From: Vibrio tubiashii ATCC 19109
Lineage (GTDB): Bacteria; Pseudomonadota; Gammaproteobacteria; Enterobacterales; Vibrionaceae
DNA length: 64,000 nucleotides
Direction: 5' to 3'
Assembly: GCF_000772105.1 (NCBI RefSeq)
Contig: NZ_CP009354.1
Span: 1,798,001 to 1,862,000 of the forward strand
The notes beneath the pieces were generated by a model. The model searched no databases. It was not told the origin of the DNA and was given only the letters and a program-made list of their open reading frames with translations. Position numbers and translations under genes: made by a program. This document shows positions 1 through 64,000 of this stretch, in pieces (position 1 is the stretch's first letter; each line of letters starts with the position of its first letter).

Positions 1-121
1 AAACGCCATTTTGCGTTTGTTGCTTCAGTTGATCGGCAGATAGCCAAGTTAACGCACTTGCCATTAGCACCACTGCTAATAGGCTTGCACCTATAAGTTT
101 TTGTTTTAGTGATAAGTTCAT
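1..121 (-). CDS. Methyl-accepting chemotaxis protein, N-terminus only (partial)
   Basis: Only the first 40 codons are inside the window; the rest lies before base 1. The reading begins at the ATG ending at base 121 with MNLSLKQKLIGASLLAVVLM, a short basic stretch followed by one hydrophobic segment, and continues ALTWLSADQLKQQTQNGV. This is the usual N-terminal membrane anchor of Vibrio methyl-accepting chemotaxis receptors, which sense ligands in the periplasm and signal to CheA. The ligand domain, HAMP and signalling domain cannot be seen, so the family call rests on the anchor alone. Confidence 0.6.
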   Translation of the reverse strand, partial: MNLSLKQKLIGASLLAVVLMASALTWLSADQLKQQTQNGV

Positions 122-248
122 AAATTTAATATTGGTTGTGGAACAGACAGAGGTTGCGAATTTTATAGCCAAATTCATCTATATGCACGCAATATTATCG
201 AGTTATTAACTTACACTAACTATTTGTAATATAGTTATTTTTCTGGCG

Positions 249-554
249 TCAGAGAGTCGTCACATCGGTAGCTTTGTTACCCCCCTTCTGAGATTCTTCG
301 AGAGCCTGCGGATTATCTCGATAATACTTATCGAGCAACTCTTTTCCGTATATCACTTCAGTTTGCATATGCAGCGCAAACACAATTGCAGCTAAGAGTG
401 CGCATATAATGTTGAACCGTCTAGTGACTTTCTTTCGTCGAACTGGAGAGTAAATAGCAATGTTCACAGCTACCAGTGCGAATGGATATATCACGATGAT
501 TGCGATTAAAACGGCGAGATAGTTGGAAATCGCCATAGGTGTGTCGTAACCCAT
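249..554 (-). CDS. Small two-helix inner membrane protein of unknown function
   Basis: The protein is about 101 residues. I place the start at the ATG ending at 554 because GGAGG sits five bases upstream of it; a longer reading from a GTG ending at 578 would run through that ribosome site. Two hydrophobic segments are visible, one near residues 9-35 (ISNYLAVLIAIIVIYPFALV) and one near 50-66 (IICALLAAIVFALHM), separated by a basic loop with RRKKVTRR. The C-terminal tail is polar. I do not recognise a family. It lies downstream of, and in the same direction as, gyrA, but the gyrA terminator separates them. Confidence 0.5.
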   Translation of the reverse strand: MGYDTPMAISNYLAVLIAIIVIYPFALVAVNIAIYSPVRRKKVTRRFNIICALLAAIVFALHMQTEVIYGKELLDKYYRDNPQALEESQKGGNKATDVTTL

Positions 555-692
555 AAACACCTCCGAGATAGGTTTCACTACAATCTAACCTTGAAACATG
601 TCTTAAGTCTCAGACCTACGTAGGCTCCTAAAGTATTAATGCTCAGTAATTGAAGTCACTCGAAGAAATGAAAGTATGGAATGATTAGAGCG

Positions 693-725
693 AAAAAAAA
701 TGCCAGACACTAGGTCTGGCATTTT
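693..725 (-). terminator. gyrA rho-independent terminator
   Basis: A perfect 8-bp stem (TGCCAGAC at 701-708, GTCTGGCA at 714-721) with a 5-base loop is followed, reading the minus strand, by eight T residues (the A run at 693-700). It starts 20 bases after the gyrA stop codon. Confidence 0.85.
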
Positions 726-743
726 GATGTTCAATTAACTGAA

Positions 744-3371
744 TTACTCTTCAGTATCATCGCTTTCGCTTGGTGCTTCTGATGATTCCGCGGCTTGAGC
801 TACTTCGCCCTCAGCTGCCTCTTCACCTTCAGCAAGTTCCGCTTCTTCTACCTCATCGATACGTTGTAGACCCACAACGTTTTCGTCTTCAGCAGTACGG
901 ATTAGCGTGACACCTTGAGTATTTCGGCCAACTTGGCTAACTTCAGCAACGCGTGTGCGAACTAGAGTACCAGCGTCGGTGATCATCATCATCTCGTCGC
1001 CTTCTTCTACTTGTACCGCACCAACTACAGGGCCATTTCGCTCAGACACTTTGATAGACACAACGCCTTGAGTCGCTCGGCCTTTAGTTGGGTATTCTGC
1101 AAGCTCAGTACGCTTACCGTAACCATTTTGCGTCACTGTTAGGATGTCACCTTCATTTGAAGGAACAATCAGTGAAACAACTTGATCATCTTCGGCTAGC
1201 TTCATACCGCGTACACCTGCCGCTGTACGACCCATTGCACGCACTTTATCTTCTGCAAAGCGAACCACTTTACCCGCTTTAGAGAACAGCATGATGTCGC
1301 TGTCACCATTAGTGATGTCGACACCAATTAGCGAGTCATCGTCACGTAGGTTCACAGCAATCAGACCGTTAGCACGTACGTTAGCAAATTGGTTCAGTGG
1401 CGTTTTCTTAACGGTACCATCGCCTGTCGCCATGAAGATGAATTTATCTTCAGAAAACTCGTCAACAGGTAGAATCGCTGTGATACGCTCACCTTCTTCT
1501 AGTGGAAGAATGTTAACGATTGGCTTACCACGAGCGGTACGGCTTGCTTGCGGTAGTTGGTAAACTTTCAGACGGTAAGTCTTACCACGAGTAGAGAAAC
1601 ATAAGATGTTGTCGTGGGTATTCGCCACTAGAAGACGTTCGATGTAGTCTTCATCTTTCATCTTAGTTGCGCTCTTACCTTTACCACCACGACGCTGAGC
1701 TTCGTAGTCGCTTAGGATTTGGTACTTAACGTAACCTTCGTGAGATAGCGTAACAACAACATCTTCACGGGCAATCAGCTCTTCCATGTCGATGTCGTGG
1801 CTTGCCGCTGTAATCTCTGTACGACGTGCGTCACCGAAGCCATCACGTACCGCTTCTAGTTCTTCACGAATCACTTCCATCAAACGCTCAGTGCTTGCAA
1901 GAATGTGCATTAGCTCAGCGATCTCATCTAGAAGTGCTTTGTACTCGTCTAGAATCTTCTCATGCTCTAGACCCGTTAGGCGGTGTAGACGAAGCTCTAG
2001 AATAGCTTGCGCTTGAGTTTCAGTCAGGAAGTACTGACCGTCATGGATACCATACTGATCTTCTAGCCATTCAGGACGAGCAGCATCAGTACCCGCACGC
2101 TCAAGCATTGAAGCAACGTTACCAAGATCCCAACCACGTGAAACCAAGCCCACTTTCGCTTCTGCTGGTGTTGGCGCGTTTTTGATCAGTTCAATAACTT
2201 CATCAATGTTTGCTAGTGCAAGAGAAAGTGCTTCAAGAATATGTGCACGCTCACGCGCTTTACGTAGTTCGAAAATAGTACGGCGAGTTACCACTTCACG
2301 GCGGTGATCAACAAAGCACTTCAACATATCTTTCAAGTTGAATAGCTGTGGCTGACCGTTGTTCAGTGCCACCATGTTGATGCCGAATGTGGTTTGAAGC
2401 TGAGTTTGTGCGTAAAGGTTGTTTAGAACCACTTCGCCAACTGCATCACGCTTACATTCGATAACAATACGCATACCGTCTTTATCTGACTCATCGCGTA
2501 GTGCACTGATACCTTCAACTTTCTTATCTTTAACTAGCTCAGCGATCTTTTCGATCAAGCGTGCTTTGTTAACCTGATAAGGAATTTCGGTAACAATAAT
2601 GGTTTCTTTACCATTCTTGTCTGTTTCTATATCCGCTTTCGAGCGCATGTAAATCTTACCGCGGCCCGTCTTATAAGCATCGACGATACCTTTACGGCCG
2701 CTGATTAGCGCTGCTGTTGGGAAGTCTGGACCAGGAATGTAGTCCATTAGCTCATCAATAGTGATCGCTTCATTATTGATGTACGCAAGACAGCCATCAA
2801 TTACCTCTGTCAGGTTGTGCGGAGGAATGTTGGTTGCCATACCTACTGCGATACCAGAAGCACCGTTTACCAATAGGTTAGGAATTTTTGTAGGTAGAAC
2901 AGCAGGGATCTGCTCAGTGCCGTCGTAGTTAGGCACGTAGTCTACTGTTTCTTTATCTAGGTCAGCCAAAAGTTCGTGGGCAATTTTTGCCATGCGAACT
3001 TCGGTGTAACGCATTGCTGCCGCTGAGTCACCATCGATCGAACCGAAGTTACCTTGACCGTCGACCAGCATGTAACGAAGTGAGAACGGCTGAGCCATAC
3101 GTACGATTGTATCGTACACAGCGCTATCACCGTGTGGGTGATATTTACCGATTACGTCGCCAACAACACGGGCAGATTTTTTATATGGTTTATTCCAATC
3201 ATTACCTAGTACATTCATCGCGAACAAAACGCGGCGGTGTACAGGCTTTAGGCCATCACGCACATCTGGAAGAGCACGACCAACGATTACTGACATCGCG
3301 TAGTCTAGGTATGAACCTCGAAGCTCATCTTCAATGTTTACGGGCGTGATCTCTTTCGCTAGATCGCTCAT
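744..3371 (-). CDS. gyrA: DNA gyrase subunit A
   Basis: This is the DNA-cutting and rejoining subunit of the A2B2 gyrase, which adds negative supercoils using ATP bound by GyrB. At 875 residues it is the family's normal length. The N-terminal half is nearly identical to the enterobacterial protein as I remember it: the active-site tyrosine lies in AAMRYTEVR (near residue 122), and the quinolone-determining region reads [15 protein letters not shown] with Ser83 and Asp87 unchanged. The C-terminal DNA-wrapping domain starts with the GyrA box QRRGGKG near residue 560. The tail is very acidic ([15 protein letters not shown]), as in other gammaproteobacteria. It is a single-gene unit with its own promoter and terminator. 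Confidence 0.98.
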
Positions 3372-3396
3372 AGAGCCATTATCCCTCTATTTATAG

Positions 3397-3425
3397 ATCG
3401 TATGTACAATACGCTTAAGGTGCAA
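3397..3425 (-). promoter_or_regulatory. Probable gyrA sigma-70 promoter
   Basis: Read on the minus strand, TTGCAC (3425-3420), a 17-base spacer and TACGAT (3402-3397) form a good -35/-10 pair, 26 bases upstream of the gyrA ATG. The initial transcribed region holds AGAGGGA before the start codon. Confidence 0.55.
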
Positions 3426-3656
3426 AAATATAACATACATTTCAGTGGTTCGGCATTACTTTCCCTCTCCTTTTATCAGGTTGTGAGCTTGGTTGTGAAT
3501 CAAACGCCGAGAATTTGCACACTCATCTGATATCTTGCTGATAAATGGTTATATTTTATCCACCCGTAGAGAAAAGTGATCCCGTCTATGGAGTGTATGT
3601 GGTTAACAGGTATAATGCCTGTCATTCAAGGAAGCGGTTAAATTAATAGAGTTGTT

Positions 3657-4364
3657 ATGACCCAATCACAAAACGTCGATCCAAACGAAATTAAGAAGTT
3701 TGAGGATATGGCCTCACGCTGGTGGGATTTAGAAGGTGAATTTAAGCCTTTGCATCAGATCAATCCTTTACGCCTCAACTATGTTTTGGACAATTGTGAT
3801 GGCTTGTTTGGCAAAGAAGTCTTAGACGTCGGCTGTGGCGGCGGTATTCTAGCGGAAAGCATGGCCAAAGAAGGCGCGATTGTCACCGGTCTTGATATGG
3901 GTAAAGAGCCATTGGAAGTGGCGAGACTACACGCTTTAGAAACGGGCACTAAGCTCACCTACATCCAGAGCACAATTGAAGATCATGCTACGGAAAACCA
4001 AGGCAAGTATGACGTTGTGACCTGTATGGAGATGCTTGAGCACGTCCCTGACCCACAGTCAGTGATTCGTTCATGTGCGGCCTTGGTGAAACCGGGCGGC
4101 CATGTGTTCTTTTCAACACTTAACCGCAACCTTAAGTCTTATCTGTTCGCGATTGTCGGCGCAGAAAAGCTGTTGAAGATCGTACCTGAAGGCACTCACG
4201 ATCACGATAAGTTCATCCGCCCTGCTGAGCTGATTAAGATGGTTGATCAAACCGACTTAACCGAAACCGGGATTACTGGCCTGCACTACAACCCTCTTAC
4301 AGACACCTACAAGCTCGGTCAAAATGTTGATGTAAATTACATCGTTCATACTCAGAAATTTTAA
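3657..4364 (+). CDS. ubiG: Bifunctional ubiquinone biosynthesis O-methyltransferase UbiG
   Basis: UbiG carries out both S-adenosylmethionine-dependent O-methylations in ubiquinone synthesis. The 235-residue protein is the usual length. It shows class I methyltransferase motif [14 protein letters not shown] (near residues 56-68), the acidic residue ending strand 2 in VTGLDMG, and the post-I motifs in [13 protein letters not shown]. The N-terminal family signature [15 protein letters not shown]...[14 protein letters not shown] is intact. It is divergent from gyrA, an arrangement also known in E. coli. I chose the ATG at 3657 because the family begins just before the FEDMASRWW block; no strong Shine-Dalgarno site is visible. 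Confidence 0.96.
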
Positions 4365-4398
4365 CATTTGTCACATACTAGATGTAGTGGTCAAGATT

Positions 4399-4429
4399 AA
4401 GGCGATAGCACATGCTCATCGCCTTTTTT
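4399..4429 (+). terminator. ubiG rho-independent terminator
   Basis: Stem AAGGCGAT (4399-4406) with ATCGCCTT (4418-4425) closes an 11-base loop and runs into six T residues. It lies 35 bases after the ubiG stop. Confidence 0.8.
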
Positions 4430-4631
4430 AGTGCCAATTGAAGCAATTTTTGTCGGTTTGATTCCAAAATAATCAAAGCAAAAATCGAAGACAACTTTGA
4501 CCAAAGATCAAGGAATTTTTTTTTGTTTGTGGTTACTTCTAAACCGATCTAAAAACGGTAATTAATTACAATCTTACCCGCTCTAACCTCATCGGTTAGT
4601 AGTCACTTACTGTTTTTTTTAATTTTGTTAG

Positions 4632-4640
4632 TTATCCACA
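4632..4640 (+). promoter_or_regulatory. DnaA box upstream of nrdA
   Basis: TTATCCACA is a perfect DnaA box, 193 bases before the nrdA start. E. coli nrdAB has DnaA boxes in its promoter that link dNTP supply to replication initiation; a matching role here is an inference. The surrounding region (4430-4709) is AT-rich, and I see no gene in it. Confidence 0.65.
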
Positions 4641-4709
4641 AGTCATCCAAGATCTGTAACTTGAAAAGCCATGGGGATAGCACTATCTTGTAACTCGCAC
4701 CTTGGTGCA

Positions 4710-4725
4710 CCCCTATATGTTGTGT
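4710..4725 (+). promoter_or_regulatory. NrdR box 1 upstream of nrdAB
   Basis: CCCCTATATGTTGTGT fits the NrdR consensus acaCwAtATaTwGwgt at its conserved core. It lies 21 bases, two helical turns, from box 2 (start to start), as expected for a tandem NrdR operator. NrdR is the zinc-finger/ATP-cone repressor of ribonucleotide reductase genes. Confidence 0.65.
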
Positions 4726-4730
4726 TTGTA

Positions 4731-4746
4731 CTACAATATATAGATA
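4731..4746 (+). promoter_or_regulatory. NrdR box 2 upstream of nrdAB
   Basis: CTACAATATATAGATA matches all the strongly conserved core bases of the NrdR consensus, 87 bases before the nrdA start codon. Together with box 1 it forms a tandem operator. Confidence 0.7.
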
Positions 4747-4832
4747 GACTTTGATCACAAAGCCGGAACGATTTTTACAAGAATTACACAAAAATACGGC
4801 TTTTATCAGTTTTGTTAGGGAAATGAAGCAGA

Positions 4833-7115
4833 ATGAACCAACAACTTACCGTTACTAAGCGTGACGGACGCAAAGAAAGTATTGATCTCGAAAAGATCCA
4901 TCGCGTTATCACCTGGGCTGCCGAAGGTCTAGACAACGTCTCTGTATCTCAAGTAGAACTACGCGCTCACATTCAGTTCTACGACGGTATCACTACGTCT
5001 GATATCCATGAAACCATCATCAAGTCTGCAGCAGATTTGATTTCTGAAGAGACGCCTGATTACCAATATCTAGCGGCACGTTTGGCTGTATTCCATCTAC
5101 GTAAAAAAGCGTATGACCAGTATGAGCCACCAACGCTATACGATCACGTTGCTCGCCTTGTGGATATGGGTAAATACGACCAGCACATTCTGGAAGACTA
5201 CACCAAAGCAGAACTTGATGAGCTAGATGCCTACATTGATCACAAGCGCGATCTCGATTTTTCTTATGCAGCCGTAAAACAGCTTGAAGGTAAGTACTTT
5301 GTTCAAAACCGTGTATCCGGTGAGATTTACGAAAGTGCTCAGTTCCTTTACATCCTAGTTTCTGCTTGTCTATTCGCGAAATACCCGAAAGAGACACGTC
5401 TTGATTACATCAAGCGCTTCTATGATGCGACATCGACATTCAAAATTTCTCTACCTACGCCAATCATGTCAGGCGTACGTACTCCTACTCGTCAGTTCAG
5501 CTCATGTGTACTTATTGAGTGTGGCGATAGCCTAGATTCAATCAACGCGACAGCAAGCTCTATTGTTCGTTACGTTTCTCAACGCGCTGGTATTGGTATC
5601 AACGCTGGCCGTATCCGTGCTCTAGGTTCAGAGATCCGTGGTGGTGAAGCATTCCATACGGGCTGTATCCCTTTCTACAAATACTTCCAAACAGCGGTTA
5701 AATGTTGTTCTCAAGGTGGTGTTCGTGGCGGTGCGGCGACTGTGTTCTACCCACTATGGCATGGTGAATCTCAAGCACTGATGGTTCTTAAGAACAACCG
5801 TGGTGTTGAAGAGAACCGTGTTCGTCACATGGACTACGGCGTACAGCTAAACCGCTTGATGTACCAACGTTTAGTTGAAGGTGGCAACATTACTCTGTTC
5901 TCACCATCAGATGTACCGGGTCTATACGATGCATTTTTCGAGAACCAAGACGAGTTCGAACGTCTATACGTTCAGTACGAAAACGATCCATCAATCAAGA
6001 AAGAAACCGTTAAAGCTATCGAGATGTTCTCTATCTTGATGCAAGAGCGTGCTTCTACAGGTCGTATCTACATTCAGAACGTTGACCACTGTAATACGCA
6101 CAGCCCGTTCGACTCAGAAGTTGCACCTGTTCGTCAATCTAACCTATGTTTGGAAATCGCGCTGCCAACTAAGCCGCTGACAAACGTTGAAGATGACTCT
6201 GGTGAGATTGCTCTATGTACACTATCTGCATTCAACCTTGGTGCGATTAAGTCTCTTGATGACTTTGAAGAGCTATCAGATCTTGTTGTTCGTGCCCTAG
6301 ACGCACTACTGGATTACCAAGATTACCCGCTACCTGCTGCGTACAAGTCAACAATGAATCGCCGTACTTTAGGTGTTGGTGTGATCAACTACGCTTACTA
6401 CCTAGCGAAGAACGGAGTGAAATACTCAGATGGCAGTGCAAATGGTCTAACACACCGTACATTTGAAGCGATGCAGTACTACTTGCTGAAAGCTTCGGTT
6501 GCGTTGGCGAAAGAGCAAGGTAAGTGTCCTTTATTCGAAGAAACGAATTACGCGAAAGGCTTAATGCCAATCGACACTTACAAGAAAGCCGTTGACCAAA
6601 TCTGTGACGAGCCACTGCACTATGATTGGGATGGCCTACGTGAAGAAATCATGACGCACGGCCTACGTAACTCTACCCTAACCGCGCTAATGCCATCTGA
6701 GACATCTTCTCAGATCTCTAACGCGACCAACGGTATTGAACCACCACGTGGTTACGTTTCAGTGAAGGCGTCTAAAGACGGTATCCTGAAGCAAGTAGTG
6801 CCAGATTTCCTTGAGTACAAAGACAACTACGAACTGCTATGGAACATCGGTTCAAACGATGGTTACCTACACCTGGTGGGTATCATGCAGAAGTTTGTCG
6901 ACCAAGCGATTTCAGCAAATACTAACTACGACCCAACGCGTTTTGAAAGTGGCAAAGTGCCAATGAAGAAACTGCTTCAAGATCTGCTAACTGCGTATAA
7001 GTTTGGTGTGAAGACACTTTACTACCACAACACACGTGATGGCGCGAGCGACGATCAGAAAGACGCAGTACAACCACAAGACGACGATTGCGCAGGCGGC
7101 GGTTGTAAGATTTAA
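4833..7115 (+). CDS. nrdA: Class Ia ribonucleoside-diphosphate reductase, alpha subunit
   Basis: NrdA reduces ribonucleoside diphosphates to deoxyribonucleotides with the radical supplied by NrdB. The 760-residue length is standard. An ATP-cone allosteric domain begins the protein (TVTKRDGRKESIDLEKIHRV). The catalytic cysteines are in place: SSCVLIECGDSL near residue 225, NLCLEI near 439 and ALCTLS near 462. The glutamate-cysteine loop NLCLEIALPT and the tyrosine pair in TLYYHNTRD are also present. The C-terminal swinging arm ends DDDCAGGGCKI with its redox cysteine pair. It heads the nrdA-nrdB-yfaE operon; the DnaA and NrdR boxes upstream indicate control by replication and nucleotide state. 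Confidence 0.98.
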   Translation: MNQQLTVTKRDGRKESIDLEKIHRVITWAAEGLDNVSVSQVELRAHIQFYDGITTSDIHETIIKSAADLISEETPDYQYLAARLAVFHLRKKAYDQYEPPTLYDHVARLVDMGKYDQHILEDYTKAELDELDAYIDHKRDLDFSYAAVKQLEGKYFVQNRVSGEIYESAQFLYILVSACLFAKYPKETRLDYIKRFYDATSTFKISLPTPIMSGVRTPTRQFSSCVLIECGDSLDSINATASSIVRYVSQRAGIGINAGRIRALGSEIRGGEAFHTGCIPFYKYFQTAVKCCSQGGVRGGAATVFYPLWHGESQALMVLKNNRGVEENRVRHMDYGVQLNRLMYQRLVEGGNITLFSPSDVPGLYDAFFENQDEFERLYVQYENDPSIKKETVKAIEMFSILMQERASTGRIYIQNVDHCNTHSPFDSEVAPVRQSNLCLEIALPTKPLTNVEDDSGEIALCTLSAFNLGAIKSLDDFEELSDLVVRALDALLDYQDYPLPAAYKSTMNRRTLGVGVINYAYYLAKNGVKYSDGSANGLTHRTFEAMQYYLLKASVALAKEQGKCPLFEETNYAKGLMPIDTYKKAVDQICDEPLHYDWDGLREEIMTHGLRNSTLTALMPSETSSQISNATNGIEPPRGYVSVKASKDGILKQVVPDFLEYKDNYELLWNIGSNDGYLHLVGIMQKFVDQAISANTNYDPTRFESGKVPMKKLLQDLLTAYKFGVKTLYYHNTRDGASDDQKDAVQPQDDDCAGGGCKI

Positions 7116-7200
7116 ACCATAATCCTAACTAAAGGGTTATCAAGGCTTAACAAATTATTCGCCCCTCAGACATGAGGGGCTTAAAAGGAATTGAGGCACC

Positions 7201-8334
7201 ATGGCTTACAGTACTTTTAACAGAAACAAAAATGACCAACTAAAAGAACCTATGTTCTTAGGTCAATCAGTAAACGTTGCTCGTTACGACCAACAGAAGT
7301 TTGAGATCTTCGAAAAGCTAATCGAGAAGCAACTGTCTTTCTTCTGGCGTCCTGAAGAAGTGGACGTGTCAAGCGATCGTATCGATTACAACAAGCTGCC
7401 AGAGCATGAAAAGCACATCTTCATCTCAAACCTTAAGTACCAAACACTACTCGATTCTATCCAAGGTCGTAGCCCAAACGTTGCCCTACTGCCGTTGGTA
7501 TCTCTACCAGAAGTAGAAACTTGGATTGAAACTTGGTCTTTCTCTGAGACAATTCACTCACGCTCTTACACGCACATCATCCGTAACATCGTGAATGATC
7601 CGGGTCTAGTGTTTGACGACATCGTAGAAAATGAGCACATCCTTAAGCGTGCTGAAGACATTTCTCGCTACTACGACGATCTGATTCAAATGACCAATGA
7701 TTACCATCGTTACGGTGAAGGTACTCATAACATCAACGGCGAAGAAGTGAAGATTACCCTTCACGACCTTAAGAAGAAGCTCTACGTTTGTTTGATGTCA
7801 GTTAACGCACTGGAAGCGATTCGATTCTACGTGAGTTTCGCGTGTTCATTTGCTTTCGCTGAGCGTGAGCTAATGGAAGGTAACGCTAAGATCATCAAGC
7901 TTATCGCTCGTGATGAGGCGCTGCACCTAACCGGCACACAGCACATGATTAACCTGCTGCGTAACGGCCAAGATGACTTCTCTTTCATGCAGATTGCTGA
8001 AGAGTGTAAGCAAGAGTGTTTCGAGCTGTTTAAAGATGCTGCTGAGCAAGAGAAAGAGTGGGCAGAATACCTATTCAAAGATGGCTCAATGATTGGTCTG
8101 AACAAAGACATTCTTTGCCAGTACGTTGAATACATTACCAACATTCGTATGCAAGCTGTTGGCCTAGACGCTGCTTACCCTGAAGCAACTTCTAACCCAA
8201 TTCCTTGGATTAATGCATGGTTGTCTTCAGATAACGTGCAGGTTGCGCCGCAAGAAGCAGAAATTTCATCTTACCTGGTTGGTCAGATCGACAGCGACGT
8301 ACGTGCAGACGACTTCAAGGATTTCGAACTGTAA
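7201..8334 (+). CDS. nrdB: Class Ia ribonucleoside-diphosphate reductase, beta subunit
   Basis: NrdB holds the di-iron centre and stable tyrosyl radical used by NrdA. The 377 residues match the family. The metal and radical region reads [15 protein letters not shown] and then [17 protein letters not shown], with further iron ligands in [17 protein letters not shown] ribosome site lies six bases before the ATG. It follows nrdA after 85 bases. The stop codon overlaps the yfaE start (TAATG), which indicates translational coupling with the cofactor-maintenance ferredoxin. Confidence 0.98.
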
Positions 8335-8612
8335 TGCCTAATATCAAAATCAACGCTATTACATCGGTTCAGTCTCACCCTTCTAATACCATTCTAGAAA
8401 CAATGGAGAATGCAGGGTTAGAGCCTGAATACAACTGTAGAGATGGGCACTGTGGCGCTTGCCGCTGTAAACTGGTCTCAGGTGAAGTTGAATACGTTGG
8501 TTTTGCAATGGCGTACACGCAAGAAAAAGAAATTTTGCCGTGTATCTGTAAAGCGAAAACAGACATTGAAGTGGAAGGTGTCAACTACTCGCTTAAAGAA
8601 AAACGCGCATAA
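8334..8612 (+). CDS. yfaE: 2Fe-2S ferredoxin YfaE, cofactor maintenance protein of class Ia reductase
   Basis: This plant-type ferredoxin of 92 residues provides electrons to rebuild the NrdB diferric-tyrosyl cofactor. The cluster ligands are in [13 protein letters not shown] (Cys-x4-Cys-x2-Cys) and the distal ILPCICKA. Its start overlaps the nrdB stop by one base, so it is very likely co-translated with nrdB. The gene order nrdA-nrdB-yfaE is the same as in E. coli. Confidence 0.95.
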
Positions 8613-8629
8613 ATATGCACAAAATAGAC

Positions 8630-8654
8630 AACGGCCAGCTTAATGCTGGCCGTT
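8630..8654. terminator. Terminator between yfaE and the convergent small gene
   Basis: A perfect 10-bp stem (AACGGCCAGC at 8630-8639 with GCTGGCCGTT at 8645-8654) has a 5-base loop. It sits between two convergent genes and probably serves both. The T tracts on each side are short. Confidence 0.7.
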
Positions 8655-8655
8655 C

Positions 8656-8907
8656 TTATATCTGAACTCGTGCTCCAGACAAAAACTCATCCGCAGTCAG
8701 CATAGAAACAGGCTTATCTGCGATCTCCCTTCCATCATCATCAAATAACGAAAGTCGATAGCCCAAACATTCACCACTTGGCTTGTCCTCTGGCGCTTGT
8801 AGCCACAAAGAGATAACGTCTTGATGCTTTCCATTAAGTGCTTCACCTAGAAAGACTTTTTGGCTCGCCACTTGATACCAAACAAGGATCTTGGACTGAT
8901 TAAACAT
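8656..8907 (-). CDS. Small conserved-looking protein of unknown function
   Basis: About 83 residues. I chose the ATG ending at 8907 because GGGAGG lies six bases upstream; the longer open frame starts at a TTG inside the ribosome site region. The sequence (FNQSKILVWYQVASQKVFLG, then GYRLSLFDDDGREIAD) is a soluble mixed alpha/beta type with no signal peptide and no motif I recognise. Ending only two bases from the terminator stem suggests a genuine gene. Confidence 0.5.
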   Translation of the reverse strand: MFNQSKILVWYQVASQKVFLGEALNGKHQDVISLWLQAPEDKPSGECLGYRLSLFDDDGREIADKPVSMLTADEFLSGARVQI

Positions 8908-9151
8908 GCTAACCTCCCTGAGCAATTGAAATCCTGAATTGTCATTTTAAAGGTTATTTGGCCGAATGCACGTATCAAATCTAAGACAAAATCCTCTTCT
9001 ATTGAAAATCATCCAGTTAAGCGATATTCGAATTTGGCATATAAAAATAATATGAGTATGAATGAGTAATAAGAAATAGGATCATTCACTTAATACAGAA
9101 CAGCAGACTGAGCCAATTTGACAAAACTGGCTCACTATCCTAGTTGAATAA

Positions 9152-10393
9152 TTATGCTTCTATTGCACTGCGTGGCACAAACATTTCTTTGTTTCTGCTC
9201 AATGAACTGTACTGGACAAACATAGGTTTAGCGTTGAGGTAACGACGTAGCATATCCGCCGTAACGGTTGTGATCACTAACGTACGCTCTTCGCGAGTAT
9301 AGTTGCGATTGAAAGTTAGCGTTTGTCCCCACTCCCCTTCTGGAGCTGCGAGTGCAACTGAGAATGTTTTATCAATGACCTTGGCTGTCACTATGGCAAT
9401 ATCCGTCGCGCATTTGTCTTTCGTCGCTCCAGCAAGGGCAAATGCAGCGGCAAGTTGGTCGTCATTTTCATCCCCAACATTAACGCGTTCGCCTAACACC
9501 CAACCATGACCACAGTATTGAGCTGCTACTTCTTTTGATTGCAGCCAGTGTGATAACGAACCATAAGTCGATTGTTCCGCCGTCGCGATAGATTGTTTAC
9601 GCTCTTGGATTAGATACGCGACATGATCCTGCATAGATTCATCAACACTCACCACATTGCTCTCAATCAGATTAAAGATAATCTGCAGCAATTTGACTCG
9701 GTTATCTAAATCATTCTTAGGGCCAAACAACTTCACTTCGATGTAAGGCAGGTATGAGCGGTAACCCAGTGTGTAGCCATCAGGAAGTTGTACCTTGTCG
9801 AGCTTATCTGACAACGCCGACTCAGAAGTGCCAAAGGTATAAAGCTTACTGCACTCCTGACCTAATACATTGCTATGAGTGGCCCTCATATCAGGCAGAA
9901 TTTGTTGCTCTACCATCAGCTTGAATTCGCTAGGTACACCCGGTGTGAAGTAGAAATCACAGTCGTTAAAGCGAACTTTGAAACCGCAAGCGGTTCCGAT
10001 TGGGTTATCAAGTAGAACCGAATCTTTTGGCAACATGGCTTGTTTGCGGTTGCTTTCAGGCATCACTAACCCACGAGAGGCAAAAAACTTCTCTAGCCTT
10101 GCTAACCATTCTGGATATAAGACAAGCTCGCTTTCAGCTGCCACTGCCACCGCCTCAGCGCTCAAGTCATCACTTGTTGGGCCTAACCCACCATTCACAA
10201 CGACGATGTCACTGTTAAAACTTAGCATCATCAGCTCTTCGACAAGAGCTGACATCTCGTCGCCAACCGTTGAGCGCTTAGTTACGCTGAAGCCTTGTTC
10301 GAAAAATCTTTGAGATAACCACGCAGCATTCGTATCGACGATGTCTCCGTGGAGGACTTCTTCCCCAGTGCTCAGCATTGCGATTTTCAACAT
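9152..10393 (-). CDS. CinA-like protein (molybdopterin-binding domain plus degenerate nicotinamide-nucleotide amidase domain)
   Basis: 413 residues. Residues 1-170 are a MoCF/CinA N-terminal domain with the signatures LSTGEEVLHGDIVDTN, VVNGGLGPTSDD and FTPGVPSEF. The C-terminal part (about 255-400) corresponds to the PncC nicotinamide mononucleotide deamidase domain, but the catalytic stretch that is normally AESCTGG reads AEQSTYG (near residue 272), so amidase activity is doubtful. The N-terminal ADP-ribose pyrophosphatase-type activity of CinA proteins may remain. It resembles E. coli YfaY, also described as CinA-like. An AAGGA site precedes the ATG. It is divergent from the DUF3943 gene. 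Confidence 0.8.
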   Translation of the reverse strand: MLKIAMLSTGEEVLHGDIVDTNAAWLSQRFFEQGFSVTKRSTVGDEMSALVEELMMLSFNSDIVVVNGGLGPTSDDLSAEAVAVAAESELVLYPEWLARLEKFFASRGLVMPESNRKQAMLPKDSVLLDNPIGTACGFKVRFNDCDFYFTPGVPSEFKLMVEQQILPDMRATHSNVLGQECSKLYTFGTSESALSDKLDKVQLPDGYTLGYRSYLPYIEVKLFGPKNDLDNRVKLLQIIFNLIESNVVSVDESMQDHVAYLIQERKQSIATAEQSTYGSLSHWLQSKEVAAQYCGHGWVLGERVNVGDENDDQLAAAFALAGATKDKCATDIAIVTAKVIDKTFSVALAAPEGEWGQTLTFNRNYTREERTLVITTVTADMLRRYLNAKPMFVQYSSLSRNKEMFVPRSAIEA

Positions 10394-10570
10394 TATTTTA
10401 TCCTTAGTGGGAAAACGTCACATATTTTATGAGTTTAACTGATATTTATTATGGCATTAGGCCAAAAAACAACTAAGTTTCTTATTTAGGACAATTTCAG
10501 ATTCCCAATACGCCAACTTTGTTGGATACTTGTGACCCTGATCATTAAAATAATAACGATGGAGTACTCA

Positions 10571-11467
10571 GTGTTGAAAAAAAGCATCACCGCTTTAGTT
10601 TTGTCAGCTTCTGCCCAGGCCAGTGCCAATGTATATGATTCTAATCAACATATTGAGTTTTCATACACTGTAGATCAAGCTGAATCCGACACGTTTTTCT
10701 ATCATTCTTATCAATATCAATCGTCAGACCCGTTTTCACTCAGTTTGACAGAAAATGACCTAAAACTCGAAGGTCCAGGGTTACCTAAATATCTCACTGT
10801 TTCCGACGGCAAAGATTGGGATTACTTAATGGGGCAAACCTACACGATTTTAGGACTGAGTGTTGCCACTGTCGGCTTGATGACACTTCTTCCCGAATCA
10901 ATCACAAAATGGGATGAAGAAGATCGTGACCTTAGTGGTCTTGGTTCTAAATGGAAAGACAATGTCACTTCGGGCCCGACATGGGATAGAGATGAGCACT
11001 TCCTTAACTATGTCATGCACCCTTATTTTGGTGGTGTCTACTACACAGCAGCTCGCCATGCCGGCTTCAACGAGTTTGAGTCTTTCTTATACTCGGCGAC
11101 GATGTCGACCTTCTTCTGGGAATACGGTGTCGAAGCCTTTGCAGAAGTGCCTTCTTGGCAGGACATCTTTATCACCCCTTTCTTTGGTGCTGTGGTCGGT
11201 GAGATGATGTTTGAAGCTGAGCAAAACATTGTCGCATCTGGTGGCGAAGTATTGGGCTCTGAAACGGTCGGCGATGTTTCTCTGTTCTTCCTAAACCCAG
11301 TCGGTCATATCCACGGTTGGGTGAGCGGCGCTTGGGGCGGTAGTGCAGAATTCCAATACAGCAGTAAGCCTTGGTTCGGTAATCAAGATGCCGCTAAGTT
11401 CGCGATGGATGCTGGTGCTAGCTATGACAACGTTTTCTACGGCGTTGAGATGAAAGTTAGCTTTTAA
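10571..11467 (+). CDS. DUF3943-family membrane-associated protein
   Basis: About 298 residues from a GTG at 10571, chosen because GGAG lies just upstream and a signal-peptide-like segment follows at once (LKKSITALVLSASAQASA). A longer frame from 10532 would bury that segment. The central region has the DUF3943 signatures DEHFLNYVMHPYFGGVYYTAAR and WEYGVEAFAEVPSWQDI, followed by a hydrophobic stretch ITPFFGAVVGEMMF. The C-terminus ends in alternating residues and a final phenylalanine (VFYGVEMKVSF), typical of an outer membrane strand. The function is unknown. Confidence 0.7.
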   Translation: MLKKSITALVLSASAQASANVYDSNQHIEFSYTVDQAESDTFFYHSYQYQSSDPFSLSLTENDLKLEGPGLPKYLTVSDGKDWDYLMGQTYTILGLSVATVGLMTLLPESITKWDEEDRDLSGLGSKWKDNVTSGPTWDRDEHFLNYVMHPYFGGVYYTAARHAGFNEFESFLYSATMSTFFWEYGVEAFAEVPSWQDIFITPFFGAVVGEMMFEAEQNIVASGGEVLGSETVGDVSLFFLNPVGHIHGWVSGAWGGSAEFQYSSKPWFGNQDAAKFAMDAGASYDNVFYGVEMKVSF

Positions 11468-11487
11468 ATCACACCACCTCTGACTGA

Positions 11488-11516
11488 AAAAGCGATGTTT
11501 TACATCGCTTTTTTTG
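11488..11516 (+). terminator. Terminator after the DUF3943 gene
   Basis: AGCGATGT (11491-11498) pairs with ACATCGCT (11502-11509), with A residues before and seven T residues after. Confidence 0.85.
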
Positions 11517-11684
11517 TGCTCGCGGTTAAAGATCCGTAGCAGTGACAAGGATTTAGGTGTAAAACTTGACTCAGGTCAAACCCAAGCTTTACGCGCATTC
11601 TAAACTGAAGTTAGGTATCAAGATCGCTTTCCTTATCAACAAATATTGAAAGCACATGCCTTTCTCAGCGTTTGGAGGCTCAAT

Positions 11685-12197
11685 ATGAACAGCACATTTA
11701 TTGTTAATTTCGTTGGCAAAGCGACGCCTGCCACTATCAAGCAACTTGCGGCTATTACCCATGAAAATGGAGGTAAATGGCTCATTAGCAAAGTCAATTT
11801 CATCGAAGACCAAGTTGCTGCGGTGATTAAAGTTGAACTTCCTAGTGCGAACGAACAACTTGTCAAAGACGCCTTCACTTCCCATCCTGACTTACTGGTA
11901 CAAATTACAGATTCAGATCAGTTGGCGCACGATGTTGATACCATCTACCAACTCAGACTCGATTCCAATGATCGCGCGGGCATCGTTAACGAAATCACCC
12001 ATGTTCTAGATGGGCAAGGCATTAGTATCCTTGATATGGATTGCCAAAGAGTCTTCATCGCTGGTGGAGGTGGAGTGAGCTCGAGCTTATTTACGGCAAA
12101 CTTGTCGATAAGATTGCCTAAGCAGATCAATATCAACGACGTGGCAAATGAACTTGAGTCTTTAAGTGAAGACACAAGGGTCATGGTGGAAAACTAA
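11685..12197 (+). CDS. ACT-domain protein, GcvR-like regulator
   Basis: 170 residues from the ATG at 11685, which has GGAGG seven bases upstream. Two ACT folds can be traced: residues 1-80 (STFIVNFVGKATPATIKQLA) and 88-165 (TIYQLRLDSNDRAGIVNEIT...GISILDMD). This is the layout of GcvR, the glycine cleavage repressor partner of GcvA, but similar double-ACT proteins have other roles, so I give no symbol. ACT domains usually bind amino acids. The glycine-rich insert AGGGGVSSS near residue 126 is unusual. Confidence 0.7.
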   Translation: MNSTFIVNFVGKATPATIKQLAAITHENGGKWLISKVNFIEDQVAAVIKVELPSANEQLVKDAFTSHPDLLVQITDSDQLAHDVDTIYQLRLDSNDRAGIVNEITHVLDGQGISILDMDCQRVFIAGGGGVSSSLFTANLSIRLPKQININDVANELESLSEDTRVMVEN

Positions 12198-12214
12198 ACC
12201 TTGAGTCAAATGAA

Positions 12215-12240
12215 AAAGAGAGCGACGAATCGCTCTCTTT
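12215..12240. terminator. Bidirectional terminator between the ACT gene and nspC
   Basis: A perfect 10-bp stem AAAGAGAGCG/CGCTCTCTTT with a six-base loop gives T-rich exits on both strands, which suits the two convergent genes around it. Confidence 0.85.
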
Positions 12241-12247
12241 TTATTTG

Positions 12248-13387
12248 CTATTTCACAGACCATTGTGACAGTGAGCGCTTGAAGTCAGAATAATCAAACT
12301 CATTCAATTTCTGAACCTCTCCCGAGCTTCTCTCACAATAGACTGAAGGCATACGTAATCCGTTGAACCAATTAAGCTTAACCATGGTATAACCTGCACT
12401 ATCTAGGATGTGGAGGCGTTGACCAACCTGTAGCGGCTTGTCAAAGTTAGCCACACAGAACTGATCGCCAGCAAGGCAAGAGCAAGAGCCAATCACATAT
12501 TCATGCTCGCCGTTATCTGATGCTTCTAGAATAGATGCTGGCTCATCATAGATTAACGTATCTAAGCGATGTGCCTCTGTTGCAGAATCTACAATCGCTG
12601 TCTTCTTAACGTTCTCAACAATATCAACCACAGTCACAACAAGATCCGTGGTTTTGGTAATGATAGCTTCGCCCGGCTCAAGGTACATTTGTACCGCGTG
12701 TTTTTCTGAAAATGCCTTTAGCGCCAAGCCCAGCTTCTCAATATCGTAATCTGGCCATGTAAAGAACACGCCGCCGCCCATGCTTACCCAATCAAGCTTG
12801 TTTAAGTAGTCACCAAACTGCTCAGAGATCGAGTCAAGTAAACCAATGAACGCATCAACATCTTTGTTTTCGCAGTTCATATGGAACATCACACCATCAA
12901 TGTTCTCAAATACTTCGGGGTCAATATGATCCGCTTGTACTCCAAGGCGAGAAAATTGACGCGCCGGATTCGCTAGATCTTGACCCGCATAGCTAACACC
13001 TGGATTTAAACGTAAACCAATTGACGCTTTGTCTTCAACGATATGGCGGTAGACCGCGAGCTGAGACTGTGAATTAAAGATCATCTTGTCACAAATGTCA
13101 GCCACTTCACGTACGTCATCTTCGCTGTAACCAACACTGTATGCGTGCGTTTCTCCGCCAAACGTTTCGTGGCCAAGCTTTACTTCAAAAGGACCAGAGC
13201 TTGTGGTGCCATCTAAGTAAGGCTTAATAATGTCAAACACGCCCCACGTAGAGAAACATTTGAGTGCCAACACCAGTTTCACACCAGAGATTTCTTTCAG
13301 CTGTTTTGCTTTCTCTAGATTTTCAATCAACTTATCTTCGTTGATCATAAAGTAAGGGGTTTTGAGTTGTTCTTTCTGAAATGTCAT
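12248..13387 (-). CDS. nspC: Carboxynorspermidine decarboxylase
   Basis: NspC is a PLP enzyme of the alanine-racemase/ornithine-decarboxylase fold that decarboxylates carboxynorspermidine to norspermidine, a Vibrio biofilm polyamine. The PLP lysine is in [15 protein letters not shown] near residue 40. The family block [15 protein letters not shown] and the phosphate-binding glycine loop [15 protein letters not shown] are clear, and the dimer active-site cysteine region reads [14 protein letters not shown] start at the ATG ending at 13387 (379 residues); a GTG ending at 13396 would add three residues. It is the last gene of the norspermidine operon, separated from the dehydrogenase gene by a large palindrome. 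Confidence 0.94.
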
Positions 13388-13435
13388 CTTATGCACTCAA
13401 GCAGAATCTAATGATAAAGAGCCATAGCTGATGGA

Positions 13436-13508
13436 GTTGGTATTGAGTATGTTTATTTTGTCCTGTCTGAACGTAGTGAGTTACAAAATAAACATGGTTA
13501 ATACCAAC
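13436..13508. repeat. 73-bp palindromic intergenic element inside the norspermidine operon
   Basis: The outer arms GTTGGTATT (13436-13444) and AATACCAAC (13500-13508) and the inner arms ATGTTTATTTTGT (13449-13461) and ACAAAATAAACAT (13483-13495) are perfect inverted copies. They flank a 21-base centre containing GAACGTAGTGAGTT. The result could fold into a very stable mRNA hairpin between carboxynorspermidine dehydrogenase and nspC. The arms share ATACCAA with the ends of the element at 36193-36370, so this may be a dispersed Vibrio repeat. Confidence 0.75.
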
Positions 13509-13581
13509 ATCTAATAGATCGCAATGACCGAAAAAGGGAACACTGCAGTCCCCTTTTGATACCAAACTAAAAATTCAGTCG

Positions 13582-14835
13582 TTACTTTTTAAGTTCGTGA
13601 ATTACTGGCAGACCTTGACCCGCTTCAAGCTCTTGAACATGCCAATCAAGACCGATGCTTGGCATTGTTTCTAGGAATGGATCTGGGTTTAGCTGTTCCA
13701 TGTTGAACACACCCTTATCCGCCCACTCACCACGGAAGAACTGTAGTGCTGCTGTGATAGCAGGAACACCCGTAGTGTAAGAGATCGCTTGGTGTTCCAC
13801 ATCTTCGTATGCCACTTCGTGATCAGCGTTGTTGTAGATAAATACGCTGCGCTCTTTACCGTCCTTCTTACCTTGAACCCAAGTACCGATACAAGTTAAG
13901 CCAGTGTAACCCGGAGCAAGTGAAGTTGGATCTGGAAGCAGTGCTTTCAGTACGTGTAGAGGTTGAACAACTGTACCATCATGCAGTGTGAGTGGATCTG
14001 GGCTAAGCAGACCAATGTCACGCATGCAGTTAAAGTAGTTTAGGTACTTGTCACCAAAGCCCATCCAAAACTCGATACGTTTCGCTGGGATAAACTCTTT
14101 CATTGAACGAACTTCATCGTGCGCCATTGAGTAAACTTTGTGTGTACCACAGTTAGGGAAATCAAATTCAAGCATACGCGAGTGACAAGGCACTTGTTTC
14201 CACTCTTCGTTTTCCCAGTAGAAAGAGTCGCCCTGAATTTCCAGCATGTTGGTTTCTGGGTCAAAGTTGGTTGCGAACTTTTTACCGTGATCGCCTGCGT
14301 TTACGTCCATGACGTCAATCGTATCGATCTCATCGAACAAATGCTTCACTGCGTAAGCAGCAAATACAGAAACTACACCCGGGTCGAAGCCTGCGCCAAG
14401 AATACCGGTAATACCCGCTTCAGCAAATTTCTCGCGGTAACCCCACTGCCAATCGTAAGCTTGAGGAACTTGCTGACCTTCAGAACATAGGTCAACCGCT
14501 ACTGATGTATCTAGGTAGTTCACCTTCGCTTGGTAACACGCTTCCATAATCGCCATGTTTACCCACGGAGGACCCGCGTTGATAACCAGATCAGGTTGCA
14601 CTTCTTTGATTAGAGCAACTAACGCTTCCACATCATCCGCGTTGACGGCACGAGCTTCAAGTTTCTTCGAGCTGTCTTTAAGGTTGTTTTTCTTCTGGAT
14701 AGATTCGATGATCTTTTCACATTTACCGATTGTGCGAGACGCAATAGTAATGTCACCTAGTACATCGTTGTTTTGCGCTGCTTTGTGCGCTACAACCCAA
14801 CCGACACCACCTGCACCAATTTGTAAAATAGCCAT
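13582..14835 (-). CDS. Carboxynorspermidine dehydrogenase (synthase)
   Basis: This NADPH-dependent enzyme of the saccharopine-dehydrogenase family condenses aspartate semialdehyde with 1,3-diaminopropane to give carboxynorspermidine. At 417 residues it shows the N-terminal Rossmann loop AILQIGAGGVGWVVAHKAA and the family signatures VINAGPPWVNMAIMEAC and TGILGAGFDPGVVSVFAAYA. The downstream domain includes YTGLTCIGTWVQG. It lies 15 bases after the fused aminotransferase/decarboxylase gene in the same operon, so substrate supply and use are encoded together. Confidence 0.93.
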   Translation of the reverse strand: MAILQIGAGGVGWVVAHKAAQNNDVLGDITIASRTIGKCEKIIESIQKKNNLKDSSKKLEARAVNADDVEALVALIKEVQPDLVINAGPPWVNMAIMEACYQAKVNYLDTSVAVDLCSEGQQVPQAYDWQWGYREKFAEAGITGILGAGFDPGVVSVFAAYAVKHLFDEIDTIDVMDVNAGDHGKKFATNFDPETNMLEIQGDSFYWENEEWKQVPCHSRMLEFDFPNCGTHKVYSMAHDEVRSMKEFIPAKRIEFWMGFGDKYLNYFNCMRDIGLLSPDPLTLHDGTVVQPLHVLKALLPDPTSLAPGYTGLTCIGTWVQGKKDGKERSVFIYNNADHEVAYEDVEHQAISYTTGVPAITAALQFFRGEWADKGVFNMEQLNPDPFLETMPSIGLDWHVQELEAGQGLPVIHELKK

Positions 14836-14850
14836 AGTATTACGTTACCT

Positions 14851-17751
14851 TTATTTCGCTAGCTCAGAAGCTAAATTTTTGATTTTGTTTAATAAAGACT
14901 CAAAGTCAGAAATCTTCAAGCAAGGGTTTAGAATAGTAAATTTAAGCGCCGACTTATCATTCACTACTGTTTCGCCAAGTACGGCAATGCCACGAGTCAG
15001 GGCCTGCAGTCTTAGAGTCTTATTCAATTCATCTAAATCGTTAGTTTGCGAGTCACAAACTCTAAACAGCACAGTCGATAGTGAAGGCTGCGCGAGTAAC
15101 TCAAACGCCGAATCACTTTCAATCAGATCCGCCACTTGTAGTGTCTGCTCAAGAAGATGGTCATACATTTTGCCCAACGTCTCTGGACCTACGCTTTGCA
15201 TCGTCATAAAGACTTTCAATGCATCAAAACGCTTGGTCGTCGCAATCGACTTATCGACTAAATTAGGCAGTTCATCATGTTCGCGATTGAGATAATCAGC
15301 ATGATGAAGAAGGTACTTAAAGTTCGCTTTGTCTTTGAGCAGTACTGCACCACAACTGATTGTTTGATAGAACAACTTATGGAAGTCAACGCTAACTGAA
15401 TCTGCTCGCTCAATACCCGCTAAACGTGACTTATGGCTGCTTAGAATCAAAGCTCCGCCGTAAGCACTGTCAACGTGGAACCACAATGCATTTTGCTCAG
15501 CGATATCAGCAATGGATGCTAAATCATCAATCGCACCGTGATCGGTTGTGCCCGCAGTACCCACTACAGCAAACGGTATTAGACCCTGCGACTTCAATGC
15601 CTCCATTTCAACCTTTAAGGCGTCAACCTTGATGGTTCCATTCGGGTTGGCATCGACACAGCAAACTGAGCTTTCACCTAAACCGAGCAAAGAAGCAGAT
15701 TTTTGCACTGTAAAGTGAGATTTCTTCGAGCACAGGATACGCAACTTACTCGCGTATTCCGGTAAACCTAGCTTTTGAATCGAATGTGAATCAAGCTTAT
15801 CTGCAATCCAATCGCGCGCGAGCAGTAGTCCCATCAGGTTACTCTGGGTTCCACCACTGGTGAAGATACCGTCTGCTTGAGCACCCAACTCATACTTCTC
15901 GCACATCCAGTCAATCACTTTCTGTTCAACGTAAGTGGCTGCGGATGCTTGATCCCAAGAGTCCATTGATTGGTTTAGCGCAGCGATCATCGCCTCAGCG
16001 ACAATCGAAGGCATCAATGGTGGCGTGTGAAGATGCGCAATACAGTCAGGGTGCTGCACTATGATTGAGTTCTTGGCAACTAAGTCTGCCGTCTCACCAA
16101 TCACGTCAATCAACGAAGCGTTTTTATTATCGAGATCAACAGCGTTGATTGCCTGCTCAAGCTGCTTAGGTTCTAAACCAGAATATGGCGCCCCAATTTG
16201 CTCAAACACCGCTTTCATTTTCGCCGTAGTATGATTCATGGCTTTGGCGAATTCATCACTGCCAGACTCACCTGTTTGAACGAAATGTTGCTTCCACGCA
16301 GCGTTGCCCTCTTGTGAATCAAGATGGCTACCACCCGCGACAATAATCGCTTCTTCAAGCACCCGCAGAGCAAAATCAATTTGCTCGAAAGAGATAATCA
16401 ATGGCGGTAGAAAACGGATCACTGAACCGTCACGTCCACCTTTTTCAACCATCAGACCACGTTCTAACGCAGCGCGTTGGATTTTCAATGTGAGTTCACC
16501 GTCCGAGACAGGCTCACCAAACTTGTTCAGGTCATTACCCGGCTTGCGAATTTCAACACCAAGCATCAAACCCTTGCCACGTACTTCTGCGATACAGTTG
16601 ACTCGTGACTGAATCGCTTCGAGACCGTGACGTAGATACTGGCCAGCAATATTGGCGTGCTCAACTAAGTTGTCGCGTTGGATAATTTCTAGCGCTTTTG
16701 CACCAGAAACCATCGCTAACTGGTTACCACGGAATGTTCCAGTATGCTCGCCCGGTTTCCATGTGTCGTGCTGCTTGTTAATCACGAGCAAAGACATTGG
16801 CATACCGCCGCCAATCGCTTTCGACAGACATAGAATATCGGGAACAATGCCTGCTTCTTCGAATGCAAAGTTATAGCCTGATTTGCCGACACCACATTGA
16901 ATCTCATCAAAAATCAGCAAGATTCCATGCTCATCACAGATACGGCGTAGTTCTTTAAGCCAGAAAGCGGGAGCTGGAACAACCCCTCCCTCACCTTGTA
17001 CAGGTTCAACAACGATAGCCGCTGGTTTCATGATACCCGCTTCATCATCGTGCAATAGACGTTCAATGTAGCGAATGCTAGCTTTGGCACCCTCGTCACC
17101 GCCTAAACCAAATGGGCAGCGCAAGTTATATGGGAACGGCATAAAGTGAACGTCAGACATTAGGCCAGTTCGACGTGCCTTAGTGCCTAGATTACCCATC
17201 ATGCCCATGGTGCCGTTTGTCATGCCGTGGTATGCGCCACGGAAAGCAAACATGGTGTTTCTACCTGTAGTTTGCTTTGCGAGCTTAATCGCGGCTTCAA
17301 CGGCGTCTGCACCAGAAGGCCCACAAAACTGAATGACACAATCGCCGGCCAACTCTTGTGGCAAAAACTCTTTTACAGTTTTGATGAAGTGCGTTTTTGC
17401 TTGGGTCGCGATATCAAGCGTTTGGTACGGTAAGCCACTGTCTAGCTGAGCTATTAACGCTTGATTGATTTCTGGGTGGTTATATCCCAGCGCCAGAGTG
17501 CCTGCGCCAGCGAGACAGTCTAAAAATAATTGACCACGAGTGTCTTCAACAAGCGCACCGTAGGCCTGTTTAATGGCAATAGGCAGGCGTCGTGGATAAG
17601 AGCGAACTTCAGATTCATGTTGTTCTTGGTCTAGTAGGATCTGATCTGGAGTCAGATCGTAGATTCCTTCCAAAACTGGAATCTGAGTTGAAAAAGGAGT
17701 TGCGACAACAGTGTTCATCACTGTGTTATCGACTTCAAAGGCTGTGCTCAT
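14851..17751 (-). CDS. Fused L-2,4-diaminobutyrate aminotransferase / L-2,4-diaminobutyrate decarboxylase
   Basis: A 966-residue fusion makes 1,3-diaminopropane from aspartate semialdehyde in two steps. Residues 30-460 form a class III aminotransferase: GPSGADAVEAAIKLAK, the aspartate in LLIFDEIQCGVGKSG, and the PLP lysine in LSKAIGGGMPMSL. Residues 490-960 form a group II decarboxylase: HTPPLMPSIVAEAM, TSGGTQSNLMGLLLARD, VVGTAGTTDHGAID and the PLP lysine in SVDFHKLFYQTISCGAVLL. This fusion is characteristic of Vibrio norspermidine operons. An AAGGGA site precedes the ATG. It is the promoter-proximal gene of the operon with carboxynorspermidine dehydrogenase and nspC. Confidence 0.95.
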   Translation of the reverse strand: MSTAFEVDNTVMNTVVATPFSTQIPVLEGIYDLTPDQILLDQEQHESEVRSYPRRLPIAIKQAYGALVEDTRGQLFLDCLAGAGTLALGYNHPEINQALIAQLDSGLPYQTLDIATQAKTHFIKTVKEFLPQELAGDCVIQFCGPSGADAVEAAIKLAKQTTGRNTMFAFRGAYHGMTNGTMGMMGNLGTKARRTGLMSDVHFMPFPYNLRCPFGLGGDEGAKASIRYIERLLHDDEAGIMKPAAIVVEPVQGEGGVVPAPAFWLKELRRICDEHGILLIFDEIQCGVGKSGYNFAFEEAGIVPDILCLSKAIGGGMPMSLLVINKQHDTWKPGEHTGTFRGNQLAMVSGAKALEIIQRDNLVEHANIAGQYLRHGLEAIQSRVNCIAEVRGKGLMLGVEIRKPGNDLNKFGEPVSDGELTLKIQRAALERGLMVEKGGRDGSVIRFLPPLIISFEQIDFALRVLEEAIIVAGGSHLDSQEGNAAWKQHFVQTGESGSDEFAKAMNHTTAKMKAVFEQIGAPYSGLEPKQLEQAINAVDLDNKNASLIDVIGETADLVAKNSIIVQHPDCIAHLHTPPLMPSIVAEAMIAALNQSMDSWDQASAATYVEQKVIDWMCEKYELGAQADGIFTSGGTQSNLMGLLLARDWIADKLDSHSIQKLGLPEYASKLRILCSKKSHFTVQKSASLLGLGESSVCCVDANPNGTIKVDALKVEMEALKSQGLIPFAVVGTAGTTDHGAIDDLASIADIAEQNALWFHVDSAYGGALILSSHKSRLAGIERADSVSVDFHKLFYQTISCGAVLLKDKANFKYLLHHADYLNREHDELPNLVDKSIATTKRFDALKVFMTMQSVGPETLGKMYDHLLEQTLQVADLIESDSAFELLAQPSLSTVLFRVCDSQTNDLDELNKTLRLQALTRGIAVLGETVVNDKSALKFTILNPCLKISDFESLLNKIKNLASELAK

Positions 17752-18217
17752 GATTTAATCCCTTGAAATGTAATTCTTTCCCCTCGTAAGAACAAATTCT
17801 AAACTGAGGGTATAGCAAGCCGTAGCGCGAGTTATTTAAAAAGCGCATACGAGAAAACGATCCATCATGGATGGATTACATATCGAGAAATTAGATCAAG
17901 GTTCAGTAATGCAACTGTCCTGTAAAACAGGGCATTGAGGAAGAACTAAGCTGATTAATGTAGTTTTGTTATGTGAGTTCAATGTTGGGTTTCCCATTCA
18001 CATGCCGCTTAACGACATTAGTATCCCGTCTATCGACAAAAGGACTTGCCGATACCTACCCTACGTGATGCTCACTCAGCCCGAATGCCATCACGCGTAT
18101 CCCCCAGAATGTCCTTATTGAGACTCATCTCCGAGATTGCGGCGAAAATTATCATAAATTGAAATCGTCTGGCAATAATTTTTCACGATCAGATGAAAAT
18201 AATGATCTAACTATCAA
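17752..18217. other. 466-base intergenic region without a convincing gene
   Basis: It should hold the promoter of the norspermidine operon. I see a near-palindrome ATCCATCATGGATGGAT (about 17860-17876), a hairpin TGTCCTGT/ACAGGGCA near 17917-17935, and a paired GTGATG...CATCAC near 18066-18096. The longest ATG frame I found is about 28 codons with no ribosome site. A regulatory leader or small RNA is possible but not shown. Confidence 0.4.
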
Positions 18218-18247
18218 AAAAGACCAACCGATTAAGGTTGGTCTTTT
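18218..18247 (-). terminator. Terminator of the FrhA-like adhesin gene
   Basis: A perfect 12-bp stem (AAAAGACCAACC at 18218-18229 with GGTTGGTCTTTT at 18236-18247) with a six-base loop. Reading the minus strand it ends in a T run, 14 bases past the adhesin stop codon. Confidence 0.85.
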
Positions 18248-18260
18248 AACATTGTGACGA

Positions 18261-21200
18261 TTACGCTGCATCTGTCTTGAGCACTTGAGTTAACATTTCT
18301 AACTCACTGGTAATTGAGTTGTTTTCAACGAGTCCCGCATCTTCAAATGCGTTGGTCACTCCTTCAAGGATAATGGTCTGCTCTCTACCTTCATCAGTCA
18401 CTGTCATAACAATGTCTTCGCCATCGACTTCAGCACTAATAGAGTCAATTAAGTCACCGACTAAGACATTATCGTCTTCTTCTAAAATGCCTCTCAAGTC
18501 TATCAAGTCACTGCCTAAATCAAAGTTGTCGACGACGTCAGTTCCGTTATCGAGAGTTGCATCCAGCCAGACAAATACATTGTCGTTTTCATCACCTAGC
18601 ATGACTTGATTACCTAGTTCGGCATCCAAATCATCCCCTTCAGCCGCCGATAACACCTCATACTCTGGTGATTCTGATACATCAATGGTAACCGTTGATT
18701 CATTACTAACAGCTAAATCTGAGTCGACCGCAACATAGTCGAATGTTACATCTTCAGTAATATCTTGGGTACCAGATAGGTATCTCAGCTCCCAGTTGCT
18801 TCCTGTTGAACTCAATTCCATCTGTACAATTGGATTATCGGGCGATGAGTAACTGAAATCGTATAGAATTTTCTTATTACCGACATCACCTTCATCTTTC
18901 TGGTACTGTTCCACATGGGTTGTGCCGTCTGCAAAGGTATAGGTCACCTCAACATAGACGTTACTGTTAGTGTTGAAAGCGCCCCCCATACCATCTAAGC
19001 CGAAAGTCACCACATCAAGTGGGTTGTCGCTAAGATCAACAATCAAAGTTTCTTTCTTGTTCATCCCATTACCATCGGTATCACCAATACCCCAACCAAC
19101 ATGTGGCTTATCTCCAGTATATTGTTTTAATGGTTTGTCGTTGTTGTCAGTAATAGAAATTCCTATCGTGTTGCCGTTATCCAATGTAATGAGTCGCTCG
19201 GTATCGCTTACCCATTCACCCCAATTGTAGAAACCATCATCATCTAACACTATGTCGTCTGGATCACCACTGTAACCAATCTCAAATGGGTCACCGGGGC
19301 CTGGTACATAAGTAAAGTTATCAGGGTCAAACAGCTTAGCGGGATCAATTGCATCTCCCCAAACATGGAGGTCTGCTTCAGTCAGTACACGAGTTTCACC
19401 AAAATCATCGGTATAAAGTAAGGTACCGTACTGCGGAAGCGAGGTAATCATTACGTTAAGCTCAACGCCATTGAAGTCATCATCCTCATCCGAGATATGA
19501 TCGAGGTCCTCATCATCAGAGTCGAAGATGATAGGCACAAAGATCGCATCACCCGCATCAACGTCGAAGTCTTCGGAAACCGGAAGTTCATTGACATTGA
19601 GCTCACTCAACTCAACATCTATGTCTGTTGATTTCTGAATCCCAAAACCATCAACTTCGGTGGCGGTTACAACAAGGGTATGTACATTGGCTAACGCTTC
19701 GAAATTGTTGGTAAATGCCAACACCCCTGCTACTGTTAGACTTATGTTCCCGTTGGTTGGGTTAATCTCAAATAGCGGCTCGTCAGCGTCATTGAAAATA
19801 TTTGTTTTGATGCTGTAGGTGACATCCTCACCGTCTGCATCCGTCGCAGAGACAGTACCAATCACATAGTCTTCTGTATTGTTCTCAAAGTAGGAGAACG
19901 CATACTGGTCGCCGTCGTTTGGAACAAATACTGGTGCATTGTCATCTAGGTTGATTTCATCAAGATTGACAGTCACATCAGTGGTTTTGACTGGACCCAA
20001 GCCCTCGTCTTCTGTTGCCGTAACCACAATGCTGTGTTCGTTTTCGGCTAACTCGTAGTCGTTGGTGAACGCGGCGACGCCAGCCGCTGTTAAGCTAATT
20101 TCGCCGGTGACTGAATCGATTTCAAACAATGGCTCTTCAGCATCATTAAACACATTAGTTTTAATGCTGTAAGTGACATTTTCCCCATCTGCATCAGAGG
20201 CGCTGACGGTGCCAATCACATAGTCATCGGTTGAGTTTTCATCGTATTCGAAGTTGTATTCACCGCCTTCATCGGTACCTTCAAATATTGGCGCATTGTC
20301 ATCAAGATTAACTTCATCAAGATTAACCGTGACATCGGTGGTTTTGACTGGGCCGAAACCTTCGTCTTCTGTCGCGGTGACCACGATGCTATGTTCATTC
20401 TCTGCTAGCTCGTAGTCGTTGGTGAACGCAGCAACACCAGCCGCGGTTAAGCTGATTTCACCAGTGACTGAATCGATTTCGAATAATGGCTCTTCAGCAT
20501 CATTAAACACATTAGTTTTAATGCTGTAAGTGACATTTTCACCGTCCGCATCTGTCGCACTGACGGTGCCAATCACATAATCATCAGTTGAGTTTTCGTT
20601 GTATACAAAGTTATATTCGCCACCTTCATCGGTGCCTTCGAATACAGGTGCGTTATCATCAAGGTTAACTTCATCCAGATTAACCGTGACATCGGTGGTT
20701 TTGACTGGACCCAAACCTTCATCTTCGGTCGCCGTGACCACGATGCTGTGCTCATTTTCTGCCAGCTCGTAGTCGTTGGTGAACGCGGCAACGCCAGCGG
20801 CAGTTAAACTGATTTCACCAGTGACTGAATCGATTTCGAATAACGGCTCTTCAGCCTCATTTAACACATTGGTTTTAATGCTATAGGTAACGTTTTCGCC
20901 ATCCGCATCACTTGCATTGACTGTACCAATGACATAGTCATCGGTTGAGTTTTCATCGTATTCGAAGTTGTATTCACCGCCTTCATCGGTGCCTTCAAAT
21001 ACCGGAGCATTATCATCAAGATTAACCTCATCCAGATTAACCGTGACATCCGTGGTTTTAACCGGACCAAAGCCCTCATCTTCTGTCGCCGTAACCACAA
21101 TGCTGTGTTCATTTTCGGCCAACTCGTAGTCGTTGGTGAAGGCTGCAACACCAGCCGCGGTTAAGCTGATTTCACCAGTGACTGAATCGATTTCGAATAA

Positions 21201-23267
21201 TGGCTCTTCAGCATCATTAAACACATTAGTTTTAATGCTGTAAGTGACATTTTCACCGTCCGCATCTGTCGCACTGACAGTGCCGATCACATAATCATCA
21301 GTTGAGTTTTCGTTGTATACAAAGTTATATTCGCCACCTTCATCGGTGCCTTCGAATACCGGAGCGTTATCATCAAGGTTAACTTCATCCAAATTAACCG
21401 TGACATCGGTGGTTTTGACCGTACCAAAGCCTTCATCTTCCGTCGCGGTGACCACTATGCTATGTTCATTTTCGGCTAACTCGTAGTCGTTAGTGAACGC
21501 GGCAACTCCAGCCGCGGTTAAGCTAATTTCACCCGTGACTGAATCGATTTCGAATAGTGGCTCTTCAGCATCATTAAACACATTGGTTTTAATGCTGTAA
21601 GTAACGTTTTCACCGTCCGCATCACTCGCGCTGACTGTACCAATCACATAATCGTCGGTTGAGTTTTCATCATATTCAAAGTTGTATTCACCGCCTTCAT
21701 CGGTGCCTTCAAATACAGGAGCGTTATCATCAAGATTAACCTCATCCAGATTAACCGTGACATCAGTAGTTTTAACTGGCCCTAGACCGTCATCCTCCGT
21801 CGCCGTAACCACAATACTGTGTTCATTTTCGGCTAACTCATAGTCGTTAGTGAACGCAGCAACACCTGCTGCAGTTAAGCTGATCTCACCGGTGACTGAG
21901 TCAATCTCAAACAATGGCTCTTCGGCATCGTTGAACACATTGGTTTTAATGCTGTAAGTAACGTTTTCACCATCCGCATCCGTCGCACTGACGGTGCCAA
22001 TCACGTAGTCATCGGTTGAGTTTTCATCGTATTCGAAGTTATACGCTCCTCCCTCGTCAGTGTCTTCGAAAACTGGTGCATTATCATCTTCATTGAGCTC
22101 AGTAAATATCACATCAACATCAACAGATTGTGGCTCACCAATTCCGTCCCCTTCAGTGACAGTGACCACGATATTGTGGACGTTTTCAAGAATTTCAAAA
22201 TCATTCACAAAAGACGCAGCACCTGCCGCTGTCAGGGTAATAATCCCGCTATCTGGGTCAATGGCAAATAGGTCTTCTCCACCTTCGTTTTGAATATTTG
22301 TCGAAATGCTGAAAATAAGAACATCGTTATCTGGGTCAGTCGCTGCCACTTGTCCAATGGCAACTCCCGCCGTGGTGTTTTCCGGTATATCAAAACTGTA
22401 AACACCATCTTCAAATGCAAACGTAGAAAGCTGCTCTTCCCCTTCACTGCCACCTGGGACAAAATCATCTGTCGCGACAAATTGAGGAAGATCATTGGTA
22501 CCGTTAATCGTCACTGTAACACTGCCAACTGTGCCGTCAGTAGATTCAATAGGGAATACGTCAACGAGAGAATCACCGATATTGAGTTCATCAAAAGCGC
22601 TGTTCGCTACATAGGTCCAATTACCATCGGCATCAATAGAAAATGTACCGTTATCACCCGCGACACCATCTTGAGGAACAAAGGTTGGAACATCAGTTTC
22701 TGTTGCGACAACCGTACCAGTAATAACCCAAGGAACATCCGTTTCAAACACGGTAACCGCATCATCTCCAACAAAGACGGCCTGCGCCACTAGATCGAGT
22801 AGAGAGAGGCTCTGCGTTTCAGAAAGGCCTTGAGACTCAAGGCCTGATGTATCAAATTGAGTTTCCGCTAGTGTTTCAGATCCAGTTCGCTCGATGTCTC
22901 CAGTCCCTGTTGGACTCGACCCATTTTGTCCTCCGGCTGCGGTCGCGAAGTCTTCATTTTGAGTTGGGTCGACACCTTCTTCGATTTGTTCGATGATCGA
23001 AGCTATTTCATTGTCCAAGTTAAGATCGAAGTTCTCACCTCCATCACCTATAAGCTGAGCTTCTATCTGCGGCTCGGTTGCGGCGGTGGCTCCCTGTCCC
23101 AAAACGACAATGACTTCTCCAGGCCCTGGTACCTCTCCTGGAACCAATTCTCTAATCTCACCGTTGATGTCAATTACTACTGTTGTACTAGCCAACATAA
23201 ACGGTGCTAGACTTTTCGCATTCATAACCCAATTCCCATCTGTGCGATATAAGTCCCCCCACCCCAT
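18261..23267 (-). CDS. frhA: FrhA-like giant cadherin-repeat adhesin, type I secreted, with LapG-type cleavage motif
   Basis: 1668 very acidic residues. The N-terminal retention module (15-125) has VVIDINGEIRELVPGE and then DPTQNEDFATAAG: TAAG at residues 109-112 is the cleavage motif of LapG-controlled adhesins. A VCBS-like unit follows, then eight cadherin-like repeats (about 275-1226). Six of these (394-1107) are almost identical 119-residue units with DNAPVFEGTDEGGEYNF and DADGENVTYSIK. The C-terminus is a type I secretion target domain of the VCA0849 class (LGDENDNVFVWLDATLDNGTD). Position beside a TolC-like gene, an OmpA gene, nhaA and the norspermidine genes matches V. cholerae frhA, as I recall it. 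An ATG ending at 23225 (MNAKSLAPFMLAS) is an equally plausible start. Confidence 0.8.
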   Translation of the reverse strand: MGWGDLYRTDGNWVMNAKSLAPFMLASTTVVIDINGEIRELVPGEVPGPGEVIVVLGQGATAATEPQIEAQLIGDGGENFDLNLDNEIASIIEQIEEGVDPTQNEDFATAAGGQNGSSPTGTGDIERTGSETLAETQFDTSGLESQGLSETQSLSLLDLVAQAVFVGDDAVTVFETDVPWVITGTVVATETDVPTFVPQDGVAGDNGTFSIDADGNWTYVANSAFDELNIGDSLVDVFPIESTDGTVGSVTVTINGTNDLPQFVATDDFVPGGSEGEEQLSTFAFEDGVYSFDIPENTTAGVAIGQVAATDPDNDVLIFSISTNIQNEGGEDLFAIDPDSGIITLTAAGAASFVNDFEILENVHNIVVTVTEGDGIGEPQSVDVDVIFTELNEDDNAPVFEDTDEGGAYNFEYDENSTDDYVIGTVSATDADGENVTYSIKTNVFNDAEEPLFEIDSVTGEISLTAAGVAAFTNDYELAENEHSIVVTATEDDGLGPVKTTDVTVNLDEVNLDDNAPVFEGTDEGGEYNFEYDENSTDDYVIGTVSASDADGENVTYSIKTNVFNDAEEPLFEIDSVTGEISLTAAGVAAFTNDYELAENEHSIVVTATEDEGFGTVKTTDVTVNLDEVNLDDNAPVFEGTDEGGEYNFVYNENSTDDYVIGTVSATDADGENVTYSIKTNVFNDAEEPLFEIDSVTGEISLTAAGVAAFTNDYELAENEHSIVVTATEDEGFGPVKTTDVTVNLDEVNLDDNAPVFEGTDEGGEYNFEYDENSTDDYVIGTVNASDADGENVTYSIKTNVLNEAEEPLFEIDSVTGEISLTAAGVAAFTNDYELAENEHSIVVTATEDEGLGPVKTTDVTVNLDEVNLDDNAPVFEGTDEGGEYNFVYNENSTDDYVIGTVSATDADGENVTYSIKTNVFNDAEEPLFEIDSVTGEISLTAAGVAAFTNDYELAENEHSIVVTATEDEGFGPVKTTDVTVNLDEVNLDDNAPIFEGTDEGGEYNFEYDENSTDDYVIGTVSASDADGENVTYSIKTNVFNDAEEPLFEIDSVTGEISLTAAGVAAFTNDYELAENEHSIVVTATEDEGLGPVKTTDVTVNLDEINLDDNAPVFVPNDGDQYAFSYFENNTEDYVIGTVSATDADGEDVTYSIKTNIFNDADEPLFEINPTNGNISLTVAGVLAFTNNFEALANVHTLVVTATEVDGFGIQKSTDIDVELSELNVNELPVSEDFDVDAGDAIFVPIIFDSDDEDLDHISDEDDDFNGVELNVMITSLPQYGTLLYTDDFGETRVLTEADLHVWGDAIDPAKLFDPDNFTYVPGPGDPFEIGYSGDPDDIVLDDDGFYNWGEWVSDTERLITLDNGNTIGISITDNNDKPLKQYTGDKPHVGWGIGDTDGNGMNKKETLIVDLSDNPLDVVTFGLDGMGGAFNTNSNVYVEVTYTFADGTTHVEQYQKDEGDVGNKKILYDFSYSSPDNPIVQMELSSTGSNWELRYLSGTQDITEDVTFDYVAVDSDLAVSNESTVTIDVSESPEYEVLSAAEGDDLDAELGNQVMLGDENDNVFVWLDATLDNGTDVVDNFDLGSDLIDLRGILEEDDNVLVGDLIDSISAEVDGEDIVMTVTDEGREQTIILEGVTNAFEDAGLVENNSITSELEMLTQVLKTDAA
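19946..22088 (-). repeat. Six tandem near-identical 357-bp repeats in the adhesin gene
   Basis: Unit boundaries taken at the codons for DNAP(V/I)F fall at about 22088, 21731, 21374, 21017, 20660 and 20303, an exact 357-base (119-codon) period with no length change. Units differ mainly by silent third-base changes and a few swaps (FEYDE or FVYNE; SATD or SASD; GFG or GLG). Units 3 and 5 are the most alike, and units 2, 4 and 6 share FEYDE, which suggests duplication in pairs. Confidence 0.9.
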
Positions 23268-23512
23268 TCATGGTGTTAAAACTTTCGCATACTCCCACAT
23301 CCTATAAAGCTAGAACCCCAACTATTGACATTCCACTCAATAGCAAAAAAGTCCATACGAAAGTTTATAAGTCACTAATAATTCAACTCATCAATTTCGC
23401 ATAAAGATTCTCAATTTTGGAATACGTCTACTAAGCTTTTGGTACTTACATTTGGGGAATTCCCCCTACATAAAAATGGATTATCGACTTAGCAGACATT
23501 AAGGAGGCTCCC

Positions 23513-24826
23513 TTGAACCTGAAAAAGTCACTTATCGCTAGTTGTGTGGTTCTTGCGAGCTTCACTGCTTCCTCGCAAACATTGGAGCAGGCAGTCGCAA
23601 TTACACTCGCTACCAACCCAGAACTAAAGAGCACCTTCAACGAGTTTAAAAGTGCAGTTAAACAGGCCGACGCTGCAGGCGGAGCTTATCTGCCTAGCTT
23701 GGACCTAGATGCAGGTATTGGATATGAAGGTATAAATCCAGCAGAATCGACCGGGAGAAGTGATTCTGATCTAACTAGAAAAGAAGCAACCCTTAGCCTT
23801 ACCCAACTCTTATGGGACGGTAATGCCACTCTTAACGATATGGACAGAACCGCGGCTGATGCCGAATCCGTTCGATTCCAACTTTTATCAGACGCCTCAG
23901 ATCTCGCGCTTCGTGTCACTCAAGTTTACCTTGATGCTGTAAAAGCAACTGAGATACTCGCGCTTTCGGAAAGTAACCTAGCCGTTCACAAAGAGATTTA
24001 CCGCGATATTCAGCGCCGTGCTGACTCAGGAATAGGCTCTACTGCAGATGTATCGCAAGTAGAAGCTCGTATAGCGAAAGCTCACGGGAATCTCCTTGCA
24101 GCTCAAAACAATCTTGTTGATACCCATACGCAGTTCACGCGTTTAGTCGGGCAACAGCCACTGGGATTAATCTATCCAAGAGCGGATGAAACTAAGCTGC
24201 CCCTTTCTTTACAAGATGCGCTCGTCGAGGCTTATGAAAAGCACCCCGTAATCAAGGTCTCTCAAGTCGATGTTGATTCCGCACGCTTTCAGTACAAACA
24301 ATCTAAAGGTAATTACTACCCAACATTTTCCATCGAAGCGAGTCAAACGTGGCGTGATGACGCTGGTGGCGACCGAGGCAGTAGTGACGAAACCTTAGCT
24401 ATGCTTCGCATGCGATACAACCTATATAACGGTGGTTCAGACAGCGATCTGTCTGAAAGAGCGGCTTACCAGCTCAACCAAGCCAAAGATCTGCGTGACA
24501 ATGCTTTTCGTCAAGTTGAAGAAAGCCTTCGACTATCTTGGAGTGCATTGGATTTAACATTGCAACAAAAGAACTTTTTGGCAGACCACGTAGACTCAGC
24601 GTCTGAAACCGTCATTGCTTACGAGAAACAGTACCGCATTGGTCAACGAACCTTACTTGATTTACTTAATACAGAGAATGAGCTATTCGAAGCGAGAAAG
24701 GATTATTTAGATGCTCATTACGCTGAACAATACGCTAAGTATCGCGTAATGAACGCAACCGGCAATCTGCTTGACGCTTTGCTAGTAGACACACCTGAAG
24801 AGTGGACTGAGCGAGTGGAGTATTAA
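23513..24826 (+). CDS. TolC-family outer membrane channel for type I secretion
   Basis: 437 residues from a TTG at 23513, chosen because GGAGG lies six bases before it and a signal peptide follows (NLKKSLIASCVVLASFTASSQT). It has the two TolC/OEP halves, beginning LEQAVAITLATNPELKS and SLQDALVEAYEKHPVIKVS, each with long heptad-like helices and the motif YRIGQRTLLDLLNTENELFEAR near 380. Members of this AggA/LapE subgroup form the outer membrane exit for LapA-like adhesins, so it very probably exports the divergent FrhA-like protein. It overlaps functionally with the OmpA gene that follows one base later. Confidence 0.9.
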   Translation: MNLKKSLIASCVVLASFTASSQTLEQAVAITLATNPELKSTFNEFKSAVKQADAAGGAYLPSLDLDAGIGYEGINPAESTGRSDSDLTRKEATLSLTQLLWDGNATLNDMDRTAADAESVRFQLLSDASDLALRVTQVYLDAVKATEILALSESNLAVHKEIYRDIQRRADSGIGSTADVSQVEARIAKAHGNLLAAQNNLVDTHTQFTRLVGQQPLGLIYPRADETKLPLSLQDALVEAYEKHPVIKVSQVDVDSARFQYKQSKGNYYPTFSIEASQTWRDDAGGDRGSSDETLAMLRMRYNLYNGGSDSDLSERAAYQLNQAKDLRDNAFRQVEESLRLSWSALDLTLQQKNFLADHVDSASETVIAYEKQYRIGQRTLLDLLNTENELFEARKDYLDAHYAEQYAKYRVMNATGNLLDALLVDTPEEWTERVEY

Positions 24827-24827
24827 T

Positions 24828-25442
24828 ATGAAAGTTAAACAGTTTATCCCATTTACCCTTATGGCTTTCATCCCCATTAGCGCAGTGATTGCCGAAGACG
24901 AGTACGATTACATCAACACTCCTGTGGCGAACCAAATATCAGATCTCACTGATGACGATAGAGATGGTGTTGTCAATGCGCGAGATATCTGCCCCGGCAC
25001 ACCATCTGGCGCACAAGTGGACAACGATGGCTGTGGTGCGGCCCTGTTTGAAGAGGAGGAACGCCAACTTCGTATCTTATTTGCCAATGACTCTTATGAA
25101 ATAAACCCTATTTTCTCAGATCAGATTCAAACAATGGCTGAGTTTTTAGAGCGCTATAAGTCAGCCTCAATTCAAATTCAAGGTTATGCCAGTAAGGTCG
25201 GCACGGCCGAATACAATCTAGAGCTGTCAAAGAAAAGAGCACATGCCGTAGAAGATGAGCTTTTGTCTTACGAGATAGATCCTAAGCGAGTAACCATCGT
25301 CGGTTATGGTGACACCCGCTTGGAGTCCGAAGGGGTAGATGAAACTTCCCATGCACTAAACCGACGCGTCACAGCCACTGTCGTCGGTTTGAAAGAAGAG
25401 GTAGTCGAAGAATGGACAATCTTCTCAGTTATTGAGAAGTAA
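24828..25442 (+). CDS. OmpA-family peptidoglycan-binding protein with calcium-type repeat
   Basis: 204 residues with a signal peptide (KQFIPFTLMAFIPISAVIA). Next comes a thrombospondin type 3-like acidic segment DDDRDGVVNARDICPGTPSG, and then an OmpA C-terminal domain (about 75-190) with IQIQGYASKVGTAEYNLELSKKRA and RVTIVGYGDTR. It starts one base after the TolC-like stop, so the two are co-translated. A likely role is to anchor or stabilise the adhesin secretion channel in the cell wall; this is inferred from the location only. Confidence 0.88.
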   Translation: MKVKQFIPFTLMAFIPISAVIAEDEYDYINTPVANQISDLTDDDRDGVVNARDICPGTPSGAQVDNDGCGAALFEEEERQLRILFANDSYEINPIFSDQIQTMAEFLERYKSASIQIQGYASKVGTAEYNLELSKKRAHAVEDELLSYEIDPKRVTIVGYGDTRLESEGVDETSHALNRRVTATVVGLKEEVVEEWTIFSVIEK

Positions 25443-25470
25443 CGAGATACTGCACCACCCCACAAAAACA

Positions 25471-25497
25471 AAAGCGCCCAATTAAATTGGGCGCTTT
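25471..25497. terminator. Bidirectional terminator between the OmpA gene and nhaA
   Basis: AAAGCGCCCAATT pairs with AATTGGGCGCTTT around a tiny centre (the loop opens to ATTAAAT in practice). T tracts exist on both strands, which suits two convergent genes. Confidence 0.85.
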
Positions 25498-25518
25498 TTC
25501 TTCTAACCTATTTGGTCT

Positions 25519-26703
25519 TTAGTGCTGAGATTTGACCTGTGCGTTACTCTCAACACTTACGCTCTTCTTTGGCAGCGAGATGTGCAGCAGGAAGTAACCT
25601 AACAGAGCAGCTGTGGTCGAGCCCATCAAGATACCCAATCGGGCGTAGGTATCAAATTCTGCGTTCACTGGGCCAAAGGCAAGCGACGAGATAAAGATCG
25701 ACATCGTAAAGCCAATACCACATAGCACCGAGACTGCGAAGATATGGCGGAAAGTAATACCTTCAGGCAGCTTAGCCACACCTGATTTCACCGCAATCCA
25801 ACTAAATGAGTAGATACCAAGCGGCTTACCAACCAGTAGACCAAGCGCGATACCAAGTGGCAGCATTGAAGTCAAACCGTCCATCGATACGCCTTCTAAC
25901 GAAATACCTGCGTTAGCGAATGCGAACAGTGGAAGAATACCAAACGCAACGTACGGGTGAAGTGCGTGCTCCATATGCTTAAGTGGTGAATGCTCGCCTT
26001 TATTGCCTTTCAAAGGAATCGCAAAGCCGATCACCACGCCTGCTAGTGTTGCGTGAACACCGGACTTCAATACCGCAAACCACAAGATAGCACCAACTAT
26101 TATATATGGAGTGAGTTTGGTCACCTTCTTAGCGTTGAGCATAAACAGTGCCGCGGTCATTGCAAAGCCAACTGCCAATGCGGTAGTAGATAAATCACCT
26201 GTGTAGAACAACGCGATAATCACAACAACACCTAGGTCATCAATAATCGCCAGAGCAAGTAAGAACACTTTCAGGCTAACAGGTACGCGCTTACCAAGAA
26301 GCGCCATGATACCCAATGCAAAAGCAATGTCAGTTGCAGCAGGAATTGCCCAACCTTGAACCGCTTGCGCGTCACCATAGTTGAACATCAAGTAAACCAA
26401 CGCCGGCGCAACCATACCACCTACAGCAGCAATGGCAGGGAAGATAGCGGTTTCTTTTGATTTTAGAGCGCCTTCTAGTAACTCACGCTTAACTTCAAGA
26501 CCAATCAATAAGAAGAAGACTGCCATCAAACCATCGTTGATCCAGTGTGAAACCGACATACCAAACACATAAGTGTGTAAAAACCCTTGGTACGCATCGT
26601 TAAGAGAGGTGTTTGCGATTGTCATAGCGATTGCAGCAGCAATAACTAGTAGAATGCCTCCGGCAGACTCTAATTTGAAAAAATCGCGAATAATATCACT
26701 CAT
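25519..26703 (-). CDS. nhaA: Na+/H+ antiporter NhaA
   Basis: This inner-membrane antiporter exchanges two protons for one sodium ion and supports salt and alkaline tolerance. The 394-residue length fits. The ion-binding aspartate pair is in [20 protein letters not shown] near residue 160, and the N-terminal family region reads [20 protein letters not shown]. Twelve hydrophobic segments can be followed. I see no nhaR beside it. The upstream 190 bases are AT-rich and probably hold the promoter. Confidence 0.97.
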
Positions 26704-26897
26704 GATATTGTCCTTATATTTATTATGTTAATAAGCGATTAACAATGAATACAGTTGAGTTTATAGAGTTGGCTACATCAGGAAAAATCGATTGTTTAGA
26801 TTATATCCTTCGGTTTTTCCGATGCAAACTTTTATAAGTTCACCTCATTTCTCTGTTTCATTATAGGCAAAGTATCGGAAATTCCACATAAAATACA

Positions 26898-26932
26898 AAA
26901 AGCCACTTCTCATCAGATAAGAAGTGGCTTTT
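26898..26932 (-). terminator. Terminator after the COG5621 gene
   Basis: AAAAGCCACTTCT (26898-26910) pairs perfectly with AGAAGTGGCTTTT (26920-26932) around nine bases. On the minus strand it ends the ABC/COG5621 operon. Confidence 0.85.
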
Positions 26933-26960
26933 ATATCACAGAGCTCAACGCCTCTTTAAC

Positions 26961-28082
26961 TCAATACCCAGTCAGTTGCATAAAACCTTGTGCGTTATGA
27001 CTGCCTGAGGTTGTTATTGGTCCTTCCCAATATGGCAGCACAAACGGCAACCATAAGTTGTTGTTCATAGCTTGAGTTTCGAGACTGATCGACAAGTGAG
27101 GAATATTGATCATCCAACTCATTGGAATGATTTTACCATTTGCTAGTACTTCTTCTTTCAGCGGCAACACTTCGATATCTTCATTGTATAAAGTAACGAC
27201 TTTCCCATCGTTGGTCGCTAGAGTACCAAACACATAAGGCAATTGACTGTCATGGCGGTAACGGTTTATTGAGAGTGTTGTTTCATCATCCAAGTGGAAG
27301 ACAAACCAGTCCCAACCTTGTTGATCTTCAGCAAGTAGCCCACTGCCCCACTCTTTGCTCATCCAACCCGTACCCTTAACATCAATCACCTTATCAGGTG
27401 CGAGCTCTAACTGGCCTTCAACGGCTAGAAACGGGGCTGTTAAGTTATGGGATGCGATTGGCAGTAGATCATGTTTAACCACATAACCACGCTCACGAGG
27501 AATAACAAATGGACCACGTGTAGTCGTCTTGAAACGTACTTTAAACGTGTCTGTCTGCGCGTCCAACAATCCTGGAAATGGCGTACGACCTAGTGAGCGC
27601 CAGAACCAGTTGTCTATCCAAAGACGAAATGGTTTAGACGTCATTCCTGCCTGACCAATTCCGCCACGAGCGACACGTTGCTCTCGCCACACTTTGTCTT
27701 TATTAGAGACAACAACATGAGATATAAACAGCTGAGGGCTCAACCAACCCGACATGTTGCTATCATTAGAGGCTATTCTGAAGTAGCTCCACTGAACACC
27801 ATATTTTTCGCCGTATTGATCCTCAACATTAGCAAAGAAGTGCCACCAGCCATGTTGGTATTCATTGTGGAAGGCAAAATCTCGAGGAATAACAACAGGG
27901 TTATCCGGTAGAACAGGCTCAAACACCTGAGTCGGTTTAGACACTAGAACAGAACTTACCTCATTCGTTCTAACGGCAATATTGTTACTTGCGCTGTGTT
28001 CATACAGTGCTACCAAAGCAAACGCACTTAAGATGAGCGTAATAGCAAAAACCCCAAGTATTCTCTTACTTCTACTGCTCAT
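26961..28082 (-). CDS. AttH/CrtC-like predicted secreted hydrolase (COG5621, lipocalin-like)
   Basis: 373 residues. A single N-terminal membrane anchor (RILGVFAITLILSAFALVAL) leads to a periplasmic protein with the COG5621 signatures FHNEYQHGWWHFFANV, YFRIASND and WMSKEWGSGLLAEDQQGWDWF. These correspond to the two lipocalin-like halves of AttH/CrtC proteins. The gene starts immediately after the permease stop codon (28083), so it is the third gene of an ABC operon. In AttEFGH-type systems such a protein accompanies an FtsX-type exporter; the substrate is unknown, and enzyme activity is not established. Confidence 0.85.
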   Translation of the reverse strand: MSSRSKRILGVFAITLILSAFALVALYEHSASNNIAVRTNEVSSVLVSKPTQVFEPVLPDNPVVIPRDFAFHNEYQHGWWHFFANVEDQYGEKYGVQWSYFRIASNDSNMSGWLSPQLFISHVVVSNKDKVWREQRVARGGIGQAGMTSKPFRLWIDNWFWRSLGRTPFPGLLDAQTDTFKVRFKTTTRGPFVIPRERGYVVKHDLLPIASHNLTAPFLAVEGQLELAPDKVIDVKGTGWMSKEWGSGLLAEDQQGWDWFVFHLDDETTLSINRYRHDSQLPYVFGTLATNDGKVVTLYNEDIEVLPLKEEVLANGKIIPMSWMINIPHLSISLETQAMNNNLWLPFVLPYWEGPITTSGSHNAQGFMQLTGY

Positions 28083-30536
28083 CTATAACGAATCTCTTAG
28101 TGATTTCATCGGCGTATTGCGCACCATTCTTAACACTGGAATAGCGCCCGCAACCATCAATGAAAGCATGGCTAAAGCACCAGAATGTAGATACTCCGTC
28201 GGAATAAACTGAACCTCTAAAGTCCAACCAAAAGATTGTTTTATGACGATATCAACCACCAGGTTGGCCAGGGCTAATCCCAAAGGCATGGCTATGAGAA
28301 TCGCTATCGCACCAAATACGAACAGCTGCAAACTGCCCATCAAAATCAACTCTCTTCCAGACATACCTAGGCAGCGCAACAAAGAGATATGCTTTTGACG
28401 CGAGACCTCACCAGCGACAGTGGCAAAGAAAATACCAAACACGGCAATCACAAGCGTAATGTTACCTAGGGTGTCCGCAATCGAGAAGGTGCGATCAAAG
28501 ACTCTCATTGCCTGACTGTGAATGTGGCTGTTATCAAAAATCCGTTCAGCATCGAGCCTGAAGATGGTTTCTAGTCGCCGTTTGAGGCCAATAGGGTTCA
28601 CACCATCATTTAAAACAGCACCGAGGGCAACAGAACCGCTCCCGGCAAAGGCATAAAGCCAGTTGCGATGTGATAGCAGTACTTGATTGTACGGATTGCC
28701 ATAGTCGTAATAAACGCCGACGACTTGCCAACCAGAGCCAAGTTTACCAGTTAAGTCGATATAATCGCCGGGGCGAATGCCAAGCTTAAGGGCCATAGAC
28801 TCACTGATCATCACTCCTTTTGAATGATGCAAATGATACCAATAATTAGGGATACCCAATTTAACTGTTAGTGCGTCAAGTTCCCCTTCTGATGCACCAG
28901 TGCTGACAACTTGCAACGCACCTTTATCGGTTGAGATATCTTTTTCCCAACGCCACCAGACTGAGTCCACTTCCGGCTGTTTGGTCAGCCAAGTGCTCAT
29001 GCGTGCCGCTGCACTATTGTTTGGATAAATGTATAAATCCGCCGCTAGTCGTTGGGTTAACCATTTATCCGTTGTATCTCGAAAACTGCCGACCATAGTC
29101 TCTACGCCAATATTGGCAGCCATTGCCAACATAAACGCCATCGTCGCTACACCACGGTAACTCATGCTCGCCGCTGCGTCAGCAAAGAACCAACGTACCT
29201 TCACCCAACGCAAAGTGTACGACAAGCTTTCAAACACTTTCCAGATAATATAAGGCGTAAAGAGCGCGACACTTAGCAGCATTAACGCAATAATTGCAAA
29301 ACCTGTCTCTTGAGTTTGCGGAGCTTGGTAAAGAGCAATCGCTGCAACACAACACGCACAAGCAATAAGCGCCTGAATAGTAAATTCAGCACCAGCAAAT
29401 CGAACCAGAGATAATCGAGTCGTCAATCGACTTGGTTGAGACCGTAGCAAGCGAACCAAAGGCCAAGCACAAGCCACTATTGCTCCGGCTAACGAAAGAT
29501 AAAAGCTGTATAGGCTAGAGCGCCAGTCCCATGCGATCGACAATCCAATATTGGTATCATACAAATCGCCTAAGCTTGCAGATACCGTTGGAATAAGCTG
29601 ATTAGCCAGTAACATACCTAAGATGTTGCCACATAGCCAACCGACAAAAACTAAGGCAAAGAGTTCGAGTAGCAACGCCTGAGCTAACTGCCAACCCGAC
29701 ACCCCCATCTGTCTTAAATTCCCAACCAGAGGCTGACGTTGAGTCAAGGTCATCGACATGGCTTGATAGAAGATAAATAGCCCAACTAGAAATGCTAGCA
29801 TCCCCATCGCACTCAAGTTCAAATGGAACGCTTCGGTCAATGACTCAAGTTCAGCGCGAGAGCTTCGAGTGAGCACCATACCATTAGGCAGAACAGATTT
29901 GAGTTTAGCGATCTTCTCTTCGGGCATATCCGCACAAGCGATCACCGAGATTCCAGAGCTACGTTCGATCATCCTAAGTAAAGACATATCAGCAACAATA
30001 CGCGTACCGTTCAATCGCCTTTCGGTATCAATACTAATAGGCCCCAGAGCGCTGCCATCGTTTAGCCGAATAAAGTCGCCATTATTCCATTTCATATGCA
30101 GTGCGAGATCTGCACTAACAAGCACAGGATATGGCGGCTTCATTAGCGCAAGAGAAGATATATCATCGAGCAAAGAGCCGGATTCAAACTCGATCATCGC
30201 AACCGGGTCGATTCCAACCAACATTAAGTCGGTTCCGTTTGCCGTCCTTATGCGTAGGCTTTCAAATGGCGCACACTGGTGGAACCCATCACGGCGAAGT
30301 TGAATATAAAAGCCTTGAGGGATCTTGTTTGCTGCGTGCTTGGGACGAATTCGGTAAGGAAGAGGATTAGAGAATAGCTTTTCGCCATGTTCATAGCTCT
30401 GACGGGCATGGCTGTTGATTGAGCTAACACCAACAAGAAGAGAAACACCTAAAGTTAGACCAAGCCAAACTAGGATGATTTGAAAAGGATAACGTCTGTA
30501 ATGACCAAGTAGCGCTTTAACTACGGGCCATAACAT
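28083..30536 (-). CDS. FtsX/MacB-type ABC transporter permease
   Basis: 817 residues with the AttF/AttG-like layout: an N-terminal helix (ILVWLGLTLGVSLLVGVSSI), a large periplasmic loop, then FtsX helices near 240-400, a second cluster near 415-520, another soluble domain (GIRPGDYIDLTGKLGSGWQVVGVYYD) and C-terminal FtsX helices near 690-805 (VSRQKHISLLRCLGMSGREL). It is thus a duplicated FtsX permease in one chain. Its start overlaps the ATPase gene by 20 bases. Together with the ATPase and the COG5621 protein it probably forms a lipoprotein- or lipid-handling exporter; the substrate is unknown. Confidence 0.88.
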   Translation of the reverse strand: MLWPVVKALLGHYRRYPFQIILVWLGLTLGVSLLVGVSSINSHARQSYEHGEKLFSNPLPYRIRPKHAANKIPQGFYIQLRRDGFHQCAPFESLRIRTANGTDLMLVGIDPVAMIEFESGSLLDDISSLALMKPPYPVLVSADLALHMKWNNGDFIRLNDGSALGPISIDTERRLNGTRIVADMSLLRMIERSSGISVIACADMPEEKIAKLKSVLPNGMVLTRSSRAELESLTEAFHLNLSAMGMLAFLVGLFIFYQAMSMTLTQRQPLVGNLRQMGVSGWQLAQALLLELFALVFVGWLCGNILGMLLANQLIPTVSASLGDLYDTNIGLSIAWDWRSSLYSFYLSLAGAIVACAWPLVRLLRSQPSRLTTRLSLVRFAGAEFTIQALIACACCVAAIALYQAPQTQETGFAIIALMLLSVALFTPYIIWKVFESLSYTLRWVKVRWFFADAAASMSYRGVATMAFMLAMAANIGVETMVGSFRDTTDKWLTQRLAADLYIYPNNSAAARMSTWLTKQPEVDSVWWRWEKDISTDKGALQVVSTGASEGELDALTVKLGIPNYWYHLHHSKGVMISESMALKLGIRPGDYIDLTGKLGSGWQVVGVYYDYGNPYNQVLLSHRNWLYAFAGSGSVALGAVLNDGVNPIGLKRRLETIFRLDAERIFDNSHIHSQAMRVFDRTFSIADTLGNITLVIAVFGIFFATVAGEVSRQKHISLLRCLGMSGRELILMGSLQLFVFGAIAILIAMPLGLALANLVVDIVIKQSFGWTLEVQFIPTEYLHSGALAMLSLMVAGAIPVLRMVRNTPMKSLRDSL

Positions 30537-31188
30537 GAAGCTGTCCTCCTTGTAGCCTTATCTTCCCTTCCATATGTTCAGCAACACGTTCACTGTGCGT
30601 TACTAAAAGCAGGGTACAATCGAGCTGTTTGGTCAATGTAGTCAGAAGACGCATCACCGCTTCGGCGTTGCGTTCATCTAAGCTACCTGTTGGTTCGTCT
30701 GCCAACAAGATCTTAGGTTCCATATAAAGCGCACGAGCAATGGCTGCCCTTTGCTGCTGACCACCAGACACCTCTTCTGGATAGCGCCCCAATAGAGGCA
30801 TCAAATCAAGTGCAGAGAGAATTTGTCGCCAAAGCCCAGAATCTTCAGGTAGACCTTTGAGCTGCCGACAAAAGCGAATGTTGTCGGCAATATTTAGGGT
30901 AGGAAGAAGGTTAAACTGCTGAAAGATAAGACCAATATTGTTTCGACGATAGGCAGTTCGTTTGGTTTCCGCGACTTCATGCATTGAGAACTTAGGGAAA
31001 GCAACCTCACCAGAATCTACGGTATCTAAGCCGGCAATCAAGTTAAGTAAAGTACTCTTTCCAGAGCCACTCTCACCCATTAAAGCTATCTGTTCTCCTT
31101 GCTTTAATGACAACTCAGCACCTTGTAAAACGGGGTGAAACTCACCACCATCTACATAGCCCTTACATAGGTCTGTTAGTTGTAACAT
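30517..31188 (-). CDS. LolD/MacB-type ABC transporter ATPase
   Basis: A 223-residue cytoplasmic nucleotide-binding subunit. Walker A is GESGSGKSTLL (near 37-47), the Q-loop lies in IFQQFNLLPTLNIADNI, the signature motif is EVSGGQQQRAAIARAL, Walker B is ILLADEPTGSLDE, and the H-loop is LLVTHSERVAEH. This motif set is typical of the LolD/MacB branch that drives FtsX-type permeases. It is the first gene of the operon and overlaps the permease gene by 20 bases, so the products are probably made in a fixed ratio. Confidence 0.95.
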   Translation of the reverse strand: MLQLTDLCKGYVDGGEFHPVLQGAELSLKQGEQIALMGESGSGKSTLLNLIAGLDTVDSGEVAFPKFSMHEVAETKRTAYRRNNIGLIFQQFNLLPTLNIADNIRFCRQLKGLPEDSGLWRQILSALDLMPLLGRYPEEVSGGQQQRAAIARALYMEPKILLADEPTGSLDERNAEAVMRLLTTLTKQLDCTLLLVTHSERVAEHMEGKIRLQGGQLHVMARS

Positions 31189-31311
31189 CTATACTCTCGA
31201 AAACCTTAAAAATAGGAATGTGAATCTACACTAAATCGTCGAATCAAGAAAGTATTTTGGATACTAGATCACAAGATATGCATCGAAACACTATAAACTT
31301 ACGTTCAAAGT

Positions 31312-32688
31312 CTAATTTTCGATCAAATTCCGAATCCATTTGCGTGTCTGCATGCGATAGAGAGACGCGAACCATTTGATGACCTCTTCAGTCAAAAACA
31401 GCAAATAGATCCATTCCGGTTTCCATCCGAGACCAATCGCAGCGAAAGCGGCTAAAGGAATACCAATCAACCACTGCGCGACAAGGTCTTGATATAAACA
31501 GAACTTAACGTCGCCACCCGCTCGAAGCACACCTACAATAGTCATCATAGGAAGGGAGCGGAGAATAATCCCGACGCTCATCACTAGCATGAACTTCTCG
31601 GACAGGGCTCGTGTTTCTGGTGTAAGTGCGCTAAACGCATCTAAAACCAAACCTTGAACCAGATAAAGCACAACAGCTACGACAACACCGACAAGGACGC
31701 TAAGTATCGTTACCCCAATCGCTTGATAGTATACTTCATCGTATTTCTTTGCCCCGATTTGGTTGCCGACGAGTACTGCGGCGGCGTTTGACATCCCAAT
31801 CAACAGAGCCAGCGCAATCGACTCCACCGGTGACATCACTGACAATGCAGCTAAGCCTTGTACGCCTGATTGTCCCATAATGGCATGGTAAGCGAATAAG
31901 CCACCTGCCCAAGCAAGAAAGTTAAATGTGGTTGGGAGCGATAACTTCAAAAACTTGATGACACGAGTCAATTCAAGCACATTGCGAAGGTCGTTAGCGC
32001 TAAAGGCAAGTAAATGTTTTTTGGCATACAAGTAGCCAAATAAAGTAGCGACTTCTATTGCACCACTTAACACCGTCGCAATTGCCGCTCCTTTAATGCC
32101 CATGGCTGGGACACCCAACTTACCAAAAATGAATACCCAGTTAAGAAAGATGTTGGAGAGAATTCCGATGCCGCTGAAAAAGGTACTAAGACCCGGTTTG
32201 TGCATCGCTCTCAGGCCTACTGCCATACTCGCAACGCAAGCTACTGCAAACATACTTACTGAGGTGATCACTAAGTATTCAGCACCTAACTGAATAACTT
32301 CCGGATCGTTGGTTGCTAAGCCCATCACCTGCGTTGGAAACAAAATAAACAGCAAAGCGGTAATCGCGGCAAAAACCATACATACCAACCAAGTCAGCGC
32401 GGTACTCTCCCTAACCCCTTTGCGATCACTCGCTCCCCAATACTGAGCGGTAAGCAGAGCACCACCTGTTGTGACCCCGACCAACATAATGGTGGTGACA
32501 AAAGTAGCGCGAGCCGCAACTCCAACCGCCGCAATTTCAGCTTCGCCAAGCTGACCCAACATCAAAACATCGACCAAGCTTCGGCTCGAAAACATGATAC
32601 TTTGTAAAGTGATTGGCAAAGCAATCGCGATCAAGCGTCTAATAAAATCGCCACGGGTATGGGTTAAAACTTGGGAAAGAGTTATCAA
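31312..32688 (-). CDS. MATE-family multidrug efflux transporter
   Basis: 458 residues, twelve predicted helices, in two MATE halves beginning RRLIAIALPITLQSIMFSSRSLVDVLMLGQLG and TRVIKFLKLSLPTTFNFLAW. Family motifs include AAVGVAARATF and IGMSNAAAVLVGNQIGAKKYDE. MATE pumps exchange cationic drugs for sodium or protons; Vibrio has several paralogs and I cannot assign which one this is. It is a single-gene unit, divergent from the SDR gene. Confidence 0.92.
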   Translation of the reverse strand: MITLSQVLTHTRGDFIRRLIAIALPITLQSIMFSSRSLVDVLMLGQLGEAEIAAVGVAARATFVTTIMLVGVTTGGALLTAQYWGASDRKGVRESTALTWLVCMVFAAITALLFILFPTQVMGLATNDPEVIQLGAEYLVITSVSMFAVACVASMAVGLRAMHKPGLSTFFSGIGILSNIFLNWVFIFGKLGVPAMGIKGAAIATVLSGAIEVATLFGYLYAKKHLLAFSANDLRNVLELTRVIKFLKLSLPTTFNFLAWAGGLFAYHAIMGQSGVQGLAALSVMSPVESIALALLIGMSNAAAVLVGNQIGAKKYDEVYYQAIGVTILSVLVGVVVAVVLYLVQGLVLDAFSALTPETRALSEKFMLVMSVGIILRSLPMMTIVGVLRAGGDVKFCLYQDLVAQWLIGIPLAAFAAIGLGWKPEWIYLLFLTEEVIKWFASLYRMQTRKWIRNLIEN

Positions 32689-32790
32689 TCGCGCACCTCA
32701 AAATGCAACAGTATGAAAAGAGAGAAAAAATGAGTCGACTATTATATGATCAGTCGGAATATGAAACCATAAAAACCACAGGGGTTAGGG

Positions 32791-34224
32791 ATGAAAAATG
32801 TGCTGGTTTTGGGTGCCTCTGGATACGTAGGTTCACAACTCCTATCTCAGCTATGTGATCGCGGCTATCATGTTACTGCGGCCGCTAGGCAAATAGACTA
32901 CCTTAAAGCCCGTGTTGAGCCTCATCCAAACCTAACGCTACGCTATCTCGACCTTGCAGACGAGGCTGCGACTAAAGAGTTAATCCCTCATTTCGACCTA
33001 ATCTATTTTCTGGTCCACGGCATGGCGCATGGGCACGATTTCTTAAACTACGAAATTTCATTAGCCGAGAATTTTAACAATGCCCTAACCCAGAGCGCCG
33101 TTAAGCATGTGATTTACCTAAGTGCGATTCAACCGCAAACTGGGGACTCTAGCCACCTCAAAGCACGCCGAATGACAGGAGATATTATTCGCAAGTCAGG
33201 CGTGCCGATCACTGAGCTTCGAGCCGGAGTAATCATCGGCCCGGGTTCTGCGGCGTTTGAGATCATGCGTGACTTTGTTTACAACATGCCGATTCTCATT
33301 ACACCAAAGTGGGTTGAGTCTAAGGCAAACCCAATCGCACTAGAAAACCTCAATCACTATTTATTATCTGTTGCCGAAGAATCACCGACACAGCATCAGC
33401 TCTATGAAGTGGGCGGGCCAGATACGCTCAGTTATCGCCAACAGTTTAAAGTCATCGCGAATACAATCAATAAGCCTATCTCCATTTGGCCTACTTCCCT
33501 ACTCACACCTAAGATGGCTTCTCAATGGCTTGGCGTAGTGACTTCCGTTCCCTCAAGTATTGGAGCGGCGTTACTGTCGGGACTAGAGCATGACTTCATC
33601 GCTGATAGCCAAGCAATCAATAGCAAATACCCCCAACCCCTTGTCTCATTCAATGAAATGGTTGCGAACAGTATCGAGCAAGAAGGAAAATTTGTACGAA
33701 GTAATGTTTGGGGCTTTGACCCTGCGGCTCTCTCGCGCTGGCAGCCGGGTTATGGTTATTACCCAAAACAGACTGGCGCCGAAATAGAAACCGAGCTTTC
33801 GTCTACTCAATTATGGAAACTCGTTAAGCAGATCGGCAGTAGAAAAGAGGGTTACTTCTTTGCCAACATCCTTTGGCGTACCCGTGAGTGGCTCGATATC
33901 TTCTTTGGTGGCGGAAAACCGATTAGACGTTCGCCTCCCGGACCTGAATTACAGGTTGGAGACCATATCGATTCATGGAAAGTGATTCGCTGTGAACAAA
34001 ATCAATTCATCTCATTGCTGTTTGGTATGAAGGGCCCCGGTTTAGGCCGATTAGAGTTTTTGATTGAGGATTTAGGAGAGAAAAGAAAGCTAACAGTCAC
34101 CGCGTGGTGGCACCCGCAAGGCTTCAGAGGTCTTTTGTACTGGTTTGCGATGATGCCAGCCCACCTTTTCATCTTTAAAGGTATGGTCAAAGCCATCGTT
34201 AAAAAAGCAAAAGAGCTTCCATAA
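32791..34224 (+). CDS. NAD(P)-binding SDR-family protein with C-terminal DUF2867 domain
   Basis: 477 residues. Residues 1-300 are an atypical extended SDR (NmrA-like): the dinucleotide loop is VLVLGASGYVGSQLLSQL, strand 4 is IYLSAIQP, and a complete active-site YxxxK is absent. Residues 315-477 are DUF2867, with WRTREWLDIFFGGGKPIRR, GDHIDSWKVIR and TVTAWWHPQGFRGLLYW. This fused family is widespread but uncharacterised; a redox or lipid-related role is possible. It stands alone with its own terminator hairpin. Confidence 0.85.
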   Translation: MKNVLVLGASGYVGSQLLSQLCDRGYHVTAAARQIDYLKARVEPHPNLTLRYLDLADEAATKELIPHFDLIYFLVHGMAHGHDFLNYEISLAENFNNALTQSAVKHVIYLSAIQPQTGDSSHLKARRMTGDIIRKSGVPITELRAGVIIGPGSAAFEIMRDFVYNMPILITPKWVESKANPIALENLNHYLLSVAEESPTQHQLYEVGGPDTLSYRQQFKVIANTINKPISIWPTSLLTPKMASQWLGVVTSVPSSIGAALLSGLEHDFIADSQAINSKYPQPLVSFNEMVANSIEQEGKFVRSNVWGFDPAALSRWQPGYGYYPKQTGAEIETELSSTQLWKLVKQIGSRKEGYFFANILWRTREWLDIFFGGGKPIRRSPPGPELQVGDHIDSWKVIRCEQNQFISLLFGMKGPGLGRLEFLIEDLGEKRKLTVTAWWHPQGFRGLLYWFAMMPAHLFIFKGMVKAIVKKAKELP

Positions 34225-34235
34225 TAGAAGCTCTT
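34211..34235 (+). terminator. Terminator hairpin spanning the SDR stop codon
   Basis: AAGAGCTTC (34211-34219) pairs with GAAGCTCTT (34227-34235); the stop codon TAA lies in the seven-base loop. The following T tract is weak. Confidence 0.5.
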
Positions 34236-34258
34236 GTCGATTAATTTTCTCAGGTAAT

Positions 34259-34918
34259 TTACACCGTTAAACTGAGTGGAATCTCAGCTAATCGGTCACC
34301 TCGGTTGGCTGGAAAGACTAAGTATTCACCGTGATATTTCACGTTGGATTTATAGTCCGTTACCTTGTGAACCATAAAGCCAGCCGCAGAGGCTTTCTCG
34401 ACAAAATCAGCATGGTGACCGCGTACAAACCAACTCATCGGTTTGATCATATCTTCACCATCAAAGCTGCTTTCGCACTGCTCGGTACACATGGCAAGAG
34501 AGTTTGGCCCCTCAGTAAAGATTTGTACTTTGCCGCAACCGACCAGTTCTTCCGAGGTTGTAACTTCCCAGCCCTGCTCTTCCATCATGTCGATGAAATT
34601 ATTGATCTCATGATCTTTAAGAATGCGATCTTCTTGGTCTTGAGGGAAAAACTGAGCATAGAACTTGGAAATTCGCTGAAACGTCTGCATTAAGCCCGCA
34701 TTGTTGCCCTTTGAGCGACCCGTCTTCTGCCAACGGATTAAATCGTCCGCCACAACACGTGGAAACTGTTGTGATTTAATGGCTTTAGTAATCCAACGAA
34801 CCAAATAAAGGTTGTTTGCTGTTGGCCCATTAGTGAGTTTTCCAGCTTTGTGCTCATTGGTAATCTCTTCTAGAGCCTTATTCACTAATTTTTGTATTTC
34901 TACCGTATATTCAGACAT
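34259..34918 (-). CDS. DUF2913-family protein
   Basis: 219 residues from the ATG ending at 34918, which overlaps the stop of the upstream bcr-like gene (TAATG). A longer frame would run into that gene. The protein is soluble and charged, with the recognisable stretches LYLVRWITKAIKSQQFPR and WQKTGRSKGNNAGLMQTF, and several cysteines (VGCGKVQIF, AMCTEQCESSF). I recognise the DUF2913 family of Vibrio and relatives but no known function. Translational coupling to an efflux gene is the only functional clue. Confidence 0.75.
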   Translation of the reverse strand: MSEYTVEIQKLVNKALEEITNEHKAGKLTNGPTANNLYLVRWITKAIKSQQFPRVVADDLIRWQKTGRSKGNNAGLMQTFQRISKFYAQFFPQDQEDRILKDHEINNFIDMMEEQGWEVTTSEELVGCGKVQIFTEGPNSLAMCTEQCESSFDGEDMIKPMSWFVRGHHADFVEKASAAGFMVHKVTDYKSNVKYHGEYLVFPANRGDRLAEIPLSLTV

Positions 34919-36123
34919 TACGCCTTTCTTCCAAATATCCAATAACAAGCCGCAGAGATGACTGAACATGCACTCATCACTGTAATCATCGGCCATGTTA
35001 CACCGCCTGGCATCATTGCCACGACAGCACCAATAACTGAACCTGTACCAAAGCGCAGAGTTCCTGCCAACGAAGACGCCGTTCCCGCCATCGTTGGGTA
35101 GCCACTTAACAACAGTCCCATGGAGTTACTACCAATTGTCGATAATGTGCCAATAAACATCACAACAAAAATGACCGTTCCCCATAGGCCCGCATCTAAC
35201 AGCCAAGTAACAAATAAACCAATACCCGCAATGAGTTGAACAATCAGTCCAAAGCGCAACATGGTATGTGAGCCGAGCTTTTTAACCAGTCGCCCGTTGA
35301 TGCTTGTCATTATGATCATCGCGACAATGTTCAAACCGAACAGATAACCGAACTGCTCAGGCCTCACACCATAAATATCAATGTAGACAAAGGAACCCGC
35401 AGTTAAAAAGGCAAACATCCCGGCAAACGAAAATGCTCCAGAAAAAATCAGCCCCATCGCCACTGGGTTTTTCGCCAATTTGAGATAATTACGTAACGTA
35501 TTACGAATTCGAAATGGCTGCTTGTTCTCAGCACTTAACGTTTCTGGAATCTTCCACAGCACTAAGCAAATAACGACGACAGAGAATGCTGCCAGAATCC
35601 AGAAAATCGCACGCCAGCCAAACCACACCGCAACGTATCCACCAATCATAGGGGCGATAAGTGGTGCAATGGTAATGACTAATGTGACGAACGACATCGC
35701 ACGGGCAAAGTCTTCGCGGTCAAACATGTCTCGAACAACGGCTTGAATAATCACCGCAGCAGCAGCGCCTGCAAAGCCTTGCGCCGTTCGGACCCAAGTT
35801 AACGCTTCAATACCGGTTGTTGTGGCACTCACTACAGCTGCCAGACCAAAGAAGAGCACGCCCAGAATTAAAACCGGACGACGACCATAACTATCGGCTA
35901 ATGGTCCATGAATCAACTGACCTAACGCAAATCCAGCGGTATAAGCAGTTAACGTAATTTGCACCGCCCCTTCAGCAACACCAAGATCTCTGGCGATCGT
36001 TGGCATCGCAGGCAAATACATATCAATCGCTAACGGGGTTAATGCACCAATGGCACCCAAAACAAGGAATAACAGAAAACTGATTTGTGGGGCCTTGGTT
36101 TGATCTAAGGTTCTCTCAGACAT
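34918..36123 (-). CDS. Bcr/CflA-family multidrug efflux MFS transporter
   Basis: 401 residues with twelve helices. The family signatures are FLLFLVLGAIGALTPLAID, DMYLPAMPTIARDLGV and the motif A-type loop GPLADSYGRRPVLILG. Such proteins are proton-driven exporters of drugs such as bicyclomycin and of peptides or amino acids. In E. coli bcr also lies beside rsuA and yejH(radD), as here. It is followed by a DUF2913 gene with a one-base overlap. Substrates cannot be read from the sequence. Confidence 0.92.
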   Translation of the reverse strand: MSERTLDQTKAPQISFLLFLVLGAIGALTPLAIDMYLPAMPTIARDLGVAEGAVQITLTAYTAGFALGQLIHGPLADSYGRRPVLILGVLFFGLAAVVSATTTGIEALTWVRTAQGFAGAAAAVIIQAVVRDMFDREDFARAMSFVTLVITIAPLIAPMIGGYVAVWFGWRAIFWILAAFSVVVICLVLWKIPETLSAENKQPFRIRNTLRNYLKLAKNPVAMGLIFSGAFSFAGMFAFLTAGSFVYIDIYGVRPEQFGYLFGLNIVAMIIMTSINGRLVKKLGSHTMLRFGLIVQLIAGIGLFVTWLLDAGLWGTVIFVVMFIGTLSTIGSNSMGLLLSGYPTMAGTASSLAGTLRFGTGSVIGAVVAMMPGGVTWPMITVMSACSVISAACYWIFGRKA

Positions 36124-36192
36124 AAATCTCCTACTCGGTTGCGAATCAGATGCAGCTTCCGTGCTGCAACCAAACAGAATAAATGAACACCG

Positions 36193-36370
36193 ATACCAAT
36201 CAGAACAAATATCTGGTCATTCTTGCTGGTTAAAATCGCTGATAGCTGCGTTATAGCTATGTTTTCAAAGAGTGGTGTAGGTAGGTCAACTAGCTAGCTG
36301 CAATCTATGCCTTGCTCTAAGCAATTTTTCCTGCGCAATTATCTGAACACCTATTTATCCAGATTGGTAT
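36193..36370. repeat. 178-bp repeat-like element with inverted ends (MITE-like)
   Basis: The left end ATACCAATCAGAACAAAT (36193-36210) and the right end ATTTATCCAGATTGGTAT (36353-36370) are inverted copies with 15 of 18 matches. Inside is AT-rich sequence with GCTAGCTGCAATCTATGCC and no open frame. It fills most of the 370-base gap between the bcr-like gene and rsuA. The rest of that gap (36371-36493) shows no feature. The end motif is related to the arms of the 13436-13508 palindrome. Confidence 0.6.
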
Positions 36371-36493
36371 AAAGTGTTATGGACTGTTGACCTTATGCGG
36401 TTAACAGACCTAAAGTGAATCGATCTATATTCAATCAATTCTGTCTAAAAGACTAGTTCCTAGATGGAAATAAAGTATTTCCTCAATAAAGAA

Positions 36494-37195
36494 TTAATTC
36501 CAAACAGAGTCAATTTCTTCTTGAGTTAAATAGCGGTATTCACCCGGTTCTAAGGTTTCGCATAGCTCGATTTCACCAATGCGCTCACGGTGAAGATGCT
36601 CAACTTTATTGCCAAGTGCAGCAAACATACGCTTCACTTGGTGGTACTTACCTTCGGTGATGGTCAGTAACACCTCTTTCTCGTCTTCATCTACCACTTC
36701 TAACTTCGCAGGCAGGGTCAAGCCTTTCTCATTTCTTAATTGAATACCTTCGGCAAACTTCACTGCATAATCCGCTTGGAGTGGATCAACCAGCCACACT
36801 CGGTAAGTTTTCTCACACTTGTGTTTAGGCGAAGTGATTCGGTGCGACCATTGGCCATCATCAGTAATCAAAACAAGACCAGTAGTATCAACATCAAGGC
36901 GACCAGCAAAGTGCAAGTCTTCCATTTTGACTTCATCTAACAACATAAATGCCGTCTGGTTGAAACCATCTTCATGCGAACAAACAAAACCATCTGGCTT
37001 AAAAAGCATGATGTAGCGAGGGCCCGGCTTTTGAATTTCTCGGCCTTGCCATTCTACCGTGCACTCTTCAGTCACCTTAGTTGCGCCACTTTTCTGCACT
37101 ACGTCATTGACGGTGACTTCACCACTTTTAATGATTTTTGTTGCTTCTTTACGTGTTGCCCCAAGTGCATCACATAGATATTTATCTAAACGCAT
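36494..37195 (-). CDS. rsuA: 16S rRNA pseudouridine(516) synthase
   Basis: RsuA makes the single pseudouridine of 16S rRNA. The 233-residue protein has an N-terminal S4 RNA-binding domain (MRLDKYLCDALGATRKEATK) and the catalytic aspartate in HFAGRLDVDTTGLVLITDDG near residue 102. The later motif KYHQVKRMFAALGNKVEHL is the RsuA/RluB family signature. It is divergent from radD, with only 73 bases between starts, matching the bcr-rsuA-radD order in E. coli. Confidence 0.95.
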   Translation of the reverse strand: MRLDKYLCDALGATRKEATKIIKSGEVTVNDVVQKSGATKVTEECTVEWQGREIQKPGPRYIMLFKPDGFVCSHEDGFNQTAFMLLDEVKMEDLHFAGRLDVDTTGLVLITDDGQWSHRITSPKHKCEKTYRVWLVDPLQADYAVKFAEGIQLRNEKGLTLPAKLEVVDEDEKEVLLTITEGKYHQVKRMFAALGNKVEHLHRERIGEIELCETLEPGEYRYLTQEEIDSVWN

Positions 37196-37268
37196 GAATA
37201 CCTCATCTTTGCTAGGTGGGGTATTATAGTGCGACTAGACTAAATAGTTGAGCTATTTCACACATTTT

Positions 37269-39008
37269 ATGTATACACTCCGTCCCTATCAGGCTGACTC
37301 CGTCAAAGCGGTCATTCATTACTTTCGAAAACACTCGTCACCTGCTGTGTTGGTACTTCCCACAGGCGCAGGTAAAAGCTTAGTCATCGCTGAGCTCGCT
37401 CGCTTGGCCAAAGGGCGTGTATTGGTGCTTGCTCATGTAAAGGAACTCGTCGAGCAAAACCATCAAAAATACGAAGGATACGGACTCAAAGGCTCGATAT
37501 TTTCAGCGGGTTTGGGTCGTAAAGAAACCGACCAGCAAGTCGTTTTTGCTTCAGTGCAATCTGTCGTGCGCAACCTCGATCAGTTTAAAAACCAATTTTC
37601 ACTTTTGGTCATCGATGAATGTCACCGCGTACCCGACGACAAGAACACCAGCTATCAAAAAGTCATCAACCATTTGCGCGAGCAAAATGCAGGCATAAAG
37701 GTGCTTGGGCTCACTGCCACCCCTTACCGTTTAGGCATGGGCTGGATTTACCAATACCACACACGCGGACTAGTTCGCAGTGAGGAACCGCGCTTTTTCC
37801 GCGACTGTATATTTGAGCTACCTATACGCTACTTATTGGATGAAAAGTTTCTCACTCCAGCGCGCATGATGGATGCGCCCGTACTGAGCTATGACTTTTC
37901 TCAGCTCAAGCCCGCAAATACTGGTCGCTATAAAGAGTCAGAAATGGATATGGTGATTGATAAAGCGAAACGTGCAACACCGCAAATCGTCGAGCAAATC
38001 ATTCATATGTCTACAGGTAAGCAAGGTATTATGATTTTTGCTGCGACTGTCCGCCATGCTCAAGAAATTTTTGGGCTGCTACCGGAAGGACAAACAGCCA
38101 TCGTTATCGGCGATACGCCAACACCTGAACGTGATGCCATCATTCAAGACTTTAAAGAGCGTAAAATTAAATACTTAGTCAACGTGTCAGTGCTGACGAC
38201 GGGCTTTGACGCGCCGCACGTTGATCTAATTGCTATTTTACGTCCGACCGAATCGATTAGCCTTTATCAGCAAATTGTTGGGCGTGGATTGCGTCTTTCT
38301 CCCGGAAAAGAGGAATGTTTAGTTCTGGATTACGCGGGCAATAGCTACGATCTCTATCAACCTGAAGTGGGTGATGCCAAACCCGATTCGGATAGCGAAA
38401 TCATCACCATTCCCTGCCCTGCTTGCGGCTTCAATAACAACTTCTGGGGCAAGCTAGACAGTAACGGTTTTCTAATCGAACATTTTGGCCGCAAGTGCCA
38501 AGGGTTCTTTGAAGATGATGAGACTGGCGAACGTGAACACTGCGATTACCGATTCAGAGCTAAGTATTGTGGAGAGTGCGGAGCCGACAACGATATCGCT
38601 GCGAGAATCTGCCATGAATGCGATGCCACTTTAGTTGACCCAGACAAGAAGCTTAAGGAGGCGTTAAACCTTAAAGATGCTCTTGTCTTTGAGTGCCTAG
38701 AAATGGCTTTAAGCGTTCACAAAGATGACAAAGGAAAAAGCAGCTTAAAAGTCTCTTATATTGGAGATAATCAGGCTCAAGTGAGTGAATTCTGGTCATT
38801 GACGACGAAGAATCAGAAACAGCGCTTCAAGGATCAGTTTGTTCGCCCTCACCTTGCAGACAAACATAGGCCTTTTGAAGACGCTTCACCGACTAAAGTG
38901 GTGAACAATCAACACCGATTCCGCCCACCTCAATTTGTTATTGCAAGAAAATCCGGACGATTCTGGAAAATGCGAGATAAGATTTTTGCTGACGAGTTAA
39001 CTAACTAA
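37269..39008 (+). CDS. radD: RadD (YejH) superfamily 2 DNA repair helicase
   Basis: 579 residues from the ATG at 37269, chosen because the family starts (M)xTLRPYQ; a TTG at 37248 would add seven residues, and neither has a strong ribosome site. Walker A is LPTGAGKSLVIAELARL, the Walker B variant is LVIDECHR, motif III is LGLTATPYRLG, and motif VI is QIVGRGLRLSPGK. A C-terminal zinc-binding part has CPACGFNN, CQGF, CGECGADND and CHECDATL. RadD acts with RecA and SSB in double-strand break repair in E. coli. Adjacent rsuA supports orthology. Confidence 0.93.
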   Translation: MYTLRPYQADSVKAVIHYFRKHSSPAVLVLPTGAGKSLVIAELARLAKGRVLVLAHVKELVEQNHQKYEGYGLKGSIFSAGLGRKETDQQVVFASVQSVVRNLDQFKNQFSLLVIDECHRVPDDKNTSYQKVINHLREQNAGIKVLGLTATPYRLGMGWIYQYHTRGLVRSEEPRFFRDCIFELPIRYLLDEKFLTPARMMDAPVLSYDFSQLKPANTGRYKESEMDMVIDKAKRATPQIVEQIIHMSTGKQGIMIFAATVRHAQEIFGLLPEGQTAIVIGDTPTPERDAIIQDFKERKIKYLVNVSVLTTGFDAPHVDLIAILRPTESISLYQQIVGRGLRLSPGKEECLVLDYAGNSYDLYQPEVGDAKPDSDSEIITIPCPACGFNNNFWGKLDSNGFLIEHFGRKCQGFFEDDETGEREHCDYRFRAKYCGECGADNDIAARICHECDATLVDPDKKLKEALNLKDALVFECLEMALSVHKDDKGKSSLKVSYIGDNQAQVSEFWSLTTKNQKQRFKDQFVRPHLADKHRPFEDASPTKVVNNQHRFRPPQFVIARKSGRFWKMRDKIFADELTN

Positions 39009-39078
39009 GTGCTAATTCATTTGGTGTTCATCTATCAACACGTATACTGACTCACAGTAATTTCAAGAAGGTAAGATT

Positions 39079-39477
39079 ATGTTGAAGCGTCCGTTAGTAA
39101 GTCTGACAGCCATATTGGCGTGCGTCTTTGTTTCATTTCCAACACTGGCTAAGAAGCACCATGACGAGGATGGACACGCGCTAGTACAAGACGTGCATAA
39201 GCCTGGCGCGCGAATTGAATTCGAAGAAGACCAAGATGAGGTCTACGACGCAGTACAAAAGGGCTATGTTCGCCCATTTTCTGAAATGTTTGCAGCGGTC
39301 GAACGTGACTTAAACGGTCGGATCATTCATGTCGAGCTCGAAGAAGACGATGATATTTGGATCTATGAACTCAAATTGAACCACAATAACAATATCATCA
39401 AAGTTGAATACAACGCCGAAACCCTTGAAATGCTGCAAATTAAAGGCAGAAACATTAAAGAAGCACTAAAAAAATAG
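39079..39477 (+). CDS. Periplasmic PepSY-domain protein
   Basis: 132 residues with a signal peptide (KRPLVSLTAILACVFVSFPTLA). One PepSY-like unit follows, including VRPFSEMFAAVERDLNGRI, VELEEDDDIWIYELKL and VKVEYNAETLEML-type strands. It ends 13 bases before the response regulator gene, so it is the first gene of a three-gene operon with the two-component pair. Small PepSY proteins often accompany PhoQ-like or CarS-like kinases and may tune the sensor; this is inferred. Confidence 0.85.
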   Translation: MLKRPLVSLTAILACVFVSFPTLAKKHHDEDGHALVQDVHKPGARIEFEEDQDEVYDAVQKGYVRPFSEMFAAVERDLNGRIIHVELEEDDDIWIYELKLNHNNNIIKVEYNAETLEMLQIKGRNIKEALKK

Positions 39478-39490
39478 AAGATTAAAGCTT

Positions 39491-40150
39491 ATGAAAATTC
39501 TTGTAGTGGAAGATGAACCGCGTCTAGGTGAACAAATTGTCGACATTCTGGAACAAACCGGTTGGGTTCCTGAACTGTCTCAAGACGGTATCGATGCTCT
39601 GTACCGAGCGACTTCAGAAGAGTGGGACGCGATCGTGCTTGATCTTGGTCTGCCTAAACTCGATGGCCTAACGGTACTTAAAGGCATTCGAGACGAGAAC
39701 ATTAACACGCCGGTCGTGATCCTTAGCGCTCGTGACACGTTAACTCAACGCGTAGAAGGCTTAAACGCAGGCGCAGACGACTACCTAACCAAGCCATTTG
39801 AAATGGTCGAGTTAATTGCCCGTATCCGAGCTCAACTTCGCCGCGCTTCTGGTAACGCTTCTCCCGTTATGCAGGTCGGTAATTTAAGTCTCGATACCCG
39901 CACTTCAAAAGTGATGTGGCAAGGGCAAGCGATTAGTTTGACAGCCTTAGAATACAAGGTTGTCGCTTACTTTATGCATAACCCCGAGAAGGTCATTTCG
40001 CGCACAGAATTAGTCGAGCATATTTACAAACAGGATTTTGACCGTGATTCAAACACTATCGAAGTATTTATCGGTCGAATTCGCAAGAAAATTGCACCAA
40101 AAGTCATCAAAACAGTGAGAGGCTTGGGGTACCAGCTTAATGCCGAATAA
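39491..40150 (+). CDS. OmpR/PhoP-family response regulator
   Basis: 219 residues. The receiver domain has the acidic pair VVEDEP (residues 7-9), phosphorylation Asp51 in IVLDLGLPKLDG, the threonine region VVILSARDT and Lys101-type loop YLTKPFEM. The winged-helix DNA-binding domain (about 125-218) has LTALEYKVVAYFMHNPEKV and DSNTIEVFIGRIRKKI. The setting with a PepSY gene and a PhoQ-like kinase resembles V. cholerae carRS (vprAB), which controls lipid A glycine modification and polymyxin resistance; that assignment is by memory of synteny, so no symbol is given. Confidence 0.93.
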   Translation: MKILVVEDEPRLGEQIVDILEQTGWVPELSQDGIDALYRATSEEWDAIVLDLGLPKLDGLTVLKGIRDENINTPVVILSARDTLTQRVEGLNAGADDYLTKPFEMVELIARIRAQLRRASGNASPVMQVGNLSLDTRTSKVMWQGQAISLTALEYKVVAYFMHNPEKVISRTELVEHIYKQDFDRDSNTIEVFIGRIRKKIAPKVIKTVRGLGYQLNAE

Positions 40151-41480
40151 CAAACGCTCACTGCTTAAAAGACTGAGTTTAAAAAGCCGCTTAGTTCTAG
40201 CGGCTGTAGTTTGGCTAACGGCTATGGTAATAGCGGTTGGCGTGAGTGTTCCTAACCAAGTCTTCAACTATATGGCTGACGACGCAAAGTCTCAGCTATC
40301 CATCTATATGGACGAGATTTCCGCATCGATAGAAGCTGATGAATCTGGCAACATCACCCTGGCGTCCAACCTTTCCGATCCCCGCTTTAACCGCCCGTAC
40401 AGTGGGTTATATTGGTCAGCAAAAACGGAGACAGACTTGCTTCGCTCACGCTCTTTGTGGGATCAACGTATTGAAAGCAAAAAGAACGGTAAAGAATATG
40501 TTGGCGCTCGCGACGAGAAGCTCATCTACATAAAAACCAAGCTCTATTACCCTGATTACGATGGGCCAATTGAAGTTCTCATTGGCATTGATGAGCAACC
40601 CATCGAGGACACAGTGCGCGATTTAATGAGTCAGTTATGGATTATTCTCGCTCTACTCTACTTCGGCGTCTTGGCTGTGATCATGTTGCAAGTTCAGTGG
40701 TCGCTTAGTCCACTCAACAAGATGCAAAAAGAGTTGAACCAGCTTCGTTCCGGAGATAAAACAGGCCTAGATGAAGAGTACCCAAAAGAGGTGGCTCCGG
40801 TCGTTTCCGATCTCAATGCTCTGGTTTTCCATTACCAAGAATTGCTTGAACGCGCTCGCCATCATGCAGGCAACCTTTCTCACGCGCTAAAAACCCCTTT
40901 GTCGGTGTTAAGAAATGAAATTGGTTCGCTCGACAAGGAAACACGAGATTATCTCTTGCCTCCGGTTTATCAAATCCAAAGCCAAATTGATTATCACTTA
41001 GGTCGTGCGCGAATGGCTGGCTCTAAAAATATTCTCTCTGTTCGAGCTAATCCTGCTGAGCGCGTAGATGCGATTTCGATGGCGTTTGACAAAGTATACG
41101 CCGAACGAGGTGTCGCTTTGATTAATGAGCTCGACTCAGACATCGAAGTTGCCGTCGATCCAACCGATCTAGACGAAATGGTGGGTAACTTGCTAGAGAA
41201 TGCCTACAAGTGGTCTTGCAACATTATTCGTGTCCACTCAGCGGAAAATGAGCCGGGCACCATTGAGATCATTATCGAAGATGACGGCCCTGGCATTGAC
41301 GATGACGATATTCAGCAAGCTCTTAAGCGTGGTGTAAGATTAGACGAAACTACGCCAGGAACTGGCCTTGGACTGAATATCGTTAACGAAATGGCACACA
41401 GTTATCGCGGTAAGCTTGCGCTCTCAAGAAGTTCGATGGGTGGATTAAAAGCCGTCCTTGCGTTTAATACATCGAACTAA
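40140..41480 (+). CDS. PhoQ/CarS-like sensor histidine kinase
   Basis: 446 residues, overlapping the regulator gene by 11 bases. Helix 1 lies near 17-37, a periplasmic sensor of about 125 residues follows, and helix 2 lies near 165-185. The HAMP-like linker leads to the dimerisation helix with His248 in NLSHALKTPLSVLRNEI, a form shared with PhoQ. The ATP-binding motifs are NLLENAYKWSC (N box), IIEDDGPGIDDDD (G1) and TGLGLNIVNEMA (G2). The periplasmic part is acidic, with EDESGN- and DEKLIYI-like stretches, which fits sensing of cations or cationic peptides. Confidence 0.93.
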   Translation: MPNNKRSLLKRLSLKSRLVLAAVVWLTAMVIAVGVSVPNQVFNYMADDAKSQLSIYMDEISASIEADESGNITLASNLSDPRFNRPYSGLYWSAKTETDLLRSRSLWDQRIESKKNGKEYVGARDEKLIYIKTKLYYPDYDGPIEVLIGIDEQPIEDTVRDLMSQLWIILALLYFGVLAVIMLQVQWSLSPLNKMQKELNQLRSGDKTGLDEEYPKEVAPVVSDLNALVFHYQELLERARHHAGNLSHALKTPLSVLRNEIGSLDKETRDYLLPPVYQIQSQIDYHLGRARMAGSKNILSVRANPAERVDAISMAFDKVYAERGVALINELDSDIEVAVDPTDLDEMVGNLLENAYKWSCNIIRVHSAENEPGTIEIIIEDDGPGIDDDDIQQALKRGVRLDETTPGTGLGLNIVNEMAHSYRGKLALSRSSMGGLKAVLAFNTSN

Positions 41481-41505
41481 GCCAATCTTGAGTCAGACCA
41501 CAATG

Positions 41506-41532
41506 AAAGCGACGCAATCTGCGTCGCTTTTT
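41506..41532 (+). terminator. Terminator after the sensor kinase gene
   Basis: AAAGCGACGC (41506-41515) pairs with GCGTCGCTTT (41521-41530) around a five-base loop, followed by T residues. Confidence 0.85.
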
Positions 41533-41629
41533 AGTTGTTGAGAATGATTTAGAGTGATTCAGTACTGACTAAGGTTATCGAATTCGATAATAGACTGACG
41601 AATAAAAACCATGTCAGCTCTGTTAACAA

Positions 41630-42397
41630 ATGAAAAACGCCCCTTTTACCTTATCAGCCTTGTCATCGATTTTAAGCCTGCTGCTGTTACCCTCTCTTTC
41701 TTTTGCACAAGACGAGGAAAGCTCTGACGTTGAAGAGTCGCCTTTCACCGCGCAAACCAAACTTGGCTTTATCTATACAGAAAACACCAGCTCTTCTCTT
41801 TCTGTAAATTCAGCTTTGTACCTCAATTATCAACAAGAGTCTTGGCTACATAAGGCGTCATTTGAAAGCTACTATACTGACGCCGACAATGCCGATGATG
41901 GGGCAAATCGCTATACGGTCAATGCGGGATCAACCTATGACTTTGCAGAGAAAACCTTCGTACGCGGTGCTGGCCGATTTGAAAATGACTTGTATGGTAC
42001 TTACCGTAAGCAGTGGATATTAATGACCGGTATTGGTGTCTATTTGGTTAACAATGACATCGTAAAAACCTCCATCTCTCTTGGTCCGGGTTATCGAATC
42101 ACGCAAAGACAGCCGTTCGATTCTGAATACCCAGACCAAATGAATTATGAAGTGATTGCTTCTTCTACCCTCGATAGCTCTATTGTTTTCTCGGAGAGGC
42201 TTTCAATGGGCGCGACCTTTGACGTGGCACACGGTGAAGAAAACACCCATTACAACACTAAGGCATACATCAAGAATACCTTAATGGCAAACCTGTCTTT
42301 AGTATTCGACGTTGAGTACATCTACAACACAACCGTTGCAGAAGACCAATCACCGGATGAAATCTACAGTACGATGAGCTTGAGCTATGATTTTTAA
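41630..42397 (+). CDS. DUF481 (YdiY-like) outer membrane beta-barrel protein
   Basis: 255 residues with a signal peptide (PFTLSALSSILSLLLLPSLSFA). The mature part starts with an acidic linker and then alternating strands such as TQTKLGFIYTENTSSSLSVN and ASFESYYTDADNADDGANRY. The terminal strand ends in phenylalanine (EIYSTMSLSYDF), the outer membrane assembly signal. The pattern fits DUF481 salt-induced barrel proteins. It stands alone after the two-component terminator. Confidence 0.8.
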   Translation: MKNAPFTLSALSSILSLLLLPSLSFAQDEESSDVEESPFTAQTKLGFIYTENTSSSLSVNSALYLNYQQESWLHKASFESYYTDADNADDGANRYTVNAGSTYDFAEKTFVRGAGRFENDLYGTYRKQWILMTGIGVYLVNNDIVKTSISLGPGYRITQRQPFDSEYPDQMNYEVIASSTLDSSIVFSERLSMGATFDVAHGEENTHYNTKAYIKNTLMANLSLVFDVEYIYNTTVAEDQSPDEIYSTMSLSYDF

Positions 42398-42414
42398 CGC
42401 TGACTTAAGCCCTA

Positions 42415-42441
42415 TACAAAAACAGCGCCACTAGGGCGCTG
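42415..42441. terminator. Terminator between the DUF481 gene and the regulator-partner gene
   Basis: CAGCGCC (42423-42429) pairs with GGCGCTG (42435-42441). The minus-strand exit has five T residues, so it mainly ends the long minus-strand cluster. Confidence 0.65.
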
Positions 42442-42458
42442 CTCTCTCTTAACTATGT

Positions 42459-42911
42459 TTATGACTCCAAATGTAAAGCCACTTTCTTGCCAACTAATAT
42501 TGAGCCTTTATCACCAATATCGATAAGGTTCATTAGGCCATCAAACGAACCCGGTCTAACAAACAGTTGTTCAATCACCCCACCTTTAGCCCCTTCTAGG
42601 TCAAGTGGTGTGTGCGTATCATGCATGAACAATATTCCGTCCGAATCCATGCTGTATTGCCCTTTACCTGAAAAACCTACTTGGCTTTGCGGTAACATCG
42701 CAAACACGCCATAAGTATTATTTTCGTTTAAAGTCAGTTCAAGCCGCATTGGTAAAGAGGTTGAAAAGACAGTAGATGGTTCTTCAATATGGATGTGCGC
42801 TACGGTACTACTCGTAAAGTGCCTGTTTGGCTGATCACCAGTATTAAAGGCAATACCGACTCCAACGCCTAACCCCAATATCGCTGCGCCAAGGATAATT
42901 TCTTTATTCAC
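42459..42911 (-). CDS. Small membrane-anchored periplasmic partner of ToxR/VtrA-like regulator (copy 1)
   Basis: 150 residues from a GTG that overlaps the end of the upstream regulator gene by eight bases (GTGAATAA). One N-terminal helix (EIILGAAILGLGVGVGIAF) is followed by a periplasmic domain rich in beta strands, such as RLELTLNENNTYGVFAML and FSGKGQYSMDSDGILFM. Size, topology and coupling match ToxS/TcpH/VtrC-type partners, which bind the periplasmic end of a membrane-bound regulator. I do not see clear sequence identity to VtrC, so the assignment is by architecture and its paralog at 48047-48496. Confidence 0.65.
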   Translation of the reverse strand: MNKEIILGAAILGLGVGVGIAFNTGDQPNRHFTSSTVAHIHIEEPSTVFSTSLPMRLELTLNENNTYGVFAMLPQSQVGFSGKGQYSMDSDGILFMHDTHTPLDLEGAKGGVIEQLFVRPGSFDGLMNLIDIGDKGSILVGKKVALHLES

Positions 42912-43596
42912 AATTCACTACCCCACTTTGGTTGCTGAAACTGACGGAACGACCTTGCTCATCAAGCATTAAGCTAAGCTCATCAAACTGATACACCGTT
43001 GGATTCTGGTAATAGATTCTTTCGCCATTGGTTGTTGGCTCATACCAACACTGGTTATAAGTTTTAGCAACATACTGGCTAGAGATCAGTAGCTCTTTAG
43101 CTAGCATCGTCCCAAAGAAGCCAATCACAATCGCAGCAGCAAACACCGAGGCGGCTTTATAGCTGATTGACGAACCCACTTTTGGTGGGGAAAGCTTGCG
43201 TTGCCTATCAGTCTGCGGTGTTTTCTTCTGTTCGGTTGCCAATGGTTCATTCTGAGAAACTTTAACTTCAGAGAGGCATGTTATCTTTTTAACCGTACCG
43301 ATAAATTCATAGCCCACGCCACGCTCTGTGCGGATGATTTCACCAGAGCGATCTTCTAAGCCGCGACGACAACTGGATATGGAGTGCAGCAAACTGCTGC
43401 TCTCCACGACAATGCCACGTTTATGCCATACTTCTTCCATAAGCTCATGTTTACTTAATACTTTTCCTTTATGAGAGAACATGTAGGTCAACAATGAAAT
43501 CTCATTGATACCAATTGGGTGACGGATCTGGCTCTTAAGGCTTTGAATATAGCCGCCAGTGTCGTCAAGTATGTGAGTTCCGTTGATTAGCAGCAT
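42904..43596 (-). CDS. Membrane-bound ToxR/VtrA-like winged-helix regulator (copy 1)
   Basis: 230 residues. Residues 1-100 form an OmpR/PhoB-type winged helix without a receiver domain (NEISLLTYMFSHKGKVLSKH, VVESSSLLHSISSCRRGLED, RTERGVGYEFIG). A basic/proline linker leads to one helix near 147-167 and a 63-residue periplasmic tail with two cysteines (C183, C229) that could form a disulphide as in ToxR. It lies five bases after the RND permease gene on the same strand. About 54 of the first 100 positions are identical to copy 2 at 48489. DNA targets and signal are unknown; bile or other detergent-like ligands are a reasonable guess from VtrA. Confidence 0.8.
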   Translation of the reverse strand: MLLINGTHILDDTGGYIQSLKSQIRHPIGINEISLLTYMFSHKGKVLSKHELMEEVWHKRGIVVESSSLLHSISSCRRGLEDRSGEIIRTERGVGYEFIGTVKKITCLSEVKVSQNEPLATEQKKTPQTDRQRKLSPPKVGSSISYKAASVFAAAIVIGFFGTMLAKELLISSQYVAKTYNQCWYEPTTNGERIYYQNPTVYQFDELSLMLDEQGRSVSFSNQSGVVNCE

Positions 43597-43601
43597 CGTC
43601 T

Positions 43602-46600
43602 TTACCCCTCTGTAGCTAGCTCAAAGCATTTCGATTTTTCAGTCACTTTAGCGAACGCAACATACGCCATAGGCACAATGAATAACGAGAAGAAAGTACC
43701 CACCGTTAAGCCACCAACCAAGACTAAGCCAATGTTGGTACGTCCTAATGAACCCGGGCCATCCGCCAATGCAAGTGGCAATGAACCAATAATCATCGTT
43801 AGTGAAGTCATTAGAATTGGACGTAAGCGAGATTTCGCACTCATAAGAGCCGATGTCATCGCACTGTAGCCCTCTTTACGCTTAATGTTGGCAAACTCGA
43901 CAATCAAAATACCGTGCTTAGTGACTAGACCTACCAAGGTCAACAATCCAATCTTTGAATACAGGTTTAAGCTATGACCAAACACACTTAATGTCAGTAC
44001 TGCACCAACCAAACATAGCGGTACGGTAATTAAGATGATTAGCGGATCGACAAAGCTTTCAAACTGCGCAGCCAGAATCAAGAAGATGAACACCAGTGCC
44101 AAGCCAAATAGGATCTGCATTCCTGCTTCAGATTCATTGAGCTCTTTAACCACACCGTTGTATTCGTAGTTTTGGCCCACTTTCAGCAGTTTTGGTAACT
44201 CGGCATCTATGTAAGCCTGAATATCACTTGCACTGAAACCTGGCATTAGATCAGCTGTAATTTCTGCTGCATCCTTACCACCATAAGTCTTAATGTTTGA
44301 CTCAGCAGTCACTGGCTCAATCGAAACAAACTGAGACAATGGCAACCTTTGGCCCGAGTCAGAGCTTACGTACAGCTTATCTAGAACTTTGAAATCACCT
44401 AATGCCTGACGGTTTACCTGCACCTGAATTGGGTATGTAAAGCCATCTTCTGCCTGCAAATCTGCTGCTTTTACAGAACCAAGGAATGTAGAAATAGCGC
44501 TAGTGACATTGCCGTAGTCTACTCCTGACAGCACAATTGCATTGCGATCAATGGAGAGATCAAAACGTAGCTGATCTCGGTGTGTCGAGTTGTCAACATT
44601 CGAAAGCCCTTCATAGCTTTCTAACAGCTCTACTACTTTTTCTGCGGTATCAGATAACGCCTCTAGGTCACGGTTAACTGTAGTCAGTTCAAGAACGAGA
44701 TTGCTTGCTACATCTAAGTTATCCGCAGAACGTACAGAGAATGAAGTTGAATAGGCTGAAACTGTTTCACCCGCTTTAACCATCATCTCTTGAATAATCT
44801 CATCAGCACTTTGGTCACGTTCTTCCCAAGATTTAAGTAGAACATGGTTAGTTGGTGCAGACTCGATATAAGCTAGGTTTGCTTCAATCGCATCACTGTC
44901 TTTGAACACATTGTTTATCTGTTCCGCATTTTCCAGATCATAGAGACGACCTGCGCCCGCAGGACCATGAGACGAGACTTCAATAAAGCCTGTATCTTCC
45001 GTCGGCAAAAGAACCTTTGGCATAAACCATACTGCAACACCCGATAAAACAATTAGAGCAGCCGTTCCACCCAGCACCATACGCGGACGTTTGAACCAAG
45101 CATTGAGATACAGCATGTACTTTTCAGTCATCGCATCTAACTTGGTTTCAACCCACTGGAACCACTTTGGTGACGTTGTCACTGATTTAAGCATGTACGC
45201 GCTCATCATCGGAGATAGAGTCAGCGCAACAAAGCCTGAGATAATCACAGATGCAGCAAGCGTATAAGCAAACTGCCTGAACAGGTCTGCAGTTAAGCCA
45301 GACATTAAACCAATTGGAAGATATACAACCGCGAGTGTTAACGTCATTGCGATAACTGGGAATACGATCTCTTTACAGCTCTTCAGCGCTGCTTGAAACG
45401 GGGATAATCCCTCTTCAATGTGACGGTAACAGTTTTCTACAACGACTATCGCATCGTCGACAACTAACCCGATCGCAAGGATGATCGCGAGAATGGTTAA
45501 TACATTAATGCTGAAACCAAGCATTGCCATGACTGCAAACACACCAATCACACATACAGGAATGGTAATCAGGGGAATCGCCGCCACACGCAGCGAGCCA
45601 AGAAAGAGCACAACAATTGCGGAAACCAATACAATGGCCTCAACTAAAGTCATAAAACCTTGATCAATCGCTTCTTCGATAAAGTCGGCCTGATTGTAGA
45701 CCATCTTCATCTCGATACCTTCCGGTATCTGCATCGTTTCCATCGCCGCTTTAACGCGGTTCGCTACTGTCACTGGGTTTTCAGTCTTAAGCGGTAATAC
45801 TTGCAGAGACATCGCCATATCGCCATCGACATTAAGCATACTTGGCTCTAGGCTTTCTTCACCCATTTGGATATCAGCAATGTCGCTAACACGAATGATT
45901 TTGCCATTATCAACGCGCAGTACAAGGTCGCGAACATCTTCAATGGTAGTGACTTGGTTGACTGGGTTAATGGAGAAGTCACGCACTTCGCCTTTAATCG
46001 TACCAGCAGTAAAAGTTGCGTTATAGGTGCTTAGTGTTCCAACCACATCGGATGCACTGACATTCAGTGCCGCCATGCGCTCAGGCTGCAACCACACTCG
46101 AATTGCGCGGCTCGAACCACCATAAGGCCCCCAAACTCCGCCAACGCCTAGAACATTTTTGAACTGTGGCGAGATTTGCTGATTGATGAAGTCAAACATC
46201 TCTTGTTTGTCCATCGAGCCATTGTTAACAAACGTAATGATGTTACTTGGCATTGAAGTATCAGATGAGTCATCGGTAACCGTTGGTTTGTCTGTCATAG
46301 CAGGCGGAAAATCAGAGATTCCATCTACCTTGCTACGCAGGTTGTTCATCAAACTCGCGTATTCAACGTCACTAATGCCGTCTTCGAATTGAATCTTTAA
46401 TGAACAACTCCCCTCCTGACAGTCGGTTGTCATCGTTTTGATTTTGTCTAACCCCGTAACGGCAGTAATGAGTTCTTCCGCTACGTTTTGCGACATGAAC
46501 TCAGCGCTCGCTCCTGTGATTGAAGCACTCACCGTGGCAGAGGCCGTTTGACGCTCAGGAAAGTACTGAATAGCCAGTTTCTGGTAAGAGACGATACCAA

Positions 46601-46670
46601 GTAACACAATCGCGATACTTAGCACCGAAGCAAGTACCGGGTGCTTGATACATATTTCAGGCAGCTTCAT
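43602..46670 (-). CDS. RND-family multidrug efflux permease
   Basis: 1022 residues with the HAE1-type layout: helix 1 (ICIKHPVLASVLSIAIVLLG), porter loop, helices 2-6, second porter loop and helices 8-12. The proton-relay aspartate pair is in ILAIGLVVDDAIVVVENCYRH near residue 405, and the later helix region has LTLVGLVTKHGILIVEF. An unusual cysteine pair lies in MTTDCQEGSCSLKIQF, where most paralogs have no cysteine. It overlaps the adaptor gene by 14 bases. No outer membrane factor gene is nearby, so it probably uses TolC encoded elsewhere. Confidence 0.94.
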   Translation of the reverse strand: MKLPEICIKHPVLASVLSIAIVLLGIVSYQKLAIQYFPERQTASATVSASITGASAEFMSQNVAEELITAVTGLDKIKTMTTDCQEGSCSLKIQFEDGISDVEYASLMNNLRSKVDGISDFPPAMTDKPTVTDDSSDTSMPSNIITFVNNGSMDKQEMFDFINQQISPQFKNVLGVGGVWGPYGGSSRAIRVWLQPERMAALNVSASDVVGTLSTYNATFTAGTIKGEVRDFSINPVNQVTTIEDVRDLVLRVDNGKIIRVSDIADIQMGEESLEPSMLNVDGDMAMSLQVLPLKTENPVTVANRVKAAMETMQIPEGIEMKMVYNQADFIEEAIDQGFMTLVEAIVLVSAIVVLFLGSLRVAAIPLITIPVCVIGVFAVMAMLGFSINVLTILAIILAIGLVVDDAIVVVENCYRHIEEGLSPFQAALKSCKEIVFPVIAMTLTLAVVYLPIGLMSGLTADLFRQFAYTLAASVIISGFVALTLSPMMSAYMLKSVTTSPKWFQWVETKLDAMTEKYMLYLNAWFKRPRMVLGGTAALIVLSGVAVWFMPKVLLPTEDTGFIEVSSHGPAGAGRLYDLENAEQINNVFKDSDAIEANLAYIESAPTNHVLLKSWEERDQSADEIIQEMMVKAGETVSAYSTSFSVRSADNLDVASNLVLELTTVNRDLEALSDTAEKVVELLESYEGLSNVDNSTHRDQLRFDLSIDRNAIVLSGVDYGNVTSAISTFLGSVKAADLQAEDGFTYPIQVQVNRQALGDFKVLDKLYVSSDSGQRLPLSQFVSIEPVTAESNIKTYGGKDAAEITADLMPGFSASDIQAYIDAELPKLLKVGQNYEYNGVVKELNESEAGMQILFGLALVFIFLILAAQFESFVDPLIILITVPLCLVGAVLTLSVFGHSLNLYSKIGLLTLVGLVTKHGILIVEFANIKRKEGYSAMTSALMSAKSRLRPILMTSLTMIIGSLPLALADGPGSLGRTNIGLVLVGGLTVGTFFSLFIVPMAYVAFAKVTEKSKCFELATEG

Positions 46671-47847
46671 TCGTTACCTCCGTCGACTTGTCCGCTTTAG
46701 GCTCGGCGATTTTGCTTGCTTCTTTGTTAGGCGTTTCAGCAACTGGCTTTACCGGCTGTTCTTTCTTCTCAGGCTGAGCCGGTAGGGTTCTCGCTGGCAA
46801 AGTTACGGGAGACTTGGTTTGCTGAATAGCCACTTGAACATCTTGATGTAGGTTTTGACGACCAGTGACAACAACACGCTCTCCAGCATTTAATCCAGAC
46901 ACGATCACAACGTAGCCGTCATTGGTGTTTTGCCCTAACTCAACTGAACGCTTGGTTGCTTTGTTGTTTTCGATTACCCAAACAAATCGCTGATCACCTG
47001 ACGTATCCACTGCAGTTTGAGAGACCACGACATCATCTGACGTGTCTCCGACACTTTGCGAAACCTTAGCGAACATTCCTGGTACCAGTTTGTTATCACT
47101 GTTATCTAAGTGCGCATGGACCTCGACTCGACCTGAGTTCTCGTCAACTAATGGAGCAATATAATCGACTGTACCGGTAAACTCTGTTTCACCATAAGCA
47201 TCCACTTTTACCGACACTTGCTGACCAAGTTGCGCTTTGCCGACTTCTGCCTGAGAAATTGAGTAGTGCACTTCAACTGGATCAAGCTTGATAAGGCTAA
47301 CCAAAGCTGTCGCAGCTTCAACGCGGCTGCCAACTGAATGGGTAAAGTTAGTGAGTTGCCCGTCAAATGGTGCAACAAGTTGGTAATTTTGTAGGTCAGT
47401 TTTCTTTTGACTGAAATCCGCTTTTGCCAAACTTGCTTGCTGCTTTAGCTCTTCAACATCTTGAGCTGACATGGAGTCTGGTTGTTTCTTTAATAAAGCT
47501 AATACACGAGCAAGTTTTGATTCAGCGAGCGCCAACGAGCTTTCTGCTTTGTCTAATTCAGCTTTCGCTTGCGAGTCATCAAGTTGAGCAATGAGCTCCC
47601 CTTTCTTAACAACATCGCCGTCATTGAAATTGAGTTGCTTTAATTTTTCACCAGCACTAAATGTTAATGCTGCGGAGTCTGTCGCTTTCAGCTTACCGAC
47701 TTCTTCAATAGTTGAAGCGGTCATTTGCTGTTTCGCGATCTCAACGGTAACAGGGACACTTTCCATAGTCTCTGCAAAAGCAGTTGAACCGATAATAGTG
47801 GTTCCAATACAGAAAATAGACAGGGATAAAGTCTTAGTATTTTTCAT
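46657..47847 (-). CDS. RND periplasmic adaptor (membrane fusion) protein
   Basis: 396 residues with a signal peptide (LSLSIFCIGTTIIGSTAFA). The split lipoyl domain is clear in LNFNDGDVVKKGELIAQLDDSQAK and VAPFDGQLTNFTHSVGSRVEA, with a short coiled-coil hairpin between them and a beta-barrel region LGQQVSVKVDAYGETEFTGTV. The last 45 residues are a proline/lysine-rich tail (PEKKEQPVKPVAETPN) not needed by the family. The adaptor links the permease to an outer membrane channel. The gene begins the pump transcript and overlaps the permease start. Confidence 0.93.
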   Translation of the reverse strand: MKNTKTLSLSIFCIGTTIIGSTAFAETMESVPVTVEIAKQQMTASTIEEVGKLKATDSAALTFSAGEKLKQLNFNDGDVVKKGELIAQLDDSQAKAELDKAESSLALAESKLARVLALLKKQPDSMSAQDVEELKQQASLAKADFSQKKTDLQNYQLVAPFDGQLTNFTHSVGSRVEAATALVSLIKLDPVEVHYSISQAEVGKAQLGQQVSVKVDAYGETEFTGTVDYIAPLVDENSGRVEVHAHLDNSDNKLVPGMFAKVSQSVGDTSDDVVVSQTAVDTSGDQRFVWVIENNKATKRSVELGQNTNDGYVVIVSGLNAGERVVVTGRQNLHQDVQVAIQQTKSPVTLPARTLPAQPEKKEQPVKPVAETPNKEASKIAEPKADKSTEVTNEAA

Positions 47848-47996
47848 AGTGCGACTCTGATTGATGGAAGTTGTCGCTTGTTATACCTAAGATTTTTCTG
47901 ACAAAGTTATCGTTTTGTCAGCCAGAGAATGATTAATCCTTAACGAACCTTAATAAATATCAAGTTATTGTTTTTAAAGGATTTAAATACAAAAAA

Positions 47997-48024
47997 GCCG
48001 CAGTAACTTGCAAAGTACTACGGC
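47997..48024 (-). terminator. Imperfect terminator after the second partner gene
   Basis: GCCGCAGTA (47997-48005) pairs with TACTACGGC (48016-48024) with one mismatch. On the minus strand the stem is followed by six T residues. This separates the upstream regulator pair from the pump genes. Confidence 0.65.
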
Positions 48025-48046
48025 GATTTAAAAGTGATTAATGACG

Positions 48047-48496
48047 TTATTCAGCGCGCTTTGAAAACAAGTATGAGTACCTAGGAGCCACCAAAATCAT
48101 CTGTTCCTGCGAATAGGGGATCATTTTAAGCTCTTCTAACGAATGCATACCACGCTGTGAAAACATCGTTTCCAACAGAGAGACGTTTTGCGAAGAAGGC
48201 AGGACTTGTTCAGATGTGGTTGGCATTAGTGAAAGCCCATAGCGGGTAAAGTGGTATTCTCCCGCCGAGTTAAAGCCGACATCTCCCTCCGTCAAAAAGA
48301 ACATCTCGTACTGACCAGAACGTTTGAGATTGATTGCCGACTTCATCTTAATGATGTGGGTATTGTCATCCGATTTAACCAGTAGACTGGTATCACTTTG
48401 CAACGCTTGAGCGATAGTGGGCGAGTTTACTACGCCAGCCAACACGCCAATAATTAACCCCGAAGCAATACTACCCGCTAGAATTTTCTTATTCAC
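48047..48496 (-). CDS. Small membrane-anchored periplasmic partner of ToxR/VtrA-like regulator (copy 2)
   Basis: 149 residues from a GTG that overlaps the regulator gene by eight bases (GTGAATAA), exactly as in copy 1. One N-terminal helix (ILAGSIASGLIIGVLAGVV) leads to a periplasmic domain with VGFNSAGEYHFTRYGLSLM, comparable to VGFSGKGQYSMDSDGILFM of copy 1. Elsewhere the two partners have diverged strongly, which suggests different ligands. It has no cysteine. The role is inferred from ToxS/VtrC-type proteins. Confidence 0.65.
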   Translation of the reverse strand: MNKKILAGSIASGLIIGVLAGVVNSPTIAQALQSDTSLLVKSDDNTHIIKMKSAINLKRSGQYEMFFLTEGDVGFNSAGEYHFTRYGLSLMPTTSEQVLPSSQNVSLLETMFSQRGMHSLEELKMIPYSQEQMILVAPRYSYLFSKRAE

Positions 48497-49139
48497 AATC
48501 CACCTCCACTTCAGAAGGAATAAAGCTGATTGAATTCCCCTCTTGATCGACCAAGATAGTTTGGTTTTCAGAAGTAAAAGCGCGAACGTTGTTCATCACT
48601 AGTGACTTGTCACTACCAGATTGAGGGATAACGCAGCCAACATATCGGCTCTCTTGATAATCAGCCTCTACCCATGGTGTGCTCAACCAACTATAAGCCG
48701 TAAAACCGACTGCTGCACTAAGTGTAAAGGCAATGAGGTAAGCCGTATTATTGCGTTTAAGCTGCTTTGGTTCGCTGGGGCTCGACTCTCGAGTAATAAT
48801 CGGAGAATCGATTTCTTGCGGTTGGTAGCTTTCTACATGGCCATTAAACTGATAGCCGACACCGCGGACTGTGGTAATGATTTCACCACCGCGGTCTTCT
48901 AGTGCTTTACGACAAGTCGATACCGCATGGAGTAAGCTGCTTTCTTCTACCACCACGCCTTTCTTGTACCAGACTTCATCGAGAAGCTGAGCCTTTGAGA
49001 GTGGCTTATGAGGGTGCTCAATCATAAACTGCAACAGAGCAACTTCGTTGCTGCCAAGCGCAACTTTGATACCACTGTGTCGCTCTTCTAACGTCCCTGT
49101 TAAAGCGTTAAGAATGTATTTATTGTTTATCAACAACAT
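48489..49139 (-). CDS. Membrane-bound ToxR/VtrA-like winged-helix regulator (copy 2)
   Basis: 216 residues. The N-terminal winged helix (NEVALLQFMIEHPHKPLSKA, VVEESSLLHAVSTCRKALED, TTVRGVGYQFNG) is followed by one helix near 133-152 and a periplasmic tail of about 60 residues with C169 and C215, positions that correspond to the two cysteines of copy 1; both tails end in V-x-C-E. No receiver or phospho-acceptor domain is present. It is divergent in position from nothing nearby and lies upstream of the pump genes in the same direction, so it could regulate the pump. Confidence 0.8.
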   Translation of the reverse strand: MLLINNKYILNALTGTLEERHSGIKVALGSNEVALLQFMIEHPHKPLSKAQLLDEVWYKKGVVVEESSLLHAVSTCRKALEDRGGEIITTVRGVGYQFNGHVESYQPQEIDSPIITRESSPSEPKQLKRNNTAYLIAFTLSAAVGFTAYSWLSTPWVEADYQESRYVGCVIPQSGSDKSLVMNNVRAFTSENQTILVDQEGNSISFIPSEVEVDCE

Positions 49140-49202
49140 AGGTAATAATCTGAATTCTTTATATTATTACCTTAACCATATCTTAAAATTCATAAAATGG
49201 AA

Positions 49203-49227
49203 GAGCCCAGCGTAATGCTGGGCTCTG
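49203..49227 (-). terminator. Terminator after the DedA-LssY gene
   Basis: AGAGCCCAGC (49203-49212) pairs perfectly with GCTGGGCTCT (49218-49227) around five bases. The minus-strand exit is only moderately T-rich. Confidence 0.65.
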
Positions 49228-49276
49228 AGTTCAAAATTCTATACTCACCAAGGCTCATCTGGCTGGTAAGCAATAA

Positions 49277-50569
49277 TTATATTTCTGACCGAGAAGCTAG
49301 CTCACTCCTAATAACCAGTACTCGGCCATCTGTGTAATAATCATGCTCGCCATCTAAAATGGTTGGGGGATGATAGGCGGCCATGTCTATAGATACATCA
49401 GCTGTCGTACTTATGACTTGTTCAGCAAGCTTGTCTCGCTCAAGGTCGACATTAGGGTCAATGCTGTGCAGAATCGTCACAATACCTGAATATGGTGTTA
49501 TCTGAAGACCATCATCGTAGCTTAGCGCCCCTACCCATAGGTTTTGGTTTGTGTATGAATCCACTCCAGCCTGCCACCAGCGGATATGACTGCGTTTTAA
49601 TAAATTGCCTGGTAGTTGAAACGCCAACTCTTGCGGCACACCATTCCAGAACAGATCTGAGACTGGCGGTGTATTAAGTTTAAGCAATTCAACGTAGTCA
49701 CTTATCTCTAAATCATTTCTAGAGAAGGTTTTGTTCTCAATCCAACCTAACTCGGCCATTAAGGTCCGCGGGTCTTCACCAACATACGCAACGTTAATAA
49801 CCTGAGCATCAAACACGGCAGATTTCCCCGGATACGCCTTGAGAGGCAGCTCGCCAATTGTTACTAACTCATTCCCAGCTTTCTGTTCAGATACTCTCAC
49901 TTTATTCGCAAAGTCGTCTGAATAGAAAAAGAAATGGGCATAGTTAGCGTACAAAACCGATGCCAACAAGAACGCAGTGAACTTGGTAAACATTAAACGC
50001 CAACGTAATTTCCTACCGATAAGATAGAAGCCGACACTCGCCCCTACAGCGATTAAGATAGCCTTATGTTCAACTAGGAATATTTTAGCTTCGTTGAGTA
50101 TTGGGAAGTTATCTATTCCATAACCAAGTAAATAGCCCCAAGCAACAAACTGACCTACCCCAAGAAACAAACCAATGGTGGAATACAGGCTAAATCGTGC
50201 CCAACTGATTTTTTGCGAGCCTGCAATAAACGGAACAACCCAAGCGATGGGCCCAAGCAGACGCGCAAACGCCAGCACATAGTTACCTTTTTTAGCCATC
50301 AATTGTCGACATCTTGCAATTGGGCGGCGTGTTTTGGATTGCCAGCGAATCAGTTTTCTCTGGGCGGGATTACCTAGCCTTCGACCGATAAAGTAGCTCA
50401 CTTGATCACCGATAAAACCACCGAGTAAAACCGCAATCACTCCGGTAATAATGCCTTGCTGGAGTTGATACCCCGCAGCGAGCAAGAACGGCTCGCCCGG
50501 TACAAACAAATTGGGGCCAATCAACGCATCTAGCAAGGCCCCGACAAATAAGCTGAATCCTTCAAACAT
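49277..50569 (-). CDS. DedA/VTT-domain membrane protein fused to an LssY-like C-terminal domain
   Basis: 430 residues. Residues 1-170 carry the DedA fold: GPNLFVPGEPFLLAAGY, GGFIGDQVSYFIGRRLG and the arginine motif FARLLGPIAWVVPFIAGSQ. Two further helices lie near 175-215. Residues 225-420 form a soluble LssY C-terminal domain (VINVAYVGEDPRTLMAELGW, WVGALSYDDGLQITPY, HSIDPNVDLERDKLAEQV). DedA proteins scramble or flip lipid carriers; the soluble part may act on lipid-linked sugars. It follows the glycosyltransferase gene by 14 bases, consistent with a shared envelope role. Confidence 0.87.
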   Translation of the reverse strand: MFEGFSLFVGALLDALIGPNLFVPGEPFLLAAGYQLQQGIITGVIAVLLGGFIGDQVSYFIGRRLGNPAQRKLIRWQSKTRRPIARCRQLMAKKGNYVLAFARLLGPIAWVVPFIAGSQKISWARFSLYSTIGLFLGVGQFVAWGYLLGYGIDNFPILNEAKIFLVEHKAILIAVGASVGFYLIGRKLRWRLMFTKFTAFLLASVLYANYAHFFFYSDDFANKVRVSEQKAGNELVTIGELPLKAYPGKSAVFDAQVINVAYVGEDPRTLMAELGWIENKTFSRNDLEISDYVELLKLNTPPVSDLFWNGVPQELAFQLPGNLLKRSHIRWWQAGVDSYTNQNLWVGALSYDDGLQITPYSGIVTILHSIDPNVDLERDKLAEQVISTTADVSIDMAAYHPPTILDGEHDYYTDGRVLVIRSELASRSEI

Positions 50570-50583
50570 ATTGGGTTACTCGG

Positions 50584-51315
50584 TTATTGCTGCTCTTTGT
50601 AGTGACCGAACTTGTATTCCATTTCGTTGTTTCGCATTTCACCAAAAAAGAAACGTCGCACGTTTGCTTTAAGATAGGTTGCCCCCATTTTGAAAGCGCC
50701 GTCTTCATCTAAGCGTCTTGGATCAAAACCAAAAGTCAGCGGCAAGAAACGGAATCGCCATGTTTTGCTCGCGCGTTTCACATAGTCACAATCTTCACAA
50801 AGGACGATTTGTTCGTCGAAACCGTTCAGTTGCTGATGCACGCGCTTGGTCGAGAAAATGCACGCACCGACTGCGGTTGGAAAAACAAACTGAGTGATGA
50901 ATAAGCCTAAGTTGAACATGCCATAGCCAAGCTTATGTACCAGTGCGAGATCTTTTGCCCCCATGTAGACGCCCGCCACTTCAAGCTGCTTTTCTTCCAA
51001 CTGGCTTAATGCGTTAGCAAGAAAGTTTGGCGATAATTGAACATCGGCATCAAGGAATAATAGACGCTCGTGCTTCGCTAGGTTTGCTCCGGTATTGCGA
51101 CCTAAGCTAACACCTCTTGTTTCCATTTTATGGATAGTAAGGGCTGGCAGTGATGCCTCATACGCGGCGGCAACATCACGCGTTGCGTCATCACTGTTTG
51201 AATCGACAAGGATCACTTCAAACTCTTTGTGAGTCTGCTTACTAAGATCTTCCATTAATCGACCGATGCGCTTCTCTTCGTTTAGCGTAATAACTACAAT
51301 GCTTACTGGTCCCAT
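50584..51315 (-). CDS. Glycosyltransferase family 2
   Basis: 243 residues from the ATG ending at 51315, chosen because AGAGGA lies eight bases before it; a longer frame from 51390 has no such site. The GT-A fold is shown by VSIVVITLNEEKRIGRLMEDL, VILVDSNSDDATRD and the metal-binding DxD-like motif ERLLFLDADVQLSPNF. The acceptor region FDEQIVLCEDCDYVKRA follows, and one C-terminal hydrophobic patch is present near 140. It likely transfers a sugar to a lipid or surface polysaccharide. The substrate is unknown. Confidence 0.88.
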   Translation of the reverse strand: MGPVSIVVITLNEEKRIGRLMEDLSKQTHKEFEVILVDSNSDDATRDVAAAYEASLPALTIHKMETRGVSLGRNTGANLAKHERLLFLDADVQLSPNFLANALSQLEEKQLEVAGVYMGAKDLALVHKLGYGMFNLGLFITQFVFPTAVGACIFSTKRVHQQLNGFDEQIVLCEDCDYVKRASKTWRFRFLPLTFGFDPRRLDEDGAFKMGATYLKANVRRFFFGEMRNNEMEYKFGHYKEQQ

Positions 51316-51597
51316 AGTGTGTTCCTCTCTCAATGAATAACGTTGTTTTGTTAACTTGAGATACAGAATAAGGTCGTAAGGCTTAACCAATAGTGAGGTT
51401 TCTATTCAGATTCGGTTCATGCGATTTGAGCGCAATTTGAACCTTGATTTTGACTTGGCTGAATCAATCTTAACCGATTGATTATAATTGCTCTTAAAAT
51501 CGCTGATTTAGATGATTTTGAGTTGCTAGAAAAACGATTGAGTGATAGTATCCGCGCTCGCTTGAAGAGTTACTACCAATTTCTTTTCAGCGTTTAG

Positions 51598-51627
51598 CAC
51601 ACTTAACAAGGTCGCATTGTTAGTGTG
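51598..51627 (+). promoter_or_regulatory. Hairpin in the rplY leader
   Basis: CACACTTAACAA (51598-51609) pairs with TTGTTAGTGTG (51617-51627), one bulge, seven-base loop, ending 34 bases before the rplY ATG. Ribosomal protein L25 genes of gammaproteobacteria are reported to carry leader structures; whether this is one of them is inferred. Confidence 0.4.
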
Positions 51628-51660
51628 AACATGAATATCTTAATTTTTGAGAGTAATACT

Positions 51661-51939
51661 ATGAAATTTGAAGCAGTAGTACGTACTGAACTAGGTAAAG
51701 GTGCGAGCCGCCGCCTACGTCACGCTGGTAAATTCCCTGCAGTTGTATACGGCGGTGAAGAAGCAGCAGTATCTATCGTTCTTAACCACGATGACGTTGT
51801 TAACCAAATGGACAAGCCTGAGTTCTACGAAGGCATCGTTCTAGTGATCGACGGCGCTGAAGTTAAAGTTAAGCCACAAGACGTTCAACGTCACGCTTAC
51901 AAGCCAAAAGTTGAGCACATGGACTTCATCCGCATCTAA
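51661..51939 (+). CDS. rplY: 50S ribosomal protein bL25
   Basis: 92 residues from the ATG at 51661 (a frame from 51625 would add 12 residues not found in the family). The 5S-rRNA-binding bL25 short form shows [20 protein letters not shown] and [20 protein letters not shown], ending [20 protein letters not shown]. The strong codon bias is typical of a ribosomal protein. It is a single-gene unit with a good terminator. Confidence 0.96.
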
Positions 51940-52025
51940 TTCCCTACCAAGGAATTAATTCGGATTAAATCCAGCCTTTTGCATAAAGATTATCGGCCTT
52001 ACCATCCGAGACATCTAAAAATTCG

Positions 52026-52054
52026 AAACCCCGATGCTACCAACATCGGGGTTT
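52026..52054 (+). terminator. rplY terminator
   Basis: AAACCCCGATG (52026-52036) pairs perfectly with CATCGGGGTTT (52044-52054) around seven bases. Confidence 0.8.
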
Positions 52055-52082
52055 CACCGTTTTTGAGCCCTCAAAACCCCGC

Positions 52083-52982
52083 TTACTCCGACCCTCTTGC
52101 TTGTTGTTGTAAATACTCTATAAACACAGGGATCTTTTTGGCGACATGTTTTCTAGACGCGTAGAACGCATACAGAACAAGATCTTCAGGTTCGTATTCT
52201 AGCTCGACTATTTCAAGCGCTCCTGACTCGATCTCGCTCGCGCAAGACTCTTCTGCGAGTATCGCGAAACCCAATCCAGATAATGCCCCTGCTTTAGCGA
52301 GATTGCCACTATTTACCTTAAACGATGATTGGACTTTTTGCGTTAACAAGTCACCGTCACCTTTTTTGAAAGTCCAAGGCGTCCCGTTGAGAGCCGACAA
52401 ACTACTGATACACGGCACATGTTTTAAGTCCGTGATTTCATAAGGTCTCGTGCAGGTTTGTAACAGCTTGGGCGAAGCAACAACAACACTTGACCAGCGT
52501 TTAATCTCTTTTGCTATCCAGTTGCTGTCTGTTAGCTTTCCTCGATTGAAAGTTAACACAACATCAAAACCATCAAGTAAGTCTTCTTTTGGGCTGACGC
52601 TCGTGTCGCAGCATAGTGAAATAGCTGGATGCTCTGCACAAAACGATGCCACCACCTGAGATAAAATTGGCGAATCTGGCATTAATACTCTGAGTTCACC
52701 CATCACATCATTGGACGTTTGCATGACCTCTATTAAAGCGTCGTTCAACTTCTCTACAAGCGGTTGAGTTCGTAGGTAGAGTCCTTCTCCAGCTTCAGTA
52801 GGAAAGATTCGACGTGTCGTTCTGTCAAACAAACGAGTGGCGAGACTTTCCTCAAGTAAAGCAATATGGCGGCTAACATTTGATGTTGGTAAATCTAAAA
52901 ACTCAGCAGCTCTTTTAAAACTATTGCTTTCATATACGCAGTGAAAACTCTTTAGCCATTTCTGCTCGATCTTCTCAAACAT
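52083..52982 (-). CDS. LysR-family transcriptional regulator
   Basis: 299 residues. The N-terminal helix-turn-helix reads FHCVYESNSFKRAAEFLDLPTSNVSRHIALLEE, and the effector domain (about 95-295) begins GELRVLMPDSPILSQVVASF. It is divergent from the accD-like gene, with 103 bases between start codons, the standard layout for a LysR protein and its target. The effector is unknown. The pairing with an acetyl-CoA carboxylase subunit is unusual; see the findings. Confidence 0.9.
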   Translation of the reverse strand: MFEKIEQKWLKSFHCVYESNSFKRAAEFLDLPTSNVSRHIALLEESLATRLFDRTTRRIFPTEAGEGLYLRTQPLVEKLNDALIEVMQTSNDVMGELRVLMPDSPILSQVVASFCAEHPAISLCCDTSVSPKEDLLDGFDVVLTFNRGKLTDSNWIAKEIKRWSSVVVASPKLLQTCTRPYEITDLKHVPCISSLSALNGTPWTFKKGDGDLLTQKVQSSFKVNSGNLAKAGALSGLGFAILAEESCASEIESGALEIVELEYEPEDLVLYAFYASRKHVAKKIPVFIEYLQQQARGSE

Positions 52983-53085
52983 TCATTATCCCAAATTGTT
53001 GGATATTAAATCCCAATTTAGCCACTTTATTACCATATTTAGGTTTATACAATATGAGCTTGATTAGTACTTAATAAGGTTGGTT

Positions 53086-53955
53086 ATGAATTGGTTAGAT
53101 AAGCTGCTCGATAAGAAACGCATTGTAAGTGCGCAAAAAGCACAGATTCCACAAGGTGTTTGGAAAAAGTGTCCTGAGTGCGAACAGGTTCTCTACCATT
53201 TAGCGCTCGAATCGAATTTGGACGTCTGCCCTAAGTGTCATCACCATATGAGAATGAGCGCCCGACGACGATTAGAGACATTTCTAGATAGTGATAGCCA
53301 CATGGAAATTGCGGCTGACTTAGAACCCAAAGACATACTCGATTTTAAAGATCGTAAGCGCTATAAAGAGCGTATCGACCTTGCGCAAAGGGAGACGGGA
53401 GAAAAAGATTCGTTGATCGCGATGAAAGGCACTCTTGTTGGTTTGCCGGTTGTTGCCTGTGCTTTCGAGTTTAATTTTATGGCTGGCTCAATGGGCTGCG
53501 TAACGGGAGCACGCTTCGTTCACGCTATTGAGGAGGCAATCAATGCCCACTGTGGGCTCGTGTGTTTTTCCGCTTGCGGAGGCGCTAGAATGCAAGAATC
53601 TTTGATGGCTTTACTGCAAATGTCCAAAACAAGTGCCGCATTAGATCGCTTAGCCCAAAAGGGGCTACCTTATATTTCTGTCCTCACTGATCAAACTTTC
53701 GGTGGTGTTTCCGCCAGCCTAGCGATGCTGGGCGATATTAATATCGGCGAACCAAATGCCAGAATCGGTTTTGCTGGTCGTCGTGTCATTGAGCAAACGG
53801 TTCGAGAGAAACTGCCTGAAGGCTTTCAACGTAGTGAGTTTCTTCTAGAGCACGGTGCTCTAGATATGATTGTTGATAGACGAGAAATGCGTGAGAAAAT
53901 AGCAGGACTGCTTGCCAAGATGACCTATAATCCAGCCCGCGAAAAACTCTCTTAA
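53086..53955 (+). CDS. Acetyl-CoA carboxylase carboxyltransferase beta subunit, non-canonical paralog
   Basis: 289 residues from the ATG at 53086 with AAGG upstream. The zinc ribbon CPECEQ...[10 protein letters not shown] and the carboxyltransferase core are AccD, and the C-terminal block [20 protein letters not shown] is close to the housekeeping protein. Several otherwise constant sites differ: [14 protein letters not shown] for [24 protein letters not shown] for FSASGGARMQ, and TDQTFGG for TDPTMGG. It lies outside the usual truA-accD-folC context and is divergent from a LysR gene, so I read it as a second AccD, not the only one. It would need AccA as a partner. Confidence 0.88.
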
Positions 53956-53979
53956 CTTCGTAATTGATAAAGTTCCCAC

Positions 53980-54006
53980 AGCGCCAGTAAAGCGATAACT
54001 GGCGCT
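53980..54006. terminator. Hairpin between the accD paralog and selO
   Basis: AGCGCCAGT (53980-53988) pairs perfectly with ACTGGCGCT (53998-54006) around nine bases, between convergent genes. No long T run follows on either side. Confidence 0.5.
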
Positions 54007-54017
54007 AAGATCGGTAA

Positions 54018-55727
54018 CTACGAAGAACAGCTGTAATGAGACACACCACCAGCGGCAAAATACTCCATCGGTCTAAGCTGATAGTACTTAGCTTCAACTT
54101 CTTCTGATTGCTCGTCATACGGGTTAGCCAGAATGTATTGCAGTTCTTGGATTAGGCTAAAGTCCCCTTTCTGTGCTTGTTCATAAGCGGGAACAATTAA
54201 CCACTCTCGCCAAGTATACTTAGGGTTCATCTGTTTCATTTGGCTCGAAACATCCTCAATACTTTTCTCCCCAGCCGAGCTCAGTAACTCACGCCAAGAT
54301 TTGAGCCACTGATTCCACGTCAGTTCTAACTCCTCGCTTAATTGCGCATAGAAGCATGCAGATAAGTCAGACACTTCTGTTGGGATCTTAGAAAGTTCGC
54401 GGAAGAAGATAGTATAGTCAACGTGGCTTTTGATCATCAAAGCAAGCAGTTGGTTAAATAGGTCGCTGTTTAGTTCCTCTAAACCAAGCTTAGATGCCCA
54501 CATCTGACTCGCTTTCGCCTGCATAACTGAAGAAAAACCTTCAACAATCTGTTCCAGCTTTTCTAACGCATCTGGTTCCGATTGCAATAGAGGCTTTAAG
54601 GCACCACAGAATGTCTCGAAATTCTTCTCGGCTGCCTGAGATTGGTTAAGAAAGGCGAAATGACGACCACCACCAGTCCAAGGTTGGAAAAATGGTTCAA
54701 AGTACTCACAGAATCCAAAAGGCCCGTAGTCTAAGGTAAATCCGCCCACTGAGCAGTTATCACTATTAAAGTTACCCTGACAGTAACCGACACGCAGCCA
54801 GTTAGCGATTAGAGAAGTAAGCCTGTCTCTAAACTCATTAGCTAGAATCAATATTTTTTCAGCCAAAGGAAGGCTAGAGTCAATTTGCTGCTTGTACTCC
54901 CTTTCGATGATATGCAATACCATCATTTCTAATTCAGCCATCGCGTTAGGATGTTCGTTAACGCGCGCTCTGCGGCTAAATAACTCTAGTTGCCCTACTC
55001 GCAAAAATGAAGGCGCTACACGAGTTGTGATTGCGACAGGGTTGGCGATCATAATATCTGGATTCTCTGACCGCGAGCCTTCACGGTACCAAGGGCGATC
55101 AACCGTTTCCGTTTGGGAAGCAAATAGACTCAATGAGCGTGATGTTGGGACCCCTAACGCATTCATATACTCTTGCGCTAAAAACTCACGAACGCTTGAA
55201 CGCAGTACTGCTCTGCCATCCGCTCCGCGACAATACGGCGTTGGGCCGCCACCTTTAAGCTGCATTTCCCAACGCTTGCCGTTCAATACCCCTTCGAAAA
55301 CCGATACAGCGCGACCATCGCCATAACCGTTCCCCGTTTTGAAAGGACACTGATCTATGTATTCATTGCCAAATATAGAAAGCGCATAACCCGTCGCCCA
55401 CCCTGTCGTTCTCATCGGTGCAGGCACGTTAGTTACGTCTCCAGAGAACAGTTGTTTGAACGCTTCTGTTTTTGCCAGACTATCATCAAGGCCTAACTCT
55501 CGAAAAAAATGTTGGCTGTGAGCAACATAAACAGGATCTGCAATCGGTGTTGGCTTAACGGGTACATAATGCCCAGAAAAGACCTGTCTCGGATAAAAGT
55601 CTTGACCATCTTCCGTTGCATCTGGATCTGGCACAAGCGTATCCAACAATGAATAATCTGCGGCTTTCGCAAGGTCATTCAGATCAAAAATGCGTGCCGA
55701 GGTCTCTGTACCTGCTTTATTACTCAT
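54018..55727 (-). CDS. selO: Protein adenylyltransferase SelO (YdiU)
   Basis: SelO is a pseudokinase that attaches AMP to protein hydroxyls, with a role in oxidative stress. Family blocks: [25 protein letters not shown] start, [55 protein letters not shown], and [16 protein letters not shown]. The chain ends SCSS, the C-terminal Cys-Ser-Ser where animal homologs have selenocysteine. At 569 residues it is about 90 longer than E. coli YdiU as I recall it. The extra length is not an obvious extra domain but seems spread through the C-terminal half. Confidence 0.93.
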
Positions 55728-55811
55728 TGCGCTACTACTCCATGTATTTTAAAGACCAAAAGTGATGATACGTCCGTCACCAGCAAAGAGTATCAACGCT
55801 AGTTCAAGATT

Positions 55812-56690
55812 TTATCGAAAAGCCATTGCCCCTTTACCTACACCTTCATAAGCGATAACTTGTAATGATTGACCTTCTGCAACCGTTGGTTTTACTTCAC
55901 CAGCAATGTAACCCGCTAATAGCTCAACCGTTGTATCCGTTGGCAGAATTTCAGTTTCACTTTTGGCGATGGCAAGTTCAAACTCACCCTGCGGCGCTGT
56001 GTATCGGAAACCATAATGGCTTTCGTCGGAAATTGCCTTAGCACCTTCGCTTAGATTCAGCGTTGAAACAGAAACCTGGTCTTCCTTTGAACCTAAATAG
56101 ATATCTTCCCAGCGTTTGGCAAAAGCCACTTCTTTGTCGTTGTCTCGCTCCCCATCGAGAATAATTTCGATTGGTGAACGGTGTCCGTGTGCGATACGTT
56201 GGCAGTTACCATCGTGCTTTTTCAAACCATGCGTGTAATGGTAGAAGGCACCTGCAATATTCTCATGACGCAGGGTAATTTCCAGCCCTGTCACATTGCT
56301 AGGCAGGTTGTTTCGCAGAATCTGGTATACGTGTTTAGTAATGCTCTCGATGGTGACGGCTTCAGCATCAATCAAGCAATACGCTTCATTCGGGCAGTTT
56401 AGGTGGATACTCTTCTCACCACGCAGAACGTCAAGTGTGGAGTAACCCGTTTTACTTGGTTTGTAAACGATAGCCGCGTTTTGCACTGGGATAAGCAAAC
56501 GATGATCGACAAACTCATCAACGAGTTGTTTGATTTGCTTCTTCACCCTACCGAAATCCAACACCATACTCATTTCATTAAGCTCACCAGACATGATGAC
56601 ATCGACTATCCAGCTGTCTCCGACGACTCCTCTCTGTTCACAGATGTATGAAGAATCGATAACGGTGAGATCTCTTACAAATAGGTTCAA
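55812..56690 (-). CDS. 6-pyruvoyl-tetrahydropterin synthase/QueD-like protein with two tandem domains
   Basis: 292 residues from a TTG ending at 56690 with AAGGAG seven bases upstream. Both halves look like T-fold units of the PTPS/QueD family. The first (1-150) has MSMVLDFGRVKKQIKQLVDEF with DHRLL, then VTIESITKHVYQILRNNLP, but lacks the zinc histidines. The second (155-292) starts HGLKKHDGNCQRIAHGHRSP, close to the HxxxxxxxCxxxHGHN-type zinc and substrate motif. QueD makes 6-carboxytetrahydropterin for queuosine, but a double-domain form with one degenerate half could have another role. It is divergent from the COG0523 gene. Confidence 0.75.
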   Translation of the reverse strand: MNLFVRDLTVIDSSYICEQRGVVGDSWIVDVIMSGELNEMSMVLDFGRVKKQIKQLVDEFVDHRLLIPVQNAAIVYKPSKTGYSTLDVLRGEKSIHLNCPNEAYCLIDAEAVTIESITKHVYQILRNNLPSNVTGLEITLRHENIAGAFYHYTHGLKKHDGNCQRIAHGHRSPIEIILDGERDNDKEVAFAKRWEDIYLGSKEDQVSVSTLNLSEGAKAISDESHYGFRYTAPQGEFELAIAKSETEILPTDTTVELLAGYIAGEVKPTVAEGQSLQVIAYEGVGKGAMAFR

Positions 56691-57031
56691 GTTGAACTCC
56701 TTACTGCTTTAATGAGATACGGGAGGCTGATTATCATGTCAGCAGGCACTTCGTCTCATTGTTTAGGGTGAATAAAATGGAGTGGCAGAATGTATCAACG
56801 ACTATATAAAGTCCACCTTTTTCATTGCTACCTATTAAGAAAAGAACAAAGTCTATACAGTTGCCACTGTAACTGGTTCAATTGCCTTTAATAACCGCTA
56901 GCTTACTAGGGTCATAGCGTATGAAGATCCTAGTCAGATTGACATATTTGTTAGACAAACAAAAGCTTCCTGAAAAGCAGGAATTGTTATGTTATAACAT
57001 TGTGATATTTTCATTGAGATAGGCTTTCTAC
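56691..57031. promoter_or_regulatory. Divergent promoter region between the PTPS-like and COG0523 genes
   Basis: This 341-base region contains no open frame with a credible ribosome site. TTGACA lies at 56939-56944 but lacks a matching -10 at normal spacing. The clear feature is the Zur-like palindrome described separately, whose TATAAC (56993-56998) could be the -10 of the COG0523 promoter. Confidence 0.5.
56985..56999 (+). promoter_or_regulatory. Zur-like box upstream of the COG0523 gene
   Basis: TGTTATGTTATAACA is a near-perfect palindrome (TGTTAT, three centre bases, ATAACA) close to the gammaproteobacterial Zur operator GTTATAnTATAAC, which is longer by memory. It ends 32 bases before the COG0523 start and overlaps a possible -10 element, so zinc-bound Zur could block the promoter. 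Confidence 0.65.
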
Positions 57032-58246
57032 ATGGCATCGGTTCCAGTTACTATTTTGCATGGCTTTCTAGGTTCGGGTAAAACCACGCTACTCCGCAGC
57101 ATTCTTCAACAGGCAGAATCTAAACGTATCGAGCTCTCTGTCATTGTAAACGATATGAGCGAGTTAGATGTCGATGGGGTACTCATCGCCAATACCGATG
57201 CCGTCAGTGAAGACAAAGGCAACTTTGTCACTCTAAGCGGACAAAGTATCAGTAGCCCTGAAGGTATAAAACAGCTTGATGCATCTCTAACCCAGCTATG
57301 CCAAGACGAGTCTCCAGATTGGATAGTGATTGAGACTTCAGGTAGTAGCCACCCTTTGCCCTTAGTCGAATACTTCAAGGATCAAAATCAGTTTTCATTG
57401 AAAGATGTCGTTACCCTTGTCGACGCGACTTGGTTACGTGATGATTACCGACAAGGGGTTGACCTGATACCGAAATGGCAACAAAACATGCAGCAAGGAA
57501 CTCGCGGTGTGGAGGATCTGTTGGTCGAACAAATCATGTTTTCGAATCGAATTTTTTTGACCAAAACAGATAAGGTTGACGATAGAACTATTGGAAACAT
57601 CGCACAAGCTATCCACCCGCTTAACATCTACGCTGAAATCATCAAAACCTCATGGGGAAACATCAACATTGCTTCGTTGAAAAGCCAAACCGACTATAAC
57701 TTCCATCTGGTAGAGCAACTTCTCAATGAGCTTAAAGGTAACGTTAACCGGCCACTTAATTTATCTGGTAAGGAAGACCAACAAATCACCGCCAAAGTGA
57801 TTAAAGATGACCGCCCATTCCATCCAATGCGTCTGTGGGAGGCATGCCACCAGCACTTAACCAAGGGTGTGTTTCGCAGCAAAGGCTTTTTCTGGTTTCC
57901 GACTAGAGATGATGTGTCGCTTCTTTGGAGCCAAGCAAATGGCAATGTTGGACTCGAAGTCACTGGTTTTTGGCGAGCATCTGTCATTGAAGATGAATCT
58001 CAAAACTTCACAATAGAACACAAACAGCGGCTGCAGGATAAAATTGATAGTGTTGAAAGTCGATTTGGTGACCGTCGCTGCCGACTGACGGTTATTGGAC
58101 AAGAAAACGAAGTCGATAACTTCATAGATGCTTTGCAAGCTTGCTTCCTCAATGAGCAAGAGCTTAAGCAATGGAGGAACGGCGCCAGTTTCGAAGATCC
58201 TTGGCCAAACAAAGCGACAAAGCTAAAACAGCACCTTTGCTACTAA
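57032..58246 (+). CDS. COG0523 (CobW/ZigA-like) GTPase lacking the CxCC metal motif
   Basis: 404 residues. Walker A is ILHGFLGSGKTTLLRSIL, the guanine-specificity stretch is TKTDKVDD near 175, and the family signature VNDMSELDVD is present. It has the C-terminal CobW domain ending FEDPWPNK, as in the ZigA subgroup. The motif normally reading NGCICC reads GQSISS, so all three cysteines (residues 72, 74 and 75) are serines. COG0523 members are zinc metallochaperone GTPases; this one has a Zur-like box and would be made in zinc starvation. Loss of the cysteines means that metal binding or handover differs. Confidence 0.87.
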   Translation: MASVPVTILHGFLGSGKTTLLRSILQQAESKRIELSVIVNDMSELDVDGVLIANTDAVSEDKGNFVTLSGQSISSPEGIKQLDASLTQLCQDESPDWIVIETSGSSHPLPLVEYFKDQNQFSLKDVVTLVDATWLRDDYRQGVDLIPKWQQNMQQGTRGVEDLLVEQIMFSNRIFLTKTDKVDDRTIGNIAQAIHPLNIYAEIIKTSWGNINIASLKSQTDYNFHLVEQLLNELKGNVNRPLNLSGKEDQQITAKVIKDDRPFHPMRLWEACHQHLTKGVFRSKGFFWFPTRDDVSLLWSQANGNVGLEVTGFWRASVIEDESQNFTIEHKQRLQDKIDSVESRFGDRRCRLTVIGQENEVDNFIDALQACFLNEQELKQWRNGASFEDPWPNKATKLKQHLCY

Positions 58247-58301
58247 CAATAGTCTGAACAAAATTGACTTTATGGCCGCTCACTTACCTCTCTAAAATTG
58301 G

Positions 58302-59876
58302 TCACTTTTTACTGTGACTTTCATTGAGTGGCGACTGACCGAGTAACGTGAGCAGCTCCTGTTTAGGCATTGGTTTGAAATAGTAAAAACCTTGGATATG
58401 GTTAAAGCCTAGCTCCGCCAGTATCTTCACTTGCCTCTCTTCTTCTACCCCTTCAACAATAACACTCATGTTGAAACTGTTCGCGATCCCTTTCATTGAT
58501 TGAAGTAAAGGTATTAGTGTTGAATCAGAGCCCAAACTGTTGACGAAGACTCGATCAATTTTAATCACATCGAACGTATACTGTCTGATGAAATCTAGAC
58601 CTGAATATCCTGTCCCAAAATCATCTATGGCAACACGAAGACCGATTTTTGAAATCTGCTCTAAATGTTCTCTGAGAATTTGTCTTTCTTCGGAAGAAAA
58701 GTTAATTTCCTCAGTAATTTCAAAGACAAGCTTTCGCGCAATGTGAGGCTGGGGTTTCAGATCGTGTAAAATTCTATACACAAACTCTTTTCTTAAAATC
58801 TGACTGCGACTGATATTGATACTGATGTAACGCTGTTCAAACAACTCCGGATTTTTTGTTAGCATATCTATGGCGCTTGCGAGTACTAAGTCAGCAATAT
58901 CATCAACTAAACCTAATTCTTCCGCCAAAGGAATAAAAATACCTGGAGAAATCATGCCTTGCGAAGCGCTTTTCCAACGCACCAAAGATTCACACCCCAC
59001 AATGGTCCGATCTTGGCTATTCACTATAGGTTGATAGTAGGCTTCAATCTCACCATCAATAAGTGCATTCTGCAAAGCAGATTCTAACGTTGCATCCGAT
59101 ACTTTGCTCTGCCGATAACGTACACGGACAACACTCACAATGCCCCCAAGTAGCAATCCTATCCAAATGTGGGTCACGAAATAGTGTATATAATAGCCAG
59201 TATATGTATGGAGCTTAATTCCAAGTGGATAGTATTTGGATTCTTGCGCAAAGACATCAATTCCCAAAGAGTCATCTGAGCGCTCAGCAATCTTTCTTGA
59301 TATCACTTCAACATCGTAAAAAACACCGTCTTCTGAGCGTTCTAATAATCTTTGAATATAGCGCGGTGGAATAACAACGCTCACTCCATGTTTCGACTCT
59401 CCTAAGAACATCAAAAACACTGAACGCTCATCCGTCATTTTACTCTTGGTATATGACAAAGTGACTCCATTCTCATGAAGCCTATCCATGATAGTTTTAT
59501 ACAGGTAAAACGAATTACCAAGATCACTACTGGTGCAATAGACTTCACCAGACGGTCGAAAAAGCCCGATCTCTTTAATAACATCAGACTTGAATACCTC
59601 GCTTCTCAGCAAAGTCGTTACTTCTTCACATGATAGCGATGTAATACGAGCACTAGTTAGATAACCAAGCTTTTCTCTCAGTTGATCCATTACATGTTCA
59701 ATCGCTGTCAACTCATATTTGGCCGTACTTACAATGTGGCGATCAGCAACAGGCTTCAAAATCACAAGCCCAAACAAAACAAAAACAGCGTATATAAAGA
59801 CGATATCCAGCCACAATGGCTTAGACTCTTTATTAGTAAACACCGGTATTCGACTTAATAATGCACGGTAACACAT
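58302..59876 (-). CDS. Membrane-bound CSS-motif c-di-GMP phosphodiesterase (EAL domain)
   Basis: 524 residues. The helices near 22-42 and 235-257 enclose a periplasmic domain with a CSS motif (TSLSCEEV and YCTSSD), thought to form a redox-regulated disulphide in the PdeC family. The EAL domain (about 270-515) has AYYQPIV, GCESLVRW (the EAL glutamate is kept in the ESL form), ISINISRSQ, FEITEE, the DDFGTGYS loop and KIDRVFV, with the final glutamate in VIVEGVEEE. The expected catalytic residues are present, so it should hydrolyse c-di-GMP. No GGDEF domain is seen. The gene stands alone. Confidence 0.92.
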   Translation of the reverse strand: MCYRALLSRIPVFTNKESKPLWLDIVFIYAVFVLFGLVILKPVADRHIVSTAKYELTAIEHVMDQLREKLGYLTSARITSLSCEEVTTLLRSEVFKSDVIKEIGLFRPSGEVYCTSSDLGNSFYLYKTIMDRLHENGVTLSYTKSKMTDERSVFLMFLGESKHGVSVVIPPRYIQRLLERSEDGVFYDVEVISRKIAERSDDSLGIDVFAQESKYYPLGIKLHTYTGYYIHYFVTHIWIGLLLGGIVSVVRVRYRQSKVSDATLESALQNALIDGEIEAYYQPIVNSQDRTIVGCESLVRWKSASQGMISPGIFIPLAEELGLVDDIADLVLASAIDMLTKNPELFEQRYISINISRSQILRKEFVYRILHDLKPQPHIARKLVFEITEEINFSSEERQILREHLEQISKIGLRVAIDDFGTGYSGLDFIRQYTFDVIKIDRVFVNSLGSDSTLIPLLQSMKGIANSFNMSVIVEGVEEERQVKILAELGFNHIQGFYYFKPMPKQELLTLLGQSPLNESHSKK

Positions 59877-60183
59877 AGAATCAGTGTATGTATCAACAAC
59901 ATTCAGTGTTGATTTTATAAATAATCATTCATACAAATTATATATGCATATTTATTTATTCAACCAAAGTTAACAATTTATGTGCAACACCCGAATCGCA
60001 ATCACAAAATAGTCGCTCATTAACATCTAACGCTAGAGCTAGAACTACCACTTTTGGTTGATAGGCTAATAAAGGTGGTAATAGCTAAAGGGAACAAAAA
60101 TTTATTCCCTTAATTCATCGGGTTTACTTGAGTAAAACCTAAGCGCGCGACTATATTCTTTTCACAATACAGACTTTTCCTGT
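59877..60183. other. 307-base intergenic region upstream of the EAL gene and downstream of nrdF
   Basis: The half next to the EAL gene is very AT-rich (TATATATGCATATTTATTTATT near 59940-59965) and probably holds its promoter. Hairpins are present at 60047-60079 (ACCACTTTT with AAAGGTGGT, one mismatch) and about 60089-60110 (AGGGAA with TTCCCT), and may end nrdHIEF transcription. I see no open frame. Confidence 0.45.
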
Positions 60184-63293
<3,110 letters not shown>

Positions 63294-63301
<8 letters not shown>

Positions 63302-63692
63302 GGTGTTTCCAAAATTGTTCTAATCCCTGCTGCACGGCTTGGACATCGTGCAGGGTTCCCGAAAGTTCGAAGCGATAAAGCACTGGGACATGGCATTTAT
63401 TCGCAATTATTTTTCCAGCCTGAGCAAACAACTCACCAAAATTTCGATTACCAGAGGCAATGACACCCTTTAGGTGAGCACGGTTTTCCGCTTGATTGAG
63501 TACTTTGATCACCGATTTTGGTACGGCACCACGCCCTTTCCCGTCAGCATATGTCGGGCAGATAAGAACATAAGGCCGACCGATAAGCAGCGTGGGTTCG
63601 TCTTCGCTGATAGGAAGTCGAATCGCTTCAACATCTAACCTCTCAACAAATCTCTGGGTATTACCCGAAGCGCTGGAATAATAAACAATCAT
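63294..63692 (-). CDS. nrdI: Class Ib reductase flavodoxin NrdI
   Basis: 132 residues from the ATG ending at 63692, which overlaps the nrdH stop (TAATG). NrdI is a small flavodoxin that supplies the oxidant for assembling the dimanganese cofactor of NrdF. The FMN phosphate loop is [16 protein letters not shown], and later loops are [15 protein letters not shown] and [14 protein letters not shown], which is the family's usual set. Confidence 0.95.
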
Positions 63693-63913
63693 TACGCGAT
63701 CTGGCTGATCATATCTGGGCGAAAACCAGACCAATGACGTTCACCTGCTACGACGACAGGCGCCTGCCTATAGCCCATGGATTGCACCGACTCCATCGCC
63801 GAGTCATCTAATGTTAGGTCTACAACTCTATGAGCAATACCCTTCGCTTGTAGCGCTCGAACCGTAGCGGTGCACTGAACACACTGGGGCTTAGAGTATA
63901 CGATGATATCCAT
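63692..63913 (-). CDS. nrdH: Glutaredoxin-like NrdH
   Basis: 73 residues. NrdH has a glutaredoxin fold but is reduced by thioredoxin reductase and delivers electrons to NrdE. The redox motif is CVQC in YSKPQCVQCTATVRAL, and the family signature APVVVAG with WSGFRPDMI is present. It is the first gene of nrdHIEF, with Fur and NrdR boxes upstream. Confidence 0.96.
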   Translation of the reverse strand: MDIIVYSKPQCVQCTATVRALQAKGIAHRVVDLTLDDSAMESVQSMGYRQAPVVVAGERHWSGFRPDMISQIA

Positions 63914-63937
63914 ATTTGATTACCTTTTGTTAAATTC

Positions 63938-63956
63938 TGTAATGATAACCATTATC
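63938..63956 (-). promoter_or_regulatory. Fur box upstream of nrdH
   Basis: TGTAATGATAACCATTATC matches the 19-bp Fur consensus (GATAATGATAATCATTATC) at 15 or more positions, 25 bases from the nrdH start. This predicts repression of the class Ib operon when iron is plentiful. Confidence 0.75.
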
Positions 63957-63961
63957 AATTA

Positions 63962-63977
63962 CATCCATATATAGTAT
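63962..63977 (-). promoter_or_regulatory. NrdR box upstream of nrdH
   Basis: CATCCATATATAGTAT (read on the plus strand) fits the NrdR core consensus. Exactly 31 bases further on (63993) the window ends inside TGTCAATA, which fits the first half of a second box, the expected three-turn spacing. Confidence 0.65.
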
Positions 63978-64000
63978 TGCTAGATCTTACTTTGTCAATA

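Follow-up and report, generated by a model that had tools for sequence, protein, structure and literature searches.

The window, by which we mean the whole stretch of 64,000 nucleotides analysed, carries on its minus strand a block of six genes in which two regulator-partner pairs, regA-parA and regB-parB, bracket the adaptor and permease genes of an RND pump (Table 1). All six had been placed here by an earlier note on this DNA, whose observation as a whole was confirmed. The host genome comprises 5.54 Mb in six contigs, and its nearest named relative at this locus is V. europaeus (99% identity for the permease), with V. tubiashii also close (96% for ParA). In Pfam and NCBIfam comparisons, the adaptor showed HlyD-type domains and matched RND_mfp (E 1.6e-66), while the permease matched ACR_tran (E 2.4e-235) together with two related permease families; RND_mfp and ACR_tran both scored above their cut-offs. 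By family, the two proteins thus match an RND multidrug efflux pump, for which multidrug or detergent export would be the function. The narrower permease subfamily models all stayed below their own cut-offs, and the pump could not be assigned to any named Vibrio pump, the RND operons of V. parahaemolyticus being those considered.

Table 1. Genes and other features of the pump locus, in window coordinates.
Feature	Position	Strand	Description
regA	48489..49139	-	ToxR-type winged helix and a single membrane helix; Cys169 and Cys215 lie in a periplasmic tail of 64 residues
parA	48047..48496	-	Small partner; N-terminal membrane helix and predicted 8-strand ToxS/VtrC-like barrel; 8-base overlap with regA
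MFP	46657..47847	-	Periplasmic adaptor (RND_mfp)
RND	43602..46670	-	Permease (ACR_tran); 14-base overlap with MFP
regB	42904..43596	-	regA paralogue; starts 5 bases past the RND stop
parB	42459..42911	-	parA paralogue; 8-base overlap with regB
Candidate operator upstream of regA	49170..49186	-	Direct repeat
Terminator-like hairpin and T-run 3' of parA	~47990..48024	-	-15.1 kcal/mol, equalled by one of 200 shuffles
Pump promoter region	47848..47989	-	TATAAC starts 38 bases upstream of the MFP start; kept in 11 of 11 aligned loci
Candidate operator, pump promoter	47938..47953	-	Direct repeat; centre 60 bases upstream of TATAAC in the window
Terminator-like hairpin 3' of parB	~42418..42446	-	Folded stretch -19.9 kcal/mol

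The earlier note had described both regulators as winged helices that lack a receiver, cross the membrane once and carry matching cysteines, and this description was borne out in each respect. Trans_reg_C was the sole Pfam domain in RegA and RegB, with no receiver; the 54 identities counted among their first 100 residues were exact and ungapped; and both periplasmic cysteines lie equidistant from the C terminus in the two proteins. Over the full length, identity was 34% (BLASTP, E 3e-37). The two cysteines are invariant in 28 of 28 aligned regulators and may form a disulfide. A structural model of RegA showed a single membrane helix at residues 129-152; the hydropathy of this helix exceeded 1.6 in 24 of the 28 regulators and was lowest, and weak, in RegA itself (1.39). 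In the same model, the periplasmic tail contained strands only and no helix, an alpha/beta periplasmic domain being the feature of the superfamily. When the full-length RegA model was used for a fold search, the listed matches were winged helices covering residues 1-102 only, and among the matches listed, ToxR was the nearest to the winged helix by sequence and by model. A profile of the regulator tails gave no support for a relation to the ToxR tail (0.2%).

The eight-base overlap between regulator and partner proved to be a conserved feature of the junction: GTGAATAA or a one-letter variant was present at 19 of the 20 junctions of ten loci including the window, and the twentieth, that of V. 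sinaloensis regB, has one extra codon and retains the GTG at the Cys codon. ParA and ParB were 22% identical (E 8e-6 in a single comparison) and homologous by profile (hhalign, 98.7%). Neither is named by Pfam or NCBIfam, the best Pfam row for ParB having an E value of 0.2, and a partner profile compared by sequence with solved chains gave no meaningful match. With regard to the proposed kinship with ToxS and VtrC, structure and sequence spoke with different force. The best five solved matches of the ParA model were ToxS and VtrC (5-6% identity for VtrC), but sequence profiles were weak for ToxS: the combined partner profile reached 9.6%, against at most 0.8% in 20 shuffled controls, the single-family profiles just 0.2-0.6%, and a single ToxS sequence 28.5%. 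Only ParA was modelled, and ParB is tied to the predicted lipocalin-like fold by its profile homology to ParA.

Since the best solved matches of the partner model are ToxS and VtrC, the pairs fit the co-component superfamily, with which they share a receiver-less winged helix of the CadC/ToxR class, a single membrane helix, a cysteine pair with one member near the C terminus (a feature of all but VtrA), and an overlapping downstream partner with an N-terminal membrane helix and, in the ParA model, a predicted lipocalin-like fold. With ToxR/ToxS of V. cholerae they have in common the single membrane helix, the cysteine pair with one member near the C terminus and the predicted ToxS-like partner barrel, but they differ in their 64-residue tail without a predicted helix and in the linkage of two copies to an RND pump. 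Orthology to ToxR/ToxS was ruled out, the genome having a ToxRS-like pair of its own (C1:2466569-2467962), whose regulator fell outside the A/B/C group of regulators in the tree described below (100/99), on a long branch. VtrA/VtrC of V. parahaemolyticus differs in that VtrA is described as lacking the disulfide (PMC9214523) and in that its cassette controls T3SS2. In V. cholerae TcpP/TcpH, the phase described for the partner start codon on the Cys codon differs from that found here, where the GTG uses the last two bases of the Cys codon. TcpH was absent among the listed structural matches of the ParA model, an absence that is no test of relation.

The layout of the locus suggests two transcription units, regA-parA with a terminator and MFP-RND-regB-parB; as judged from the terminator-like hairpin, the promoter region, the overlaps and the 5-base spacing, pair A would be transcribed separately and pair B would close the pump operon. 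The T-run after parA stands in the same alignment place in 11 loci, although the letters of the stem vary. The hairpin after parB is of about the same significance as that after parA, and a consensus scan put it on the plus strand. The same scan found no promoter site at TATAAC and missed the parA hairpin, and its yield of promoters and terminators was no richer than that of shuffled sequences (6 vs 12.0; 6 vs 5.6). A nine-base inverted repeat was also seen flanking a stretch just 5' of the regA start codon (window 49141-49171), nearly intact in V. europaeus and not kept in most other species.

We followed the distribution of the locus in 150 evenly drawn Vibrionaceae genomes and in 29 named loci with a relative of the pump, the counts from which are not independent because the two sets overlap (L084/G096, L096/G070, L080/G040, L081/G147). 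Pump relatives (E <= 1e-300) were present in at least 31 of the 150 genomes, with the best five candidates at most scored per genome, a ParA match (E <= 0.001) in 15 and a ParB match in four. As to how many Vibrionaceae keep both pairs, close relatives (at least 56%) of parA and parB occurred together and in the same order in three of the 150, the host genome included. Among the named loci, the A/B block was found in nine of 29. It is complete in V. europaeus, V. coralliilyticus, V. ouci, V. neptunius, V. bivalvicida, V. sinaloensis and strains RE88 and RE86, and with a tenth locus (L054) there are ten outside the window, nine of them complete. In V. maerlii, regB ends just past the membrane helix and no parB was found within the 1,600 bases searched (L073:13102-13590); the B sensor has been lost naturally there and is therefore dispensable in that species. 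The other 20 named loci comprised seven with a third kind of pair, C (one with a short regC), three in which the pump has no intact pair and ten Photobacterium loci with the pump and no pair. Searching 274 class-wide genomes with the partner profile gave no convincing match beyond the host genome; a 38-position match inside an 877-aa frame was taken as chance. The named matches of the protein searches were Vibrio, with one labelled Photobacterium. Within the co-component superfamily the pairs fit as a separate subfamily, found within these searches in Vibrionaceae only.

The periplasmic inputs have changed faster than the pump in the more distant species. Compared with the window, V. sinaloensis showed 89% identity for the permease and 73% for the adaptor, 64% and 60% for the winged helix and tail of RegA, 64% and 41% for those of RegB, 50% for ParA and 43% for ParB; the corresponding values in V. 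neptunius were 88%, 71%, 72% and 61%, 70% and 39%, 55% and 47%. In the two closest species, V. europaeus and V. bivalvicida, divergence of the sensors did not exceed that of the pump (ParB, 99 and 98%). Fast evolution of the input side is described for the co-component superfamily (PMC9214523).

The nearest relatives of the two pairs point to a different neighbourhood. With a profile of the 28 regulators (E <= 1e-30), matches were found in at least 16 of the 150 genomes, three with A/B and 13 others, the best 19 candidates at most being scored per genome, so that more distant copies may be missed. In 13 of the 13 non-A/B genomes (L052, L055-L059, L071, L149-L154), regC-parC is divergent from genes for a VolA-like lipase and a FadL-like porin, and in ten of them (not in G130, G037 and G144) the same MFP-RND pump follows fadL. 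In six of the 13 (L052, L056-L059, L071), volA and fadL were assigned just by frame size and N-terminal letters; in L055, the lipase scored 211 bits against a TIGR03502 cut-off of 383.9 and the porin matched Toluene_X (5.7e-105). Some frames are imperfect: volA and parC look interrupted in G140, regC is short in G096, the RND frame is split in G100 and fadL is short in G037. VolA is described as releasing fatty acids from phosphatidylcholine (PMC9496633). In a tree of the DNA-binding domains, A grouped with B against C (96/99), with the outside rows on long branches; A alone had support of 75/69 and B of 93/90, and C was not one resolved clade. Pair C, the nearest relative of A and B, is thus divergent from lipid-scavenging genes, unlike the window locus, which has no volA-fadL, and the genome's own copy lies elsewhere without a pair. 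Membership of this copy in the regulon was unsupported, as no pair adjoins it (L121:6589-10106, C1) and no full repeat of the kind described below occurs there.

Three further observations were made at these loci. The interruptions of volA and parC in G140 coincide with two 306-aa frames that share identical first 50 residues and resemble insertion elements (L057:11891-12811, L057:15004-15924). The ten ParC rows aligned (L052, L055, L071, L078, L080-L082, L084, L087, L093) all have two near-C-terminal cysteines (147, 152), absent from ParA and ParB. Finally, a gene for a DUF481 protein is convergent to parB (window 41630-42397); in most type C loci, relatives of it (54-57%) are neighbours of the pump or are separated from it by a single gene, and the gene is absent at this place in V. 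ouci, V. sinaloensis, V. maerlii and L054.

The earlier note had proposed comparing the two promoters for a shared operator, and a candidate direct repeat is indeed present in each within the window, though it is not universal among the species. The window contains two copies of TTAAG-N5/6-TTAAGG, one per promoter, against 0.09 expected and one in 100 shuffles with two, counts that are no independent test because the pattern was derived from these same two sites. Genome-wide, there are six copies (backward control, 2), two at the locus and four elsewhere, of which two fall within reading frames. The form TTRAG-N5/6-TTRAGG was perfect at the pump promoter in six of ten loci, at the same position (-106), and at regA in five of ten, with one mismatch in one more; both promoters were perfect in three of ten. 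The pump promoters of RE88, V. coralliilyticus, V. neptunius and V. sinaloensis were equalled by 52 to 200 of 200 shuffles, and over all the pump and regA sites that were neither perfect nor the regA site with one mismatch, 24 to 200 of 200 were as good. In the gap between regC and volA, TTRAGG-N4-TTRAGG was perfect in three of ten loci and had one mismatch in four, 0-1 of 100 shuffles matching these seven, whereas the remaining three had two mismatches, with 6-14 of 100 shuffles as good; a third half-site was seen by eye in several of these gaps. This form has three perfect copies in the genome (control, 2). Direct repeats of TTRAGG at a spacing of 10-11 bp thus recur in the pump, regA and regC/volA promoters, though not in all species, and their recurrence in the C loci, as a sequence pattern, is better support than the window counts.

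From the computed gene order, gene families, predicted partner fold, paralogy and volA-fadL linkage, we infer, with a probability of roughly 60%, that two paralogous co-component pairs control one RND pump by sensing amphipathic lipids, with pair B providing feedback. Each partner would be a membrane-anchored lipocalin-like half receptor that, together with the short tail of its regulator, forms a joint pocket for an amphipathic molecule. Occupancy of this pocket would govern either how active or how stable the winged helix is, which is held at the membrane and would act at the TTRAGG direct repeats upstream of pump and regA. Both pairs would act directly and with positive sign, switching on the pump; pair A, from its own unit, would be the resident sensor, and pair B, at the end of the pump operon, would rise with the pump. 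A joint lipocalin-type pocket that takes bile is described for ToxRS and VtrAC (PMC10624426), and loss of RND efflux has been reported to activate ToxR in V. cholerae, which was interpreted there as a response to metabolites that would normally be exported (PMC5773229). By analogy, a pump operon with its own second sensor would place the same efflux-feedback logic inside one locus.

Given that the nearest relatives of both pairs stand divergent from a lipase/fatty-acid porin operon, the most likely ligands would be lysophospholipids, fatty acids in free form or detergents like these, with bile perhaps among them; this linkage to volA-fadL is the sole ground on which lipids may be named as the class. 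A report on TcpP/TcpH ascribes the effect of alpha-linolenic acid to phospholipids of the membrane rather than to the acid in free form (PMC11323476); this argues against a simple fatty-acid pocket in that system and counsels caution here.

The sign and role of pair B could be otherwise. That the pairs oppose each other, one activating and the operon-borne B damping the pump, or that B is a redundant leftover, is a possible though less probable reading, to which the position of regB five bases behind the pump and the cut-off regB of V. maerlii with no parB nearby lend some weight. However, both pairs keep their cysteines, overlap and open frames in ten loci, and B, fast as it diverges, does so unlike a decaying gene.

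Two sensors of different ligands acting on one detergent/bile pump had been proposed in the earlier note, an interpretation that was supported in part and is weaker on bile. That the pairs sense bile salts, each with a bile-type ligand of its own, and control a bile pump seems unlikely: relatives of the pairs sit at volA-fadL, and the host species of the A/B loci live with marine invertebrates. In its favour, the nearest solved folds, ToxS and VtrC, are reported to bind bile salts (PMC9214523, PMC10624426), but of the V. parahaemolyticus RND operons only vmeCD is described as answering deoxycholate (PMC3831635), and the present pump was unmatched to them. Least probable is that the regulators act mainly elsewhere, on virulence or envelope genes, the pump merely adjoining, as might be expected from the virulence role in which Kinch et al. 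present such cassettes (PMC9214523), since a pair adjoins the pump or volA-fadL in 16 of 16 matching genomes (of 150) and the full repeat occurs only six times in the genome, two of them at the locus.

Extending the lipid-sensing reading to the ancestry of the pairs, we tentatively propose, as a scenario somewhat less probable than not, a lipid-first co-component subfamily. The ancestral pair would have run a lysophospholipase-FadL-efflux module for acyl-chain harvest and detergent export, and would have doubled round the pump in one Vibrio clade to give a two-input receptor set, possibly with mixed RegA/RegB and ParA/ParB, that reads two classes of amphipathic lipid through one operator type.

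In kind, the locus belongs with the known co-component systems, as a subfamily that has doubled and is tied to a pump, and its ancestry and layout add to the first observation. No paper on a pump with a double pair was found in the open-licence PMC literature, where a passing mention could be missed. Because the nearest relatives of the pairs adjoin lipid-harvest genes, such sensors may govern the routine handling of lipids and detergents as well as virulence. The induction of RND pumps has usually been attributed to two-component systems or to repressors of the TetR type; if our reading is true, an RND pump would here be coupled directly to a sensor in the periplasm, and the locus would show in nature how a sensor duplicates, its inputs evolving fast while the output is conserved. 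The link of co-component systems to lipid ligands is presented as mostly unclear (PMC9214523); here the gene neighbourhood offers a ligand class, namely VolA products or what FadL or the pump carries, and a test bed of three paralogous pairs of receptors whose inputs could be predicted.

Elsewhere in the host genome (G000), contig C3 (251,408 bp) holds ten of the 33 Trans_reg_C matches, which include at least five other pairs of a ToxR-like regulator and a small partner (L104, L105, L106, L155-L157), of another subtype and at three places, one of which lies near a gene that by eye is PAAR-like.
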